Shown here: piece by piece, positions 1-64,000 of the stretch
How positions within the stretch are numbered: the first letter of the stretch is position 1
How the letters are laid out: the number at the start of each line of letters is the position of its first letter
Assembly (NCBI RefSeq): GCF_004341235.1
Contig: NZ_SLUP01000006.1
Span: 124,001-188,000 of the forward strand
Length of the DNA stretch: 64,000 nt
Origin: Mariniflexile fucanivorans
GTDB taxonomy: Bacteria > Bacteroidota > Bacteroidia > Flavobacteriales > Flavobacteriaceae
Direction: 5' to 3'
Position numbers and translations under genes: made by a program
The notes under the pieces: generated by a model
Databases searched by the model: none
What the model was told of the DNA's origin: nothing
Seen by the model: the letters and a program-made list of their open reading frames with translations, nothing else

Positions 1-2
1 AG

Positions 3-377
3 TTTATACATAGAAATGGAAGAACAGCACGTGTAGAAGCCCAAGGAACGGCATATATATTGAAATGGGAGAAGGAATTATTACCTGAGTTTATAAAAAA
101 CAGCAATGGCATCAATATTTCGAAAAAAGCCCCAGTAACGCCACAAATATGGGAAACCTTATTTATTTCGGGTGGCAGAAAAGATAAAATATCCAAAGGC
201 GATATTGCAGGCTTGTTTATTAAGGAAGGTGGTTTAGAAAAAGACCAATTGGGAACCATTGAACTCAAACCAGATTGTGCTTTTGTAGCGGTTCCATTAA
301 CTTTAGCCGATACTTTAGTAGATAAGTTAAATAATTCTCGTTTAAAGAAGAAAAAAGTACGGGTTACTATTTTATAA
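3..377 (+). CDS. DEAD-box RNA helicase, C-terminal part (5' end outside the window)
   Basis: The reading frame is open from the left edge, so only the C-terminal end is present. The first codons give helicase motif VI (HRNGRTAR), the arginine-finger motif of the second RecA domain of SF2 DEAD-box ATP-dependent RNA helicases. After it comes a basic domain of about 85 residues ending KKKKVRVTIL, which resembles the DbpA RNA-binding domain that targets such helicases to rRNA. A TTG at 60 is not the start, because coding continues upstream of it. DbpA-like or another RhlE/DeaD-class helicase are both possible; the motif-VI assignment is secure, the subfamily is inference. A strong hairpin terminator follows at 400-437. 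Confidence 0.85.
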   Translation, partial: FIHRNGRTARVEAQGTAYILKWEKELLPEFIKNSNGINISKKAPVTPQIWETLFISGGRKDKISKGDIAGLFIKEGGLEKDQLGTIELKPDCAFVAVPLTLADTLVDKLNNSRLKKKKVRVTIL

Positions 378-399
378 AAACTTTTTGAATTTTATTTAA

Positions 400-437
400 G
401 GGTGTTGAAGTGGTTGTAAATGATTACTTCAACACCC
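400..437 (+). terminator. Intrinsic terminator after the helicase gene
   Basis: There is a perfect 12-bp stem, GGGTGTTGAAGT (400-411) pairing with ACTTCAACACCC (426-437), with a 14-nt loop and a T-rich tail. It lies 22 bases after the helicase stop codon, between convergent genes, so it may end transcription in both directions. Confidence 0.75.
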
Positions 438-485
438 TCTTTAAGATATTTTTTAAATGAAAAACGCAAGCTCCCTAATTACGTA

Positions 486-1352
486 TTATAAGTTATTTTT
501 ATCCGAGAATTTAAATTTATAAGTGATACCAAAATTAATCCCGAAAGAAGAATAGGGCACTTTTTGAGCTAATTTCTTTGATGTATCTGTATTACTGCTA
601 GGTAAATCATCTACATAGGTTGTTTTCTTAGAATAACCTGCTGGTAAATTATCTATTGTGTATAAACCACTTACGGCCACTGTGCCATGAGGCAATATAA
701 TATTTGTGTTAAATTCTGAAATTTCGGAATCTTTACGTTTTAAACTAATGCCATAATATTCGCCTTCAACAAAAAGACTAAAGGTTTCATTTAAATCATA
801 TTTATAACCAAGCGCAGCCACAAAACCTAAAGGAAATTGACCGTGGTAGTCTTCTATATAATTAGTTTCGGTGTAAGATCCAAAGGGTAAGCTATTAGCA
901 TCAGCTTGTTCTTGTGTGAACGTAGTTTTATTGTAAACTACAGCTTCCGTTTTACCTCCAGCTTTAATTAAAGCACCAAAACGTCCGTAAATATTATTGT
1001 TAAACCGGTAGACCATTGAAGCGGATGCTCCAAAAGCACGGGCTCTTGCAATGGCTTCTATATCAGTATTAGGTACTGTTATTTTCGATACCGTTTGATC
1101 GGATCCATTTAAATAACCAAATGCTAAATCTGCACCAAATGATTTATTAAAGAAATAAGTACCTCGTATTTGAACATTGGCACCTTCACCATAACTACCA
1201 TAAGAATTTTTAGTTCCATTTACATTAGTTTCTTCTCCAAGTTTCATCCCTGCGCTTCCTATAGCATAGCCTGTGCTAACAGAAACCTGAAATTGAGCAT
1301 AAGACATCGTGCTTATTAAAATGACAGTACATAGTATTGATAAATGTTTCAT
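486..1352 (-). CDS. Outer-membrane beta-barrel protein
   Basis: The product is about 288 residues with an N-terminal signal peptide (MKHLSILCTVILISTMSYAQ) and then alternating amphipathic strands rich in Gly, Tyr, Phe and Asn. The last residues (FGINFGITYKFKF) are typical of the final strand of an outer-membrane barrel. It resembles the generic OMP_b-brl / porin-family barrels of Bacteroidetes. The longer start at 1379 is rejected because it lies within a TAGTTTTG promoter -7 box (minus strand, 1377-1384); the chosen Met gives a proper signal peptide. The gene is monocistronic. Its substrate or partner is unknown. Confidence 0.7.
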   Translation of the reverse strand: MKHLSILCTVILISTMSYAQFQVSVSTGYAIGSAGMKLGEETNVNGTKNSYGSYGEGANVQIRGTYFFNKSFGADLAFGYLNGSDQTVSKITVPNTDIEAIARARAFGASASMVYRFNNNIYGRFGALIKAGGKTEAVVYNKTTFTQEQADANSLPFGSYTETNYIEDYHGQFPLGFVAALGYKYDLNETFSLFVEGEYYGISLKRKDSEISEFNTNIILPHGTVAVSGLYTIDNLPAGYSKKTTYVDDLPSSNTDTSKKLAQKVPYSSFGINFGITYKFKFSDKNNL

Positions 1353-1376
1353 AATAATTGATTTTAAAAATGACGA

Positions 1377-1384
1377 CAAAACTA
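1377..1384 (-). promoter_or_regulatory. Candidate -7 promoter element for the outer-membrane barrel gene
   Basis: The minus strand reads TAGTTTTG, matching the Bacteroidetes -7 consensus TAnnTTTG, about 25 bases upstream of the start at 1352. No convincing TTG -33 box is seen at the expected spacing, so this is only a half-site match. Confidence 0.4.
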
Positions 1385-1664
1385 AACATCTTATAGCTAT
1401 TAATTGAAAATAAATATGTTTTTTTAATGGCTACCATGCTTGCTTAATTTAGTTGGATGTAGTTGATTATTATATCTATAAATACACCATGATTATTCAT
1501 AAAATGACTTTATAATCCACACTTTTAATAAATTTTTTATTTGTAGATTCGATATGTATAACTTGTTGTGTATGAATACATAGCAATTATATGTATTAAA
1601 TTCATGTATCAATGATATTGCTTATTTATAGAACATGAAAAATAATTTACAGAACATTAAAACT

Positions 1665-3032
1665 TTAATCAATCCAAACGGATTTGGTATTTACAAATTC
1701 TTTGATTCCATATCCAGAAAGTTCTCTTCCATAACCACTTTCCTTCACCCCTCCAAATGGTAATCTCGGGTCGGATGCTACTAATTTGTTTACAAAGCAA
1801 TTTCCAGCTTCTAATTGTAAGGCGAGTGCTTCGCCTTTCTCTTTATTTCGTGTTATAACTCCTGCACCTAAACCAAACTTAGAGTGGTTTGCCAATGCTA
1901 CAGCCTCAGTGTCGTCTTTAGCCCGAATCACCGACGCTACGGGTCCGAATAATTCCTCATCAAAAGCTTCCATACCCGGTTTCAAATTTGCCAATATCGT
2001 AGCCGGATAATAAGCGCCTTTACCTTCTGGAATGGTACCTCCAAGAATTAATTTACCACCTTGTTCTATGGTTTTTTCAACTTGTTTGTGCAATTCATCC
2101 CGTAAATCTAAACGGGCTAGGGGGCCATATACCGTATCTTTATGAGTAGGATCGCCCATTTTGGCACATTTCATTTTTTCTGTAAAGAGTTTTAAAAAAT
2201 CATCATAAATTGAATCCAGTACAATAAAACGTTTCGCAGCAATACAGGTTTGTCCATTGTTTTGTAATCTGCCTTGGGTCGCTAAATCGGTAGCAGCTTC
2301 TAAATCGGCATCCGCCATAATAATATAGGCATCACTTCCGCCTAATTCCAATACCGTTTTCTTTAAATGTTTACCAGCAATGGATGCAACCGATTTACCA
2401 GCAGGTGCGCTACCCGTAAGCGTTACCGCTACAATATGTTCATGTGCAATAATCGGCTCCATGGCATCGGAAGGAACATTTAAATTCATAAAAACCCCTT
2501 CAGGAAAACCTGCTTTTAATATGGCATCTTCGATGGCGAAAGCACAACCTTGTACATTGGAAGCATGTTTTAAAACTCCCGTATTACCTGCCATGAGGGC
2601 AGGCACCGCAAAACGAATGACTTGATAAAAAGGGAAATTCCATGGCATCACAGCCAACACAACCCCTAGAGGTTGATATGTGACGTAACTTTTAGAAGCT
2701 TCGGTGTCCACCAACACGTCTTTTAATAAATCTGCTCCATGATCAGCATAATACTTGCAAATCCATGCACATTTTTCGACTTCTTTTTTTGCTTGTTGCG
2801 TGGTTTTACCCATTTCCAAAGTTGCTAATTGGGCATAATCCTCTTTGTTGTTTTCAAACACCTCGGCTAGTTTATATAGAAGTTTAGCACGTTCAGTATA
2901 GGTGGTTGTCTTCCAATTTTTAAAAGCCATGTGTGCTTTTTCTATTTTTGAATTAGCGTCTTCTGTTGAAATACGATCGTATTCTGCAATGGTTTCTTCG
3001 GTTACCGGGTTTATGGACACTGCTTTATTCAT
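1665..3032 (-). CDS. NAD(P)-dependent aldehyde dehydrogenase, succinate-semialdehyde dehydrogenase type
   Basis: This is a 455-residue member of the aldehyde dehydrogenase superfamily, oxidising an aldehyde to the acid with NAD(P)+. Visible landmarks are PWNFPF (oxyanion Asn about 132), the nucleotide-binding segment TLTGSAPAGK (204-213), the general base Glu in LELGGSD (about 229) and the catalytic Cys in GQTCIA (about 263). Length and sequence fit the GabD/Sad group. The gene overlaps the end of the upstream ThDP-enzyme gene by 8 bp (3025-3032), so the two are almost certainly co-translated. The physiological aldehyde is not known; the context suggests the product of the ThDP enzyme as one possibility. 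Confidence 0.85.
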   Translation of the reverse strand: MNKAVSINPVTEETIAEYDRISTEDANSKIEKAHMAFKNWKTTTYTERAKLLYKLAEVFENNKEDYAQLATLEMGKTTQQAKKEVEKCAWICKYYADHGADLLKDVLVDTEASKSYVTYQPLGVVLAVMPWNFPFYQVIRFAVPALMAGNTGVLKHASNVQGCAFAIEDAILKAGFPEGVFMNLNVPSDAMEPIIAHEHIVAVTLTGSAPAGKSVASIAGKHLKKTVLELGGSDAYIIMADADLEAATDLATQGRLQNNGQTCIAAKRFIVLDSIYDDFLKLFTEKMKCAKMGDPTHKDTVYGPLARLDLRDELHKQVEKTIEQGGKLILGGTIPEGKGAYYPATILANLKPGMEAFDEELFGPVASVIRAKDDTEAVALANHSKFGLGAGVITRNKEKGEALALQLEAGNCFVNKLVASDPRLPFGGVKESGYGRELSGYGIKEFVNTKSVWID

Positions 3033-4695
3033 GTTGATCTGCTTTTAATTTTTCTGAAAATTCTTTAATAAGAACATTTAATATATGGTGATTTAACGAA
3101 TAATCGACCGCTAAATCTATAATTTGAATGCCTTTTGAATCTAAAGCTTTTTTAAATACGGCTTCAAAATCTTCAACGGAATTTGGTTTATAACCCGTAG
3201 CACCAAAGCTTTCGGCGTATTTTACAAAATCAGGATTGGTATATTCCAATCCATATTTAGGAAACCCATCCGCTTCTTGCTTCCATTCAATCATTCCATA
3301 GCCATGATCATTTAAAATGATAATAACGATATCTAAATTAAGTCGCGATGCCGTTTCCAGCTCTTGGGAATTCATCATAAAACCACCATCACCATTTATG
3401 GAAACCACTTTTCTATCTGGGTACAATTCTTTAACCATCATAGCAGAAGGCAATCCGGCACCCATAGTGGCGAGTGCATTATCCAGTATTAAACTGTTTT
3501 GTACATAAGCTTGATAATTTCTAGCAAACCATAACTTATACATCCCATTATCTAAGGTAAGGATGCCATCTTCAGGCAATATCGTTCTCACTAATTTCAC
3601 CAAACGTTGCGGCAAAATAGGGAAGCGGTTGTCGTTTTCATACTTTGTTAAATGGCTGCAAACATTACGTTTTACATAAAGATAAAATGTATTGTCCCAT
3701 GAATTAGCAACTGGTTGTAAGGCATTTGTTAAATGGTTTACACTTTCAGCAATATCACCAATAATATTTAAATGTGGAAAGTATAACTGATCAATTTCAG
3801 CCGCAAAATAATTAACATGAATAACCTTTTGGTTTCTTTCGGCATCCATGATAAAAGGCGGTTTCTCGATGGTATCATGCCCAATATTAATTATTAAATC
3901 TGCTTTATTTACAGCCTCATGAAGAAAATCATCATTAGAAAGAGCTGCAGTTCCTAAGTAAAGTTCATGGCGCTCATCAACAATTCCTTTACCCATTTGG
4001 GTATTAAAAAACGGAATACCAATGGTATTTACAAAATGGGTGAGTGCGGTACAAGATCGATTTCTATTGGCTCCAGCACCAATTAATAATAATGGCTTTG
4101 ATGCCGATTTTATCATCTTTACTGCTTTTTGTATGGATGTTTTATCGGCAATGGGTATTCTATAATTTACCACATCAAAAATTCGGAAGTCATCAAGTGC
4201 TTCCTGAGCAATATCCTCGGGTAGTTCTATATGAACGGCTCCGGGCCGTTCTTCTTGAGATAATCTGAAAGCCTCCCGAATCATTGAAGGTATATGATTG
4301 GCATGCGTTACTTGTTTGGTGTATTTGGTTAAAGGTTGCATCATTTCAACCACATCTAGAATTTGAAATTTACCTTGCTTACTTTTTTTTATAGGTTTTT
4401 GCCCTGTAATCATAAACATTGGCATGGCGCCTAATTGAGCATAGGCAGCGGTAGTCATTAAATTGGTGGCACCTGGACCTAAAGTGGATAGGCATACTCC
4501 TGGCTTTCCTGTAAACCTGCCATAAGTTGCTGCCATAAACCCTGCACCTTGTTCATGCCTAGTTAATACAAATTTAATTTGATTTGATTTTCGAATGGAT
4601 TCAAGAATATCTAAATTTTCTTCCCCTGGAAGTCCAAAAATATATTCTACACCTTCATTTTCTAAAGCTTTAACAAATACGTCGGATGCTTTCAT
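3025..4695 (-). CDS. ThDP-dependent acetolactate synthase-like enzyme (large subunit)
   Basis: The 556-residue protein has the three-domain layout of thiamine-diphosphate enzymes. The N-terminal Pyr domain has catalytic Glu48 in RHEQGAGFMA, the middle domain is of TPP_enzyme_M type, and the C-terminal PP domain carries the ThDP/Mg motif from GDGG (about 435) to ILNDHGYGM (about 457-465). Acetolactate synthase (2 pyruvate to acetolactate plus CO2) is the best family match, particularly the catabolic AlsS type, since no regulatory small subunit is nearby. It overlaps the upstream 98-residue gene by 4 bp and the downstream aldehyde dehydrogenase by 8 bp. A 2-oxoacid decarboxylase or carboligase of another substrate range remains possible. 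Confidence 0.8.
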   Translation of the reverse strand: MKASDVFVKALENEGVEYIFGLPGEENLDILESIRKSNQIKFVLTRHEQGAGFMAATYGRFTGKPGVCLSTLGPGATNLMTTAAYAQLGAMPMFMITGQKPIKKSKQGKFQILDVVEMMQPLTKYTKQVTHANHIPSMIREAFRLSQEERPGAVHIELPEDIAQEALDDFRIFDVVNYRIPIADKTSIQKAVKMIKSASKPLLLIGAGANRNRSCTALTHFVNTIGIPFFNTQMGKGIVDERHELYLGTAALSNDDFLHEAVNKADLIINIGHDTIEKPPFIMDAERNQKVIHVNYFAAEIDQLYFPHLNIIGDIAESVNHLTNALQPVANSWDNTFYLYVKRNVCSHLTKYENDNRFPILPQRLVKLVRTILPEDGILTLDNGMYKLWFARNYQAYVQNSLILDNALATMGAGLPSAMMVKELYPDRKVVSINGDGGFMMNSQELETASRLNLDIVIIILNDHGYGMIEWKQEADGFPKYGLEYTNPDFVKYAESFGATGYKPNSVEDFEAVFKKALDSKGIQIIDLAVDYSLNHHILNVLIKEFSEKLKADQHE

Positions 4696-4988
4696 TTACT
4701 TTCATCGGCATTATCAATATCCAATTCCAAATTTTCATTATGGGCGCTTCCTAAACTATGGTGACGATTTTCTTCATCAGAATGTCTGTCATTTGTTAAG
4801 GGACGCGCATTACTGGCGCCGGGAATATCTAAATTTTCCGCAGCAAAATCTGGCTCATTTTTACGTTTTTTTAAGAGTTCATCTTCGCCATTGTCTTGTC
4901 TTAAGTTTCCAGCTTTATCTCCTAAAGCTTGTTTATCTTCTTTCGTGATTTCTGGATTGAAAGGTAATTTGTTATTTTCTTTTTTCAT
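4692..4988 (-). CDS. Small highly charged hydrophilic protein, first gene of the ThDP-enzyme operon
   Basis: This 98-residue protein is very rich in Asp, Glu, Asn, Lys and Arg, with no signal peptide, no membrane segment and no predicted globular core, so it is probably disordered. Its stop overlaps the start of the acetolactate synthase-like gene (ATGA-type, 4 bp), which supports it as a real translated gene. The function is not recognised. The composition resembles small stress-associated hydrophilic proteins, but that is only an impression. Confidence 0.6.
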   Translation of the reverse strand: MKKENNKLPFNPEITKEDKQALGDKAGNLRQDNGEDELLKKRKNEPDFAAENLDIPGASNARPLTNDRHSDEENRHHSLGSAHNENLELDIDNADESK

Positions 4989-5000
4989 AATATAAAATTT

Positions 5001-5153
5001 TTAACTGTTAACATAAAAAGCATGTATTACACCCGGCAACCAACCTAAAAGCGTAAGTAAAATGCTTACTAATAATGTGGTACCAATACCGTGCTTTAAA
5101 AATACTGCAACGGGCGGTAAAAGAATACTTAATATAATGGTAATTAATGACAT
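5001..5153 (-). CDS. YqaE/Pmp3-family small membrane protein
   Basis: The 50-residue ORF begins MSLITIILSILLPPVAVFL and contains the family hallmark LPPVAVFL followed by a second hydrophobic helix with LLGWLPGVIHAFY. These are the two transmembrane helices of the YqaE/Pmp3/UPF0057 family, linked to membrane potential and salt or cold stress in other organisms. It lies 12 bases upstream of the 98-residue hydrophilic gene on the same strand and could share its transcript. The length is typical for the family. Confidence 0.9.
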   Translation of the reverse strand: MSLITIILSILLPPVAVFLKHGIGTTLLVSILLTLLGWLPGVIHAFYVNS

Positions 5154-5279
5154 AATTTTTAATTTTTAAAATGAACTCAAATTTAGTTAATGCATGGTGC
5201 AGTACTTAACTTGAAACTATAAATTTTTAATGCTTTTAATACAGATGATTAATAATGATTTCCTTTGAAAATAACATTT

Positions 5280-6212
5280 TTAATTTTCAGAAGCACCAGA
5301 AGCAGCTATATTTTGCAAGGCTTGGGAAATTTTTTCTAAAGTTTCATTATTATTTTTAATGCCATGTCGTTCGGCCATATAATAGGGATCGTTATAAATA
5401 ATTTTCACCTCGCTGTTACTCTCTTGGTATACCAATATTTTTTGCGGCAAATCTAAAGCAGTGGTTCTAGATTCTTCCATTAAAGGCGTTCCCAGTGCTG
5501 GATTTCCAAATATAATAAGTTTGGCAGGCATCAATTCCATATTCACACTTTCTGCATTTGCTTGGTGGTTCAATTCTGCCATAACAGTAATGGGCTCTAA
5601 GGCATTTAGGGTATTTAAAATGTTGTTGTAAGTGGTATTAAAATCGTTGTTGCTTGAAACGGATATAATACCGGCAACCTGCGAAACCGTTGCAGTGTTT
5701 AAAAGAGCCTCTTTTCCTGTGGCAGCTTTTACCAAATTGGAAAGGGCATTTTTAATCATATCGGTGGTTGCGACATCGCCTATATCATGTCTATTAACTA
5801 TATAATCTACAGAATTATAAGCTACTACGGTATCGCCATCCTCATCTGTATAAACGGTAATACGCTGCGGAAGATCTAATCCAGCTTTTATATTATTCTG
5901 CATAATAGGTGTTCCTAAATTTGGGTTTCCAAAGTAAACGGTTTTTGTAAAATCTAAATGAAGTCCAACATTTTGGGCATTTGCTGCATGGTCTACTTCT
6001 GCTACAATTCCAATATTGCTATTGGCTTCTAGTGTGGTAATAATAGTGTTGTATACAAATGATGCCGCTTTATTAGTTTCTGCATAGCCAATACCTTCAA
6101 TTTGCGGCGTATTGTTATTTTGATTCTGGTACGTTTTATCATGGCAAGCATAAACTAAAAATAGTAAGCTAATTAATAAGGAGGTGCGTGTCATTTTTTT
6201 CATGTTTTTCAA
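5280..6212 (-). CDS. Lipoprotein with two tandem DUF302 domains
   Basis: The signal peptide ends in a lipobox (LVYAC, Cys23), so the mature protein is a lipoprotein, probably facing the periplasm. Two copies of a DUF302 domain follow, at about residues 47-165 and 187-305. Each has an AE-x2-H(A/Q)AN motif, a strand ending in FGNPxLGTPxM (95-104 and 236-245), DLPQ, and a Tyr near a late R-H pair. DUF302 normally occurs once per protein; the two copies are diverged but clearly homologous. The function of the family is unknown. The gene is followed on the same strand by YqaE. The alternative start at Met4 would not affect the lipobox. Confidence 0.8.
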   Translation of the reverse strand: MKNMKKMTRTSLLISLLFLVYACHDKTYQNQNNNTPQIEGIGYAETNKAASFVYNTIITTLEANSNIGIVAEVDHAANAQNVGLHLDFTKTVYFGNPNLGTPIMQNNIKAGLDLPQRITVYTDEDGDTVVAYNSVDYIVNRHDIGDVATTDMIKNALSNLVKAATGKEALLNTATVSQVAGIISVSSNNDFNTTYNNILNTLNALEPITVMAELNHQANAESVNMELMPAKLIIFGNPALGTPLMEESRTTALDLPQKILVYQESNSEVKIIYNDPYYMAERHGIKNNNETLEKISQALQNIAASGASEN

Positions 6213-6469
6213 TTTTTCATTAGGTTACAATATAAAAAAGGTCATTTTATTTTTTTATCACAATCACATTTAATATTGCCCTTTATAGATAAAAAGCTGT
6301 TTACAGGTGAAATAAATATGATGTGTTTATTATATTAATTAGACAGAAAATTGTACATGCATTTATGATTGGGCATGAAATAAAGAAATGTGTTAGTTTT
6401 TTTATACCTTAGAAAAAGCTGAAAGTATCAGTAAATTTCATAAGGATTCATTAATCAAAGCTTCATAAT

Positions 6470-7669
6470 ATGTTACAAAATGTTTTAATAGAACGCGAAA
6501 TATATGCTTCGGAAGAGCATAAAATGATGCAAGAAATGATTCAGGATTTTATCAAGAATGAAATAATGGATCACTTGGACGAATGGGAGAAAAACGGCAT
6601 GGTTAGCAGAGATATTTGGGAACGTGCCGGAGCATTGGGATTACTGTGTATTGATATGCCCGTAGAATACGGTGGAAGCGGTTTAGATTTTAGTTTCAGT
6701 GCTCTATTTATTGAAGAATTGGGAAAAAAAGGCATTACCGGACCTGGTTTCTCGCTACATTCAGATATTATTGCGCCTTATCTCTTAAAGTATGGTACCG
6801 AAACCCAAAAACAGAAATATTTACCTGTTATGGCTAGCGGGAAAATGATAACCTCTCTTGGAATGACCGAACCCAACTGCGGTAGCGATCTTAAAGCTAT
6901 TAAAACCACTGCGGTAAATAAAGGCGATCATTATTTGGTAAACGGACAAAAAACCTTTATTACCAATGGCTACATGAGCGATATGTCTATTGTTGCCGTA
7001 AAAACCAATCCGGGAACCGATAAAGAAGGCGTCTCTTTATTGATTATGGAAAGCACTTTTGATGGTTTTGAAAAAGGAATTCCGTTTAAAAAAATAGGGA
7101 TGAAAGCCCAAGATACTTGTGAGTTGTTTTTTGACAATGTAAAAGTGCCAAAAGAAAATTTATTGGGCGAAGAAGGCTTAGGTTTTAAAATTATGATGAC
7201 AGAGTTGGCTAGAGAGCGTCTAACCGTAGCGCTCAATGCCATTGGTGGTGCACAAGGTGCCATAGAGCAAACTATAGCATACACCTCTACAAGAACTGCT
7301 TTTAAAAAACCCATTGCAGGGTTTCAAAATACACAATTTAAATTGGCAGAATGTGCCACGCAACTACAAATACACCAAGCTTTTTTAGATCGCTGTACAC
7401 TACTATTGGCAAAACACAAACTATCGGCAGAAAGCGCGTCTATGGCGAAGTATTCTGCAACCGATATGCACAACAAGGTGGTAGATGAATGTTTGCAGTT
7501 ATTTGGCGGATATGGTTATATGTGGGATTACCCCATAGCCCGCATGTATGCAGATAATAGAGTAGCTAGAATTTACGCCGGAACCAATGAGATTATGAAA
7601 TTACTAATTGCTCGTGGTCTATTTAAAGAATTATTTCAAGAAATGAAGGCCATTAAAAAGAAACCATGA
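6470..7669 (+). CDS. Acyl-CoA dehydrogenase
   Basis: The 399-residue flavoenzyme catalyses alpha,beta-dehydrogenation of an acyl-CoA using FAD and passes electrons to ETF. Landmarks are the N-terminal helical domain, TEPNCGSD and GQKTFITNG of the beta domain, the R-x5-A flavin-contact region, and the C-terminal QLFGGYGYM...YAGTNEIMK with the usual catalytic base Glu at about 374. The length is standard for the short/medium-chain class. It stands alone, without an adjacent thiolase or ETF gene, so the natural chain length cannot be inferred. Confidence 0.9.
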   Translation: MLQNVLIEREIYASEEHKMMQEMIQDFIKNEIMDHLDEWEKNGMVSRDIWERAGALGLLCIDMPVEYGGSGLDFSFSALFIEELGKKGITGPGFSLHSDIIAPYLLKYGTETQKQKYLPVMASGKMITSLGMTEPNCGSDLKAIKTTAVNKGDHYLVNGQKTFITNGYMSDMSIVAVKTNPGTDKEGVSLLIMESTFDGFEKGIPFKKIGMKAQDTCELFFDNVKVPKENLLGEEGLGFKIMMTELARERLTVALNAIGGAQGAIEQTIAYTSTRTAFKKPIAGFQNTQFKLAECATQLQIHQAFLDRCTLLLAKHKLSAESASMAKYSATDMHNKVVDECLQLFGGYGYMWDYPIARMYADNRVARIYAGTNEIMKLLIARGLFKELFQEMKAIKKKP

Positions 7670-7751
7670 GTCTTAATTTGGTAATATTAAGACTATTATT
7701 CTAATTCGATTGAAATTTGTAAATTGCGTTAAATCCATACAGAGAAGCATA

Positions 7752-7931
7752 ATGAAAAACATATTATATTCCCCACTAATGCAATTGCCTATTGGTACTC
7801 CAAATCCAGATGATAATAGCCCAATTGATTTTACAAGCCCTTTTGATTTGATTGTATTTATTATTCTGCCAATACTTATGATTATTTTTTATATTATATG
7901 GAAGCGAAATAAGAATCGTGATAAAAATTAA
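7752..7931 (+). CDS. Small single-pass membrane protein
   Basis: The 59-residue product has a short polar N-terminus containing PNPDDNSPID, one strong transmembrane helix (IVFIILPILMIIFYIIW), and a basic tail KRNKNRDKN that predicts a cytoplasmic C-terminus. The start at 7752 is preferred over the ATG-like codon at 7710 because the upstream 14 codons look non-coding. I know similar short flavobacterial membrane proteins only as uncharacterised ones. The function is unknown. Confidence 0.6.
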   Translation: MKNILYSPLMQLPIGTPNPDDNSPIDFTSPFDLIVFIILPILMIIFYIIWKRNKNRDKN

Positions 7932-8069
7932 GGCTTAAAAAACAACATAATGAATCGTGTAACTTTGCTTTGGTAAAAGTGAATTGACCTTGAAGTAAAA
8001 GTTACAGATTGATGTAAATCTTGCAAAACCATAGATTTATTTTTATAAGAAAATATTGATAAAAAATAA

Positions 8070-8077
8070 TATATTTG
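8070..8077 (+). promoter_or_regulatory. Candidate -7 promoter element of the histidine kinase gene
   Basis: TATATTTG matches the Bacteroidetes TAnnTTTG -7 box exactly. A TTG codon at 8075 that would lengthen the kinase ORF lies inside this box, so translation should begin at the ATG at 8123 instead. No clear -33 TTG is present. Confidence 0.5.
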
Positions 8078-8122
8078 CTAAACCTAAAAGTATATGAAGT
8101 AAAAACCAAATTAACCCCATCC

Positions 8123-9475
8123 ATGCAAAAAGAAAACCTACATACAACCAACAAAATTTCAGAAGTTAATAAAAGTGATTATAATCAAAATACTTCGCAG
8201 TTAGAAAAAGATAAAATTATTGAAAGACATTTACGTTTTCAAGACCTTTTAATAAGTATTTCTACAAAATATATTAATTCCGATTTATCCGATATAGATA
8301 AGTTAATATGCGAATCTTTACAACAGATAGGTGAGTTTGTATTGTCAGACAGAAGTTATATTTTTTCTTACGATTTCACAAACAATACCTGTTCAAACAC
8401 CTACGAATGGTGCGCAAAAGACATAGAGCCAGAAATAGATAATTTACAAAACCTACCATTAGATTATATTACACAGTGGTTAGACGCCCACAAAAAAGGA
8501 GACGCTTTTTATATAGAAGATGTTAGCCTTTTACCCAAAGATGGAGAATTTGGGTTGCGTGCCGTTTTAGAGCCTCAAGGCATAAAAAGTTTAATAACCA
8601 TACCAAAAATTAAAAACAACGAACTCATTGGTTTTATTGGTTTCGACTCGGTTAAAAAGCTAAATACCTTTTCTAAAAATGAACAAGAAATTCTTTTTGT
8701 ATATGCCAATATGCTTGTGAATGTTCTTCAGAAAAAGGAATATGAAGAACAGATAAAAGCCCAGGAAATTAAAAAAGAAGCGTTGTTAAAAAGTTTATCC
8801 ATACAAAACGAAGAATTAAATGAATATGCACACGTTGTATCACATGATTTAAAAGCGCCACTCATTAATATTTACACATTAGTAGGCTGGTTTATGGACG
8901 ATAATAAGGAGGCTTTAGATGAAAATGCGTTTAAACCTTTAAAACAAGTATTGTTTAATGTAGAAAAAATGGACTTTCTAATTAAAGGGATTTTAGATTA
9001 TTCTACTATTGATAAATTAGATGAGGTAGACAAACTCGTGGATTTTAATTTAATTATAACAGAGGTATTACAAACCATTTTAATACCAAATCATATTAAA
9101 ATCACGGTTCAAGAAAACTTACCTAGTTTATTTGGAAACACCTGGAGGTTTAAACAGGTTTTTCAAAACTTAATTCAAAATGCCATAAATTATTGCGATA
9201 AAGACAACGGATTAGTAGAAATAGGATGTGTTGAAAAAGATTCAAGCTACCAGTTTTTTGTAAAAGACAATGGTATTGGTATTAAAGCAGATTATTTCGA
9301 AAAAATATTTAAAGTCTTTACCAAGTTAGAAAGCACAGGATCTTCATCTGGCATTGGACTTTCTATAGTTAAAAAAATAATTAGTCATTATAAGGGCTCC
9401 ATTTGGTTAGAAAGTGAACTAGACATGGGAACCACTTTTTATTTTAAACTTTCAAAGGATATGGGAACGAATTAA
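8123..9475 (+). CDS. GAF-domain sensor histidine kinase
   Basis: The 450-residue protein lacks a signal peptide and transmembrane helices, so it is a cytoplasmic sensor. Residues about 42-202 form a GAF domain. After a short coiled coil comes the HisKA helix with the phospho-acceptor His in YAHVVSHDLKAPL (about 241), then a HATPase_c domain with N box FQNLIQNAINYCD, G1 DNGIGI and G2 GSSSGIGLSIVKKI. It resembles the cyanobacteriochrome/bacteriophytochrome-type output kinases, but no chromophore Cys can be assigned. No response regulator lies next to it, so it is an orphan kinase in this window. The gap of about 480 bp after it isolates it from the next gene. Confidence 0.85.
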   Translation: MQKENLHTTNKISEVNKSDYNQNTSQLEKDKIIERHLRFQDLLISISTKYINSDLSDIDKLICESLQQIGEFVLSDRSYIFSYDFTNNTCSNTYEWCAKDIEPEIDNLQNLPLDYITQWLDAHKKGDAFYIEDVSLLPKDGEFGLRAVLEPQGIKSLITIPKIKNNELIGFIGFDSVKKLNTFSKNEQEILFVYANMLVNVLQKKEYEEQIKAQEIKKEALLKSLSIQNEELNEYAHVVSHDLKAPLINIYTLVGWFMDDNKEALDENAFKPLKQVLFNVEKMDFLIKGILDYSTIDKLDEVDKLVDFNLIITEVLQTILIPNHIKITVQENLPSLFGNTWRFKQVFQNLIQNAINYCDKDNGLVEIGCVEKDSSYQFFVKDNGIGIKADYFEKIFKVFTKLESTGSSSGIGLSIVKKIISHYKGSIWLESELDMGTTFYFKLSKDMGTN

Positions 9476-9956
9476 TGCTCATGTAAATTTATTTCTAAAA
9501 TAGCTGTATTTTTTAAAATTCCAGTAAAAACACATGTAAAGGAACAACGAGGAGGTAAGTATTTTAAAACAAAGCTTAAGAACACGCTTTACAAAGCCCC
9601 GTTAAAATACAATTCACATTTTGAACTTTATATCCATCAGGAATAGAAAAATCAATTTCAACTTGCAGGGGTAAACAAGTAAAACGATAAATAGAAATCA
9701 AATATAAACCTGTTAAAGCTAAATAGTTGTTAATGTTATTCAAAGCCAGATATTTTAAATAACATACACCGCACTAGTAACTAAAAGGGAAGGCATTTAA
9801 TAACGTCTTCCCTTGTTTCTTTTAAGATTATAAGCTATGAAATACATTCGTATTGAAATAGGACGCAACACTTTAATTAATAAACATACACTAGATAATC
9901 CATAATTAATCATGTATCTTTAAGGTTCATTTTAAAGCAATAATTGCATTTCAACT
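9476..9956. other. Gene-free spacer of about 480 bp
   Basis: No credible ORF is seen on either strand. The only clear structure is the terminator-like hairpin at 9785-9814. The segment between about 9500 and 9780 could hold an untranslated RNA, but I see nothing that supports one. Confidence 0.5.
9785..9821 (+). terminator. Terminator-like hairpin
   Basis: AAGGGAAG (9785-9792) pairs perfectly with CTTCCCTT (9807-9814) across a 14-nt loop and is followed by GTTTCTTTT. The orientation fits termination on the plus strand. It is about 310 bp past the kinase stop codon, which would leave a long 3' untranslated region. Confidence 0.6.
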
Positions 9957-10907
9957 ATGAAGTATCTTTCCCTGTTTTCCTGCCTACTTATTCTACTGGT
10001 ATTTAGTTGCAACGAGGTTAAACCTAAAAGCGAAAAAGAGGTACGAACGTTTGTAAAACAATGGAACAATGCCCATACACTAATAAAATCGACGTACTTA
10101 GATCGCTACTATTTTGATGTGGTGAACTATTACGAAAAAGACTTCACCAGAGACGAAGTACAGCAAGATAAGAATTTGCTGTTTCAACAATTTCCAGACT
10201 ATACACAACGTATTTATAATAACCAATTAGATGTCACTAAAGTAGAGGGTAACTTTTTAGTAACCTTCATCAAACAAGTTACATACAGCGGCATAAAAGC
10301 CGATTACCCCTCGTATCTTTCCTTAACGATTAAAAATGGTAAATTCAAAATACTTAGAGAGGGCCTTTCTAAAAATGCAAAAAACCAAGAGGCACCTATT
10401 TTTCCAAGTACTCGCGAAAGTAATGTGACCCTCTCTAAAAATAGGCAACTATATGGTGATTTTAACGGCGACGGTTTATCAGACTATGCTAAAGTAATCG
10501 CTCCAGTAATACAATCCGTTATAGATACCAATACCAAAAACAGTGATACCATAACATGCCAAGGCGGATGCAACAGCGTCATCCTATTTAGTAATAAAGA
10601 CCTAAAACCCATTACCATAAAAGGAGCCTACCAATCGCAATTAGAAAATCTTAAAGACCTTAATAGCGACGGTGCCGACGAGATAGGTTTTTGGGACATA
10701 AAAGCAACTACCAAAAGCCTTTATGTTTTTAATGCAACAAATGGCACGTTACTAACCGAGCCTATCGTAATTAATACAGCCGTACATAAAAACCTGAAAC
10801 TTATTGACGTTTTTAAAAAAACAGGGGTCAATAAAATTACAGTAACTTCCAGTGAACAAGTTGATGGGAAATGGGTATTAAAAAGTAAGGTAATTGTGTT
10901 AAAATGA
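9957..10907 (+). CDS. Lipoprotein with an FG-GAP/EF-hand-like calcium motif
   Basis: The 316-residue protein starts with a lipoprotein signal (LLVFSC, Cys18). The N-terminal part (about 20-150) resembles a small alpha+beta domain of nuclear-transport-factor type. The C-terminal part has two acidic DxNxDG-type loops, DFNGDGLSDYAK near 170 and DLNSDGADEIGFWD near 240, the pattern of FG-GAP/VCBS or dockerin-like calcium-binding repeats. It is probably anchored in the outer or inner membrane, facing the periplasm. The function is not recognised. Confidence 0.6.
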   Translation: MKYLSLFSCLLILLVFSCNEVKPKSEKEVRTFVKQWNNAHTLIKSTYLDRYYFDVVNYYEKDFTRDEVQQDKNLLFQQFPDYTQRIYNNQLDVTKVEGNFLVTFIKQVTYSGIKADYPSYLSLTIKNGKFKILREGLSKNAKNQEAPIFPSTRESNVTLSKNRQLYGDFNGDGLSDYAKVIAPVIQSVIDTNTKNSDTITCQGGCNSVILFSNKDLKPITIKGAYQSQLENLKDLNSDGADEIGFWDIKATTKSLYVFNATNGTLLTEPIVINTAVHKNLKLIDVFKKTGVNKITVTSSEQVDGKWVLKSKVIVLK

Positions 10908-10910
10908 ATG

Positions 10911-10951
10911 ATAAACTATATGTACTATAATTTACCGCCTTATAAAACTTG
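10911..10951. repeat. Diverged copy of the TGTACTATAAT dispersed repeat
   Basis: The segment reads TATATGTACTATAAT, then TTACCGCCTTATAAAACTTGA. It aligns over about 36 bp with 16336-16372 (shared TGTACTATAAT, CGC, TTAT, AACTTGA). It lies directly after the lipoprotein gene, in the short spacer before the convergent esterase. Confidence 0.45.
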
Positions 10952-10991
10952 AAAATATTTAAGAGTCGGAAAACAACTATTCGAATGTTTT

Positions 10992-11693
10992 TTATTGAAG
11001 CATAGGTTCCAAAACATCCCAAACATTTTTCGCCATTATTTGATGTCCTTCTTTGGTAGGATGAATGCCATCCGATTGATTTAAAGCAGAAACCCCGCCC
11101 ACGTCCTCTAATAAAAAAGGAATTAATTGCACGTCATTTTTTTTAGCCAATTCAGGAAATATATTTTTAAACTCGGTGGTATAGGTTTGACCCATATTGG
11201 GTGGTAGTTGCATCCCTGCCAAAACAATTTTAGTGTCAGGATATTTTTTCTTAACAGCGTCTATGATGGCTTGTAAATTTTCCTTGGATTGTTTTAAGGG
11301 CACCCCTCTTAAACCATCATTGGCACCCAATTCTAAAATAAAAATAGAAGGCTTTTCATTTAACACCCAATCAATTCTATTTTTTCCACCCGAAGTCGTT
11401 TCACCACTTACACCAGAATTCACAATGCTATAATCTAATTCCAAAGAGTCAATTTTACGTTGAATAATACCTGGAAACGCATCGTTAACATCGTCTAAAC
11501 CATATCCTGCCGTTAAACTATCACCAAAAAAGACGATTTTTTTTGAACTGCTTTTTTGAGTGGTCTCAATTTCAGCTTTAGGAGTACTTGTATCTGATTC
11601 CGTTGCTTTTTTAGAACCATCAGATTTACAAGAGAGTAGGAGTATCAGCATGCAAAAACACCAAAACTTTAAGAAAACCTTTTGAGTTCTCAT
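10992..11693 (-). CDS. Arylesterase / lysophospholipase, TesA-type SGNH hydrolase (lipoprotein)
   Basis: The 233-residue GDSL/SGNH-family hydrolase has block I GDSLTAGYG with nucleophile Ser about 59, block III GANDG with Asn about 125, and block V DGIHP with the Asp/His pair at about 208/211. The Gly of block II is in the GVSGETT segment. An N-terminal signal ends in LLSC (Cys22), so it is a lipoprotein, unlike soluble periplasmic TesA. The Met at 11693 is chosen because it starts a proper signal sequence; the longer form from 11729 adds a polar stretch. It is divergent from a YbbA/YbbP-type transporter, the same gene neighbourhood as in enterobacteria. Confidence 0.85.
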   Translation of the reverse strand: MRTQKVFLKFWCFCMLILLLSCKSDGSKKATESDTSTPKAEIETTQKSSSKKIVFFGDSLTAGYGLDDVNDAFPGIIQRKIDSLELDYSIVNSGVSGETTSGGKNRIDWVLNEKPSIFILELGANDGLRGVPLKQSKENLQAIIDAVKKKYPDTKIVLAGMQLPPNMGQTYTTEFKNIFPELAKKNDVQLIPFLLEDVGGVSALNQSDGIHPTKEGHQIMAKNVWDVLEPMLQ

Positions 11694-11763
11694 GTTTATA
11701 TTACGTATCAATTGTTTATTTTTCAACATCCGTTTATTATAGTAAAAATCTTAAATAAAAATA

Positions 11764-12453
11764 ATGTCAAATATATTAAAGATTAATGATTTAGAGAAAA
11801 CTTATACCAGTGGTTCTAAAAAATTAACAGTCATTAGTAATATCACTTTTGAAGTAGAAACCGGGAGTGTGTTCTCCATTGTGGGACCTTCTGGAAGTGG
11901 AAAAACCACTTTATTGGGTTTGTGTGCCGGTTTAGATTACCCAAGTTCAGGCACCATTGAATTATGCGGAACCCCTTTACAGGACTTAAATGAAGATGAA
12001 CGTGCCGCCTTGCGAAACAAGGAAGTGGGCTTTATTTTTCAGAATTTTCAATTGTTACCCACCTTAACGGCTTTAGAAAACGTGATTGTTCCTTTAGAAT
12101 TACAAGGTGAAAAAAAGGCAGCTCAATTCGGTATCGCGTTATTAGAAAAAGTGGGTTTAGGAGATCGTTTGCATCATTATCCCTCACAATTATCTGGAGG
12201 CGAACAACAGCGCGTGGCATTGGCGCGTGCCTTTTCTAATAAACCGTCTATTTTATTTGCAGATGAACCTACGGGGAATTTAGATGAAGAAACAGGCGAA
12301 AAGGTGATTCAGTTACTTTTTGATTTGAATAAAGAGGCTGGCACCACGTTAGTGATGATTACACACGATTTGGATTTGGCAAACAGAACACAACAAATTT
12401 TAAGATTAAAAGGCGGAAAGATTACTTCAAACGAAAAAACAAGTACTATTTAA
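11764..12453 (+). CDS. ABC transporter ATP-binding protein, YbbA/LolD type
   Basis: The 229-residue ATPase has Walker [10 protein letters not shown] (41-49), Q-loop [16 protein letters not shown], signature LSGGEQQR (143-150), Walker B ILFADEP (163-169) and H-loop MITHD. It belongs to the MacB/LolD/YbbA clade that powers mechanotransmission-type permeases rather than classical importers. The last base of its stop overlaps the start of the permease gene (12453), so the two are translationally coupled. The partner permease and the divergent TesA gene support a YbbA-YbbP complex. Confidence 0.9.
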
Positions 12454-14993
12454 TGAGCAAAATCAATTCAAAAGCGAATTTTCAGTGGCTTTTAAAAATG
12501 GCTTGGAGAGATGGTAAGGCAAGCCTTTCTAGGTTACTGCTTTTTATGGCATCCATTATATTGGGTATTGCTGCGGTGGTTTCCATTCAATTGTTCAGTG
12601 ATAACTTAAAGCAAAACATAAAACAACAATCGAAAGCCTTAATGGGTGCCGATTTTATTATTGATAGCAAAGAAGCACCCTCTAAAAAAGCACAAGCCAT
12701 TATAGACTCCCTAGGGGCGGATGCCTCTGAAGTTAATTTCGTTTCCATGGCTGCTTTTCCTAAAAATAACGGTACTAAATTAGTAAAAGTCAGGGCTATT
12801 GAAGGCGATTTTCCTTTTTACGGAAACATAGCAACTACTCCTGAAAATGCTGGCGAAACCTATCAAAACTTGGGAGGTGCTTTGGTAGATGCTACCTTGC
12901 TTTTGCAATACGATATAAAACCTGGAGATTCTATTAAAATAGGCGAATTAACAATCCCCATTACAGGTGCATTAAAATCAATTCCTGGAAGTACGGCTAT
13001 TTCATCTTCTGTAGCACCGCTCGTTTTAATTCCTTTTCGTTTTTTAGAAGAAACGGACTTATTGCAACTAGGGAGCAGAAAAGAATACCAATATTTTTTT
13101 AGAGCACCAGAAATGGATTTAGAAGGCTTGAGTAAAAGAATAAATCCGATTCTCGACGCTGAAAATGCTGATTTAGACACCCATACTAGCACTAGCCAAC
13201 GTTTAGGAAGACGGTACGATAACGTGAGTCGCTTTTTAAACTTAGTTGCTTTTATTGCTCTTTTACTGGGTTGCATTGGTATTGCAAGTTCTGTACACAT
13301 TTACATAAAAGAGAAATTACAAAGTGTTGCTATTTTAAAATGTTTGGGCGCCTCTAGAAAACAAACCTTTTTAATTTATTTACTCCAAATTATTAGTATT
13401 GGATTTGTAGGCGGATTGATAGGTTCAGCCATCGGAACGGCATTACAATATGCATTTCCTTATATATTACAAGACTTTTTACCATTTGATGTCGCCATTT
13501 CAATTTCTATTTGGCCTATAATTTTAGGTGTCTCTTTAGGGGTATTCATGTCGGTTTTGTTTGCTTTATTACCCTTGTTAGGCACTTGGTATGTATCTCC
13601 TTTAGAAGTTTTAAGAGGTTCAGGAGACCCATTACAAAAACCTAAAAAAGCACGAATGGCCGTGTTAATAGTCATTCTACTTTTTATCTATTTATTTTCT
13701 TATTGGATTTTGAAAGATGCCCTGCATGGATTGATTTTTACAGCGGGTATTTTTATCACCAGTGCTATTATGGCTGGTATATCTCAAGTATTTATCAAAT
13801 GGATTAAAAAATACTTTCCGAGTTCTTGGGGCTATACCAAACGCCAAAGCTTATTAAATTTATTCCGCCCCAATAACCAAACCATGGTACTTGTTTTAGC
13901 GATTGGATTGGGAACTTTTTTAATAAGTACCTTGTATTTTACTAAGGATATTTTACTGGCAAAAACATCTATTGAAAATAAAAAAAGTGATGCAAATATC
14001 ATTTTATTGGATGTACAAAGTGAACAGGAAAATGCGCTTTTAGAGACCTTTAAAAGTAAAGGATTGGACGTGATTGATAACATCCCCATCATAACCATGC
14101 GTGTGGAACGTATTCGTGGTAAATCGGCAAATACCATTAGCAACGACAGCACCGCTAGAAGGATGAAAGGGATTTTTAATAGAGAATTTAGAGTGACATA
14201 TAGAGATGCTTTAGTAGAAACAGAAGAAATATTGGAAGGCAAATGGACAGGACAATTTGTAAAAGGAAACCCTATCTATATCTCAATTACAGATAATGTT
14301 GCCAAAGATGCGAATTTAAAAGTAGGGGATGCGGTCACATTTAATATTCAAGGGGTTGTGATGGAAACCGTGGTGGGCAGTATTCGAAAAGTAGATTGGA
14401 GCAGTATGAAAATAAATTTTAATATTTTATTTCCAACGGGTGTTTTAGAAAAAGCACCTCAATTTAATGTCATGTCCGCCTATGTGCCTAGTAAAGAAGG
14501 TTCTGCGGCGTTTCAAAGGGATTTGGTACAACAATATCCTAATATAACTATTTTAGATTTACGCCAAGTTTTTACCATTGTAGAAGATATTTTAGATAAG
14601 ATTTCATGGATTATTAATTTTATGGCATTCTTTAGTATTTTAACTGGTTTTATTGTGCTTATAGGTTCGGTTAGAAATAGCAAGTACCAGCGAATTAAAG
14701 AAAGCGTCTTATTGCGAACTTTGGGTGCAAAAAGCAAACAAATTTTAGAAATTACAGCATTGGAATATGTGTATTTAGGCATCTTGGGAAGCTTAACAGG
14801 TATTTTATTATCTTTAATTGGAAGTCAATTATTAGCGACCTTTTTATTTAAAGAACCTTTTGTGCCATCAGCAATTCCTTTTCTGGTTTTTCTACCTGCT
14901 ATTACGTTTTTGGTGGTACTTATTGGCCTTAGCAACATGAAATCCGTTTTAAAAAGTCCACCTTTGGAAGTGTTGCGGAAAGAGGTATCGTGA
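12453..14993 (+). CDS. ABC transporter permease, FtsX-like (YbbP type)
   Basis: The 846-residue protein has the duplicated FtsX layout of the YbbP family. There is an N-terminal transmembrane helix (about 25-45) and a periplasmic domain, then three helices in the 265-390 region containing AILKCLGASRKQ, then a second half with further helices near 400-510, another periplasmic domain, and a last FtsX block with LLRTLGAKSKQ and three helices. The cytoplasmic coupling motif LKCLGAS/LRTLGAK is repeated once in each half. It probably extracts or exports a lipid or hydrophobic substrate across the inner membrane; the substrate is unknown. Confidence 0.85.
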   Translation: MSKINSKANFQWLLKMAWRDGKASLSRLLLFMASIILGIAAVVSIQLFSDNLKQNIKQQSKALMGADFIIDSKEAPSKKAQAIIDSLGADASEVNFVSMAAFPKNNGTKLVKVRAIEGDFPFYGNIATTPENAGETYQNLGGALVDATLLLQYDIKPGDSIKIGELTIPITGALKSIPGSTAISSSVAPLVLIPFRFLEETDLLQLGSRKEYQYFFRAPEMDLEGLSKRINPILDAENADLDTHTSTSQRLGRRYDNVSRFLNLVAFIALLLGCIGIASSVHIYIKEKLQSVAILKCLGASRKQTFLIYLLQIISIGFVGGLIGSAIGTALQYAFPYILQDFLPFDVAISISIWPIILGVSLGVFMSVLFALLPLLGTWYVSPLEVLRGSGDPLQKPKKARMAVLIVILLFIYLFSYWILKDALHGLIFTAGIFITSAIMAGISQVFIKWIKKYFPSSWGYTKRQSLLNLFRPNNQTMVLVLAIGLGTFLISTLYFTKDILLAKTSIENKKSDANIILLDVQSEQENALLETFKSKGLDVIDNIPIITMRVERIRGKSANTISNDSTARRMKGIFNREFRVTYRDALVETEEILEGKWTGQFVKGNPIYISITDNVAKDANLKVGDAVTFNIQGVVMETVVGSIRKVDWSSMKINFNILFPTGVLEKAPQFNVMSAYVPSKEGSAAFQRDLVQQYPNITILDLRQVFTIVEDILDKISWIINFMAFFSILTGFIVLIGSVRNSKYQRIKESVLLRTLGAKSKQILEITALEYVYLGILGSLTGILLSLIGSQLLATFLFKEPFVPSAIPFLVFLPAITFLVVLIGLSNMKSVLKSPPLEVLRKEVS

Positions 14994-15175
14994 TTATATG
15001 GTAGCTATCATTCATTAAATGACATATGGCTTTTGAATTAAAACCCATAAAACAAACAAAACCAATTCATCCTAAATATATTACAGTTCGGTAACCCACA
15101 TTCTATTTTTATGGCATTCTGAACTATTTTTGTCCCATAAATTAAAGACATTAGAAATTTGTATCTTATAGAATT

Positions 15176-16231
15176 ATGGAAAATACCAAACGAAAAACTA
15201 CTAAAGCCAAACAAATTTTCAGAATAGTATTGTTTACTGGTACTTTTATTTCTTTGTGGTTTGTCCCTTGGATTTTAGTAAAAGCTTGGATACTACCATT
15301 ACCGAAAACGGTTCAAGAGCAAGTCAATCAATCCTTAAGTTATGGTTTTGATGGTGTTATAGTCTATGTAGATGAAGCTGGGAAACCACCGGCGTTTTAT
15401 GCCGCTGGCTACCATAACCGAGAACAAAAAATACCTGCCAATCCTAAGGCTTTATTCAAAATTGCGAGTATCAGTAAGTTGTATGATGCTGTTGCCATTA
15501 CCAAATTGGTCCATGACAAACGCTTGTCATTAGATAAAACGCTTGCAGATTACTTTCCAGAACTAAAGGGACGAATTGAAAATGCAGAAAGCATCACCTT
15601 AAAAATGTTGGTGCAACATAGAAGTGGCCTCCCAAATTTTACCAATACACCCAATTTTTGGAACCATCCCACTAAAACAAATGAAGCTGCTCTAAACTTA
15701 ATTCTTGATTTACCCGCAAATTTTAAACCAGATACAGACTACGAATATTGCAATACCAACTATTTACTACTTTCTATGCTCATTGAAAAAGTGAAAGGTA
15801 AAAGTAAGTTTCAGTACATAAAAGAGGTGATTTTAGAGCCGCTTGGTTTAAAAAACACTTATGGTTCGCTTGATGAGATAGATATGGGCTACTTAATGAG
15901 TGGGTATTATATAGGCGTAGAGGAAGATATTAAAACAACCGATTATGGCTCTATGATTGCTACCGCAGAAGATGTCGGTATTTTTTTAAGAGCCTTAAAT
16001 GATGGATCATTACTTAATGAAAACGAAATGAAACTATATGCTTCAATCTATGAATTTAATCATGGTGGATTAATTCCAGGCTATCAAAGTATGGCAGAAT
16101 ACCATAAAGATATCGATGCCGTGGTTGTTCAATTTATGAATACAACCGATTTTGAAGGTTACCAATGGAACTTGTTGCAAATAACGCATTCCCGGGTTGT
16201 AAAAGTTTTACGAAAGCAAAAGCAGCATTAA
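15176..16231 (+). CDS. Serine hydrolase of the beta-lactamase / penicillin-binding fold (class C-like)
   Basis: The 351-residue protein has an N-terminal transmembrane anchor (about 15-40) and a periplasmic beta-lactamase (PF00144-type) domain. The active-site motifs are SISK at 98-101 (nucleophile Ser98, Lys101), the YxN motif YCN at 191-193, and HGG near 290 in place of KTG. Such proteins act as esterases, DD-peptidases or peptidases; antibiotic hydrolysis cannot be assumed. It is monocistronic, the last gene before the accessory island. Confidence 0.8.
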   Translation: MENTKRKTTKAKQIFRIVLFTGTFISLWFVPWILVKAWILPLPKTVQEQVNQSLSYGFDGVIVYVDEAGKPPAFYAAGYHNREQKIPANPKALFKIASISKLYDAVAITKLVHDKRLSLDKTLADYFPELKGRIENAESITLKMLVQHRSGLPNFTNTPNFWNHPTKTNEAALNLILDLPANFKPDTDYEYCNTNYLLLSMLIEKVKGKSKFQYIKEVILEPLGLKNTYGSLDEIDMGYLMSGYYIGVEEDIKTTDYGSMIATAEDVGIFLRALNDGSLLNENEMKLYASIYEFNHGGLIPGYQSMAEYHKDIDAVVVQFMNTTDFEGYQWNLLQITHSRVVKVLRKQKQH

Positions 16232-16561
16232 GTGAAATACGTCTTTATAAAAAATTACAACACAAAAAATTTTGGTCAAAACTAAAATATAGAATAACGA
16301 AACGTAATTGTTTCCTCTCATAAAATAGCAATGATAACATTTGTACTATAATGTTCTGCGTTATGTAACTTGAGCTTTGGCTAAAAGCGAAAGTTGTTAC
16401 TAAAGTTTCTTTAAAAAATATATTCTAAAATGTTTCTTCTGCAATGTTAATGTAACACTTTTTATGCGACGACGTAGGAGGGAAGCATAATGTGTGTGGA
16501 ATGGTTTATAAATGTTCAAAACTTCTTTTTATCCAAAGAGTCTATTTGATTACATTTAGGT
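16232..16561. other. Spacer at the left edge of the accessory island
   Basis: This 330-bp gene-free stretch contains the direct-repeat copy at 16335-16352 and, at its end, the ATTTGATTACATTT motif (16544-16557) that also occurs at 20803-20816. No ORF is supportable. It separates ordinary chromosomal genes on the left from the AT-rich defence-type genes on the right. Confidence 0.5.
16335..16372. repeat. Left copy of an 18-bp direct repeat bounding the island, with extension
   Basis: TAACATTTGTACTATAAT (16335-16352) recurs exactly at 30532-30549. The following GTTCTGCGTTATGTAACTTGA aligns with the diverged copy at 10911-10951. An imperfect copy is at 20035-20060. The two exact copies enclose the whole accessory segment. 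Confidence 0.6.
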
Positions 16562-18874
16562 ATGAAATATACCAATACAGAATTAGAAGAAAAAGCAAAT
16601 AGTTTATTGAATAATGTTCTTTTGGAAGTGTTTGCTCAAAACAATAAAATAATTGGTAAACATCCCAGTAAATTAAGTCATGAGATTGGAATTGACTATT
16701 TCTATGAGATTAGAGACCGAACAACTGGAGAGTCACTCAATGTTGTATTTAATCAAAACAAAGGAACAGAAAAGATAAATATCATTAAAGGGAAATCTTA
16801 CCCAGAAGCTGGAAATATTTCTTTTCAATTAAAATTAAGACATGCAAAATATTTTTTGAATGAACTTAACAAGCCTATATTTTTTACAGTTTGCGATTTA
16901 AAACTAATGAAAGTTTATTGGTATTGGATTCAATTAGATAATTCAATTAAAGAAAGAATAGAAGCACAATTAAAAACGAATAAGAGAACATTACAAATAT
17001 TCATACCTATTACAAATGAACTTAATCTCAAGAACTTCGATAAGTTCTATATGGAATTGGAGAAAAGCGATAGGATTCAGACACATAAATTTTTAAAATC
17101 AAAACTTTCATCTGACGAGGAATATGATTTTAAAGATTTAGAAAATCCTGAAATTAATATTATAGATAAGATACTTAAAAGTATAAAGAAATTTGACGGA
17201 CTTACAATTATACCAAAGCACGTTATAAGTAGAATGTATCCTTTTAAGGGAACAAAAAACAAAACATACTTTTATAATGAAACATTATACACAGACAATT
17301 CTGAATTTTACGATTTATTTGAAGCTTTAGAAAGAAAAAATAATACTATAACTGTTAAAAAAGAATTTAGAGATAATATTTCAATCTCAAACTTTGAAAA
17401 TGAACTAAAAGAAATCATTGATTTTCTAAAGAGTAATCTAATTCAACATTTTAAATGGAATGGCAAAGGGTATAAAGACCGTATATGTATTCATGCTCTT
17501 TATGATTATAGTAACACTTGTGATTGTGAACGATGTAATTATAATAAATTGAACTTTAAATATGCTACTGATTTATTAAAAAACCGAAAGCAAAATGATA
17601 CCTCAATTATTAAATTTAGACAAGCTTATACATATTACTTACTAGGAGATTTAAAAAATGCGTATTTATTATACAAGGAAGTTATCCACGAAACAAAAAA
17701 CAAGGATAACTCAATATTAAATATACTATGTAAATACAATCTTATAAACTTAAAAAACTTAATAAAAAACCATTATTTCGAATCTGACAGACATCAAATT
17801 CTAATCGAATTAAAGAAAATTAATTTTGTTTATGACGAGATTCTAATTGAACATAATTATTACAAGCATGTATTTGATTGGATAAAAGAAAATCAATTCA
17901 TAAATAATTCTATTTGGGAAATTGATAGACAATTTACCGAAATTCAAAATCACCATAGAAAAGATAAAAATGGAGGTTATTTCAGAGGACAACAAGCTAA
18001 TAACCTAAAATTTGAGTTTTTAAGAGTTTCCTTTTTTATTGAGTATAATTTAATAATTTATGATGTATTCAATGAATTTCAAATCCTTGTACATAAGTCA
18101 TTGGAATCAATGTTTGCATTATATAATATATATAATCCTGATTCTACTAAATATGATAAATTTGAATTTACATTCCTATATAATTGGTTGATGCATGGTG
18201 ATAGCACAAAAGTTAATAGATTGCTTCTAAAGTATGATATTAATCAAATTGAATTGAACGATGAACTTCTAGTTTTTAATCGTTTTAATGACAATTTGGA
18301 TAACTTGATTCTTTCCATTAAACGAATAAATGAGAATAAGGAAAATTATCTTTTTAGAGATAAAGTAAAAAATATCATTCAAAACTTCGCTTATATACTT
18401 TCTCGAATTAAAATGAGAAAGACCAAATTAAATTTACTTCTTAAAAAGTATATTTCATTAATTGTATTATTGAAAGATGATTATTTAGTTAGTTTAATAA
18501 AATTTGAAACTCTATTTCATTATAGAAGTGATATAAACCTAACTAATACAAAGAACATTTTAAAATTATTAAGTGAATATGAATTGTTTGACACACATTC
18601 ATATAATAAAGGTTTTGATTATTATTTATCAATTCAAAACTTTGAAAAGAAGGACAATAGATTAGTAAATATTTTTTCAAAAATTGGAACAAGTTTAAAC
18701 GAAGAAACTATAGAAAATGATTTTTTCTCAAATTTCTCAAAATATCAAAATGTATTAGAAGTTCCTGAATTAAAAGAGGAGATTATAAAGGTTGTTAAAA
18801 AAGCAGCAATAAAGAGGTTAGAAGATAATTTTGATTCTAAATATTATTATCGCCTTTCTATTTATGATATATGA
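16562..18874 (+). CDS. Large protein with N-terminal DUF4365-like nuclease domain and helical repeat region; candidate anti-phage effector
   Basis: The 770-residue protein is unusually rich in Asn, Lys, Ile and Tyr. Residues about 20-150 match the DUF4365 pattern: GIDYFYEIRD, then VVFNQNKGTE (QxK-type half of a PD-(D/E)XK active site), SFQLKLRHAKYFL and a KPIFFTVCDLKLMKVYWYWIQ strand. Around residue 320 lies a compact CDCERC motif that could bind metal. A segment with FRQAYTYYLLGDLKNAYLLYKEV then looks like a TPR helix pair, and the rest (400-770) is predicted all-helical. It shares an 11-bp overlap with the next gene (start 18864), implying a two-gene unit. An N-terminal nuclease joined to a helical sensor is common in defence proteins; the immune role is inference. 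Confidence 0.6.
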   Translation: MKYTNTELEEKANSLLNNVLLEVFAQNNKIIGKHPSKLSHEIGIDYFYEIRDRTTGESLNVVFNQNKGTEKINIIKGKSYPEAGNISFQLKLRHAKYFLNELNKPIFFTVCDLKLMKVYWYWIQLDNSIKERIEAQLKTNKRTLQIFIPITNELNLKNFDKFYMELEKSDRIQTHKFLKSKLSSDEEYDFKDLENPEINIIDKILKSIKKFDGLTIIPKHVISRMYPFKGTKNKTYFYNETLYTDNSEFYDLFEALERKNNTITVKKEFRDNISISNFENELKEIIDFLKSNLIQHFKWNGKGYKDRICIHALYDYSNTCDCERCNYNKLNFKYATDLLKNRKQNDTSIIKFRQAYTYYLLGDLKNAYLLYKEVIHETKNKDNSILNILCKYNLINLKNLIKNHYFESDRHQILIELKKINFVYDEILIEHNYYKHVFDWIKENQFINNSIWEIDRQFTEIQNHHRKDKNGGYFRGQQANNLKFEFLRVSFFIEYNLIIYDVFNEFQILVHKSLESMFALYNIYNPDSTKYDKFEFTFLYNWLMHGDSTKVNRLLLKYDINQIELNDELLVFNRFNDNLDNLILSIKRINENKENYLFRDKVKNIIQNFAYILSRIKMRKTKLNLLLKKYISLIVLLKDDYLVSLIKFETLFHYRSDINLTNTKNILKLLSEYELFDTHSYNKGFDYYLSIQNFEKKDNRLVNIFSKIGTSLNEETIENDFFSNFSKYQNVLEVPELKEEIIKVVKKAAIKRLEDNFDSKYYYRLSIYDI

Positions 18875-19415
18875 AGATGAGAGAGAAGGTGATAAAGTTA
18901 TTGAAGATGAACACATTGAAGTATTATTAGAATATGCAATGAGTATTTGTTTAGCACACCCAAATTTAAACAAGGGAGTTATACCAAAACAAGAAGAAGC
19001 AAACTTGATTTATGAACAGCTCTTAAAACTAAAAACCAACTTTGTTTTTTTAGAAATCTCTAAAAACATACCTGATAAAACTGAAGATGAGCCAGATAGT
19101 TGGATGCGTAATAGCGTAATGCTAGATACAATGAACGTCAGAGGAAATGGTTATCATCAACATATTGAAGAATTATACAAGGAGGTTTTTGGACCATTTG
19201 ATGATTTTTTAGAACAATTTTATAGTTTCAATTCTATTGATATTTATAAAACTATTTTCAAATTGGATGATTTGATATTATCAAAAATAGGAACTCTTTT
19301 TGGTAGTGTTAAAAGTCATGATAGATTTATGAGGTGGAATGAAAAAATTGGTAAAGAAAATAAAATAGAATCTCGAAGTTTTCCTTGGCCTCATAAAATT
19401 TTTGTAAAACAATAA
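18864..19415 (+). CDS. Small partner protein of the DUF4365-like gene, unknown function
   Basis: The 183-residue product starts at the ATG at 18864, overlapping the end of the 770-residue gene by 11 bp; a more distal in-frame Met at 18831 would add a hydrophobic run but overlap by 44 bp. It is acidic at the N-terminus. It has a central NVRGNGYHQHIEELYKEVF...GPFDDFLEQFYSF pattern that reminds me of helical modules seen upstream of SEC-C zinc motifs in bacterial accessory proteins, but no SEC-C cysteines are present. It could therefore be a complete small protein or a truncated one. The long degenerate spacer after it is compatible with loss of a 3' part. Confidence 0.5.
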   Translation: MIYEDEREGDKVIEDEHIEVLLEYAMSICLAHPNLNKGVIPKQEEANLIYEQLLKLKTNFVFLEISKNIPDKTEDEPDSWMRNSVMLDTMNVRGNGYHQHIEELYKEVFGPFDDFLEQFYSFNSIDIYKTIFKLDDLILSKIGTLFGSVKSHDRFMRWNEKIGKENKIESRSFPWPHKIFVKQ

Positions 19416-19988
19416 GGTGAAGTGAGCGTGTATATTTTAGGGGTTTAGCAATTATAGTTTCTTAAGAGTTATGGTTACACAAGGGATTTCAAAAAATTGT
19501 AAACGAGTTACAATGTTTCCTAAAATATAGCGAATTAGCCGTAAATTGTTTCCAAAAGTTTATGCAGCCTTGAATTTTTGTTTCTTTTGTTTCAAGACAC
19601 TATTTTAAAGAATTGATTGAGTATCAATTTTTAAAATATCTAATAATGAAACATTAAAAAAAAAAAAGATTAATTGAAGTATTTGAGCAAGGGAAAATTT
19701 TATGCTCTTGTGGCAAGCTTACGAGAATCGTCTAAAATTTTTTATAACGTACATTTTGTCGAATACGCGAATTTTAAAACAGAGTAAAAAGGTTAGCTTT
19801 TAATTTGGCGCTGGCAAGCGATGGATAATTGTGTTTAAAAATAAATGCATTGAGCATTTAAATTTTTAAAAAGCAATCGAGCGCATTGGCATGCGGCTAT
19901 TTTAAATAACGTCTAATTTGTTGGTCGTAAAATAGCTGTTACATAATTGCTATCGATATGAACCTAAAGGCATCATATCTGCAACTAT

Positions 19989-20026
19989 GTAAAATAGAAC
20001 AAAAAGAGTTCTATTCGCTATTTTAC
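19989..20026. repeat. Inverted repeat with two mutually exclusive stems
   Basis: GTAAAATAG (19989-19997) pairs with CTATTTTAC (20018-20026). AATAGAAC (19993-20000) alternatively pairs with GTTCTATT (20008-20015). The left arms overlap, so only one stem can form at a time. TATGTAAAATAGAA from this element recurs near 30555-30568. Confidence 0.55.
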
Positions 20027-20034
20027 TTACGATA

Positions 20035-20060
20035 GTATTTGTTCTATAATTAATAATATG
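20035..20060. repeat. Imperfect internal copy of the island-flanking repeat
   Basis: The segment ATTTGTTCTATAATTAATAA (within 20037-20060) differs by two bases over 24 positions from 30536-30559 (ATTTGTACTATAATTAATAT). It sits 140 bp upstream of the orphan gene at 20200. Confidence 0.5.
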
Positions 20061-20199
20061 CAAATAATAAATCCTAGTAAAATCAATGGCTTAGAGCGAA
20101 AAAATTCATTTACACCTAAATCTGTTTTTTGATTAAGTAAATTCACACAAAAGTTAATCATTCCCTTATTTTGAACCATTTTGTTAATTCGAATTAGGA

Positions 20200-20748
20200 A
20201 TGAAACAATTAAAAATCAGTATTAGTTTATCGGAGTATCAAGAAAAACACACTATTTATTTAGGGCAAGGGGAGTGGCTTAAACACAAAAGCAAAACCTT
20301 TCTAGAAGCATATCTACGAACCTATAAGAAAGTGCTTTTAGACAATGTCAAAATATTAAATTCATACAATTCTCAAATTTACACGTTGTACAGGGCTTTC
20401 TTTTTTGATTTGTCAGATATAGAGGTTGAAAGAGTGAGTAATATCTTTGCAGAATTTAATAAGCAATTTAATTGGATGTTTGACAATATTGGCGGTTGCC
20501 AAAATTCAATTATTTTCTCTAAAATCAATACCTGTATATTCATTTCGTTAGATATTTTATACATACTTCAATCACATGCTCAAACACACAAAAACTATTC
20601 TTTAAAAAATCAAGCCGAAGCTTATATTAAAATGCTTGAAAATTTTAATGAGAAATACGAAAGCGAAAAAAACAGTTTAGATGTTAATAGAAACTATGCT
20701 CAAAACAATATGAGTATTATTAAGGATGATTTTAGAAAGGCTATGTAG
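20200..20748 (+). CDS. Hypothetical protein, orphan in the island
   Basis: The 182-residue protein is predicted to be mostly helical, with no signal peptide. It contains two hydrophobic but not clearly membrane-spanning segments (for instance CIFISLDILYILQSH) and a charged C-terminus. I recognise no family. It is preceded by the repeat-rich spacer and followed, after about 170 bp, by the DUF262 gene. The short spacers could place it with either neighbour, but nothing in the sequence shows an operon. Confidence 0.45.
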   Translation: MKQLKISISLSEYQEKHTIYLGQGEWLKHKSKTFLEAYLRTYKKVLLDNVKILNSYNSQIYTLYRAFFFDLSDIEVERVSNIFAEFNKQFNWMFDNIGGCQNSIIFSKINTCIFISLDILYILQSHAQTHKNYSLKNQAEAYIKMLENFNEKYESEKNSLDVNRNYAQNNMSIIKDDFRKAM

Positions 20749-20922
20749 AATCTACAAATTTTAGTATAATTTTCTAACTTAAATAACGAATAACTAATAA
20801 GCATTTGATTACATTTGTTTATGTATTAATATTACAATTCAATTACAGAATCAAACAACATTCTGACATTAATTTTTCTTATTAGTATATGTCATCCACT
20901 AAAAAAATAAACAAAATTATTT

Positions 20923-22785
20923 ATGAACATACAGCCAAATAATCAGACAGTTGAAAAGTGTTTAAAGCAAAGAACTTATTACATCGATTTTTATCAAAGA
21001 GAATATGTATGGAAAAAAGAAATTGTCAATATTTTACTTGAAGATATATTTTTCACTTTTGAACTTGCTTATGAAGACCATAAAGATAAAGATCTTACAG
21101 CAGAAGTTCTTGCTAAATATAATTGGTACTACTTAAATATATATATAACCAATACTATCGGGGGCAAAGAGTATATCGTTGATGGTCAACAAAGACTAAC
21201 CACATTAACCTTAATTGCTTTGAAATTGCTCAGACTTGCAATTCTGGATAAAGAATATTTTGAAAACTTAATTGACACTTTGAAAGATTGCATTTATGGA
21301 AAAGACAAATTCAAAGGAAATATTTTTTGGATAGATAATGAGAAAAGAAAACGCATCATGCAACACCTTGTTGAAAACAAGGATTTCACAGGCGAGTTTG
21401 AAAGTGTCACGGAAGAAAATATAAACGAAAGGTTTAAGGATATATCAAAGTATATCGACGACAAAAACTTATCAAAAGAAAAACTTAAATCTTTCATCAT
21501 GTACTTTCTTGAACGATTAGTGCTGGTTGAATTAAAAATTGAAAAAGACGACACGCCTATGGTCTTTGAGGTCATAAATGACAGGGGTGTTGCTCTAAAA
21601 CCTTTTGAAATTTTAAAGGGTAAATTAGTTGGTGCGCTTGACAAAGCTGATACGGAGAAATATAGCACGCTATGGGAAGATTCCATAACTCGCTTAAGCG
21701 GAATTGAAGATGCCTTTTTTATTGATTATTTAAAAGGAAAATTCATTTTCAAAAGGAATGCAGACTTGGAAAAAGCAATTAATAACCAATACCATAGATA
21801 TATATTTGAATCTAATGATATAGCAGACAGTTTACAATTCAGAAAAAAAGATAAAAACCATGCTAAAAATATAAAAGATTTTATAGAAGATGATTTAACC
21901 TATTATTCTAAACTTTATTCGGTAATTAGGAGAAATGAGTATGAATTTTTAAGCTATAACAACGATATAAACGATTTATCTGGTCAATATCAAAATATCA
22001 TAGCTGCATGTACCATCGAAGATGAGAAAGAACAGGTAAAAATTGAATCCATTGCAAAGGAAATTGATAGACTCTATATGTTGCTCCGTTTAAATGGAAT
22101 TTATAATAGTAATAATTATCAAGAAATATCTTACCAATTAAATAGAGATTTGCAACAAAAGGATATTTCTGATTACAGAAATATTTTTAATAACGCCATT
22201 GAACAAAGAATCAAAGAAGCTAGAAATTTAACCCAAATTACATCTTTACTTGATTATGACAGGTTTAAAACAAGGGGATATGATAATATTGAACGCAGAC
22301 CATTGAGATATTTCTTTGCACGTGTTGAAAAATACATTTGTGATAATACAGAAAAAACAATGGAGAATGATGTGCTTTATATCTCCACAAAAACAGGTCA
22401 CAAAACAGGCTATCATATAGAACATATATTATCTAGAAATGATGAAAACAAACAATACTTTCATTCGGATGAGGAGTTTGAAAATCAAAGAAATAGATTA
22501 GGCGGATTACTACTTTTGTACAATATGGATAACATCATTTCTAATAATGAAGAATATTATTTAGGAAAAAGAAAAACCTATAATAATGGTTTAGTATGGG
22601 GCCGTACATTAATTGATAGTTTTTATCATTCAACCAATTCACGTTTTATTGAATTTAATCAACGGTTCAAATCGCAAACTAACATGGAATTTGTTTATAC
22701 TGATAAGTTCGATTCTGAAATTTTGGAGTATAGAAGTAAATTATTATTTGAAATAGTAAAGAAAATATGGATAGTCGAAAATTAA
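20923..22785 (+). CDS. DUF262 / DUF1524-type (GmrSD-like) HNH endonuclease
   Basis: The 620-residue protein joins a DUF262 domain to a C-terminal HNH-type nuclease. The N-terminal ParB-like part shows FYQREYVW (about 23-30) and the hallmark DGQQRLTT (87-94), which in GmrS/DndB-like proteins binds and hydrolyses nucleotide. The C-terminal DUF1524 part shows HIEHILSR (about 498-505) and NRLGGLLLLY with trailing Asn residues, the betabetaalpha-metal pattern. GmrSD fusions restrict modified phage DNA; SspE and other DUF262 defence proteins are related. It stands alone here, between two long spacers, consistent with a self-contained restriction gene. Confidence 0.8.
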   Translation: MNIQPNNQTVEKCLKQRTYYIDFYQREYVWKKEIVNILLEDIFFTFELAYEDHKDKDLTAEVLAKYNWYYLNIYITNTIGGKEYIVDGQQRLTTLTLIALKLLRLAILDKEYFENLIDTLKDCIYGKDKFKGNIFWIDNEKRKRIMQHLVENKDFTGEFESVTEENINERFKDISKYIDDKNLSKEKLKSFIMYFLERLVLVELKIEKDDTPMVFEVINDRGVALKPFEILKGKLVGALDKADTEKYSTLWEDSITRLSGIEDAFFIDYLKGKFIFKRNADLEKAINNQYHRYIFESNDIADSLQFRKKDKNHAKNIKDFIEDDLTYYSKLYSVIRRNEYEFLSYNNDINDLSGQYQNIIAACTIEDEKEQVKIESIAKEIDRLYMLLRLNGIYNSNNYQEISYQLNRDLQQKDISDYRNIFNNAIEQRIKEARNLTQITSLLDYDRFKTRGYDNIERRPLRYFFARVEKYICDNTEKTMENDVLYISTKTGHKTGYHIEHILSRNDENKQYFHSDEEFENQRNRLGGLLLLYNMDNIISNNEEYYLGKRKTYNNGLVWGRTLIDSFYHSTNSRFIEFNQRFKSQTNMEFVYTDKFDSEILEYRSKLLFEIVKKIWIVEN

Positions 22786-23090
22786 TAGAGATAAACAATC
22801 AAACTCTAATAGATTTATAATTTCCATTAATAAAACAACCAAAAATTAATTTTAGAATCAAAATTCATCCATTTAATAAGTAACTTCGAAACCCTTTTTT
22901 AAGGCTTTAAAATTTAAAACAATTTATATTTTTAGGAAATTAATAGTAGTGGGATTTTCTCTAAAATATTATATATTTAAACCTTCCTAAATAAAACATT
23001 TTACATTTAAGAGTAGCACAAATTAAAAACAAAACTATTTTTTTAGTGCATCTATTTTTAAATAAAATATTTAAAATATAAACATATAAT
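22786..23090. other. AT-rich spacer before the restriction-modification cluster
   Basis: This 305-bp stretch has very low GC and no ORF. It probably contains the promoter for the mod gene, but no TTG-n19-TAnnTTTG pair is convincing. Confidence 0.4.
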
Positions 23091-24773
23091 ATGCCAACAC
23101 TCAATTGGATTGGAAAAGATAAAGTTATAAACCATCATCAAGATGTGCCATTTAGAGTATTGGAACATAAATACGGTTTTACTGCTAAAGACGGACAAAT
23201 AAATGCACAAACCGAAAGCGGAAACAAAATAGTACATGGAGATAATTTAGAAGCCTTAAAAAGCCTATTACCAGAATACGAGGGGAAAATAAAATGTATT
23301 TATATAGACCCTCCTTACAATACGGGAAATGAAAGTTGGGTATATAATGATAATGTTAACCATCCAAAAATAAAAAAATGGTTGGGAGAAGTTGTTGGTA
23401 AAGATGGAGAAGATTTAACTCGGCACGACAAATGGCTATGTATGATGTACCCACGCTTACAGTTATTACACAAACTATTGGCAGACGATGGTGCCATTTT
23501 TATAAGTATTGATGATAATGAACAAGCTAATTTAAAATTGATTTGTGACGAAATTTTTGGGGTGAGGAATTTTTTAGGTTTAATTACACGGAAACAAAGT
23601 AGTGGTTCGAAAAATGATACAGGAAGTAACAAAGTGATTACAACAGCAGACTATATCTTACCTTACAAGAAAAACACTTTTGAATTTCATCCATACCAAA
23701 TTAAGAATAACAAAAAATTCAACCTTAAAGATAAAGATGGTTTTTTTAGTATTAGAGCTTTAGAAATGCAAGGTGGTGGAGATACCCTACCACAAAGAAC
23801 AAAAATGGGTTACTCAGTTTTTTACAATCAAAAATCAAAAGAAGTAAGGATACTTTTTGATTATAACTTAGAAAATCAACCCGTTTACGAAGAAGCAAAT
23901 ATAAAGTTCTTAGAAAAAGGATTTAAATGTTATAGACCAAGAAAAAGAGGGAATGAATATGGGATATGGAGATGGGGTTCAGAAACTTTTTTAGAAAGGT
24001 TTAATAAAAATCTTGTACACTTTGATAAAGGAAGGGTTTATATGAAAGAACGAGCTGTTGATTATGTAAACAAATATCCAGAAGCTTTGCTAGATGAATT
24101 TTTAAATACCCAAGGAACAAATGAATTAAAAGAAATCTTCGACACTAAGAAATTTGATTTTCCTAAACCTTCTGAATTGGTAAAATTTATTGGAACAGTT
24201 TCAACTGACAAAAATTCCATCATTCTCGATTCCTTTGCTGGTTCTGGAACTACTGCACACGCCGTTTTAAACCTAAATAAACAAGATGGCGGAAACAGAA
24301 AATTCATTTTAATAGAAATGGAAGATTACGCCAATGATATTACTGCCGAACGTGTAAAAAGAGTAGCAAAAGGATATGGCAAAGACACTAAAAAAGTTGA
24401 TGGTACAGGCGGAGCATTCGATTTTTACGAATTAGGCTTACCGCTTTTTGGTGCAGACCAAAATTTAAACGAAGAAGTTGGCATACAAAAAATACGAGAA
24501 TACATTTGGTTTTCAGAAACCAGAACAACATATGCCCAACCCAAAGAAAACACAGATTCTAATTATTTATTAGGTAAAAAGGATGATGCCGTTTATTATT
24601 TCATTTACGAAAAAAACCAATTAACCACTTTAGATTTTGATGCTTTAGAATTTATAAAAACAAAAGGTGAACAATATATTATTTATGCAGATAATTGTTT
24701 ACTGCCAAAAGAATTTATGTCAAAAAACAATATCATTTTTAAAAAAATACCACGAGATATTACAAGGTTTTAA
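23091..24773 (+). CDS. Type III DNA methyltransferase (Mod), beta class
   Basis: The 560-residue N6-adenine methyltransferase has the beta-class motif order: catalytic DPPYNTG first (73-79), AdoMet-binding FxGxG as DSFAGSGTT later (380-388). A region of about 250 residues between them serves as target-recognition domain. It would both methylate the recognition site and provide specificity to Res. The MLADDGAIFISIDD-type motif V segment (about 137-147) is intact, so the enzyme looks active. It is 3 bp upstream of the YhcG-type gene. Typical Mod proteins are somewhat longer, but nothing essential seems absent. Confidence 0.9.
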   Translation: MPTLNWIGKDKVINHHQDVPFRVLEHKYGFTAKDGQINAQTESGNKIVHGDNLEALKSLLPEYEGKIKCIYIDPPYNTGNESWVYNDNVNHPKIKKWLGEVVGKDGEDLTRHDKWLCMMYPRLQLLHKLLADDGAIFISIDDNEQANLKLICDEIFGVRNFLGLITRKQSSGSKNDTGSNKVITTADYILPYKKNTFEFHPYQIKNNKKFNLKDKDGFFSIRALEMQGGGDTLPQRTKMGYSVFYNQKSKEVRILFDYNLENQPVYEEANIKFLEKGFKCYRPRKRGNEYGIWRWGSETFLERFNKNLVHFDKGRVYMKERAVDYVNKYPEALLDEFLNTQGTNELKEIFDTKKFDFPKPSELVKFIGTVSTDKNSIILDSFAGSGTTAHAVLNLNKQDGGNRKFILIEMEDYANDITAERVKRVAKGYGKDTKKVDGTGGAFDFYELGLPLFGADQNLNEEVGIQKIREYIWFSETRTTYAQPKENTDSNYLLGKKDDAVYYFIYEKNQLTTLDFDALEFIKTKGEQYIIYADNCLLPKEFMSKNNIIFKKIPRDITRF

Positions 24774-24776
24774 ATT

Positions 24777-25778
24777 ATGAGTAAAGAAATTAGCACCCTT
24801 TTATTTAAAGATTTGTCTCAAATAATAGAGCAAGGAAAAAAACAAGTTGTAGCACAAATAAACAGTACTTTAACATTGGTTTATTGGCAAGTTGGTTATA
24901 AAATAAACACCCATATTTTAAATAATGAAAGGGCAGAATATGGAAAAGAAGTCTTAGCGCAATTATCGGCTCAATTAGAAGAACATTATGGGAGGCAATT
25001 CAATTTAAAAAATGTAAGACGTATGATGAATTTCGCCAAATCGTTTTCAGATTTTGCAATTGTGCCACCACTGGCGGCACAATTGAGTTGGTCGCATTTT
25101 ATAGAACTCATACCATTAAAAAGTCAAGAAGCAAGATTATATTATGCTCAAAAAGCAAGTGAAGAAACTTGGAGCAAAAGAGAGTTGAGAAAACAAATAG
25201 AAAGAAAAGCTTTTGAAAGAAAGGAAATTGCAAAAACGCAGCTTGACACGACGCCAATAGAAATACAAAACTCATTTAAAGACCCTTATTTTTTAGATTT
25301 TTTAGGCTTAAAAGATGGCTATCTTGAAAATGATTTAGAAGGTGCCATTTTAAAGGAATTAGAATATTTTATTTTAGAACTTGGTAAAGGTTTTGCTTTT
25401 GTAGAAAGACAAAAACGATTGATAATAGACGGTGAAGATTTTTATATAGATTTATTATTTTATCACAGAAAAATAAAACGTTTGGTAGCTATCGAATTAA
25501 AACTTGGAAAGTTTAAAGCAGCCCACAAAGGACAAATGGAACTGTATTTAAAATGGTTGGACAAACACGAAAGGCAAGAAGGCGAATATCCACCAATTGG
25601 TTTAATACTTTGTGCAGAAAAAAGTAGTGAGCAAGTAGAATTGCTAGAAATGGGTAAAAATGGTATCATGGTAGCCGAATATTGGACAGAATTACCAGCA
25701 AAAAACGAATTGGAAGCTAAATTACATCAAGCATTAATTGAAGCAAAAGCAAGAATTGAACAAAAAAGGTTAATGTAG
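24777..25778 (+). CDS. PD-(D/E)XK nuclease family protein, DUF1016 / YhcG type
   Basis: The 333-residue protein has the N-terminal DUF1016 helical domain with QLSWSHF (about 102-108) and the C-terminal YhcG nuclease-like domain. The latter has Asp225 in YIDLLFYH and the E-x-K pair Glu240/Lys242 in AIELKLGKF, giving the D...ExK signature. It lies between mod and res with gaps of 3 bp and 1 bp, so it is in the same operon. YhcG-like proteins frequently accompany restriction systems; whether this one is a third subunit, an accessory nuclease or a regulator is not known. The catalytic residues are all retained. Confidence 0.85.
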   Translation: MSKEISTLLFKDLSQIIEQGKKQVVAQINSTLTLVYWQVGYKINTHILNNERAEYGKEVLAQLSAQLEEHYGRQFNLKNVRRMMNFAKSFSDFAIVPPLAAQLSWSHFIELIPLKSQEARLYYAQKASEETWSKRELRKQIERKAFERKEIAKTQLDTTPIEIQNSFKDPYFLDFLGLKDGYLENDLEGAILKELEYFILELGKGFAFVERQKRLIIDGEDFYIDLLFYHRKIKRLVAIELKLGKFKAAHKGQMELYLKWLDKHERQEGEYPPIGLILCAEKSSEQVELLEMGKNGIMVAEYWTELPAKNELEAKLHQALIEAKARIEQKRLM

Positions 25779-25779
25779 T

Positions 25780-28413
25780 ATGGAATTAAAAACCTATCAA
25801 CAAAAAGTTATAGATAATCTTGAAGAATATTTAGAATATGTTCAAGTACATAAAAATGTATCTACCGCATTTAATCAATATTGGGAAGATAAAATTGGTG
25901 CTTATAATCCGTTGGATAATTCAGGCATGCAACCCTATAAAAATAACATTCCTAATGCGGCACACGTTTGTATAAAAGTACCAACCGCAGGCGGTAAAAC
26001 CTTTATTGCCGTTAATGCATTACATACTGTCTTTTCGGCTTATGATACAAGCAAAACAAAAGCCGTTATCTGGCTTGTGCCTTGGAGTAATTTATTGCAA
26101 CAAACCGTTAATGCGTTATCTAATCCAGAACATCCGTACCGCCAAAAATTAAACACTCTCTTTAATCATAAAGTTAGCATTTACCAAAAAGAAGATTTAT
26201 TACAAGGCTCAAATTTTAACCCTACGGTTGTAAAGGAACAATTAAGCATTTTTGTTTTAAGTTTTGCAAGTTTACGAGCAAAGAACAAAGATGATAGAAA
26301 AGTATATCAAGAAAACGGACAGTTAGAATCTTTCGCATCACAATACCCCAATAGAAAACACCTTTTGGAAAATGTTGACGATACGGCACTAATAAACGTT
26401 ATTAGAAGTTTACATCCTGTTTTGGTGGTTGATGAAAGTCATAACGCAGAAAGTGATTTGAGCGTAGATATGCTAAAAAACCTAAATCCATCATTTATTT
26501 TAGATTTAACAGCAACACCAAGAGATAATAGCAATATAGTAAGCCTTGTACCAGCCATCGAGTTAAAAAAGGAACACATGGTTAAACTTCCTGTAATTGT
26601 TTATAATAATCACGATAAAACAGAAGTCATTAATAATGCCCTTCATTTACAGCGTAAATTAGAAATTCTTGCTAAAAATGAAGCATTAGAAGGAGGGAAG
26701 TACATAAGACCAATTATTTTATTTCAAGCACAACCAAAAACAAATGACGATAATACGACATTTGAGAAATTAAAGGAACAATTATTAGGTTTAGGCATTC
26801 CCGAAAATCAAATCAAAATAAAAACAGCCAATATAGACGAACTGAAAGGCATTGATTTAATGGACAAAATGTGTGAAGTCCGTTATATTATAACCGTAAA
26901 TGCGTTAAAAGAAGGGTGGGATTGTCCTTTTGCCTATATATTGGCTTCATTAGCAGATAAATCAAGCGCAGTAGATGTTGAGCAAATTTTAGGTCGAGTT
27001 TTACGTCAACCTTACGTACAAAAGCATAAATCATTTCAATTAAACCTTTCATATGTATTAACAGCTTCGGCAAAATTTAATGAAACGCTTCAAAGTATTG
27101 TTGAAGGATTAAAGGCATCCGGATTTAGCGGTAATGAACATAGGGTAGCTGATAAAATGACGGAAGAAGAAAAGAAAACAGAAACTACAAACCCTTTAGA
27201 ATCATTCTTATTTCCAGAACAACACATTAAGGAAGAAGAAGCAATTGATAAAGGCCGTATTTCTTTTAATCCATTTGCACAAGATGATGAGATTAAGGAC
27301 ACTTCTGTTATTGCTGAAATAGAAACAATGGCAGAAGAACAAAACAAAGAATTAGAAAAGCAAATACAGGAACAAGAAAAACAGCCTATTGACGAAAGTA
27401 TATTTCAAGAAATGGGAGATAAAGTAAAACGTTACCGTGTAAAAGAAGTCAATAAAGAAATTATTGAAAACATAGATTTTCCACAATTTTTTCTAAAAGT
27501 AACGGCAAGTGATATTTTTGGAACAGACGAAGAATTATTAAATAGAGAATCTTTATTAAAGGATTTTAAATTATCTGATGAAGATATTAAAATAGATTTC
27601 GATAAAATTTCAACGGATTTATATAAAGTAGATTTAACTGAAACCGTTAAAGACAATTACACACCAGATTGGGTAAAAATAGAAGAAAGTCAAATAAAAG
27701 ACCCCATATCAGAATATATTTTGGCTAAACCAAAAGAGGCTCAAATAAGTGATATAACCCATCAGATAATGCAAATTATTGGCAATATGTATCCCATTCC
27801 AGACCAAGAAATAAAGAAGTATGTTGCCCGAATTTTAAAAAGTATGAACGTTGAACAAACACGTGATATTTTGGTGAGAAAATGGAGTTATACGGATAAA
27901 ATAAAGGCTAAAATTAGACAACTTTCAGATAGTTATGCAGAAACTCGTTTTTTGGATTTAATAAAGTCAAAACGCATTATAGCCAAAAACAATTGGAAAC
28001 TAATGAAAGAAATTGTTCCTGGTAATGCAGGATCATCCATTGGTAATTCCTTATATGAAAAAGAAGGAATCATGAACAATTTTGAAGAAAAAGTCATTAT
28101 GGAGATTGGAACATCTTCAAACATAGCCTTTTGGCACAGAAACTTAGAAAAAGGAAAAGGATTCTATATAAATGGATTTAAAGCAAATCATTATCCAGAT
28201 TTTATTTTACAAACCAAATCGGGCAAAACAATTCTAATAGAAACAAAAGGAGACCATTTGGATGGTTCAGACAGCGAAGGTAAATGCAGACTTGGAAACG
28301 AATGGGAAAAACAAGCTGGACACGACTTTTCATATTTCATGATTTTTGATAAAAAAGAAGTAGATGGCGCTTATACGTTGGATAAAGCAAAAGAATTGAT
28401 AAGCGAAATGTAA
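25780..28413 (+). CDS. Type III restriction enzyme subunit (Res): SF2 helicase plus endonuclease
   Basis: The 877-residue protein has a DEAD/DEAH-like SF2 helicase with Walker A PTAGGKT (68-74), Walker B-type DESH (218-221), a TATPRD motif III near 250, and motif VI in EQILGRVLRQP. After a variable middle and a charged linker there is a C-terminal endonuclease with Asp807 in YPDF and E821-x-K823 in IETKG. It translocates on DNA and cuts when the Mod-recognised sites are unmethylated. It starts 1 bp after the YhcG stop, so mod, yhcG-like and res form one transcription unit. Length and motifs suggest a functional enzyme. Confidence 0.9.
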   Translation: MELKTYQQKVIDNLEEYLEYVQVHKNVSTAFNQYWEDKIGAYNPLDNSGMQPYKNNIPNAAHVCIKVPTAGGKTFIAVNALHTVFSAYDTSKTKAVIWLVPWSNLLQQTVNALSNPEHPYRQKLNTLFNHKVSIYQKEDLLQGSNFNPTVVKEQLSIFVLSFASLRAKNKDDRKVYQENGQLESFASQYPNRKHLLENVDDTALINVIRSLHPVLVVDESHNAESDLSVDMLKNLNPSFILDLTATPRDNSNIVSLVPAIELKKEHMVKLPVIVYNNHDKTEVINNALHLQRKLEILAKNEALEGGKYIRPIILFQAQPKTNDDNTTFEKLKEQLLGLGIPENQIKIKTANIDELKGIDLMDKMCEVRYIITVNALKEGWDCPFAYILASLADKSSAVDVEQILGRVLRQPYVQKHKSFQLNLSYVLTASAKFNETLQSIVEGLKASGFSGNEHRVADKMTEEEKKTETTNPLESFLFPEQHIKEEEAIDKGRISFNPFAQDDEIKDTSVIAEIETMAEEQNKELEKQIQEQEKQPIDESIFQEMGDKVKRYRVKEVNKEIIENIDFPQFFLKVTASDIFGTDEELLNRESLLKDFKLSDEDIKIDFDKISTDLYKVDLTETVKDNYTPDWVKIEESQIKDPISEYILAKPKEAQISDITHQIMQIIGNMYPIPDQEIKKYVARILKSMNVEQTRDILVRKWSYTDKIKAKIRQLSDSYAETRFLDLIKSKRIIAKNNWKLMKEIVPGNAGSSIGNSLYEKEGIMNNFEEKVIMEIGTSSNIAFWHRNLEKGKGFYINGFKANHYPDFILQTKSGKTILIETKGDHLDGSDSEGKCRLGNEWEKQAGHDFSYFMIFDKKEVDGAYTLDKAKELISEM

Positions 28414-28532
28414 ATTTATCTTTTGATACTTTTTTAAAAGTATGGGTGGTGGGTGGCTTTAGCGTCGTAAGTGGACGGGGACGCTCAATTAAAAACCTGC
28501 TTACTTATAAAGTGAACAGATTTTTATTTTTT

Positions 28533-29378
28533 TTAATTATTAATAATTTCAATTTCTTTGATATTTTCCTCTAGATCAATTTGATTGCCATCTATTAAAA
28601 ATTGATTAGGTTTAAATACGTTTATATTTATTTCATAATCTTTAATAATATGCTCTACGGCTTTAAAAAGATTTAAGGCTTTTTCTGGAATATCCAATGG
28701 GTGTATTTTTTCGTTTAAATACTCGGTAAGAGAGTTAAAATATAACCATGCATTTAAACCCTTATTAGCAAAATAACGACTTGATTTTTCAGATTGTAAT
28801 TTTATAGCGTTTAAGATTGGATTAGTACCAGCAACACTATTATTTTTTATAATTTCCTCTAAAATATAACCGTTTAACCTTTGAATTTTATCATGAGATA
28901 AATGATAGTTTTTTAAAACTTCAATAATCCTTTTTGATAAATCAATATTTTTTTTGATGTGTTGAAATTGATTTTTAAAAACATCTTTATAAGAATCTCC
29001 AGTACTGGAAATTTCAAATCGAATAATTTGTTCAGCTCCAAAAATGCATAAATTCATACATGCATTAACTTTCACACCAGAATAAATTTTGGCAATAGGT
29101 TTACCTTTGTCAAGTGCTACTATCAATCCCAAATCATAACGTAATTCATTATCTATTTTAAAGTTATAGTTTAAATGAATGCGACCAAAAGAAATGTTTT
29201 CTGTTTTATCCTCGTTTAAATTTATAAACTCGTGTGTGCCCTGAAGTTCGCAATTATAATCATTTTCAATATCAAATAAGCCACTGAATAATTGATTAGG
29301 ACTAGGATAAGATAAAACACCTTTTACATAACCTTTTGAATTTAAAATTTCCTCTTTTTTAAAAGTTCTTGTTTCCAT
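28533..29378 (-). CDS. DUF932/DUF3871-like protein (mobile-element associated)
   Basis: The 281-residue protein faces the restriction cluster. Its middle has GLIVALDKGKPIAKIYSGVKV followed by ACMNLCIFGAEQIIRFEISSTG. This resembles the motif around the Cys-Asn/Thr-Asn-Met-Cys segment of DUF3871/DUF932 proteins that accompany plasmid and integrative elements in Bacteroidetes. The rest is helical with no membrane segment. It lies beside the structured region and could be a leftover cargo gene of an element. The family assignment is by eye and uncertain. Confidence 0.45.
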   Translation of the reverse strand: METRTFKKEEILNSKGYVKGVLSYPSPNQLFSGLFDIENDYNCELQGTHEFINLNEDKTENISFGRIHLNYNFKIDNELRYDLGLIVALDKGKPIAKIYSGVKVNACMNLCIFGAEQIIRFEISSTGDSYKDVFKNQFQHIKKNIDLSKRIIEVLKNYHLSHDKIQRLNGYILEEIIKNNSVAGTNPILNAIKLQSEKSSRYFANKGLNAWLYFNSLTEYLNEKIHPLDIPEKALNLFKAVEHIIKDYEININVFKPNQFLIDGNQIDLEENIKEIEIINN

Positions 29379-29499
29379 TTTATATTTATTTAACAGTTAA
29401 TAATTATTTTCAAGATGTCAAAGAGCGATTTCACAAATACATAGGTTTCTATTTATTCAAAAACTAATTCTAGTTAACCGTTTTTCGTATTAAAAACCC

Positions 29500-29691
29500 C
29501 TTAGTAATGGGAATTTTTGTTTTTCGATACGGTGCTAATTAAGAATTAAGGTTTAACCCCAAAAAGCTTAGAATTTCAAGCATCCCCTTTTTTGGGGGAT
29601 GCGTAGTAAATTCAAGGTTTGCCACCTTTTTGGGGTTAAACCTTAATTCTTACACCTTTGTACTCGAAAAGCAAAAATTCCCATTACTAAG
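29500..29691. repeat. 192-nt long inverted repeat (single foldback)
   Basis: The outer arms 29500-29519 and 29672-29691 pair perfectly (20 bp), continuing through 29520-29527 with 29664-29671. After a short internal loop a 26-bp perfect stem pairs 29541-29566 with 29626-29651. Inside this, CTT/AAG and GAATTT/AAATTC (29571-29576 with 29608-29613) and GCATCCCC/GGGGATGC (29580-29587 with 29595-29602) pair as well. Nearly the whole segment therefore folds as one long hairpin. It could act in DNA (cruciform) or RNA. Confidence 0.8.
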
Positions 29692-29706
29692 AGTTTATAT
29701 AAATAA

Positions 29707-29782
29707 TTTTTTTCGTCGTAATTACGGGGGCGTTCCCCCCGTAATTAGGTTTAACTATCGCCTTAGCGATAGACGAAAAAAA
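29707..29782. repeat. Three-way-junction-like element
   Basis: An 11-bp outer stem (29707-29717 with 29772-29782) encloses two hairpins: a 12-bp stem 29719-29730 with 29736-29747 (TAATTACGGGGG with its complement) and a 7-bp stem CTATCGC (29755-29761) with GCGATAG (29766-29772). This arrangement of one closing stem plus two arms is a non-random, RNA- or origin-like fold. Confidence 0.75.
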
Positions 29783-29787
29783 ATATT

Positions 29788-29819
29788 GTTCCGTTGGAGC
29801 GAAGCGAGTCCGTAGGACA
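29788..29819. repeat. Interrupted palindrome
   Basis: The sequence TGTTCC-gtt-GGAGCG-aag-CGAGTCC-gta-GGACA reads as a palindrome interrupted by 3-nt spacers; TCC and GGA blocks alternate. It directly follows the junction-like element. Confidence 0.5.
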
Positions 29820-29920
29820 TGAAAACACTTCAACTTATTTTTAGAGTAGCAGACATTGGGGCGGTGGTCGGGCGTAAGTATATCATTTGAACCATGTTTT
29901 AATATATTCTTGCAGGATTT

Positions 29921-30010
29921 GCGTTAACGATTGCAGCGGCATCCTTTTTTTTAAATCAAATAAACGCTCGTATTTGATTTAAAAAAAAGATATAGCGTAA
30001 AGCGTGGTCG
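29921..30010. repeat. Flavobacterial-type dispersed repeat with 19-bp hairpin
   Basis: The unit opens GCGTTAACGATTGCAGCGGC and ends with GATATAGCGTAAAGCGTGGT. Between them a perfect 19-bp stem (29944-29962 with 29971-29989) has an 8-nt loop. Its end sequences match, on the opposite strand, the repeat at 41454-41533 (GCGTTAGGGATTGCAGTG). This looks like one family of dispersed intergenic element. Confidence 0.6.
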
Positions 30011-30044
30011 ATGGCTTTAAAATTTTTTAAAGCTATCGAAACGC
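30002..30044. repeat. Hairpin adjoining the dispersed repeat
   Basis: TCGATGGCTTTAAAA (30008-30022) pairs with 30025-30039 with a single G-T wobble; outside it GCG (30002-30004) pairs with CGC (30042-30044) across a small internal loop. The loop proper would be about 6 nt after opening the terminal A-T pairs. Confidence 0.6.
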
Positions 30045-30110
30045 CCAAGTAAAAAAAAATAATTTATATAACTGAAAATGTGAGAACGCCCCCTATAACA
30101 TGTTCTCCTA

Positions 30111-30134
30111 GGTTGCGGTTTCGCAATCTTTTTT
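30111..30134 (+). terminator. Intrinsic terminator ending the structured region
   Basis: GGTTGCG (30111-30117) pairs with CGCAATC (30122-30128, one G-T pair), loop GTTT, and six T follow (30129-30134). No protein gene precedes it on the plus strand for about 1.7 kb, so if it works it would end a non-coding transcript from the hairpin region. Confidence 0.65.
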
Positions 30135-30531
30135 AGGTTAATTTACTGAATATCAATAAAATATAAAAAACTAAGATAAAATACTTACAAACTTATTTAA
30201 AAGTCTATAAATCAATAGATTACAAAAATGAATATGAGATGGTTTGAATTAAATCATAAACAACTGTATTTCAGTTGTTTAAATAAAATAAAGTGTTTTT
30301 GTTTTTTTTAATAGAAAAAGTAATTTAATTTTAAATAATAAATAACTTCAAGGTGGTCTTTGATTTGTTGGAATGAGTATAACTTTTTTAAATTTTTTCT
30401 TCACCTAACGATAGAATAATTAATTTAAGCCTAAAAGTGTTTTTATTTGTTATTCATTTTTTTAAAAAAATATACTATTGATTACTAATGATTTAAGATT
30501 CAAGCCTATTTTTATTTGAAAACTTACAATC

Positions 30532-30570
30532 TAACATTTGTACTATAATTAATATTATGTAAAATAGAAT
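30532..30570. repeat. Right copy of the 18-bp direct repeat bounding the island
   Basis: TAACATTTGTACTATAAT (30532-30549) is identical to 16335-16352. It continues TAATATTATGTAAAATAGAA, sharing a 14-base TATGTAAAATAGAA run with 19986-19999 and an imperfect 24-base match with 20037-20060. Confidence 0.6.
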
Positions 30571-30686
30571 ATTTACAAACACCTCTACATCAATTAAATA
30601 CAAAATAATTAAAACTTTTTTTTAAACGATAAAATCTATATCCCCTTTTCATTCGTAACTATAACTAAACAATTGAAAATTATATT

Positions 30687-31520
30687 ATGAGAAAAATATC
30701 GTTAGTAATACTTGGAACCATTTTATTATCTGCCTGTGTATCAAAAAAGAAATATGTGGCATTGGAACATGAAAATGGCGAAATAAAAAGTGCTTTAGCT
30801 AAAACACAATTTGAAAAAGAAGAATTAGAAACTAAATTTTCTGTGATTGAAGCTCGTGTTGAAGCTTACAATTCTAAAATAAATGCCTTAACCGAAGACA
30901 ACGACGTAAAAATGGAAGCTGTTGGCGATGTTGCTGTAATTTCTAACGAAACTAAAAAGCACATGCGCAATACCTTAACTAAGGTGGATCAAACTAAATT
31001 GAGCAAAGCTACTACCCTTAAAGATTCTATGAATTTAGCGGTTTCTTACAATTTACAAAAAACTTTAGATACTAGTTCGTTAAATGAAGATGAAGATATT
31101 GCTATTGATATTGATGAAACGGTGGTGATGATTTCTATTTCAGATAAAATGTTATTTGATACCGCTAGCTACCGTATAAGTAGTAAAGCAAACAACATTT
31201 TACAAAAATTGGCGAATGTTATTAATTCTGAGCCTAGTATTGAAGTGATGGTTGAAGGACACACAGATGCGAGATCTATTAGCACTGAAAAAATTGCAGA
31301 TAACTGGGATTTAAGTGTATTGCGTGCTACATCGGTAGTTAGAGCGCTTCAAAATAAATACAACGTAGCTCCAGAAAAACTAATTGCTTCTGGAAGAAGT
31401 AGCTACTTACCTGTTGCTGGAAACGACACCAAGGAAGATCGTTCTAAAAACAGAAGAACGCGTATTGTTATTTTACCTAACATAAACAAATTCTTTGCCC
31501 TTATGGCATCGAATGATTAA
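30687..31520 (+). CDS. OmpA-family lipoprotein
   Basis: The 277-residue protein begins with a lipoprotein signal (LLSAC, Cys17) and then an alpha-helical coiled-coil segment (about 25-75). The C-terminal half (about 140-265) is an OmpA-like peptidoglycan-binding domain with MLFDTASYRIS, VEGHTDARS, WDLSVLRATSVVRAL and the final RSKNRRTRIVI Arg-rich motif. It probably tethers the outer membrane to peptidoglycan. It is monocistronic and followed by a long palindromic element. Confidence 0.9.
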   Translation: MRKISLVILGTILLSACVSKKKYVALEHENGEIKSALAKTQFEKEELETKFSVIEARVEAYNSKINALTEDNDVKMEAVGDVAVISNETKKHMRNTLTKVDQTKLSKATTLKDSMNLAVSYNLQKTLDTSSLNEDEDIAIDIDETVVMISISDKMLFDTASYRISSKANNILQKLANVINSEPSIEVMVEGHTDARSISTEKIADNWDLSVLRATSVVRALQNKYNVAPEKLIASGRSSYLPVAGNDTKEDRSKNRRTRIVILPNINKFFALMASND

Positions 31521-31546
31521 TTAATCCCTCTTAATTAATCCATTGA

Positions 31547-31677
31547 AAGAGGCTGTTTGAAAAGTGTAATTCTATGTCATATTGAGCCTGTCGAAACTAT
31601 TATTGATAATCAATAATAGTTTCGACAAGCTCAACCTGAAAAAGAAAATATAATGCACTTTTTAAAACAGCCTCTTA
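31547..31677. repeat. Palindromic element between convergent genes (possible bidirectional terminator)
   Basis: AAGAGGCTGTTT (31547-31558) pairs with AAACAGCCTCTT (31666-31677), and a nested stem of about 19 bp (31589-31607 with 31609-31628, one bulged T) contains TGTCGAAACTATTATTGAT. It lies between the convergent ompA-type gene and the gene ending at 31711. The inner sequence TTGAGCCTGTCGAAAC is of the kind repeated throughout flavobacterial genomes. Confidence 0.7.
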
Positions 31678-31710
31678 TTTTTTAATTAATTTTCTTCAAA
31701 AAAGAACGGA

Positions 31711-32091
31711 TTATAACCACTCTAAAAAGTAATCCATCATTTCTTCTTTTAATTCATAATGCAATTTTATATAGGTACGCATATCCTCTTTTAAAGAATG
31801 TTGTTCGTTATGCAGTCTACCATCCATCGTTTCGTTTAAATCGGCTTTATGAATATTGACCATTTTATTCCGAATTCTATGCAATAATTTAGATATCGCA
31901 TTTTTTTCGATCATGATTCTATTTTGATACACTTCTAATGGTATTAATGCTTTTTGTTCATGCTCACGTATGGCAATTTCTTCAAGTTTTTCTTGAAACG
32001 TGTCCATTTCATTAAAATGAAAACGCAATTCGCGTTTCCAGGTTTCTAAATTAAATTTTAGGTCGCTTAGATATAATACTTTGGTTTGCAT
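31711..32091 (-). CDS. Hypothetical coiled-coil protein
   Basis: The 126-residue protein is almost wholly alpha-helical, rich in Glu, Lys, His and Leu, with no signal peptide. Heptad-like patterning in both halves suggests a helical hairpin. It follows the EF-G-like gene by 21 bp on the same strand, so it is probably co-transcribed. The family is not recognised. Confidence 0.6.
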   Translation of the reverse strand: MQTKVLYLSDLKFNLETWKRELRFHFNEMDTFQEKLEEIAIREHEQKALIPLEVYQNRIMIEKNAISKLLHRIRNKMVNIHKADLNETMDGRLHNEQHSLKEDMRTYIKLHYELKEEMMDYFLEWL

Positions 32092-32112
32092 AATTCTATG
32101 GTTTAAATATTA

Positions 32113-34218
32113 TTAATTCTGATTTGCTAATTGGTTTTGAACATTTGCCGGCACCGGTTCATAACACGAAAATTTTGAGTTAAATGTGGCTTTTCCTTGT
32201 GTGATACTGCGTAAATCGCTGGAATATCCAAACAATTCTGCCACCGGTATTTGGCATTTTAAAATCTGGCAGTTATCGCCTGTTTCAAAGCCTTGGATTA
32301 TGGAACGTCTGGATTGTAAATCGGTCATCACATTACCCACCATATCTTCAGGAACTTTTACAACAACCTCATTTATAGGTTCTAATAATTTGGGGCTGGC
32401 ATTTAAAAAGGCTTGTTTAAAGGCATGTGCTGCCGCTATTTTAAATGAAATATCGTTGGAATCTACCGCGTGCATTTTACCATCGTACACCATAATGCGC
32501 ACATCGCGTATATACGAATTGGTTAAGGGACCAGCTTCCATAACTTCTAAAACTCCTTTTAGTACGCTTGGTAAATACCGGGCATCAATAACGCCGCCTA
32601 CAATACAATTGTAGAACACTAAAGTGCCACCCCAATCTAAATCTACAACCTCTTTACCCCGAATATTGAATCCTTCTGGTTCTGGCATGCCCTCAAACCA
32701 AGGTTCTATCTTTATATGAACTTCGGCAAACTGACCAGCACCTCCCGATTGTTTTTTATGCCTGTAACTCGCTGTAGATGCTTTTTGAATGGTTTCCCTG
32801 TAAGGTGTTTTTGGTTTTTCGAATGTGGCTTCTACACCATACACGTTTTTTAAGGTCCAATCGATGGTTGCTAAGTGCAATTCGCCTTGGCATCCTAATA
32901 ATTGTTCTTTGGTTTCTTTTGAAAATGAAACCACTACCGTTGGATCTTGACTGTGAATTTTCTTTAAAGCTTCACTTAATTTCTCATCTTCTTTTGATGA
33001 AGCGGTGCTTACAGCTTTTGTAATTCTAGGTTCTGGATAATTAATAACCTTTAATGTGATTTGCTCTTTTCCGCTGTAAAGCGTATCATTAGTTTCGGTA
33101 TATTTTAATTTTAAAGTAGCGCCAATATCGCCCACAGCCAATTTATTAACGGGATTTCTATCTTTTCCATCCATAATAAACAATTGGTTCATGGTTTCTA
33201 TTTCGCCCGTTCTGGAGTTGGTGAGTTTATCGTTCACATTCAATTCACCAGATTTCACTTTAAAAAATGTTATTTGCCCTAAATTGGCCTGGTACAAAGT
33301 TTTAAACACAAATAAGGAAGTAGGCTCCTCTTTTTTAGGGTAAAGCTCCTGCCCTTCCAGTGAAAGTTCTGGTTTTAAGTCGGCTGCAGCAGGCGCTAAA
33401 TTATCAATAAAGCCCATAAGTCTGCCCGTACCCATATCATTTAAAGCAGAAATACAAAACACCGGAAACAACTCGTGATTTAACATACCAGCTTTAATGC
33501 CTTTGCGCATTTCATCTTCATTAAGAGTGCCTTTTTCGAAAAACAATTCTAGTAATTCATCATCGTTTTCAGCCGCTTTCTCTACTAATTCGTTGTGTAA
33601 TTTGTTGGCAAGTTCTGCGTGTTCTTTCGGAATTGGTAATTTTTCTGGTTTTCCGCCTTCGGGTTTAAACTTGTAGAGTTTCATTTTAAGAACATCTACA
33701 ATGCCTTGAGCACCATCAATTTTTACGGGAAACTGAATTTTAACAGCGTGATTACTCACTAAATTATTAATGCTTTTATAACTTTCATCAAACTTTAAAT
33801 TAAGATGGTCTATATGATTGATTACAAACAGGGATGCTTTTCTGTATTTATCAATATAATTCCAGATAATTTCAGTGCCAACTTCAACACCTTGTCTGCC
33901 GTTAACCACAGTAACTACGGTATCGGCAACATTTATAGAAGAAATAATTTCACCTATAAAATCGTCTAAACCCGGTGTGTCTATAATGTTTATTTTATAA
34001 TTACGCCACTCGGTGTGTAACGGAGTGGCGTAAACGGAGGTGCCTCTTTCATGTTCTATGTCTTGGTAATCTGAAACGGTATTTTGGTTTTCCACCGTGC
34101 CTCGTCTGTTAATTAATCCAGCTTCAAATAACATGGTTTCAGACATGGTTGTTTTTCCGCTGTGGTGAGCACCTACCAAAACAATATTTTTGATATGCTT
34201 TTCGTCAAATTCTTTCAT
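32113..34218 (-). CDS. Elongation factor G paralogue (EF-G2-like GTPase)
   Basis: The 701-residue protein has all EF-G domains. The G domain has P-loop GAHHSGKT (16-23), the switch/G3 motif DTPGLDDF (80-87) and G4 as NHID (134-137). Domain II follows, then domains III-V with SGGAGQFAEVHI in domain IV and a C-terminal EPVPANV. It differs from housekeeping FusA in its loop sequences and stands apart from the str operon, as do the second EF-G copies of many Bacteroidetes. These may act in ribosome recycling or stress; the actual role is not shown. The canonical NKxD G4 motif is NHID here. Confidence 0.8.
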   Translation of the reverse strand: MKEFDEKHIKNIVLVGAHHSGKTTMSETMLFEAGLINRRGTVENQNTVSDYQDIEHERGTSVYATPLHTEWRNYKINIIDTPGLDDFIGEIISSINVADTVVTVVNGRQGVEVGTEIIWNYIDKYRKASLFVINHIDHLNLKFDESYKSINNLVSNHAVKIQFPVKIDGAQGIVDVLKMKLYKFKPEGGKPEKLPIPKEHAELANKLHNELVEKAAENDDELLELFFEKGTLNEDEMRKGIKAGMLNHELFPVFCISALNDMGTGRLMGFIDNLAPAAADLKPELSLEGQELYPKKEEPTSLFVFKTLYQANLGQITFFKVKSGELNVNDKLTNSRTGEIETMNQLFIMDGKDRNPVNKLAVGDIGATLKLKYTETNDTLYSGKEQITLKVINYPEPRITKAVSTASSKEDEKLSEALKKIHSQDPTVVVSFSKETKEQLLGCQGELHLATIDWTLKNVYGVEATFEKPKTPYRETIQKASTASYRHKKQSGGAGQFAEVHIKIEPWFEGMPEPEGFNIRGKEVVDLDWGGTLVFYNCIVGGVIDARYLPSVLKGVLEVMEAGPLTNSYIRDVRIMVYDGKMHAVDSNDISFKIAAAHAFKQAFLNASPKLLEPINEVVVKVPEDMVGNVMTDLQSRRSIIQGFETGDNCQILKCQIPVAELFGYSSDLRSITQGKATFNSKFSCYEPVPANVQNQLANQN

Positions 34219-34355
34219 TGGTTTATAGTTTAGTGGTTCAAAAAACTAAAGCTACTACCTATCATTGAGAAAAAAAATGATTAAAGTCATCTAAATACAT
34301 ACAATTGTGATAATAAAAAATTGTTAAACTTTAATTAATTATCACTTTTAAATTA

Positions 34356-34384
34356 TTGATACCTTTTTGTAAGGCTTATATTTG
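34356..34384 (+). promoter_or_regulatory. Bacteroidetes-type promoter of the DedA-like gene
   Basis: TTG (34356-34358) is separated by 18 bp from TATATTTG (34377-34384), a near-perfect TTG-n19-TAnnTTTG promoter. Transcription would begin near 34391, leaving a very short leader before either of the possible starts (34401 or 34416). Confidence 0.75.
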
Positions 34385-34400
34385 CATTCTTAATAATTGA

Positions 34401-35033
34401 ATGCCGTATTTTATAATGAAACCCAAGTCTAAAACTAAAACAGAAAAAAAGCGTTGGAAGCTTTTGCACCAGTATTATAGCTATACGGGTTTTTATAGTT
34501 TTGTTTGGCAAGCCATAAAAAAAGCGATACCATTAATTGCGTTAATTGTAATTGCTGTTTATGTGGTGAATCATTTTTATGATATCAACCAAGCTTTGGT
34601 GCATATTACAGAAGTACTTCCAGCTTATGGTGTATTGGCTTTTTTCTTTGCCTCTGAAACGCTTTTAGGTTTAGTACCGCCCGAAATATTTATTGCCTGG
34701 GCAGGAAAAATGAATTACCCTTGGCTGTATTTAGCCGGTTTAGCGTTTCTATCGTATTTTGGTGGTTTGCTATCTTATTACATTGGGCATGTTATTACAA
34801 AAATCCCTAAAGTGCACACCTATTTAGAAGTTAAAATGGCTAAACAGCTAAAAAACTCTAGAAAATGGGGCGGTTTCCTTATTGTAGTTGGTGCGCTGTT
34901 GCCACTACCCTTTTCAATTTCATGTATGGCCGCTGGTATTATACAATTTCCGTTTAAAAACGTAATTTTGTATGGTTCATTGCGTTTTATCCGATTCTTA
35001 ATTTACGGATTGGTAATATTTCATGTATTTTAG
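34401..35033 (+). CDS. DedA/VTT-family membrane protein
   Basis: The 210-residue protein has an initial basic segment, then about five hydrophobic helices. The VTT-domain features include the LLGLVPPEIFIAWAG loop and GGFLIVVGALLPLPFSISCMAAG, which contains the conserved Gly/Pro of the family. Related proteins act in lipid transport or flipping and envelope integrity. A second Met at 34416 is an alternative start, giving a slightly longer 5' leader. It heads a cluster with the DUF3817 and MscS genes. Confidence 0.7.
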   Translation: MPYFIMKPKSKTKTEKKRWKLLHQYYSYTGFYSFVWQAIKKAIPLIALIVIAVYVVNHFYDINQALVHITEVLPAYGVLAFFFASETLLGLVPPEIFIAWAGKMNYPWLYLAGLAFLSYFGGLLSYYIGHVITKIPKVHTYLEVKMAKQLKNSRKWGGFLIVVGALLPLPFSISCMAAGIIQFPFKNVILYGSLRFIRFLIYGLVIFHVF

Positions 35034-35097
35034 ATAATTTATAAAGCTTATTAGCATTAACCCATATGCAGTTTTTTCTGCATTTAAATTTTATTTT

Positions 35098-35394
35098 ATG
35101 TTTTCATTTTTAAATATTTTTAGAATTACAGCGCTTTTAGAAGGTGTGTCTTATATTTTATTACTCTTTATTGCAACACCTATTAAATATATATTGCACG
35201 ACCCACAGTATGTAAAACTTTTGGGTATGCCACATGGTATTTTGTTTATTGGATACGTTATTATGGCGTTTATGCTAAAAAAAGAATTGAACTGGAACAC
35301 GAAACAGTTTAGTGAAATACTATTGGCTTCTATTATTCCGTTCGGTACGTTTTACATAGATAAAAAGTATTTAAAGCCATTAAGAAATGGATGA
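35098..35394 (+). CDS. DUF3817 small membrane protein
   Basis: The 98-residue protein has three hydrophobic segments and the family motifs FRITALLEGVSYILLL at the N-terminus and PHGILFIGYVIM near the middle. These DUF3817 proteins are found as single-domain membrane proteins of unknown function. Its last codons overlap the MscS gene by 8 bp, so the two are translationally coupled. Confidence 0.8.
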   Translation: MFSFLNIFRITALLEGVSYILLLFIATPIKYILHDPQYVKLLGMPHGILFIGYVIMAFMLKKELNWNTKQFSEILLASIIPFGTFYIDKKYLKPLRNG

Positions 35395-36628
35395 ATTAAA
35401 ACATTTTATATACGACCACCTTATCAGTATTGGTACTAACGAAACGACTGCAGTTTATTTAAATATGCTCGGCTTGTTATTAGCCTTACTTATCATTATT
35501 TTCATTATCGATTTTATTATTAGAAAGCTGTTAATTGGTGTGTTTGCTCAATTTGCATCAAAGTCTAAAACAAATTTTGATGATTTAATGGTGAAAAATA
35601 AAGTGCCTAGAAACATTGCACATATTACACCATTATTGGTTGCTTTAGAATTTATATCGGATGTTTTTTATGATTTCCCGGATTTTGAAATAGTTGTAGA
35701 ACGTGGATTGAAAGTATTTGCTATTATACTCACCTTGTGGATTGTACGTAGCATATTACATACACTTAAAGATTATTTTAAAACCTTACCAAACTTAAAA
35801 GATAAGCCCATAGACAGTTACATCCAGGTATTCATGATTTTTGCATGGGTAGTGGGTATATTTTCGGCTATTGCACTTATTACACGTACACCATTTATAC
35901 ATTTTATAACAGGTTTGGGAGCTGCTTCGGCGGTTATTATCTTAATATTTAAAGATACTATTATGGGCTTTGTAGCCAGTATTCAAGTATCTATAAACGA
36001 TATGGTGCGTATTGGCGATTGGATCACGTTTCAAAAATATGGTGCAGATGGTGATGTGATTGAAATTAACTTAGCCACTGTAAAAGTTCAAAATTTCGAT
36101 AAAACCATTACAACCATACCAACGTACGCTCTTATTTCAGATTCCTTTCAAAATTGGCGTGGTATGACGAATTCTGATGGTAGACGTATAAAACGTGCTT
36201 TATACATAAAACAAAGTGGCGTTAAATATCTTTCAAAAGAAGATGTAGAAGATTTGAAGAACATTCAATTAATAACTTCTTATTTGGATACAAGACAAAC
36301 CGATATTAGTAACTATAACGAAGCTAATCAAATTAATAAAGAATTATTATTGAACGGGAGAAACCTGACTAATTTAGGTGTTTTTAGAAAATATATCGAT
36401 TCTTATTTAAAACATCATTCTGCCATCAATAAAGACATGATGATTATGGCGCGGCAATTGGCACCAACTACACAAGGCATCCCTTTAGAAATTTATGCAT
36501 TTAGTAGTGATAAACGTTGGGAAAACTATGAGTATATCATGTCCGATATCTTCGATCATTTAATAGCAGCACTCCCCTATTTTGATTTGGAGGTTTTTGA
36601 GTTGCCTAGTAACACTAATTTTATTTAA
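35387..36628 (+). CDS. Mechanosensitive ion channel, MscS family
   Basis: The 413-residue protein has five or so transmembrane helices, the last of which (ITGLGAASAVIILIFKDTIMGFVASIQVS) is the Gly/Ala-rich pore helix TM3. A beta domain follows, with MVRIGDWITFQKYGADGDVIEINLATVKVQNFD, characteristic of the upper cytoplasmic vestibule of MscS. The C-terminal extension of about 150 residues is longer than in MscS. It would release solutes on hypo-osmotic shock. It overlaps the DUF3817 gene. Confidence 0.85.
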   Translation: MDELKHFIYDHLISIGTNETTAVYLNMLGLLLALLIIIFIIDFIIRKLLIGVFAQFASKSKTNFDDLMVKNKVPRNIAHITPLLVALEFISDVFYDFPDFEIVVERGLKVFAIILTLWIVRSILHTLKDYFKTLPNLKDKPIDSYIQVFMIFAWVVGIFSAIALITRTPFIHFITGLGAASAVIILIFKDTIMGFVASIQVSINDMVRIGDWITFQKYGADGDVIEINLATVKVQNFDKTITTIPTYALISDSFQNWRGMTNSDGRRIKRALYIKQSGVKYLSKEDVEDLKNIQLITSYLDTRQTDISNYNEANQINKELLLNGRNLTNLGVFRKYIDSYLKHHSAINKDMMIMARQLAPTTQGIPLEIYAFSSDKRWENYEYIMSDIFDHLIAALPYFDLEVFELPSNTNFI

Positions 36629-36736
36629 TAAAACAACTACAATTCCATGAAACGTTTAAAAAACAGTTGAAATATAAAAAATCAGATTAAACAACATTTT
36701 TTAACGTTTAAAAGTTTTTAATGTCAGAAAAAGAAA

Positions 36737-36744
36737 TATTTTTG
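36737..36744 (+). promoter_or_regulatory. Candidate -7 box of the SprB-repeat gene
   Basis: TATTTTTG fits the Bacteroidetes TAnnTTTG -7 consensus and lies 37 bp before the start at 36782. A TTT rather than TTG is found 19 bp upstream, so the -33 box is imperfect. Confidence 0.45.
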
Positions 36745-36781
36745 AGGCCTAATAATTTAACCCACAAAAAACAATCTTTTT

Positions 36782-39466
36782 ATGAAACAGAAAATTACTT
36801 TAATTTATTTTGCTTTTCTATTCCTAATTTCAGTAAAAGGAATATCACAAACCACTTATGATTTTACAACAAATGCCTCTTTGTCTGGTTCCTTTTGGCT
36901 TACTCAAGCAGATGTAACTATAGGAGGCGTTGCATACAGAATGACTTCAGGAGGAAATGGGGGCTTTAGCAATGTATCTTCCGGAGGTGCTTCAAATAGT
37001 AAATGCCTTAGAAAAGATGGTGCTGGAGGCGATTCATTTTCCTTGCAGAGAGTAGATGGTCAACCGTTTCAATTCTATGGAATTTGGATAAGCCATCAAA
37101 GTATGAATAGTTATTCTGCATTTTATACTTTACCACCTTGGTATTCCTTAACAGCAGGCACTTATACGTATCAAGACATGACACCAATGGTTGGTGGAAC
37201 TGGAAATACAGAATTTACCTCGTCTTCAACATCAATTTCTTCTGGTGCAGGAGGAGTTACAGTAACTTCGGTTAATATTTCTTTCCAAGCAATTTTATAT
37301 TATTTAATTGACAATATAGTTATTGATAATAATCCATTTAGTGCAACTACGTCAAAAACCAACGTGTCCTGTAATGGAGGTTCTAATGGTTCAGCAACGG
37401 TTACAGCTTCTGGTGGCTCTGGTGGTTATACATATTCATGGTCTCCTTCTGGTGGAACTGGTGCTACTGCATCTGGTCTAACTGCTGGAAGTTATACTTG
37501 TACCATAACAGATTCTAATAGTGCTGTTATTTCTAAATCGGTTACAGTAACTCAACCTTCTGTTTTATCATTAACTCCCGCTTCTCAAACAAATATTGCT
37601 TGCTTTGGCGGAGCTACTGGTGCTGCAACTGTTAACGCTGCTACGGGAGGAACTGGTGCTAAGACTTATAATTGGACACCTGGCAACCCAGTAGGTGACG
37701 GAACAACTTCTGTTACTGGATTAACTGCTGGAACATGGACGTGTACCGTAACGGATGCTAATGGTTGTACAACAACTCAATCTTTTACAGTAACGCAACC
37801 TTCTGCTTTAGTGGCAACTGCTAGTTCACAAACAAATTTAGCATGTAATGGTGGTTCTGATGGTTCTGCCACTGTAAGTGCTTCTGGAGGAACTCCTTCT
37901 TACACTTATTCTTGGGCTCCATCAGGTGGAACTGGAGCAACGGCTTCTGGCCTTTCTGCTGGTACTTATACTGTAACAGTAACAGATGCTAACGGATGTA
38001 TAGCAACAAGAAGTTTTACAATTACGCAACCTACAGCTTTAGTGGCAACTGCTAGTTCACAAACAAATTTATCATGTAATGGTGGTTCTGATGGTTCTGC
38101 CACTGTAAGTGCTTCTGGAGGAATTCCTTCATACACTTATTCTTGGGCTCCATCAGGTGGAACTGGAGCAATGGCTTCTGGCCTTTCTGCCGGCACTTAT
38201 ACTGTAACAGTAACAGATGCTAATGGATGTATAGCAACAAGAAGTTTTACAATTACACAACCTACAGCTTTAATGGCTTCAATTACTTCGCAAACAAATA
38301 TTACTTGTAATGGAGGTGCTACTGGTGCTGCTTCAGTTGCTGCAACTGGAGGAACAGCTCCTTATACTTATTTATGGAGTAATGGTGCTACTACGGCATC
38401 AATTTCTGGAGTAGATGCTGGAATTTATAATGTAACAGTTACTGATGCTAATGGATGTACAGATACAGCTTCAGCAACTATTTCAACAGATACAACTATA
38501 GCTCCTACAGTTGATTCTATAACAGTTAAATTTACTGGTTATTGTGGAGAAATCGGCATAAGTGGTTTTTATAATTATACTGGTTTGTTAAATGGCAAAA
38601 ATAGTTACTATATGCCGTTCGATTCAGGAGAAGGCCTTACTTCGATTCAAATTTCTTTTGATGGCACAAAATGGGTTATGTATGTAGATAATAACTTAAA
38701 CTTCACTGGGTTTGAAAATGAAATAGTTACAACAAGTTTAACACCTCCATTAACAGGATGGACTCCAACTGAATGTGAAAATGGAACAATGGTTATACAA
38801 TTTGGTGTTAATCTTTGTGCAGGATCAACAGTTAATGATTTATCAAATGTAACAACTGGAAGCAATTTACAATTTTACAATGCTTCAACAGGTGGTTCTC
38901 CTTTAAGTGATAACGATTTACTTACAAATGGAAATTATTATGTATCTAATACTGAAAATGGTTGTGAAAGTGACAGAATAATGTTTGAGGTAAGTGTTGC
39001 TGGAATAATAAATAATACTGTAAGTCAAAATGCAGCCGTATTAACAGCAGATCAAACAGGTGTATCTTACCAATGGTATGAGTGTCCAAATACTTTATTG
39101 ACTGGGGAAATAAGTCAAAATTTCACAGCAACTACAAATGGTGATTATAAAGTTATAATTACCAACGGATTTTGTTCGGTAGAATCAGCATGTGTTACCG
39201 TATCTTCATTAAGTACTGATACTTTTGAAAACAAATCAAAGTTTACAATGTATCCTAACCCTAGTAATAGAAATGTAAACATAAAATCTAGCCTAGGGGG
39301 AGACTTTCAAATTATTAATCAACTAGGACAAACAGTAAAAACATTTAAAGCAAATGCTAATATTGAAGCAACTGTTTATGTAGGAGATTTGAGTGAAGGC
39401 ATGTATTTTGTAAAAGCTACAAATAGTACAAAAGTATCTTCCCATAAATTAATCATTAAAAAATAA
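36782..39466 (+). CDS. Secreted adhesin with five SprB-type repeats and a T9SS C-terminal sorting domain
   Basis: The 894-residue protein begins with a signal peptide (about 1-23). After an N-terminal domain (about 24-190) there are five SprB-type repeats (about 190-570), each with CNGGS(D/N)[38 protein letters not shown] and TQP. Repeats 3 and 4 are nearly identical over 231 bp (about 37808-38270). A region with Cys-rich Ig-like parts follows, and the last 75 residues (MYPNPSNRN...GMYFVKA) are the type A T9SS sorting signal, directing export through the outer membrane and attachment to the surface. SprB itself is a gliding adhesin; this is a smaller relative whose ligand is unknown. Confidence 0.85.
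37808..38270 (+). repeat. Near-identical 231-bp tandem duplication inside the SprB-repeat gene
   Basis: Two neighbouring copies start with GTGGCAACTGCTAGTTCAC at 37811 and 38042, giving an offset of 231 bp (77 codons). They differ at only a handful of positions, for example ACT to ATT and ACG to ATG. Recent duplication or gene conversion is the simplest explanation, and copy number may vary between strains. Confidence 0.8.
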
Positions 39467-39504
39467 AATCAATTTTTAGCAAAAAGAGACTTTATACTCT
39501 ATAA

Positions 39505-39539
39505 AAAAGCGTGAGTTCTATATTAGAACTCACGCTTTT
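39505..39539. terminator. Strong bidirectional terminator hairpin
   Basis: A perfect 15-bp stem (AAAAGCGTGAGTTCT at 39505-39519 with its complement at 39525-39539) and a 5-nt loop separate the convergent SprB-repeat and Hsp20 genes. A- and T-tracts at both ends fit termination from either strand. Confidence 0.85.
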
Positions 39540-39657
39540 ATTATAAATGCCGTAATCAAAATAATTTGCTAACACTCTAGTTCGATTTAGCAGTTTTTCG
39601 AGTTGCCTTGTTATTTAAGTTTCTTAACTTAAATAACAAACAATTAATTTTAAAATA

Positions 39658-40065
39658 TTATACGGTTTTTAATTTAAGTAAATCAATGCTTAAAATATGG
39701 TTTTTATAATCTACAAAAATTTCATTTTTCACAATATCACTTGGTAAACGAAATGTTTTTTTAAACAAAGCCGAAGCGTAACAATAAGTGTGTTTAAAAA
39801 CATTATTACCTACTTTTTCGGTTGAATCGGTTTTTTTAGATTTAGCTGTTGTAACTACCAAATCGTTATTAGGCGTCAAATAAAAATTAAAGTCATCTTT
39901 AACATAACCAGAAATTTCAAATTCTAAATGATAACCTTCTTTCGATTCTGTTAAACGGATGTCAGATGGATTCGTGTCTTTTCTGAAATTAGAATTATAC
40001 ATTCCATACCTATTAGCGCTTGAAGAAGAATTAAAACGCTGAGTTTTATCAATGTGAGGGTACAT
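39658..40065 (-). CDS. Small heat-shock protein, Hsp20 / alpha-crystallin family
   Basis: The 135-residue protein has a disordered N-terminus and an alpha-crystallin domain (about 35-130) with PSDIRLTESKEGYHLEFEISGYVKDDFNF, the strand-defining FKKTFRLPSDIV segment, and a short C-terminal tail. It lacks a clear IxI/V tail motif; the ending is LLKLKTV. It acts as an ATP-independent holdase for unfolding proteins. Small heat-shock genes in this phylum are often stress-induced; no operator is evident. Confidence 0.8.
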   Translation of the reverse strand: MYPHIDKTQRFNSSSSANRYGMYNSNFRKDTNPSDIRLTESKEGYHLEFEISGYVKDDFNFYLTPNNDLVVTTAKSKKTDSTEKVGNNVFKHTYCYASALFKKTFRLPSDIVKNEIFVDYKNHILSIDLLKLKTV

Positions 40066-40294
40066 AATATTAACTATTAAAAAATTAATTAGTAATCTAT
40101 AGAGAGAAATTAAAAACCTAAAGCAAAGCTTTAGTTACGGGTCTATTATTTGGGTAGGTTAGTTGACATGCTAAATATGCGAACCTTTTAAAGGTACGAA
40201 TTTAAAACGGATTTAAATGTTAAACAACTCATAAATTGGTCAGCTTTATTAAATAATTTTTAGTGAACGATCTAGAGCGTATGATAATGCCCAT

Positions 40295-40329
40295 AAAAAA
40301 AAGGATCCAGTACAATGACCGAATCCTTT
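40295..40329 (-). terminator. Terminator of the leu operon
   Basis: AAAGGAT (40300-40306) pairs with ATCCTTT (40323-40329); on the minus strand the stem is followed by a run of eight T (plus-strand A run near 40295-40302). It lies 28 bp after the leuB stop codon. Confidence 0.8.
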
Positions 40330-40357
40330 ATCTTAAAATATATTAGTTTGTTATGTA

Positions 40358-41416
40358 TTAGATATTTGCAGCTAACCAATCCCCTACTTCTTTCGTTCCA
40401 TATGCTTTTCCGCCATCGGCTAAATCTTCAGTAACAATACCTTCTGCCAATGCTTTGTTTACAGCGTCTCTAATTACTGCACCTTCTTCCTGCAAACCAA
40501 AAGCCATTTCAAACATCATAGCTGCCGATAAAACGGTTGCCATTGGGTTTGCTATATTTTTCCCTGTTGCTTGCGGGTACGATCCATGAATAGGTTCAAA
40601 CAATTGATTGTCCGTTCCAACAGATGCCGATGGCATTAACCCCATAGAACCAGAAATTACCGAAGCTTCATCTGTTAAAATATCACCAAATAAGTTTTCA
40701 GTGATTAAAACATCATAGCTATTTGGCCATTGTACCAAACGCATTGCTACAGCATCAACAAACTCATAAGAAACCGTTACTTCTGGGTAATCTTTTTCCA
40801 TAGCTTGCACCGTTTCTCTCCATAAACGAGAGGTTTCCAAAACGTTTGCCTTATCTACGCAACAAAGTTTTTTACCACGTGTCATGGCTAATTCAAAACC
40901 TTTTTTAGCCAAACGTTGTACTTCTTCTCTGGTATAAACACAGTTATCAAAAGCCGTCTCACCACCGTCTCTTCTACCTTTTTCGCCAAAATAGATACCA
41001 CCAGTTAATTCACGTAAAAACACCAAATCGGTGCCTTCAATACGCTCTCTTTTTAAAGGTGATTTTTCTAATAATGACGGAAATGTAAACGTTGGACGCA
41101 CATTGGCAAACAAGCCTAATTTTTTACGCATTTTAAGCAAACCTTGTTCTGGGCGCACAGGAGCAGAAGGATCGTTATCGTATTTTGGATGCCCAATAGC
41201 ACCAAACAACACAGCATCCGATGCTAAACAAATCTCGTGTGTAGCATCAGGGTAAGGCTCACCAACCGCATCAATAGCTGCAGCACCAGTTAAAGCTGGT
41301 TTCCAAGTTATTTCGTGTCCAAATTTTTTAGCAACGGCGTCGCTTACTTTAACTGCTTGTTCAATCACTTCAGGTCCAATGCCATCTCCGGCTAAAAGGG
41401 CTATGTTAAATTTCAT
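40358..41416 (-). CDS. leuB: 3-isopropylmalate dehydrogenase
   Basis: The 352-residue enzyme oxidatively decarboxylates 3-isopropylmalate to 2-ketoisocaproate with NAD+ in leucine synthesis. Visible motifs are LLAGDGIGPEV near the N-terminus, the substrate-binding FLRELTGGIYFGEKG, YEFVDAVAMRLV and the Mg-binding VISGSMGLMPSAS, and LFEPIHGS. Length is standard. It is the last gene of leuCDAB, separated from leuA by a 169-bp gap with a dispersed repeat at 41454-41533, and followed by the operon terminator. Confidence 0.95.
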   Translation of the reverse strand: MKFNIALLAGDGIGPEVIEQAVKVSDAVAKKFGHEITWKPALTGAAAIDAVGEPYPDATHEICLASDAVLFGAIGHPKYDNDPSAPVRPEQGLLKMRKKLGLFANVRPTFTFPSLLEKSPLKRERIEGTDLVFLRELTGGIYFGEKGRRDGGETAFDNCVYTREEVQRLAKKGFELAMTRGKKLCCVDKANVLETSRLWRETVQAMEKDYPEVTVSYEFVDAVAMRLVQWPNSYDVLITENLFGDILTDEASVISGSMGLMPSASVGTDNQLFEPIHGSYPQATGKNIANPMATVLSAAMMFEMAFGLQEEGAVIRDAVNKALAEGIVTEDLADGGKAYGTKEVGDWLAANI

Positions 41417-41453
41417 CTTTTATTTGTTTTAATCTTTAATTTGTATTTTTTTG

Positions 41454-41533
41454 GCGTTCCCCAAGGGTCGGGCTTTTCGTTGCAAGTCCTCGCTCGTACC
41501 TCGCTGTGGGCTTTTCACTGCAATCCCTAACGC
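41454..41533. repeat. Dispersed GC-rich intergenic repeat in the leuA-leuB gap
   Basis: The 80-bp unit contains two imperfect tandem GGGCTTTT(C/A) blocks (GGGCTTTTCGTTGCAAGTCC and GGGCTTTTCACTGCAATCCC) and ends CCCTAACGC. Read on the minus strand it opens GCGTTAGGGATTGCAGTG, the same opening as the element at 29921. Its base composition is clearly richer in GC than the surrounding spacers. Confidence 0.6.
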
Positions 41534-41585
41534 AAATCAGAACTAAAATTTGACTTCGCAATACGTAATTTCAAATTCGTAATTC

Positions 41586-43109
41586 TTAATTAGTTATTAT
41601 ATTCAACATTTTCTCGGTGGCTTTAATGGCCGAAACCGTTTGATCGGAGTCTAAACCACGAGTTTTAAATTCTTTTTCTGGACTTTTCCATGTAATTATA
41701 GTTTCACATAACGCATCCGAATGACTACCAGGAGGTATTCTTACCGCATAATCTATCAAATCTGGCAAAACCTTTTTCTTGGTAATATAAATGCTTCTAA
41801 GGGCATTCATGAAAGCATCAAATTGTCCATCGCCTTGTGCATTTTGCTCATAAGTTTCCCCATTAATAGAAATGGAAACCGTAGTAGATGGCTTTAAACC
41901 CTTAGCATGTGTTAATACATACGAATTTACTTTTACCTTTTCCTCATAGGAATAACTATCCAACACATCGGAAATAATATAGGGCAAGTCTTCCTTAGTA
42001 ACAACTTCTTTTTTGTCACCCAATTCAATAATGCGTTGGGTTACTTTCTTTAAATCTTCATCATTAAGAGTTAACCCTAATTCTTGTAAATTCTTTTGGA
42101 TATTGGCTTTCCCAGACGATTTACCTAAAGCATATTTTCGGGTTCTCCCAAAACGTTCGGGCATTAAATCGCTGAAATATAAATTCTTTTTATTATCACC
42201 ATCTGCATGAATTCCAGCTGTTTGTGTAAACACATTGGCTCCAATAATCGGTTTGTTCGCAGGAATCATAATACCTGAAAAACTTTCCACCAATTTACTC
42301 ATGGTGTATAAAAAGGTTTCATTAACACCTATGGTAACATGAGGTAAAAAATCATTTATAACCGCCACGGTACTCCCCATGGGCGCATTTCCTGCGCGTT
42401 CACCCATACCATTTACCGTTAAGTGTAAACCATCGGCTCCCGCATTTAAGGCACCCACAACGTTTGCTACACCTAAATCGTAATCATTATGTGCGTGAAA
42501 ATCGAAATGTAAATTCGGATATTTATCTTTAGTTTCTTTTATAAACTCATAAGATTCAGAAGGGGTTAAAACTCCTAAAGTATCTGGAAGCATGATGCGC
42601 TTCACTGGTTGTGTTGCTAAAAAAGCTAAAAACTCAAAAACATAGTCTTTGGAATTACGCATCCCGTTGCTCCAATCTTCTAAATATATATTGGTTTCAA
42701 TACCGTGTTTTTTAGCTAAAGTAATAGTTTCTTCTATTTCTTTAAAATGCTGATTAGGAGTCTTTTTTAACTGATAAGTTAAATGATTTAATGAACCTTT
42801 AGTTAACAGGTTTTGAACTTTAGCTCCTGCCTCAAGCATCCAATCAATGGATACACCATTGTCAACAAAAGTTAAAACTTCAACCTTATCTAAATAATTG
42901 TTTTCTTTCGCCCAATTGGTAACACTTAATACTGCTTGAAACTCACCTTCAGACACACGTGCCGAAGCAATTTCAATACGATCCACCTTTAACTCTTCAA
43001 GTAAAAGTTTTGCGATAGTAAGTTTTTCAGAAGCAGAAAACGACACGCCCGAGGTTTGTTCACCATCGCGCAATGTCGTGTCCATTATTTCAATTTTCTT
43101 AGGAGCCAT
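41586..43109 (-). CDS. 2-isopropylmalate synthase / citramalate synthase family enzyme
   Basis: The 507-residue enzyme belongs to the DRE-TIM metallolyase/Claisen-condensing family. The catalytic barrel shows TTLRDGEQTSGVSF near residue 11, FHAHNDYDLGV (metal-binding His), and NGMGERAGNAP. The C-terminal portion has a LeuA allosteric-like domain. The position in leuCDAB supports 2-isopropylmalate synthase (first committed leucine step), but the sequence also resembles citramalate synthases used for a threonine-independent isoleucine route. I cannot separate the two by eye. Its stop lies 169 bp before leuB, and the start codon abuts the leuD stop codon (43110). Confidence 0.8.
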   Translation of the reverse strand: MAPKKIEIMDTTLRDGEQTSGVSFSASEKLTIAKLLLEELKVDRIEIASARVSEGEFQAVLSVTNWAKENNYLDKVEVLTFVDNGVSIDWMLEAGAKVQNLLTKGSLNHLTYQLKKTPNQHFKEIEETITLAKKHGIETNIYLEDWSNGMRNSKDYVFEFLAFLATQPVKRIMLPDTLGVLTPSESYEFIKETKDKYPNLHFDFHAHNDYDLGVANVVGALNAGADGLHLTVNGMGERAGNAPMGSTVAVINDFLPHVTIGVNETFLYTMSKLVESFSGIMIPANKPIIGANVFTQTAGIHADGDNKKNLYFSDLMPERFGRTRKYALGKSSGKANIQKNLQELGLTLNDEDLKKVTQRIIELGDKKEVVTKEDLPYIISDVLDSYSYEEKVKVNSYVLTHAKGLKPSTTVSISINGETYEQNAQGDGQFDAFMNALRSIYITKKKVLPDLIDYAVRIPPGSHSDALCETIITWKSPEKEFKTRGLDSDQTVSAIKATEKMLNIITN

Positions 43110-43706
43110 TTATAGAAGCAAACCGTTTGCAAAGGTTTCTATGTCTCCTTTTATGTTTTGTAGATAATCAATATCATCAAAACCATTCAGCATATTTTCT
43201 TTTTTGTAACTATTAATTTCAAAAGATTCTTGAGCACCAGTTGACTTAATAGTAATGGTTTGATTTGGAAGGTTTACTTCAATTTCTGTATTTGGGTCGT
43301 CGTAAATAGCGTTGAATATTTGTTCTGAAAATTCAGCAGAAACCTGAACTGGCAATACACCAACATTCAAACAGTTATTTCTAAAAATATCAGCAAAGAA
43401 ACTAGATACTACACAACGGAAACCATAATCGTAAACCGCCCAAGCTGCATGCTCTCTTGAAGAACCAGAACCGAAATTCTTTCCTCCTACCAAGATTTTT
43501 CCTGAGTAAATAGGGTTGTTTAGTACGAAATTTTCTTTTGGTGAATTATCGTTATTATATCTCCAATCACGAAATAAGTTATCGCCAAAACCTTCACGTT
43601 TTGTTGCTTTTAAGAAACGTGCTGGTATAATTTGATCGGTATCCACATTTTCTAATGGTAATGGAACCGCTGTACTTGTTAATATTGTGAATTTATCGTA
43701 TGCCAT
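43110..43706 (-). CDS. leuD: 3-isopropylmalate dehydratase, small subunit
   Basis: The 198-residue small subunit of isopropylmalate isomerase has the swivelling-domain motifs: [31 protein letters not shown] (substrate-binding Arg/Ser), and [11 protein letters not shown]. It pairs with the iron-sulfur LeuC subunit encoded just upstream (77-bp gap) to isomerise 2- to 3-isopropylmalate. The stop codon directly abuts the start of the isopropylmalate synthase-like gene. Confidence 0.95.
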
Positions 43707-43783
43707 TTTTGTATTTTGTTTTTTGTTTAATCGTTGATTTGTTTAGTCGAATCCTCAAAAAGTCCCGTAGGGAATTTAAGGGA

Positions 43784-45178
43784 TTATAACAAATCTCTTG
43801 GGTCTGTTACTACACCTGTTACAGCTGCTGCTGCGGCTACAAGTGGACTCGCCAATAATGTTCTAGAACCTGGACCTTGACGCCCTTCAAAGTTTCTATT
43901 TGATGTACTTACGGCATATTTTCCAGCAGGTACTTTATCATCATTCATAGCCAAACATGCAGAACAACCAGGTTGTCTTAATACAAATCCAGCTTCATTA
44001 AGGATATCTAAAATACCTTCTTCTTTAATTAAAGCTTCAACTTCATGAGAACCTGGAACTAACCAAGCGGTTACATTATCTGCTTTTTTCTTACCTTTTA
44101 CAATAGAAGCAAATGCTCTAAAATCTTCAATTCTACCATTGGTACAACTTCCTAAAAACACATAATCGATTTTCTTACCAATCATAGCATCATTTTCGTT
44201 GTAACCCATATAGTCTAAAGACTTTTTATAAGTTGCAACACCTCCGTCTAAATCTGCGGCATTAGGAATGTGTTTAGATATACCCATACCCATACCTGGA
44301 TTTGTTCCGTAGGTAATCATAGGTTCAATATCGCTAGCTTTGAAGGTTAATTCTTTATCAAACGTTGCTCCTGCTTCAGTTTTTAATGTTTTCCAATGTG
44401 CAACAGCTTTATCCCATTCTGCTCCTTTTGGAGATAATGGTTTATCTTTTAAATAAGCAAAAGTCGTTTCATCTGGAGCAATCATACCACCACGGGCACC
44501 CATCTCGATTGATAAGTTACAAACCGTCATACGACCTTCCATAGTCATGTTTTCAAACACATCTCCAGCATATTCTACAAAATAACCTGTAGCTCCTGAA
44601 GTAGATAGTTGTGAAATAATGTACAAAGCAACATCTTTAGGAGTCACTCCTTTTCCTAATTGCCCATTTACATTAATGCGCATTTTTTTAGGTTTTGGTT
44701 GCATGATACATTGTGTAGACAATACCATTTCAACCTCTGAAGTACCAATACCAAATGCAATAGCACCAAAGGCACCGTGTGTAGATGTGTGCGAATCGCC
44801 ACAAACAATCGTTGCACCTGGAAACGTAATTCCGTTTTCAGGACCTACAACGTGAACAATACCATTTTTTTGGTGACCTAGTCCCCAGTGGCTAATGCCA
44901 TATTCATTTGAATTATCTTCTAACGCTTTTAATTGGTTTGCAGATAACGGATCTTCAACAGGTAAATGTTGATTAATCGTTGGTGTGTTATGATCTGCCG
45001 TTGCAAAGGTACGTTCTGGATATAGTACTTTTAAACCACGACTTTTTAACCCAAGAAATGCTACTGGACTTGTAACTTCGTGAATAAAATGACGGTCTAT
45101 AAAGAACACATCTGGTCCTCCTTCAATCTTCCTAACAACATGCGAATCCCATACTTTGTCAAACAATGTTTTGCTCAT
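43784..45178 (-). CDS. leuC: 3-isopropylmalate dehydratase, large subunit
   Basis: The 464-residue aconitase-family subunit binds a 4Fe-4S cluster through three Cys: one in GSCTNGR, and two in QPGCSACL. Other family motifs are [25 protein letters not shown] and [13 protein letters not shown]. It forms the isomerase with LeuD, and begins the leuCDAB operon. A TAACTTTG box lies about 70 bp upstream; no leader ORF with Leu codons was found, unlike the his operon. Confidence 0.95.
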
Positions 45179-45249
45179 ATTCTATTTTCTTTAATTTTAA
45201 ATCTTTTTGAATTTTATGCTAATGTATACCCGATTAGCCAAAAGGCTAG

Positions 45250-45257
45250 CAAAGTTA
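45250..45257 (-). promoter_or_regulatory. Candidate -7 box of the leu operon
   Basis: On the minus strand TAACTTTG matches TAnnTTTG and is followed by a small hairpin TAGCC-TTTT-GGCTA within the untranslated leader. No clear TTG at the expected spacing was found upstream. Confidence 0.45.
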
Positions 45258-45410
45258 GGAAAAACTACCATTTTTACTATGGATATAACAAATTTTAAGA
45301 CCTACGCTTATTTATTTTTATAGTATTATTAATGGAAACCAAAAAAATCGACAATCTTTTAAAAGAATAGCAAAATTGATTGTAATTTTTAAAGTAAACA
45401 GACTATAAAA

Positions 45411-45797
45411 CTATTTCAAACGGTCTACGGCATATTCAATTTGTGTTTTTCCGTGCGGTTTTGCTTTTCCATCGGGTCCTAGATTAACCATTACAATGTT
45501 TGAAATGGTAATAATGGTTTCATGTGTCATTTTGTTTCTAACCTTACAACTCAGGGTTAAAGATGCTTTTCCAAATTTTACAACATCAATACCAATTTCA
45601 ATGATATCTCCTTGTTTTGCAGAGGCTTTAAAATCAATTTCGCTCATATACTTGGTAACTACTTTTTGATTTTCAAGTTGAATGATGGTGTATAGTGCTG
45701 CTTCTTCATCGATCCAATCCAATAATCGGCCTCCAAATAGGGTTCCGTTAGCATTTAAATCTTCTGGTTTTATCCATTTTCTTGTATGAAATCTCAT
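45411..45797 (-). CDS. Acyl-CoA thioesterase, hotdog fold (YciA/acyl-CoA hydrolase type)
   Basis: The 128-residue protein matches the acyl-CoA hydrolase group: NANGTLFGGRLLDWIDEEAA near residue 15-34 (the conserved hotdog helix with catalytic acid), a DFKASAKQGDIIEIG segment and a SNIVMVNLGPDGKAKPH strand. It hydrolyses acyl-CoAs to free acid and CoA. It is 13 bp from the end of the DUF72 gene on the same strand, so they could be co-transcribed. Confidence 0.85.
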   Translation of the reverse strand: MRFHTRKWIKPEDLNANGTLFGGRLLDWIDEEAALYTIIQLENQKVVTKYMSEIDFKASAKQGDIIEIGIDVVKFGKASLTLSCKVRNKMTHETIITISNIVMVNLGPDGKAKPHGKTQIEYAVDRLK

Positions 45798-45810
45798 AAA
45801 TCAATCTTTT

Positions 45811-46698
45811 TTATAGTAATTTTTGTTGTAAATCTTCATTAGGGATTTTTAAATTATAACCTAAATTATTATTAAGTTTTTTTATAAAGTAAGCTGAAAG
45901 TAAAGGCGACTCTTTTTCAATGTTTTGATGAATAAAGAAATCTATTTCTTTTACACCCTGCTGTTTCCAGTCTTTTAGTCTTTCAATCCAAGCATCTAAA
46001 CGTCCGTAATCGCTGGCATGATTCGCACCTACATAACGTACAAATGCCGTAGCATTGGTTAAACGCATGTGCATAATATCGCGTCTTCCGGCAGAATCTA
46101 CTATGATATTTGAAATGTTGTTTGCTTCTAAAAGCTGAAATAATTCGGTGGAAATGGAAGCATCATTATACCAATTGGTGTGTCTAAATTCCATAGCCAG
46201 CGGCATTTCCTTAGGCCAATCTTCTACAAATTGGATAACACGATTAAAGTCTTTTGGAGAGAAATTATCATTCATTTGTAAAAAAATAGTTCCTAATTTT
46301 TCTTTTAGATTCGATGCATTATAAAGATAATGTTCAACAACATCTTTAGTTTCTTGCAAACGTTTCCAATGACTAATTTCTTGATTTAGTTTTGGGAAAA
46401 ACTTAAAATTTCCTGGCGTTTTATCATACCATGTTGCAAACTGTTCCGCAGGAAAAATTCTGTAAAACGTTGCATTTAACTCAATAGAATTAAATTGACT
46501 GGAATAATATACCAACTCATCTTTAGTGCCTTTGGGATAAAATCCTTTTAAATCGGCTTTATTCCATTTAGCGCAACCTACATAAATTTCGAGAATATGA
46601 TCATCTTTGAATCTGTTTAAAACACGTTTGGTTTCAGGGTGATCTATAGGTAAAGTAAAGTCAATTTGTTCTGGATTTTTAACGCTTCCAAACTTCAT
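45811..46698 (-). CDS. DUF72 family TIM-barrel protein
   Basis: The 295-residue DUF72 (YecE-type) protein shows YVGCAKWNKADLKGFYP, YYSSQFNSIELNATFYRI, FKFFPKLNQEISH, the FLQMNDNFSPKDF segment, AMEFRHTNWYND and VRYVGANHASDYGRLDAWI. The family is thought to have a TIM-like barrel and unknown substrate. It lies upstream of the thioesterase gene and divergent from the gene at 46819. Confidence 0.85.
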   Translation of the reverse strand: MKFGSVKNPEQIDFTLPIDHPETKRVLNRFKDDHILEIYVGCAKWNKADLKGFYPKGTKDELVYYSSQFNSIELNATFYRIFPAEQFATWYDKTPGNFKFFPKLNQEISHWKRLQETKDVVEHYLYNASNLKEKLGTIFLQMNDNFSPKDFNRVIQFVEDWPKEMPLAMEFRHTNWYNDASISTELFQLLEANNISNIIVDSAGRRDIMHMRLTNATAFVRYVGANHASDYGRLDAWIERLKDWKQQGVKEIDFFIHQNIEKESPLLSAYFIKKLNNNLGYNLKIPNEDLQQKLL

Positions 46699-46818
46699 TT
46701 ATTTTTTTTGTTTAAAGATAAAAAAATCTGTGATGTTAATAACCCCGTTAACAACTATAAATGCTTTCAAGGGTTTAAAACTTTAATATTCTATAATTTT
46801 AATAAAAACTCTTCAATT

Positions 46819-47235
46819 ATGAATACTCGACAATTCAACTTAAAAAGCATTCGTCCCGAAATTCAAAGCTCAACAATTAATGATACGATGAGTAATGACG
46901 AGCGGTTTCAAAATTTAGTTTTACGCCCAATAATAAAATTGCAAAATGATTTGTTTATTGAAGTTTTTAAAAACTATATTGCCAAGCATAAAATGGTGTT
47001 TTACGGCTACTCTTTAGAAAAGCGTTTATTGTATATTGAAAATGCTGTAAATAAAGATATTAAGTTTCGTAACTCACTAAAAGGCATGGTAATAGGTTTG
47101 TTTACTGTAGAAGAATATTCAATTTATATTCAAAATTCTTCGGCTTTAAATAAGCGTATGATGCAAATTGTGAAAGATAGATTGATTAGTAACGTGCAAC
47201 TTTTTGAACAACCAGAAGTGCTAAAAGCAGTTTAA
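46819..47235 (+). CDS. Conserved small protein of unknown function
   Basis: The start at 46819 (MNTRQFNLK) is preferred; the upstream extension in frame (from 46666) overlaps the divergent DUF72 gene and is rich in Phe/Ile as untranslated sequence is. The 138-residue product is helical with FQNLVLRPIIKLQNDLFIEVFKNYI and RMMQIVKDRL. I recall similar flavobacterial proteins under a glyoxalase label, but no glyoxalase metal-binding motif is visible here, so that name should not be used. It is 9 bp upstream of the GreA-like gene. Confidence 0.65.
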   Translation: MNTRQFNLKSIRPEIQSSTINDTMSNDERFQNLVLRPIIKLQNDLFIEVFKNYIAKHKMVFYGYSLEKRLLYIENAVNKDIKFRNSLKGMVIGLFTVEEYSIYIQNSSALNKRMMQIVKDRLISNVQLFEQPEVLKAV

Positions 47236-47243
47236 AACATTTA

Positions 47244-47690
47244 ATGACAACAAAACAGAAACTATTGCAAATTTGTAATGAGCGCGTTGATAAACGCATA
47301 AGTGATTACAAAGAAGAAGTTAATTTAATAAAAGAATCTATTGAAAGTACCGACAAAGGAAACTCGGAAGGTGACGATTCCGGTAGTGGTAAATTATTAA
47401 ATGATTTAGAGAAAAACATGGCGTATTTAAACGACGCAAAAAAAATCAAAGACTATTTAAGCAATATAAAAACGAATATTGAAAGTACCGATGCCATACT
47501 TGGGAGCATTGTAAAAACGAATGTTATGAATTTTTACATTTCTACAAGCATTGGAAAAATTGATTTAGATGACGACGTTTTTTATGCCATTTCGGTAAAC
47601 TCACCAATTGGGCAGCTTTTAATAAATAAACCCGTAAATACCAGTTTTGAGTTTAACCAAAACAAATACGTCATTACGGAAATTATATAA
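47244..47690 (+). CDS. GreA/GreB C-terminal-like protein
   Basis: The 148-residue protein has an N-terminal charged helix (about 1-75, rich in Glu, Lys, Asp with SEGDDSGSGKLLNDLEKNMAYLNDAKK) and a C-terminal region with AISVNSPIGQLLINKPVNTSFEFNQNKYVI, similar to the FKBP-like C-terminal domain of transcript-cleavage factors GreA/GreB. Housekeeping GreA is expected elsewhere. It may be a Gre-family regulator of RNA polymerase. The end overlaps the convergent DUF2461 gene by 8 bp. Confidence 0.65.
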   Translation: MTTKQKLLQICNERVDKRISDYKEEVNLIKESIESTDKGNSEGDDSGSGKLLNDLEKNMAYLNDAKKIKDYLSNIKTNIESTDAILGSIVKTNVMNFYISTSIGKIDLDDDVFYAISVNSPIGQLLINKPVNTSFEFNQNKYVITEII

Positions 47691-48354
47691 GAGACACACC
47701 ATTTAAATCGGTAGTAAGCACATCGCTCATATAATTAAAATATGGGCGAATTGCTTTAAATGATTTGTTTACATCTTCAATAAAACCATCACTTAATACT
47801 TCTGAATCGGTATATTTTTTAACAAAAATGTATTGCTTCTTTTTTATTAAATCAATGTTTTCGTGATCTTTACTGAACCCTTTTGGTGCTGTTTTTACTT
47901 CGTCGCCCACAAAATCTCCCCAAATACTGTTGAAGGTTTTGTCTTTTAAAATAGCTCTAATTTCGGTAGCATCCATTTCAAATTCTTTACGAATACGCAA
48001 TAAATCGGCTGGTGAAGGTTCCCAGAAACCTGTTGCAATAAAACTTTCATTATTAGGCTGAATGTGTAAATAATAGCCGCCTCTTAGTTTTGGTTTGGCT
48101 CTGTTAAAAGAACCACCAAAATGTGTTTTATAAGGCGCTTTATTTTTTGAAAAACGCACATCGCGATAAATACGGAACATCTTTAGTTTATCAACTTCAT
48201 CATGTTCATTCAAAGTTTTCAATACAGAATTATAAAAAACTTTCACCTCTTTTTCAATTTTTTTGAATTCTGGTTTATGTTCATTAAACCAATCTCTATC
48301 GTTGTTTTTTTCTAAATTCTTGAAAAAGTCTAAAGTTTCTTTTTGGATTTTCAT
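47683..48354 (-). CDS. DUF2461 family protein
   Basis: The 223-residue protein has the DUF2461/TIGR02453 motifs: NNDRDWFNEHKPEF near the N-terminus, MFRIYRDVRFSKNKAPYKTHFGGSF in the centre, and GGYYLHIQPNNESFIATGFWEP. No signal peptide or membrane segment is present. The molecular function of the family is unknown. It overlaps the convergent GreA-like gene by 8 bp. Confidence 0.85.
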   Translation of the reverse strand: MKIQKETLDFFKNLEKNNDRDWFNEHKPEFKKIEKEVKVFYNSVLKTLNEHDEVDKLKMFRIYRDVRFSKNKAPYKTHFGGSFNRAKPKLRGGYYLHIQPNNESFIATGFWEPSPADLLRIRKEFEMDATEIRAILKDKTFNSIWGDFVGDEVKTAPKGFSKDHENIDLIKKKQYIFVKKYTDSEVLSDGFIEDVNKSFKAIRPYFNYMSDVLTTDLNGVSLI

Positions 48355-48402
48355 ATGCGTTTTTAATATAGCGTTATCTTGTTAAAGTTTTCTAAAATAC
48401 AA

Positions 48403-48428
48403 AAAAGTCCTGTTAAAACAGGACTTTT
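48403..48428. terminator. Intrinsic terminator after the secreted gene
   Basis: AAAAGTCCTGTT (48403-48414) and AACAGGACTTTT (48417-48428) form a perfect 12-bp stem (loop about 6 after opening the A-T pairs), with an A/T-tract on each side. It ends the gene at 48458-49003 on the minus strand. Confidence 0.75.
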
Positions 48429-48457
48429 AAAACATCATTAATTAACCCTTACATTAA

Positions 48458-49003
48458 CTATTTCTGTTGCAATATAAAATCTTGACTTATTACTTTTCTA
48501 GTATTTTGGTCATAATATTCAATGGTAAAACTGCCATCTTCATTAAAATAGCCAATACCTGTATCATTCCCATTCTGATATATGTAATGATTTTCCTTGT
48601 TGAATTTAACTATATTTCCACTGGGAGAATCGTCATCGTTCAATAAAACAGAAAACCCATTATCTACTTTCTTGAAACCATATTGTTTTCCATCAAATTG
48701 ATAATATCCAATTTCTGTTTTAGAATCGTATGAGCTTCCTATGTCGTTATCGACCTCAATGGTTTTCTTAACTTTTACAGGACTATCTATAACGTTTTTA
48801 TCTCGTTTATTTTCGTCCTGTTCATCAAATTCAATCCCTTGTTCAGACCTCGTGGTCACTTTAATTTTTTTCTCAACAATTCCAGATCCATCATTAGTTT
48901 TTACGGTTTTAATGGTGGATTCCTCTGAGATATTTTTTGGTTTTTCTTGCGCCCATATACTACCGGTAAACAAGAATAAACATGCATAAATTATATTTTT
49001 CAT
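48458..49003 (-). CDS. Hypothetical secreted protein
   Basis: The 181-residue protein has a signal peptide (IYACLFLFTGSIWAQ) and a mature chain rich in Lys, Asp and Glu. A charged disordered part (about 20-90) precedes a beta-rich part with repeating Tyr/Asp turns (YYQFDGKQYGF, YIYQNGNDTGIGYFNEDGSF). It resembles the short periplasmic or extracellular proteins of Bacteroidetes but no family is recognised. It is followed by a terminator. Confidence 0.6.
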   Translation of the reverse strand: MKNIIYACLFLFTGSIWAQEKPKNISEESTIKTVKTNDGSGIVEKKIKVTTRSEQGIEFDEQDENKRDKNVIDSPVKVKKTIEVDNDIGSSYDSKTEIGYYQFDGKQYGFKKVDNGFSVLLNDDDSPSGNIVKFNKENHYIYQNGNDTGIGYFNEDGSFTIEYYDQNTRKVISQDFILQQK

Positions 49004-49041
49004 TTTAAATAGATTTATTGGTTAATGATTTTTTGTAGATA

Positions 49042-49206
49042 TTAACTTTTACTAAATCCACCTCTTATTAATGATAATATGAAGAGTACTATAAATATGA
49101 AGAATAATATTTTTGCTATTCCAGCTGATGCACCCGCAATACCCGAAAAACCTAATACTCCTGCAACTAATGCTATAATTATAAATGTGATTGTCCAACG
49201 TAACAT
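49042..49206 (-). CDS. YtjA-type (DUF1328) small membrane protein
   Basis: The 54-residue ORF begins [20 protein letters not shown] and continues [18 protein letters not shown], matching the family hallmark of YtjA/UPF0391 (RW, FxGxAG, AAKI). It is predicted to have two membrane helices. It lies on the same strand as, and just upstream of, the secreted-protein gene. Members of this family are associated with envelope or osmotic stress in other bacteria. Confidence 0.85.
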
Positions 49207-49396
49207 AATTTTAAATTTTAAAGATTCATATTAATTTTTGAAGATTTAACTTCTATGAATACAAAATTGCGAATTATGGGTGCGTTATGTGTTACATGTT
49301 TTTTATTATAAATTGTATAATTCACATGAAAAACATAGTTAAACAACTGATAATCAGTTTTAATAAAGGTTTTTTAATAGAAACGATGGGGTTTAA

Positions 49397-50173
49397 CTAA
49401 GAGAATTCGATACTATTTAAAATAAGTCCAGAGGCTGGCGCTATGTATTCCATTTTAATAAAGCAGTCTTGTTCTAAACTTTGCCGAATGGTTTGCAAAG
49501 TTAATTTTCCTTTTCCTAAATCGATAAGTGTTCCCATCATGAGCCTTATTTGGTTGCGCATAAAACCTTTACCTCGAACTCTTAATATATATGTTTTTTT
49601 TGGGAAGTAATTGGCGCTATATATGGTGTTTTCAACCAATTCGCAAGTTATTATTTCTCTATTATAGATACCAGTTTCCGTTGGTTTGAAGCAATACGAT
49701 TTAAAATAATGTTCACCTTCAAAAAGTTTGGCACCTTGTTTCATGATATCAATATCTAAATCATCCAGAATAGTAGTCATGATGGGCGCACAAAAAGGAT
49801 GGCATTTTTCACCAAAAGCGAATAAATATAAATATTCTTTTATTTTTGAATGATTAATGATGTTGAATTTAGCATCTACTTCTTTAATAGTTAATGCACG
49901 AATATCTTGTGGTAAATTGTGATTGAAAAGTTCTAAAAAAGCATCTTGATCTTCTAAAGGTTCTTCTAAAAACAATTCAAAAGCAGCACATTCTGCAGAA
50001 ACCATCGCATCGGTTCTACCAGAACTTAAGCTTTTAAACGTTTTACCTTCCAATATAAAATTTAAGGTTCTATCAACCATTAAATGTACCGTTTTTACAT
50101 TGGGTTGCTTTTGCCAACCGTGAAAACGATAGCCTAAATATTGAATGGTAAAAACGTAGAAATACTTTTTCAA
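49397..50173 (-). CDS. tRNA pseudouridine synthase A-like protein
   Basis: The 258-residue protein has the TruA layout: YLGYRFHGWQKQP near the N-terminus, the active-site block GRTDAMVSA (52-60) with catalytic Asp55, EYLYLF, and the C-terminal GKGFMRNQIRLMMGTL. In housekeeping TruA the block reads GRTDAGVHA, so two positions differ here (Met57, Ser59). This could be a TruA paralogue with another target, or a functional variant. It stands 19 bp downstream of the hisIE stop codon, on the same strand, so it may be transcribed with the his operon. Confidence 0.75.
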   Translation of the reverse strand: MKKYFYVFTIQYLGYRFHGWQKQPNVKTVHLMVDRTLNFILEGKTFKSLSSGRTDAMVSAECAAFELFLEEPLEDQDAFLELFNHNLPQDIRALTIKEVDAKFNIINHSKIKEYLYLFAFGEKCHPFCAPIMTTILDDLDIDIMKQGAKLFEGEHYFKSYCFKPTETGIYNREIITCELVENTIYSANYFPKKTYILRVRGKGFMRNQIRLMMGTLIDLGKGKLTLQTIRQSLEQDCFIKMEYIAPASGLILNSIEFS

Positions 50174-50192
50174 AAAAAATGTATGATGAATT

Positions 50193-50819
50193 TTATTTAT
50201 GGCGACTTTTCAACTCTGCTTCAATATCTTTTAAAGTAAAACCTTTGGCTTGTAATAGCATTAAATAATGAAATAGTAAGTCTGCCGATTCGTACAAGAA
50301 TAATTCATCATTAGTATCCATCGCTTCTATGACAGTTTCAACAGCCTCCTCGCCTACTTTTTGAGCTATTTTATTAATGCCTTTTGCAAACAAACTCGCT
50401 ACATAAGATTTGTTGGTATCTTTATTAGCAACACGTTCCGCAATAACAGCTTCTAAAGTTGATAAAAAACTATAATTAGGGGTGTTTTCTTCTCCCCAAC
50501 AATTATCGGTTCCTTTATGGCAAGTTGGCCCTGCTGGATTTACTTGAATTAAAAGCGTATCATGATCACAATCATTTTTAATATCTACAAGATTTAAAAA
50601 GTTACCACTTTCTTCACCTTTTGTCCATAAACGTTGCTTACTTCTACTAAAAAAAGTAACCTGTTTTGTTTCTAAAGTTTTATTATATGCCGCTTCATTC
50701 ATATAACCCAGCATTAACACATTTTTTGTTGTGGCGTCTTGTATGATAGCTGGGACTAAAGCCCCCTCTAACTCCCCCCAAAGGGGAGAAATAATACTTG
50801 TATCTTTTTTATTATTCAT
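50193..50819 (-). CDS. hisI: Bifunctional phosphoribosyl-AMP cyclohydrolase / phosphoribosyl-ATP diphosphatase
   Basis: The 208-residue protein has a HisI cyclohydrolase domain (about 15-110, with VLMLGYMNEAAY, FFSRSKQRLWTKGEESGN, and Zn ligands in DCDHDTLLIQV and GPTCHKGTDNCW). It is fused to a HisE-type diphosphatase (about 115-208, with KINKIAQKVGEEAVETVIEAM). The two consecutive reactions are steps 2 and 3 of histidine synthesis. N-terminal residues 9-24 (ISPLWGELEGALVPAI) overlap a palindromic element (50758-50790), so the start region was partly built from a repeat. It is the last his gene of the operon. Confidence 0.9.
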   Translation of the reverse strand: MNNKKDTSIISPLWGELEGALVPAIIQDATTKNVLMLGYMNEAAYNKTLETKQVTFFSRSKQRLWTKGEESGNFLNLVDIKNDCDHDTLLIQVNPAGPTCHKGTDNCWGEENTPNYSFLSTLEAVIAERVANKDTNKSYVASLFAKGINKIAQKVGEEAVETVIEAMDTNDELFLYESADLLFHYLMLLQAKGFTLKDIEAELKSRHK

Positions 50820-50869
50820 ATTATATTTTTAATTGAGTGAAAGTTCTCCCTTTGGGGTTAGGAGGCTTT
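50758..50869. repeat. Inverted pair of GC-rich repeats around the hisI start codon
   Basis: Arm 1 (50758-50790), inside hisI, reads AAAGCCCCCTCTAACTCC and so on; arm 2 (50844-50869), in the hisF-hisI gap, is its imperfect reverse complement (TTCTCCCTTTGGGG, GGAGGCTTT). Folded in the mRNA they form a long stem with the hisI ATG in the 53-nt loop. Arm 2 touches the hisF stop codon. Confidence 0.7.
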
Positions 50870-51623
50870 ACAATCGTACTTCTATATTGTGTTTTTTTAA
50901 TTCTTTTTTAAGTTCCGGAATAGGTATTTCACCAAAATGAAACACACTTGCAGCCAAGGCTGCATCTGCTTTTCCGTCTTTAAAGGTGTCTACAAAATGC
51001 TGCACATTACCAGCACCACCCGAGGCTATAATGGGGATGTTTAGCAAGGTTGAAAGTTTAGCTAACGCTTCATTTGCAAATCCGTTTTTAGTACCATCAT
51101 GATTCATCGATGTGAACAAAATTTCACCAGCTCCACGTTGCTCTACCTCTTTTGCCCATTCAAATAAATCGATATCTGTTGGTATACTACCGCCAGCTAA
51201 ATGTACTTTCCAATTCCCATTAACTTCTTTAGCATCAATGGCTACTACTACACATTGACTTCCAAATTTGTCAGCCAATTCATTCACCAATTCAGGTCTT
51301 TTTACTGCGGAAGAATTGATAGATACTTTATCTGCACCACAATGCAACAAGGCGTCTACATGCTCAACAGATGAAATACCACCACCTACTGTAAACGGAA
51401 TATTTACTTGTTCTGCTACATGCAAAACCATATCTAAAGTGGTTGCTCTTGCTTCCAAAGTTGCCGAAATATCGAGGAAAACTAATTCATCTGCACCCAT
51501 ATCGGCGTATTGCTTAGCAAGTTCAACGGGGTCGCCAGCGTCACGTAAATCTACAAAATTAACACCTTTTACGGTGCGTCCGTTTTTAATATCTAAACAA
51601 GGAATGATTCGTTTGGTAAGCAT
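50868..51623 (-). CDS. hisF: Imidazole glycerol phosphate synthase, cyclase subunit
   Basis: The 251-residue (beta/alpha)8 barrel enzyme combines PRFAR with ammonia from HisH to give imidazole glycerol phosphate and AICAR. Marks are [17 protein letters not shown] near the N-terminus with catalytic Asp, [24 protein letters not shown], and [12 protein letters not shown] with the second catalytic Asp, followed by IIASGGAG. Three bp separate it from hisA. It partners HisH, encoded farther upstream in the operon. Confidence 0.95.
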
Positions 51624-51626
51624 ATT

Positions 51627-52361
51627 TTATACAAATTTTTCAAGTTGTTTTAAGCTGATTCGGTTTTCATAGATAGCTTTTCCTATAATAACACCTTCAC
51701 AACCCAGGTCTTTTAGAATAGGTAATTCCGAAATATCAGAAATACCTCCAGACGCTATTAATTTAATGGATTGACCACTATTTCCATGACTACACTCAGA
51801 TATAATTTGCTGATATAATTCTACTGAAGGCCCTTCAAGCATCCCATCTTTTGAAATATCGGTACAAATAACATACTGAATACTTTTCTTTTGATAGTCT
51901 TTAATAAATGGAATTACATCTTCTTTACTTTGTTCCATCCATCCACTTATAGAAACTTTTCCATTATCACTATCAGCTCCCAGAATAATTTTGGCAGCAC
52001 CATATTTTGATATCCAGCCCTCAAATGTTTTTGGATCTTTTACAGCAATACTACCACCCGTGATTTGTTTTGCACCAGAATTAAAGGCAATATGTAAATC
52101 TTCATTAGTTTTTAAACCACCTCCAAAATCGATTTTTAAGCTCGTTTTAGATGAAATTTGCTCAAGAACTTTATAATTTACAATATGCTGCGCTTTCGCT
52201 CCATCCAAATCTACTAAATGTAAATATTCAATACCCGAAGCTTCAAACATTTTAGCAACTTCAAGCGGATTTTCATTATAGATTTTTTTTGTGTCGTAAT
52301 CGCCTTTGGTTAAACGCACACATTTTCCATCTATGATATCTATTGCTGGTATTATTCTCAT
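51627..52361 (-). CDS. hisA: Phosphoribosylformimino-5-aminoimidazole carboxamide ribotide isomerase
   Basis: The 244-residue barrel enzyme isomerises ProFAR to PRFAR. Family motifs: [55 protein letters not shown] with the catalytic Asp pair, and [14 protein letters not shown]. Length is normal. It follows the small GIY-YIG gene (43-bp gap) and precedes hisF. Confidence 0.95.
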
Positions 52362-52379
52362 TGATTAACTTGTTAATCA

Positions 52380-52400
52380 ACCCTGAATTTATTTCAGGGT
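52380..52400. repeat. Hairpin between the GIY-YIG gene and hisA
   Basis: ACCCTGAA (52380-52387) pairs with TTCAGGGT (52393-52400) over a 5-nt loop. A T-tract follows only on the plus strand, so it is not a terminator for the his operon. The CTGAA/TTCAG core also appears in the hairpin at 52701-52721 on the other side of the GIY-YIG gene. Confidence 0.65.
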
Positions 52401-52404
52401 CTTT

Positions 52405-52683
52405 TTATATTTCTAATGTTTTTAATTCAGGATTTGACATTCTTACCAAATTCCATTTCCATTCTTTATGCCAATTCTTTAATTGCTTTTCTCGGTTTCT
52501 TCCTAAAATACTACTATTAAAGATTTCAAAATAAATCAAATCAAAAACAAAATATTTTTTTGTGAAATTTGACCCATTTCCTGATTTATGTTGAGTCATT
52601 CGTTTTTTTATATCACAAGTATAGCCAACATAAAGAAATTTTCTGTTTTTATCAGATAATATGTAACAATAATGACTCAACAT
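52405..52683 (-). CDS. Small GIY-YIG endonuclease domain protein
   Basis: The 92-residue single-domain protein has CYILSDKN (the GIY position), KFLYVGYTCDIKKRMTQHKSG (the YIG position plus a conserved Arg and His), and GRNREKQLKNWHKEWK with the conserved Glu. It belongs to the UvrC/YhbQ-like GIY-YIG superfamily found as stray small genes in Flavobacteriaceae. It interrupts the his operon between hisH and hisA, flanked by hairpins at 52380-52400 and 52701-52721. Whether it moves as a homing-like element is inference. Confidence 0.85.
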   Translation of the reverse strand: MLSHYCYILSDKNRKFLYVGYTCDIKKRMTQHKSGNGSNFTKKYFVFDLIYFEIFNSSILGRNREKQLKNWHKEWKWNLVRMSNPELKTLEI

Positions 52684-52700
52684 TAAAAATTTCGTTCAAA

Positions 52701-52735
52701 ATTCTGAAACAAGTTCAGAATGGCTCTAAAGAGCC
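52701..52735. repeat. Two hairpins between hisH and the GIY-YIG gene
   Basis: ATTCTGAA (52701-52708) pairs with TTCAGAAT (52714-52721); directly adjacent, GGCTCT (52722-52727) pairs with AGAGCC (52730-52735). The second overlaps the hisH stop codon. The first has the same CTGAA/TTCAG core as the hairpin at 52380-52400. Confidence 0.65.
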
Positions 52736-53307
52736 AAAAAATTCTTCAAAATTTGTTCTCCTGCTAAACTACTCTTTTCTGGGTGAAATTGAACACCGTA
52801 AAAGTTTTTATGTTGTAGTGCAGATGCGTAATTCAAACCATAATCGGTTGTAGCGATAGTTTCTTCGCAATGTTCGGCGTAATAGCTATGCACTAAATAC
52901 ATATATTCATTTTCTTTGATGCCTTTGAACAAATCTGATTTCAACTCTTTAATAACATTCCAACCCATTTGAGGGACTTTCACATTATTATCAAAACGTT
53001 TTACATTGGTTTTAAAAACACCCAAACCTTTAGTGTTTCCTTCTTCGGTATATTCACAAAGTAATTGCATACCTAAACAAATACCCAAAACAGGTTGTTT
53101 TAATTGAGGAATCAACACATCTAAGCCCGTTTCTTTAAGCATATTCATTGCAGAACTTGCTTCACCTACTCCTGGAAAAATAATTTTATCGGCAGCTAAA
53201 ATTTCTTCTGGACTATCAGACAAAATAGCGTCAATTCCTAAACGTTTAAAAGCAAATTGAATACTTTTTATATTTCCAGCTCCGTAATTAATTATAACTA
53301 ATTTCAA
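52726..53307 (-). CDS. hisH: Imidazole glycerol phosphate synthase, glutamine amidotransferase subunit
   Basis: The 193-residue class I glutaminase supplies ammonia to HisF. The catalytic triad is visible: nucleophile Cys77 in GICLGMQLL, His175 and Glu177 in GVQFHPEKS. YGAGN near the N-terminus and the oxyanion PGVGEA are present. Length is normal. It is separated from hisB by 68 bp containing a perfect 16-bp palindrome. Confidence 0.95.
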   Translation of the reverse strand: MKLVIINYGAGNIKSIQFAFKRLGIDAILSDSPEEILAADKIIFPGVGEASSAMNMLKETGLDVLIPQLKQPVLGICLGMQLLCEYTEEGNTKGLGVFKTNVKRFDNNVKVPQMGWNVIKELKSDLFKGIKENEYMYLVHSYYAEHCEETIATTDYGLNYASALQHKNFYGVQFHPEKSSLAGEQILKNFLAL

Positions 53308-53323
53308 TTGATTTTTGATTAAC

Positions 53324-53362
53324 GATTTTAGATTTACGATTTCAATTCGTAAATCTAAAATC
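53324..53362. repeat. 16-bp perfect palindrome in the hisB-hisH gap
   Basis: GATTTTAGATTTACGA (53324-53339) pairs with its complement at 53347-53362 over a 7-nt loop. It would form a stable hairpin in the his mRNA upstream of hisH. Confidence 0.7.
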
Positions 53363-53375
53363 TAGATTCGTAAAT

Positions 53376-54509
53376 TTAAAGCATTCCTTTTGTACTAGGT
53401 AAAAACATTTTGTTAGCATCTCTTTTTACAGCCATTTTCATAGCTTTTGCAAAAGCTTTAAAAATGCCTTCTATTTTGTGATGCTCGTTTGTACCTTCCG
53501 CTTTGATGTTTAAATTACATTTTGCACCATCAGTAAACGATTTAAATAAGTGATAAAACATTTCGGTTGGCATATCCCCTATTTTTTCACGTTTAAATTT
53601 GGCATCCCATTCTAACCAGTTTCTGCCACCAAAATCGACTGCCACTTGTGCTAAACAATCGTCCATAGGTAAACAAAAACCGTAACGTTCAATGCCTAAT
53701 TTATTTCCTAAAGCTTTGTTGAATAATTCGCCTAGAGCAATCATGGTATCTTCAATGGTGTGATGTTCATCTACATTTAAATCGCCATTCACTTTCACCG
53801 TTAAATCCATAGCGCCATGACGCCCAATTTGATCAAGCATATGGTCGAAAAAAGACAAGCCTGTATGAATATCATTTTTACCAGAACCATCTAAATTTAA
53901 TTTTATATAAATCTGAGTTTCATTAGTGTTACGTGTTATTTCTTGAACTCTATCTTCAAGCTTTAAAAAATTGTAAATTTCTTCCCAATCGTTGCTTTCA
54001 AGAGCTATATAAGGATCTAATTCTTCTCGCTTAACCGTAATTTCATTAGTTCCTAAATGGGTTTCATCATTAATAAAAATCCCTTTAGAACCTAGATTTT
54101 TTGCTAATTCAACATCTGTAAGTCTGTCTCCTATTACAAAAGAATTTTTTAAATCGTAATGGTTGGTAAAAAATTTAGTTAATAAACCAGTGTTTGGTTT
54201 ACGGGTTGGCGCATTGTCTTTTGCATACGTTTCATCAATGTAAACTTCTTTAAATTCAATACCTTCATTTCTGAATGTGTTCAATACAAAGTTGTGAATA
54301 GGCCAAAATTTTTCTGATGGATTATCAGGTGTTCCCAACCCATCTTGGTTTGTAACCATGATAATTTCATAATCCAATTCCTTGCAAATTTTACTTAGAA
54401 ATTGAAATACTTTAGGGTAAAATATAAGTTTTTCAAAAGAATCTACTTGCTCATCTGCAGGTTCTTTAATTAATGTACCATCACGGTCTATAAATAATAC
54501 TTTCTTCAT
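53376..54509 (-). CDS. hisB: Bifunctional histidinol-phosphatase / imidazoleglycerol-phosphate dehydratase
   Basis: The 377-residue protein begins with a HAD-family phosphatase ([12 protein letters not shown], nucleophile Asp8 and acid Asp10, and [10 protein letters not shown] near residue 125). It is followed by the dehydratase domain with [13 protein letters not shown] and [16 protein letters not shown], the latter containing the His/Glu metal ligands. The fused form is the enterobacterial-type arrangement. Its start overlaps the hisC stop by 1 bp. Confidence 0.95.
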
Positions 54510-55543
54510 TAGATAGATTTTAAGGTATCTATTAATATTTTATTTTCTTTGGAAGTTCCTATTGTTAAACGTAAGGTGTTTTCACAACCCGGTTGTGTCG
54601 TTCTGTTACGAATAACAATGCCTTTTTCAATAAGTTGATTGTAACGTTTATTAGCATCATCCACTTTAACTAACACAAAATTAGCATCCGATGGATAAAT
54701 TTTTGAAATATATCTGACAGATTTTAATTCTGCAACCATAGCTTCACGTTCTTTTAAAATATCAACTATTTGATTACTTGCTAAATCTTTGATAGAAAGT
54801 AATTCAATCGCTTTTTTCTGCGTTAATTCGTTGATGTTATAAGGTGGTTTTATAGTATTTAAAACCGTTATAATTTCTTCGGAAGCATAACAAATTCCTA
54901 AACGAATTCCTGCCATGGCATAAGCTTTTGATAAGGTTTGCGATATGATTAAATTAGGAAATTCGTTTAATCGTGTTAACCAACTTTTTTCTGTTGAAAA
55001 ATCAATATAGGCTTCATCAATAACCACAATGCCTTTAAAATTGGACACCATTTTTTCAATAGCTCCGGTTGTAAAACTATTACCTGATGGGTTGTTTGGC
55101 GAACAAATAAAAAGCAGTTTGCTATGGGCATCGGCACTATTTAAAATAGCTTCAACTTTAGGTTCAAATGCTTCATCTAAATTTAATTTTTTAATGGCGA
55201 TAGCATTCAAATTTGCAAGCACTTCGTACATACCATACGTTGGCGGTAAAATAACCACGTTATCTTCATTTGGCTCGCAAAACGCTCTGTAAATTAAATC
55301 TAAAACTTCATCGCTTCCATTTCCTAAAAGGATGTTTTTTGCTGAAACACCTTTAATTTCAGAAAGAATTGCTTTCAATTTGCTTTGATGCGGATCTGGA
55401 TAACGATTTACGCCGTTTTCAAACGGATTTTCGTTAGCATCTAAAAACACCATATTATCGGTCACACCTTGAAACTCATCACGTGCGGAAGAATATGGTT
55501 TTAATGCCTTTATGGTTGGGCGAATTAAATCTTGTATGTTCAT
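54509..55543 (-). CDS. hisC: Histidinol-phosphate aminotransferase
   Basis: The 344-residue PLP-dependent fold type I aminotransferase converts imidazole acetol phosphate to L-histidinol phosphate with glutamate. Motifs: [40 protein letters not shown], and PLP lysine about 206 in [16 protein letters not shown]. One base overlaps the hisB start. Confidence 0.95.
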
Positions 55544-55556
55544 AATAATCTTTGAA

Positions 55557-56867
55557 CTATTTTTTTGAGATTCTTGCTTTCGCAGGAATTAAATCCTTTA
55601 ATCGTATTGAAACTGCATTTTTATGCGCTTGCAACCCTTCCGCTTCTGCCATAAGTTCAATAGTTTCACCAATATTCAAAATGCCTTCTTTTGATATTTT
55701 TTGAAACGTCATACTTTTTGAAAAACTATCTAAATTTACGCCAGAATAGGCTTTTGAAAACCCATTGGTTGGTAAGGTATGATTGGTTCCTGAAGCATAA
55801 TCACCAGCACTTTCTGGCGTATAATCGCCTATAAAAACTGAGCCTGCATTAGCAATATTGTTCACATAAAAATCTTCATTTTGTGAACAAATAATGAAAT
55901 GTTCTGGACCGTATTCATTTATTAAATCGAGTGCAATTTCATCATTTTCAACATAAATTAATTTTGAATTAGCTATGGATTTTTCCGCAATCGCTTTACG
56001 CGGAAGTTCATTAAGTTGTTTTTCAACTTCTTCTGAAACATCATTAATTATAGCTTGAGATGTTGAAACTAAAATAACTTGACTGTCTGTTCCATGCTCC
56101 GCTTGACTTAACAAATCTGAAGCAATGTATGAAGCATTGGCGCTTTCATCTGCAACTACTAACAATTCACTGGGTCCTGCTGGCATATCGATAGCAACAC
56201 CATGTTTCGTAGCCAATTGCTTAGCTACTGTTACAAATTGATTTCCAGGTCCGAAAATTTTATATACCTGCGGAATGGTTTCCGTTCCAAACGTTAAACC
56301 TGCAATAGCTTGAATACCACCTACTTTTATAATTTTAGTCACACCACATAAATGGGCTGTAAATAATATTTCGGGGGCTAAATCACCTTGTTTATTTGGT
56401 GGTGAGCACAAAACAATCTCTTTAGAACCTGCTATTTGTGCTGGAACCGCCAACATTAAAACCGTTGAAAATAAGGGTGCAGTACCTCCAGGAATATACA
56501 AGCCGACCTTCTGAATGGCGCGTTTTTCTTGCCAACATTGTACACCTTTGGTTGTTTCAACTTCAATTTTAGCAGTTTTTTGCGCTATATGAAAAACTTC
56601 TATATTATTTTTTGCTTTTTTTATAGCCTTTTGAAGATTTTCGGGAACTTTAGCAATAGCTTGTTGAATTTCTTCAGAAGTCACAATATTAGACTCTAAA
56701 GAAATACCATCAAATTTTAATGTATATGTTTTTATAGCAGCATCGCCGTTTTTAGAAACATCATCAAATATTTGAATAACTGTAGCTTCAATATCTCCAA
56801 CAGTTTGTGTAGGTCGTTTTAAAACTTGACGCCATTCGTTTTTATTTGGATTTTTAATTATTTGCAT
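55557..56867 (-). CDS. hisD: Histidinol dehydrogenase
   Basis: The Zn-dependent 436-residue enzyme oxidises L-histidinol to L-histidine in two steps with 2 NAD+. Family motifs: VGLYIPGGTAPLFSTVLMLAVPA, KIFGPGNQFVTVAKQLA, IDMPAGPSELLVVAD, AEHGTDSQ (Zn ligand His), and YGPEHFI with the catalytic His. Start at 56867 is preferred over 56900 because it begins at a conserved MQIIKNP. The C-terminal IPAKARISKK tail coincides with a palindrome (55570-55589), so it appears added by a repeat; the conserved core ends at AHKNAVSIRLKDL. Confidence 0.95.
   Translation of the reverse strand: MQIIKNPNKNEWRQVLKRPTQTVGDIEATVIQIFDDVSKNGDAAIKTYTLKFDGISLESNIVTSEEIQQAIAKVPENLQKAIKKAKNNIEVFHIAQKTAKIEVETTKGVQCWQEKRAIQKVGLYIPGGTAPLFSTVLMLAVPAQIAGSKEIVLCSPPNKQGDLAPEILFTAHLCGVTKIIKVGGIQAIAGLTFGTETIPQVYKIFGPGNQFVTVAKQLATKHGVAIDMPAGPSELLVVADESANASYIASDLLSQAEHGTDSQVILVSTSQAIINDVSEEVEKQLNELPRKAIAEKSIANSKLIYVENDEIALDLINEYGPEHFIICSQNEDFYVNNIANAGSVFIGDYTPESAGDYASGTNHTLPTNGFSKAYSGVNLDSFSKSMTFQKISKEGILNIGETIELMAEAEGLQAHKNAVSIRLKDLIPAKARISKK
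55570..55589. repeat. Short palindrome within the 3' end of hisD
   Basis: ATTCTTGC (55570-55577) pairs with GCAGGAAT (55582-55589), one G-T pair, loop TTTC. The same hairpin with perfect pairing is at 61027-61046. It encodes the last residues of HisD. Confidence 0.65.
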
Positions 56868-56903
56868 CTTCTTTATTGTTGAATCGTTGAATCGTTTCAT
56901 AGC

Positions 56904-56937
56904 TTAATCGTTAACAAACTAAAACATCAACGATTAA
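56904..56937. repeat. Inverted repeat in the hisG-hisD gap
   Basis: TTAATCGTT (56904-56912) and AACGATTAA (56929-56937) form a 9-bp stem with a 16-nt loop. Similar GTTTAATCGTT strings occur at the leuC-leuD gap and at 63849-63860, so this may be a small repeated motif. Confidence 0.5.
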
Positions 56938-56951
56938 ACACATAAATTCTT

Positions 56952-57809
56952 TTAAAGCACCATTTTTTCAATAGGACACACTAAAATACCTTGCGCACCT
57001 TTGGCCTTCAAATCGTCTATAACATCCCAAAACGCATTTTTGCTGATTACTGAGTGTATTGAACTCCAACCTGCTTCTGCAAGTGGTAAAACCGTTGGGC
57101 TTTTCATTCCTGGCAACACATTAATGATGTCTTGAACTTTGTCATTTGGCGCATTAAGTAATACGTATTTAGACTCTCTTCCTCGTAAAACAGATTTAAT
57201 TCTAAACTGAATTTTATCTAAAATGGCTTGTTTTTCAGCATCTAAAATTGGGGAAACTGCTAAAACCGCTTCCGATTTTAATATCATTTCAACCTCTTTT
57301 AAATTGTTTTTAAATAAGGTGCTTCCGCTTGAAACAATATCAACAATAGCATCGGCTAGTCCAATATTTGGTGCTATTTCAACCGAACCGTTAATAATAT
57401 GAAGGTTTGCCGTAACACCTTGAGCATCTAAAAAATTCTGAACTGTATATGGATATGACGTTGCAATGCGCTTACCATCTAAATCTTTTATACTTTTATA
57501 ATCCATGGTTTTTGGCACCGCTACGCAAACACGACACGAAGAAAAACCTAATTTTTCTGCGATGTTTATACCGTTTCCTTTTTCAATTAAAACATTTTCA
57601 CCAATAATAGCGGCATCTACAACGCCATCTTTTAAATATTGAGGAATGTCGCCATTTCTTAAATAGAAAACTTCTACAGGAAAATTTCTTGCGGATGCTT
57701 TTAATTGATCGATGCCATTATCAATAGAAATACCAATATCTTTTAGTAATTCCATAGATTCGTCGTGTAAACGACCTGATTTTTGTACTGCAATTCTTAA
57801 TGTACTCAT
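56952..57809 (-). CDS. hisG: ATP phosphoribosyltransferase (long form)
   Basis: The first enzyme of histidine synthesis joins ATP and PRPP. The 285-residue protein is the long form with a C-terminal ACT-like regulatory domain (about 210-285), where feedback by histidine is expected. Motifs: LRIAVQKSGRLHDESM, GENVLIEKGNG, and ADAIVDIVSSGSTL near 160. The start at 57809 (MSTLRI) is chosen because the longer ORF from 57878 would begin within the attenuator terminator. It opens the his operon and lies just downstream of the leader and attenuator. Confidence 0.95.
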   Translation of the reverse strand: MSTLRIAVQKSGRLHDESMELLKDIGISIDNGIDQLKASARNFPVEVFYLRNGDIPQYLKDGVVDAAIIGENVLIEKGNGINIAEKLGFSSCRVCVAVPKTMDYKSIKDLDGKRIATSYPYTVQNFLDAQGVTANLHIINGSVEIAPNIGLADAIVDIVSSGSTLFKNNLKEVEMILKSEAVLAVSPILDAEKQAILDKIQFRIKSVLRGRESKYVLLNAPNDKVQDIINVLPGMKSPTVLPLAEAGWSSIHSVISKNAFWDVIDDLKAKGAQGILVCPIEKMVL

Positions 57810-57857
57810 TGTCTTGTTTTTATGAGTTTGAAACAATCTAATTGGATTAAAAATTAA

Positions 57858-57886
57858 AAACCCGTTTGATTGTCTCAAACGGGTTT
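57858..57886 (-). terminator. Attenuator terminator of the his operon
   Basis: On the minus strand AAACCCGTTTGA (arm at 57875-57886 in plus coordinates) pairs with TCAAACGGGTTT (57858-57869) across a 5-nt loop. A T-rich tail (TTTTTAATTTTT) follows, so this is an intrinsic terminator placed between the leader peptide and hisG. Confidence 0.85.
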
Positions 57887-57933
57887 ATAAAAATATGTTG
57901 ATTTTATTCAATACATCTTCACTTCGCTTGAGA
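57873..57933 (-). promoter_or_regulatory. Antiterminator pairing region of the his attenuator
   Basis: On the minus strand TCTCAAGCG (plus 57925-57933), lying within the 3' end of the leader peptide, can pair with CGTTTGAGA (plus 57873-57881), which includes much of the 5' arm of the terminator: 9 bp with one G-U. Formation would block the terminator. A ribosome completing the leader would cover TCTCAAGCG and let the terminator form. Confidence 0.7.
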
Positions 57934-57975
57934 GCAAATTTGAAAATGATGATGATGAAATTGAATAAAGTTCAT
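57919..57975 (-). CDS. his operon leader peptide
   Basis: This 18-residue ORF (MNFIQFHHHHFQICSQAK) contains four consecutive His codons (all CAT), followed by the antiterminator arm and a terminator upstream of hisG. This is the classic transcription-attenuation layout: when charged tRNA-His is scarce the ribosome stalls at the His codons, the antiterminator forms, and the operon is transcribed. The peptide itself is not expected to have a function. A candidate promoter lies 22-53 bp upstream. Confidence 0.85.
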   Translation of the reverse strand: MNFIQFHHHHFQICSQAK

Positions 57976-57996
57976 TTTTTTTGTTTTTTACTTTCG

Positions 57997-58028
57997 CAAA
58001 TATCATAAATTATGGTGGATTATTCCAA
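57997..58028 (-). promoter_or_regulatory. Candidate promoter of the his operon
   Basis: On the minus strand TTG (plus 58026-58028) is followed after 21 bp by GATATTTG (plus 57997-58004), one mismatch from TAnnTTTG. Transcription would start some 15 bp before the leader peptide. Confidence 0.5.
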
Positions 58029-58136
58029 ATAAATATAACAAATCTTATGAGTATTAGATATAATATATATTTAAGTAAAAATAATTAGCTATAATTCAAA
58101 ATATCTTTAAAATTTCTGAATTATTTTTTCTATTCA

Positions 58137-58952
58137 CTATTGATTTCCTAAAATAATAGGCAAGCCACTATCACCCGAACCAATAACTATAACTTTGCTG
58201 TTTGGAGATTCTGCTAATTTCATTGTAGCGTCAATACCTTTGTCTTGTAAAATTTTATCGGTTAAAGAAGCACTTAAAATTCTGTTAGATTCCGCTTTAC
58301 CTTCTGCTTCAATAATTACTTTTTCAGCTTCTTTAGATGCAGTCACCAATCTAAATTCATATTCTAATGATTCTTGCTCTTGTTTCAATTTACGTTCAAT
58401 AGCATCTTTAATGGTAGATGGTAGTGTTACATCGCGCACTAAAACTTCATTTAATTGAATATATTGAGCACCAACAATTTTTTTGGTTTCTTCAAAAATT
58501 TCTTGTTGAATAGCATCTCTTTTACTAGAGTATAATTGTTCTGGCGTGTAACGACCAACAACACTACGAGCTGCTGAACGAATAGCGGGAAGCAATACAC
58601 GCTCTTTATACATCTCACTTTTTTCTTGATGCAACTTCCCTAAATTTTGATAATCTGGTTGAAACCAAACAGAGGCTTCTAACTTAATATCTAACCCATT
58701 TGAAGATAAAACATTCATTTTCTCTAATATTTCCTGTTGTCTTACTTCATAAACAAAAACTTTGTTCCAAGGTGCCACTATATGAAAACCTTCTCCTAAA
58801 GCGGGCTCATCAATTACAACACCTTCGCCAAAGGTTTTGAATAATACGCCTGCTTCACCCGAGCCTATAGTTACGGCAGATTTTGCTAATATTACAATTA
58901 AAATGATGGCCCCAATGATTACAGGGAATGCTACTTTTGGTAATTTTTCCAT
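58137..58952 (-). CDS. Prohibitin-like SPFH-domain membrane protein
   Basis: The 271-residue protein has a single N-terminal membrane helix (FPVIIGAIILIVILA), then an SPFH/Band 7 domain with GVLFKTFG, GEGFHIVAPWN, ERVLLPAIRSAARSVVGRYTPEQLY, and a long C-terminal coiled coil (about 165-225). This is the prohibitin layout; such proteins form ring assemblies in the membrane and often bind FtsH-type proteases. It lies 12 bp downstream of the VWA-type gene, probably co-transcribed. Confidence 0.85.
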   Translation of the reverse strand: MEKLPKVAFPVIIGAIILIVILAKSAVTIGSGEAGVLFKTFGEGVVIDEPALGEGFHIVAPWNKVFVYEVRQQEILEKMNVLSSNGLDIKLEASVWFQPDYQNLGKLHQEKSEMYKERVLLPAIRSAARSVVGRYTPEQLYSSKRDAIQQEIFEETKKIVGAQYIQLNEVLVRDVTLPSTIKDAIERKLKQEQESLEYEFRLVTASKEAEKVIIEAEGKAESNRILSASLTDKILQDKGIDATMKLAESPNSKVIVIGSGDSGLPIILGNQ

Positions 58953-58964
58953 TTATAAATTTAT

Positions 58965-60998
58965 TTAAATTAATCCGTTATATTTTCTTAAAAACCACTC
59001 TATCGACAAGCTTAAAGCAATAATGATGAGTAGATATTTCCAATCTATCAAAGATAATCTATTTTTATTGCTTTTTTGAATGGTAGCAAATCTATTGTCG
59101 TTTAAAAGGTTTTTTATTAAACCTTCGGTATTGTTCACAAAAAAATGTTTGCCTTCACTATTAGTAGCCAACTGCTGAAGTTTTGTTACATCGGCATTTA
59201 AAAATTGTTGCTCAACATTATATTCCAATATTTTAAAACTTCCTGATTTTGAAATGTTTTCGTTTGAAACACTTACGGTAAAGCTATAGTCGGAAGCTGG
59301 CAAACTACTTAAATCTACTTGATAATTGGTACTATTTAGAATAAAGGGAAACGTTTTGGTTTCTTCTGTAGCGGTATTTTTTACAGTAATAGTTAATGTT
59401 TCTCGGGTATCAAATTCGTAATTCTTATCAAAAAATTCAGCCTTTACAATCACATTGGTATTGCCGTTATAAAATGATTCGTATTCTACATTCAATCTGT
59501 TTTTTTGTTTGTTAGAAGCCAGATATTGAATGAGTTTCCCTATAAAATCATCGAACGCATTAAACGATTTATCATTTAAATAACTTTGTGCACGCCATTG
59601 CCATATGTTTTCACCAAACATCACTGCTTCTCGCCTACCACTGGTTTCAAACGTCGCTAATAACGGATCTTTTTTTAAAATACCATTAATTGTTTTATTT
59701 AAAATAGTTTCAAAAGGCACTGAGAATTTTGTAGAACCATAAGGCGAATTTAAAGGTGGAAACGATTCAAAATTAATATCTTCAATAAGGAATGGTGCGT
59801 AACTTTTATTTAATTCAGCTTGATAGTTTTCGGTTTGATTTGTTATTTCAGATGAATATGTATTATTGATTTTGTTTAGAAAATTCAAATCTGTTTTTGT
59901 GCCAATAATTGTGAATCTGTTTTTGTTTTCTGAATCTAAACGCTCAATTAAAATATTAAACTTATTGTTTGGTTGATATAAAATAACTAATTGAAAATCA
60001 TTTATTTGATTTAATATTTCTTTTGAATTCAAAATAGATACCGAGCGTTGTTCATTGCTTTCAATAGTCTTTTTTAAAACACCCAAATCAGGATGAACAA
60101 TATCACTTACCAACGCTATTTTTGTTTTTTGGTCAATAACTTCAACCGCAAAATTTTTAAAATTATTGATGGTGTTTTTTTCGTTTGCCAATGGCTCTAA
60201 TGATGCTTTATATTCATGTACACCAACAGCATTTGCAGGAAGTTTAAAATCGATAACCCTAGAATTGTTCTGTTTTGTGAAGTTTACGTTTTCAGAATAC
60301 ACAACGGTATTACCACTTTTTACTACTAGTTTAGAATTAACAGAATCATCACCATTATAAACCAAAATGGTTTCAACAGGAAATTGATTTTTCAAATACG
60401 CATATTTATTAACATTTAACTGTTGAATTTTTAAATCTGTATATTGAATCGAATCTCCTAAAATAATAGGGTAAATAGGTTGTTTATAATCGTTGTTGAC
60501 GAATTCATAGCTATTTCCAAACGTTTGGTTACCATCGGTAATTAAAATAGTTGGTGAAATGGTTTGCTTGTAAATTTGGGATAATTGTCCAAAAGCATCA
60601 GCAATATTGGTTTGCTTTTCGTTAAATTGAATCTCATTTGAAGTTTTTAATTTGTCACCAAAAGTATAGGTTTCTATATTGAATTTATCGTTTAAATCTT
60701 TATTAGTTTTTAATTTTTCGACCAAACGAATGGCCTCTTCACCTTGTTTTAAGTACTTTATAGAACTTGAATTATCTACCGCAATCACCAAATTAGGCTT
60801 TACTGTAGAAAGTGTTATTTGCTCTAATTTGGGATTAATTAGCAATAAAAACACGGAAAATATGGTTAAAAACCTTAAAAACAAAAAAAGCATGTTCAAT
60901 TTAGACATGCTTTTCTTTTTTGTATAATACTGAAAACCTGCTAATAACAGAGCGATTATCCCAGATAGTATGATGTAAATTAGAGTTAAGGAACTCAT
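58965..60998 (-). CDS. Membrane-anchored protein with VWA-like domain
   Basis: The 677-residue protein starts with two N-terminal transmembrane helices (about 5-20 and 38-58) and ends with one (LLIIIALSLSIEWFLRKYNG). Between them, NLVIAVDNSSSIK near 90 is a MIDAS-like DxSxS motif, followed by ILITDGNQT near 155. After it come Ig-like beta domains and a glutamine amidotransferase-like region. It resembles proteins called hypothetical VWA or BatA-like in Bacteroidetes. The function is unknown, but the MIDAS motif supports metal-dependent protein binding in the periplasm. Confidence 0.7.
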   Translation of the reverse strand: MSSLTLIYIILSGIIALLLAGFQYYTKKKSMSKLNMLFLFLRFLTIFSVFLLLINPKLEQITLSTVKPNLVIAVDNSSSIKYLKQGEEAIRLVEKLKTNKDLNDKFNIETYTFGDKLKTSNEIQFNEKQTNIADAFGQLSQIYKQTISPTILITDGNQTFGNSYEFVNNDYKQPIYPIILGDSIQYTDLKIQQLNVNKYAYLKNQFPVETILVYNGDDSVNSKLVVKSGNTVVYSENVNFTKQNNSRVIDFKLPANAVGVHEYKASLEPLANEKNTINNFKNFAVEVIDQKTKIALVSDIVHPDLGVLKKTIESNEQRSVSILNSKEILNQINDFQLVILYQPNNKFNILIERLDSENKNRFTIIGTKTDLNFLNKINNTYSSEITNQTENYQAELNKSYAPFLIEDINFESFPPLNSPYGSTKFSVPFETILNKTINGILKKDPLLATFETSGRREAVMFGENIWQWRAQSYLNDKSFNAFDDFIGKLIQYLASNKQKNRLNVEYESFYNGNTNVIVKAEFFDKNYEFDTRETLTITVKNTATEETKTFPFILNSTNYQVDLSSLPASDYSFTVSVSNENISKSGSFKILEYNVEQQFLNADVTKLQQLATNSEGKHFFVNNTEGLIKNLLNDNRFATIQKSNKNRLSLIDWKYLLIIIALSLSIEWFLRKYNGLI

Positions 60999-61026
60999 TA
61001 AATAACTTTAAATTTAAATTGATGAG

Positions 61027-61046
61027 ATTCCTGCATTCGCAGGAAT
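61027..61046. repeat. Short palindrome, same type as in hisD
   Basis: ATTCCTGC (61027-61034) pairs perfectly with GCAGGAAT (61039-61046), loop ATTC. It lies in the gap between fabG and the VWA-type gene and matches the element that forms the end of hisD. Confidence 0.65.
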
Positions 61047-61052
61047 GAAAAA

Positions 61053-61799
61053 TTAGGTTAACATACCACCATCAACATTTAGTGTCTGTCCTGTAACATA
61101 CGCACTCATATCGCTTGCTAAAAACACACACACATTTGCTACGTCTTCAGGTGTTCCTCCACGTTTTAAGGGGATTCCTGCGCGCCATCCTTTTACAACT
61201 TCTTCATCAAGTTTTGCTGTCATTTCAGTTTCAATAAAACCTGGAGCAACTACGTTGCTTCTAATATTTCTTGATCCTAATTCTAAAGCAACTGATTTTG
61301 AAAAACCAATAATACCTGCTTTAGACGCTGCGTAATTGGTTTGACCAGCATTTCCTTTTACTCCAACAACCGAACTCATATTAATAATAGAACCTTTTCG
61401 TTGTTTTAGCATGGTTTTTTGAACGGCTTTCGTCATGTTGAAAACCGATTTTAAGTTCACTTCAATAACGGTATCAAAATCTTCTTCGGTAATACGCATT
61501 AATAAATTATCTTTTGTGATGCCTGCGTTGTTAACTAATACATCAATACTACCAAATTCAGCAACCACATCTTCTGCTAATTTTTGAGCTTCATCAAAAC
61601 TAGCCGCATTACTTTTGTAACCTTTTGCTTTAATGCCTTGAGCATTTAATTCTTTTTCAAGTTCGTTAGCAGCCTCCACAGAACTACTATATGTAAACGC
61701 AATATTAGCGCCTTGAGCTGCAAAAATTTGGGCTATACCTCTGCCAATACCCCTACTGGCTCCTGTAATGATGGCTGTTTTTCCTTCTAATAATTTCAT
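61053..61799 (-). CDS. fabG: 3-oxoacyl-[acyl-carrier-protein] reductase
   Basis: The 248-residue short-chain dehydrogenase reduces 3-oxoacyl-ACP in fatty acid elongation using NADPH. The cofactor motif TGASRGIGRG (about 13-22), NNAG (about 90), the catalytic Ser in NMSSVVG, and YAASK (Tyr/Lys pair) are all present, with the final VTGQTLNVDGGML typical of FabG. The length is standard. Its own promoter is predicted at 61870-61897. Confidence 0.9.
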   Translation of the reverse strand: MKLLEGKTAIITGASRGIGRGIAQIFAAQGANIAFTYSSSVEAANELEKELNAQGIKAKGYKSNAASFDEAQKLAEDVVAEFGSIDVLVNNAGITKDNLLMRITEEDFDTVIEVNLKSVFNMTKAVQKTMLKQRKGSIINMSSVVGVKGNAGQTNYAASKAGIIGFSKSVALELGSRNIRSNVVAPGFIETEMTAKLDEEVVKGWRAGIPLKRGGTPEDVANVCVFLASDMSAYVTGQTLNVDGGMLT

Positions 61800-61869
61800 A
61801 TAACTTATTTTAATTTCTTAATAACACTTAAATGACGCGTTAAATGAATGGTTGGTTATTTCTTATTTT

Positions 61870-61897
61870 CAAATATAACAAATACAAATTGCAACAA
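61870..61897 (-). promoter_or_regulatory. Promoter of fabG
   Basis: On the minus strand TTG (plus 61895-61897), 17 bp, then TATATTTG (plus 61870-61877): a good Bacteroidetes-type promoter 70 bp ahead of the fabG start. Confidence 0.6.
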
Positions 61898-61898
61898 A

Positions 61899-61926
61899 TA
61901 AAAAACCTCACAAATTATTGCGAGGT
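61899..61926 (-). terminator. Terminator of sucD
   Basis: On the minus strand the stem ACCTCGCAA/TTGTGAGGT (plus 61905-61913 and 61918-61926, one mismatch) is followed by seven T. It directly follows the sucD stop codon and precedes the fabG promoter. Confidence 0.75.
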
Positions 61927-61948
61927 CTTTCAAATATTTTAAAAGATT

Positions 61949-62821
61949 TTATGCTAAAACTTCAGCAACTTTCTTTCCTATTTCAGCAGGCGAATCTACC
62001 ACGTGAATACCACATGCTCTCATGATTTTCTTTTTTGCCTGTGCTGTATCATCACTACCACCAACAATAGCGCCAGCATGTCCCATGGTACGTCCCGCAG
62101 GAGCCGTTTCACCAGCAATAAAACCTATAATTGGTTTTTTACTACCACTTGCTTTATACCAGTTTGCAGCATCAGCTTCCAATTGACCTCCAATTTCACC
62201 AATCATTACAACGGCTTCAGTTTCTGGGTCGTTAATCAATAATTCAACAGCTTCTTTAGTTGTTGTACCAATAATTGGATCGCCACCAATACCAATGGCC
62301 GTTGTGATACCTAAACCTTGTTTTACTACTTGATCTGCAGCTTCATAAGTTAAAGTTCCTGATTTAGAAACAATACCTACTTTACCTTTTTTGAAAACAA
62401 AACCTGGCATGATACCAACTTTAGCTTCGCCTGGAGTGATAACACCTGGACAGTTAGGGCCAATTAATCGGCAATCTTTATTTTTTATGTAGTTTGAAGC
62501 CGTAATCATATCGGCAACAGGAATACCTTCTGTAATAGTAATAATGACTTTTATACCTGCATCGGCAGCTTCCATAATAGCATCGGCAGCAAAAGCTGGT
62601 GGTACAAAAATAATGGTTGTATCTGCTCCTACTTGCTCTACAGCATCTTTAACAGTATTGAAAACTGGTTTGTCCAAATGAGTTTGACCACCTTTTCCAG
62701 GGGTAACACCACCCACAACGTTGGTACCGTATTCAATCATTTGGGTTGCGTGGAATGTTCCTTCACTTCCCGTAAAACCTTGAACTATTATTTTTGAATC
62801 TTTGTTTACTAAAACACTCAT
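61949..62821 (-). CDS. sucD: Succinate-CoA ligase, alpha subunit
   Basis: The 290-residue subunit binds CoA and carries the phosphohistidine that relays phosphate between succinyl phosphate and ADP/GDP in the TCA cycle. Features: [19 protein letters not shown] near the N-terminus (CoA site), [25 protein letters not shown], and the active-site His in GHAGAIVGG. The start at 62821 (MSVLVNKDS) is used because the longer ORF from 62854 would start inside a TATTTTTG promoter box. The beta subunit gene is not in the window. Confidence 0.95.
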
Positions 62822-62851
62822 TTTATCGTTTTTTATTTGAATAAAGCTGCA

Positions 62852-62859
62852 CAAAAATA
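62852..62859 (-). promoter_or_regulatory. Candidate -7 box of sucD
   Basis: The minus strand reads TATTTTTG, 30 bp upstream of the sucD start. The -33 TTG is not obvious. Confidence 0.5.
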
Positions 62860-62894
62860 CTTTTTTTGCTTATACTTTTTACAGCTTTATAGAT

Positions 62895-63833
62895 TTATTT
62901 TTTTGATTTTATAAACTGTAATATTTCAGGTATTTGTTTGATGTTTGCCATCTCCCTCATAACAATTCTAGCATCTTGAGCAGGAATTCCCCAATAGGTT
63001 TTATGGCCTTCTAGCGACTTACTAATACCAGCCTGCGCATGAAGTACAGCCTTTTCTCCAATGGTTACGCCACTTGTACAGCCCACCTGCCCCCAAAATG
63101 TGACTTCATCTTCTACCACTACACATCCTGCAATACCAACTTGAGACGCTATTAAGCATCTTTTGCCAATAACGGTATCATGACCAATTTGGATTAAATT
63201 ATCCAATTTAGATCCTTCTTTTATAGTTGTGTCACCAGTTACGCCTCTATCAATAGTGCAATTGGCGCCAATATCGACGTTATCTTCAATAACAACACGT
63301 CCACATGATTTTAATCTATCAAAACCTTCTGGTCTTTTTTTATAGTAAAAGGCATTCGCACCCAAAACGGTTCCTGAATGAATGGTTACATTGTTGCCAA
63401 TAACCGTATCGTCATAAATACTAACATTGGCATGTATGATGCAATTTTCACCAATCACCACATTATGCCCTATAAAAGCATTGGGCTGAATTACCGAATT
63501 TGCTCCAATGACAGCAGAGTCGGAAATACTACTTATAGCTACTTGAAAGGGCTTGAAAAAATCGGTTAACTTATTAAAATCCCTGAAAGGGTCATCACTA
63601 ATCAATAATGCTTTTCCTTCTGGACAAGCCACTTCTTTATTAATTAAAATAATGGTGGCTGCGGAATTTAATGCCTTATCGTAATATTTAGGATGGTCTA
63701 CAAAAACAATATCACCAGCTTCAACAACATGGATTTCGTTCATGCCTAACACCGAAAAATCGGGATTACCAACAAAATTGCAATCAATTAGTTGAGCAAC
63801 TTGTTTTAGAGTATATGGGATTGGAAACTTCAT
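62895..63833 (-). CDS. UDP-3-O-(3-hydroxyacyl)glucosamine N-acyltransferase (LpxD family)
   Basis: The 312-residue protein has an N-terminal uridine-binding-type domain (about 1-95) and a left-handed beta helix with many hexapeptide repeats (about 105-265) of the [LIV]-G-x4 type. The segment IQIGHDTVIGKRCLIASQVGIAG includes the His required for acyl transfer. It adds the second acyl chain to UDP-GlcN in lipid A synthesis. Flavobacteria often carry two lpxD-type genes; the neighbourhood of efp and sucD suits the second, paralogous copy, so the gene symbol is withheld. Confidence 0.8.
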   Translation of the reverse strand: MKFPIPYTLKQVAQLIDCNFVGNPDFSVLGMNEIHVVEAGDIVFVDHPKYYDKALNSAATIILINKEVACPEGKALLISDDPFRDFNKLTDFFKPFQVAISSISDSAVIGANSVIQPNAFIGHNVVIGENCIIHANVSIYDDTVIGNNVTIHSGTVLGANAFYYKKRPEGFDRLKSCGRVVIEDNVDIGANCTIDRGVTGDTTIKEGSKLDNLIQIGHDTVIGKRCLIASQVGIAGCVVVEDEVTFWGQVGCTSGVTIGEKAVLHAQAGISKSLEGHKTYWGIPAQDARIVMREMANIKQIPEILQFIKSKK

Positions 63834-63908
63834 TTAATATGTTGAATTGTTTAATCGTTAAATTGTTGAACTGTTTATACCAATAAAACGCATCAACAAA
63901 TAAACTCT

Positions 63909-64000
63909 TTACTCTTTTACGCGTTCTTTATAAGTGCCTTTTTCTGTCTCAACCTTAATTTTGTCGCCTTCATTAATAAACAATGGTACGTTAACGATAG
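63909..64000 (-). CDS. efp: Elongation factor P, C-terminal end (5' part outside the window)
   Basis: The frame is open at the right edge and encodes VPLFINEGDKIKVETEKGTY followed by KERVKE and a stop. This is the end of the C-terminal OB domain of EF-P, which eases translation of polyproline stretches. Only about 30 codons are present. It lies 75 bp upstream of the lpxD-type gene on the same strand. Confidence 0.9.
   Translation of the reverse strand, partial: IVNVPLFINEGDKIKVETEKGTYKERVKE

Follow-up and report, generated by a model that had tools for sequence, protein, structure and literature searches.

The stack of strong hairpins at positions 29480–30145 of the window, which is the whole 64,000-nucleotide stretch of Mariniflexile fucanivorans DNA analysed here, is probably the non-coding (intergenic or origin) control region of a lineage of single-stranded DNA phages related to FLiP. 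It is located at the dif-proximal end of an element that carries defence genes. The boundaries of the element are recognizable in the sequence, both ends of the stack are homologous to a region in the same position in a provirus of Mariniflexile gromovii, base pairing is kept between the two, and one hairpin-loop is shared with phage FLiP. The region may function as an origin of replication and may be transcribed, and the element may behave as a satellite. The features of the element and of its structured end are listed by position in the window.

20038–20066, + strand, attL, left boundary, dif-like site TTTGTTCTATAATTAATAATATGCAAATA with five mismatches to the dif of the window
20200–20748, + strand, first gene, 182 aa, 65% identical to the gene of the M. 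gromovii provirus (alignment A7)
20923–22785, + strand, GmrSD/DUF262-type protein, 620 aa, defence cargo (Pfam PF03235, 7e-24; PADLOC Orf5/HEC-06)
23091–24773, + strand, type III DNA methyltransferase (Mod), 560 aa, defence cargo (Pfam PF01555; PADLOC MTase_III, 2.6e-184)
24777–25778, + strand, DUF1016/YhcG PDDEXK nuclease, 333 aa (Pfam PF06250, PF17761; PADLOC PDC-S02)
25780–28413, + strand, type III restriction subunit (Res), 877 aa (Pfam PF04851; PADLOC REase_III, 1e-73)
28533–29378, − strand, orphan protein, 281 aa, divergent from the structured region
29480–30145, + strand, whole structured non-coding region, 666 nt (fold z −16.1)
29495–29696, + strand, long foldback, perfect outer stem of 20 bp and perfect inner stem of 27 bp
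29706–29817, + strand, three-way junction, then TCCGTTGGAGCGAAGCGAG and a small covarying hairpin (models R1 and R2; 32 of 32 pairs kept)
29916–30013, + strand, Flavo-1 (RF01705) match with the 19-bp hairpin inside, 54.6 bits (gathering 42)
30008–30039, + strand, hairpin 30008–30022/30025–30039, 14 of 15 pairs Watson–Crick and one G–T
30082–30107, + strand, signature hairpin GAGAAC-GCCCCCTATAACAT-GTTCTC, loop common to FLiP, M. gromovii and element 2 of genome G077
30110–30135, + strand, second hairpin and T run, terminator-like, directly 3′ of the signature hairpin
30537–30565, + strand, attR, chromosomal dif TTTGTACTATAATTAATATTATGTAAAAT, identified by pattern count in family genomes

Structure of the non-coding region

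The minimum free energy of the region folded as RNA is −251.7 kcal/mol, compared with −149.8 ± 6.3 kcal/mol for shuffled sequences (z −16.1, n = 20). Folding with DNA parameters gives z-scores of −17.2 for the plus strand and −16.3 for the opposite strand (20 shuffles per strand). The longest open reading frame of at least 60 codons inside the region encodes 61 residues. The original prediction of a gene-free hairpin stack ordered beyond chance is thus borne out, with the stems agreeing with their original description to within a base or two.

The outer arms of the foldback (29495–29527/29664–29696) are complementary at 30 of 33 positions and contain the predicted perfect run of 20 bp, whereas the inner arms (29540–29566/29626–29652) pair at 27 of 27 positions and not over the 26 bp originally given. 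The inner hairpin, CTTAGAATTTCAAGC...GCGTAG.AA, is common to the window and M. gromovii. The three-way junction is closed by a stem of 11 bp (29707–29717/29772–29782) and has arms of 12 bp and 6 bp. The first two lengths agree with the prediction; the third, predicted as 7 bp, reaches this length in the minimum free energy fold, in which its last pair competes with the closing stem. The TCCGTTGGAGCGAAGCGAG segment at 29790–29808 is identical in M. gromovii. The predicted 19-bp hairpin (29944–29962/29971–29989) is perfectly paired and positioned inside the Flavo-1 match, and the predicted 15-bp hairpin is confirmed except for its single G–T pair. The signature hairpin, the key piece of the region, has a 6-bp stem and a 14-nt loop; the original prediction did not single it out. 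The predicted terminator corresponds to a terminator-like site at 30110–30129 with a T run; two such sites were found in 1 kb on both strands, compared with 0.8 expected.

The plus strand folds better than its complement in both the window (−251.7 versus −222.5) and M. gromovii (−200.7 versus −191.5), with more G–U pairs (17 versus 7 and 14 versus 7, respectively). Since these properties fit an RNA and a viral DNA strand alike, they do not decide between the two. In the window and M. gromovii, the sequence searched upstream of the region contains no copy of the promoter motif TANNTTTG; one copy is present at element 2 of G077. Sigma-70-like sites occur close to the chance level (five versus 3.9 expected in the window, and five versus 3.7 in M. 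gromovii).

The Flavo-1 match covers 98 of the 666 nt. Flavo-1 is dispersed, with 45 matches in the genome of the window strain (E 0.001) and 20–47 in each of six genomes of the genus; 188 of 299 family genomes contain at least one match. At the genome density, 0.006 copies would be expected in 666 nt, and a weaker copy (37.4 bits, below gathering) is present at the matching place in M. gromovii. Therefore, Flavo-1 looks like a part of the structured region. Other Rfam matches below gathering were set aside.

When the foldback (29440–29800) was searched as a dispersed repeat, high scores were obtained only for itself and its own palindrome, and 44 of 298 other family genomes gave short matches only (E 1.7e-4 to 0.01). 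Exact patterns of the stack were not found in IMG/VR, and blastn of the stack against phages and plasmids gave no match at E 0.1. The pattern GAACGCCCNNNATAACATGTTC occurs among genome contigs in M. gromovii and in one Planctomycetota MAG, for which there was no loop-pattern match among the loci scanned for the signature hairpin.

The dif-bounded element and its genes

The element measures 10,528 bp (10.5 kb) from the dif-like site at 20038 to the chromosomal dif at 30537–30565, and the structured region forms its dif-proximal end. The TTTGTACTATAATTAATATTATGTAAAAT site is located upstream of an OmpA gene. Allowing up to three mismatches, 179 of 249 family genomes contain its pattern, almost always as a single copy, and the reversed-pattern control gave no hits; TTTGTACTATAATTAATATTATGTAAAAT is therefore taken as the chromosomal dif, which is a site of repeated insertion. 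The attL site directly precedes the first gene, as do the dif-like sites in the other such elements seen. With dif-like sites at its boundaries and an intact dif at one end, the element fits, as far as sequence can indicate, a Xer/dif-integrated element (IMEX). No recombinase was found among the six element proteins scanned with Pfam (the first gene product, GmrSD, Mod, DUF1016, Res, and the 281-aa protein), and integration would be carried out by the XerC/XerD of the host.

The first gene belongs to the family that occupies the first position in dif-bounded FLiP-like proviruses. Its profile matches 7 of 397 family genomes, including that of the window strain; the profile (A7) is too divergent for a scan of viral contigs. 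The gene next to the stack had been called DUF932/DUF3871-like and was used to argue for a mobile-element origin. This support falls, because searches of Pfam, PHROGs, NCBIfam, and PADLOC assigned the 281-aa protein to no family at the limits used; a single stretch of 65 aa has a match in a fecal phage (E 2e-3). Of the two functions originally proposed, a cis-acting region for the transfer or replication of a mobile element is supported in kind: the stack occupies the dif-proximal end of an element bounded by dif-like sites and has a specific hairpin-loop in common with FLiP. No FLiP-like Rep was detected in the genome of the window strain (profile A9, E 0.01). Five Reps and five capsid-type proteins (the FLiP MCP and four proteins in capsid position) gave no tblastn match to the element at E 0.01.

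The corresponding pair of dif sites in M. gromovii KCTC 12570 (G299) bounds 14.8 kb upstream of the same OmpA-family gene. The provirus contains the first gene, a Rep that matches that of FLiP, further phage-type genes, and the structured region towards dif, at the same end as in the window element. It also carries DNA methyltransferases and a single-strand binding protein. Blastn matches between the two elements comprise the first gene (68% nucleotide identity), two blocks of the stack, the dif/att sites, and two stretches of 25–35 nt; their interiors otherwise differ. The window element is longer than the FLiP genome (9.2 kb), a point against the phage reading; the M. gromovii provirus is longer still.

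Element 2 of G077 (z −4.3), FLiP (z −3.4), and G324 (z −5.0) are moderately structured, and the right end of the G204 element is unstructured (z −0.65), which counts against a general rule that dif-bounded elements of this kind end in a structured region. The G204 element (L292:5246–7605) has a dif-like site with eight mismatches and a first gene of the same family as that of the window element, followed, instead of by a Rep gene, by UmuC/UmuD-like genes on the other strand. The G324 element (L295:2307–10294) is a dif-bounded, 8-kb element of single-stranded DNA phage type. Its first gene is of this family too, its Rep is of the REP_ORF2-G2P type (PF23343), and its right end is structured.

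Further structure accompanies dif sites in the family. A second structured region ("type B"), which is conserved, occupies 19650–20036 (+ strand) of the window to the left of attL (z −4.8 for 19420–20037). Type B sits directly before dif-like sites and had a blastn match in 62 of 100 family dif loci. In 60 of these 62 the match is on the same strand and at most 700 nt ahead of dif; 22 loci contain an additional copy farther than 1.5 kb upstream. It has no Rfam match at gathering level. In 62 of 100 genomes (L180–L279), the 300 nt preceding dif contain the reverse complement of the XerD arm (TTTTACATAAT, at most one mismatch); a control stretch 2 kb away contains it in 4 of these genomes, and the downstream side in 2. 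The arm forms one side of a hairpin in which 6 of 15 pairs are changed on both sides in an alignment of the window with 30 of 38 picked dif loci. The attP of phage CTXphi is folded, and the XerD-arm hairpin is reminiscent of it. Just left of type B, the stretch 16562–19415 encodes a DUF4365 protein of 770 aa and an orphan protein of 194 aa, perhaps the cargo of another dif element. The sequence ATGTCAAAGARCG is present both at 29415–29427, just before the structured region, and at the start of the non-coding gap of G077 (L149:2547–2559), and is possibly a shared leader or protein site. A scan of 100 genomes for att sites in the 12 kb preceding dif was dropped because it found fewer loci (7) than the reversed control (19).

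Conserved pairing and the signature hairpin

One of five other genomes of the genus, that of M. gromovii, contains a homologue of the structured region (L083:4328–4895), which has a strong fold of its own (z −15.0). Its order is foldback, three-way junction, TCCGTTGGAGCGAAGCGAG, a weak Flavo-1-like part, a AGAACGCCC..TATAACATGTTCT hairpin, and a terminator-like hairpin. In blastn alignments, 354 columns cover the first part of the stack at 60% identity, counting gaps, and 76 nt cover its last part at 72%. The middle (about 29809–30082) has no blastn alignment and corresponds by order and by its sub-gathering Flavo-1 score.

The original prediction named conservation and covariation in relatives among the points to check, and both were found in M. 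gromovii. Covariance model R1, built from the window junction alone, scores the M. gromovii sequence at 67 bits (E about 1e-15). Seventeen of the 32 kept junction pairs differ between the two genomes, 16 of them by compensatory changes on both sides, and none of 500 shuffles scored as high. When the pair partners were slid, paired cells fell to 46.6–53.2% and double changes to 2–4. The alignment leans towards the window structure, because it was fitted to it; an independent MAFFT/RNAalifold run on 29480–29830 has 26 of 74 pairs doubly changed. The MAFFT alignments A2, A11, and A12 misplace stems and were excluded as evidence of pairing. The two-sequence model R2 matches two of six genus genomes, those of the window strain and M. 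gromovii, and nothing above 14 bits in 100 dif loci (0 of 100). With strict filters, R1 found only the window genome among 397 family genomes, a sample in which the presence of M. gromovii is not shown. The full stack is thus known from two genomes only. Weak R2 matches were set aside: L280:3917–4023 (18.7 bits, E 0.04), L141:13647–13734 (18.0 bits), window 29943–30015 (17.9 bits) and two lower ones, and two of 13–14 bits in dif loci.

The signature hairpin is located near the 3′ end of the structured region and has the loop G..CC..TATAAC.AT. It recurs in M. gromovii as AGCAGAAC-GCCCTATATAACAT-GTTCTGCT, in the second FLiP-like element of G077 as GGTACAC-GAGCCTATAACTAT-GTGTACC, and in phage FLiP as GTTAGTGT-GAGCCTATAACAT-ACACTAAC (2578–2606), inside the largest unannotated, non-coding gap of the phage genome (2230–2702, 473 nt). 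The four elements differ in the stem but have the loop in common. In 4.1 Mb of scanned sequence, a total that includes both strands, the exact loop closed by 5 or more base pairs is confined to these four sites (13 hits with redundant copies); a looser loop with a stem of at least 6 bp gave four further hits in the 100 dif loci, whose 2.46 Mb likewise include both strands. The hairpin is present in four of nine single-stranded DNA phage-type elements checked, and therefore it is not shown to define the FLiP-like group. The pattern is absent from element 1 of G077, G154, IMG/VR contig L280, G324, and G238, of which only the first 4.3 kb are on the contig. L280, the only viral contig matched by Rep profile A9, also has no match to R1. 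In each of the four elements, the signature hairpin is succeeded by another one (stems of 5, 7, 6, and 7 bp in an exact search); the FLiP copy of this second hairpin has no T run. Since a second hairpin with a stem of at least 6 bp also follows 160 of 2000 random positions in the window, it is weak evidence on its own.

Between the genomes of FLiP and FLiP-2 there are 305 differences, of which 26 lie in non-coding DNA (PMC13269007). The 473-nt gap contains four differences, where the average over the genome predicts 15.7 (P 5e-4); three of the four are unpaired in the FLiP fold, and none affects either hairpin, both of which are identical. Divergence would be about 2.7% in the remaining non-coding DNA, compared with 0.8% in the gap. 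Apart from the hairpins, the FLiP gap has no convincing alignment to the stack. The Rep of the M. gromovii provirus is 29% identical to that of FLiP over 27% of the query (E 1e-9). Pfam Phage_CRI/G2P, a family of the gene II protein type, is matched above its cut-off by two Reps, those of FLiP (8e-8) and G154 (2e-7); the Rep of M. gromovii falls just below it (7e-4), and those of G238, element 2 of G077, and L280 have no Phage_CRI match at E 1.

Function, alternatives, and known systems

In a single-stranded or circular form of the element, the stack would act in cis. A gene-II-type Rep may nick the signature hairpin, with the TATAAC loop as the candidate site, and so start rolling-circle copying. 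By analogy to filamentous phages, the other stems could serve as a start or priming site of the complementary strand, in packaging, or in stopping transcription.

The lack of a detected FLiP-like Rep in the genome at E 0.01 implies that the element could move as a phage only with a helper. Rep and capsid genes were not detected, whereas the cis region and both att sites have been kept, so the element may be a satellite that requires a FLiP-like helper for copying and packaging. A satellite can be delimited as an element without virion genes that keeps the cis sites of its helper lineage, and this is what the window element appears to be, if the stack is such a site. It is possible, and we propose it tentatively, that the element is a satellite of the FLiP lineage of lipid-containing single-stranded DNA phages, which has kept the left-end gene, the hairpin origin, and the dif sites, carries defence genes in place of phage genes, and travels as single-stranded DNA in the capsid of a helper. 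The G204 element is neutral in this respect, because only 2 kb of its contig remain beyond the first gene.

It is rather unlikely that the element is instead the dead remnant of a FLiP-like provirus that lost its phage genes by deletion or recombination at dif, where defence genes then landed, leaving the stack as a fossil. Repeated insertion at dif and the missing helper Rep would suit such a history; however, the stems have not decayed. Their longest perfect run is 27 bp, compared with 23 bp in the gene-bearing provirus of M. gromovii, the fold energy per base is −0.378 compared with −0.353, and every junction pair is intact. The first gene is open, and both att sites are recognizable. The intact stems, gene, and sites argue against a long-dead fossil, although two genomes cannot settle the matter.

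A structured non-coding RNA with its own terminator, the other function originally proposed, is unlikely but has evidence in its favour. The region would then encode an RNA of about 650 nt that includes a Flavo-1 domain, is produced by these dif elements, and stops at an intrinsic terminator; the GOLLD and ROOL RNAs of phages are similar in size and setting. The covariation of the junction, the better fold and additional G–U pairs of the sense strand, and the Flavo-1 match at gathering level in the window are consistent with it, as is the second hairpin with a T run, which suits RNA and is kept in both full homologues. However, the sense-strand bias is equally expected of viral single-stranded DNA, the upstream stretches offer neither TANNTTTG nor an excess of sigma-70-like sites, and the best shared motif is with the gap of a single-stranded DNA phage, in which the second hairpin is not followed by a T run. 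None of the large-RNA families of Rfam (GOLLD, ROOL, OLE) has a covariance-model match to the region. Flavo-1 was listed as a candidate RNA by Weinberg et al. 2010 (PMC2864571); in the report on F. psychrophilum, as far as consulted, its hits are both sense and antisense, with many outside transcribed regions, and are not tied to transcripts (PMC9723704).

The density of hairpins also led to the original analogies with MITEs, retron msr-msd regions, and relaxase oriT sites. These are highly improbable, because the genome contains a single full-length match, no reverse transcriptase or relaxase was found with Pfam among nine neighbouring proteins, and the shared motif points to phage DNA.

If the satellite reading is correct, the control region of the element would contain a new hairpin-loop replication origin. 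The signature hairpin is a concrete candidate for the replication origin of Finnlakeviridae. To our knowledge, the known defence-carrying phage satellites belong to tailed double-stranded DNA phages. A defence-carrying element with the ends of a lipid-containing single-stranded DNA phage would widen this group and would offer restriction systems a route to the dif site. The parts consulted of the papers on FLiP and PhiCjT23 describe no replication origin for Finnlakeviridae (PMC13269007, PMC9719478), and none of the open-licence titles and abstracts listed describes the present non-coding region or any satellite of these phages that carries defence genes.

The window element shares with FLiP and FLiP-2 of the Finnlakeviridae a structured non-coding stretch in which the signature hairpin-loop precedes a second hairpin, and the Rep of the M. 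gromovii provirus is related to that of FLiP. Unlike these phages, the window element carries defence genes and has no detectable Rep or capsid gene, and its cis region is longer, about 650 nt compared with 473 nt. FLiP itself does not integrate (PMC13269007). By contrast, PhiCjT23-like proviruses of Flavobacterium integrate at dif, presumably using the host XerC/XerD, and are bounded by dif-like sites (PMC9719478), as is the window element; theirs carry Rep and capsid genes, whereas none were found here. The Flavo-1 family resembles one segment of the stack, but its copies elsewhere in the genome are dispersed.

The RS1 and TLC satellites of CTXphi also integrate at dif and depend on another single-stranded DNA phage. 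They differ from the window element in phage family and cargo, and a dependence of the latter on a helper would be a further trait in common. In filamentous phages of the M13 type, intergenic hairpins extending over hundreds of bases hold both origins, the packaging signal, and a transcription stop, and the gene II protein nicks within this region. The window element and its relatives resemble this arrangement in their run of hairpins over hundreds of bases and in a gene-II-type Rep, a likeness of parts. On the basis of this parallel, the stack is read as the same kind of region, with presumably similar functions, for the FLiP lineage.
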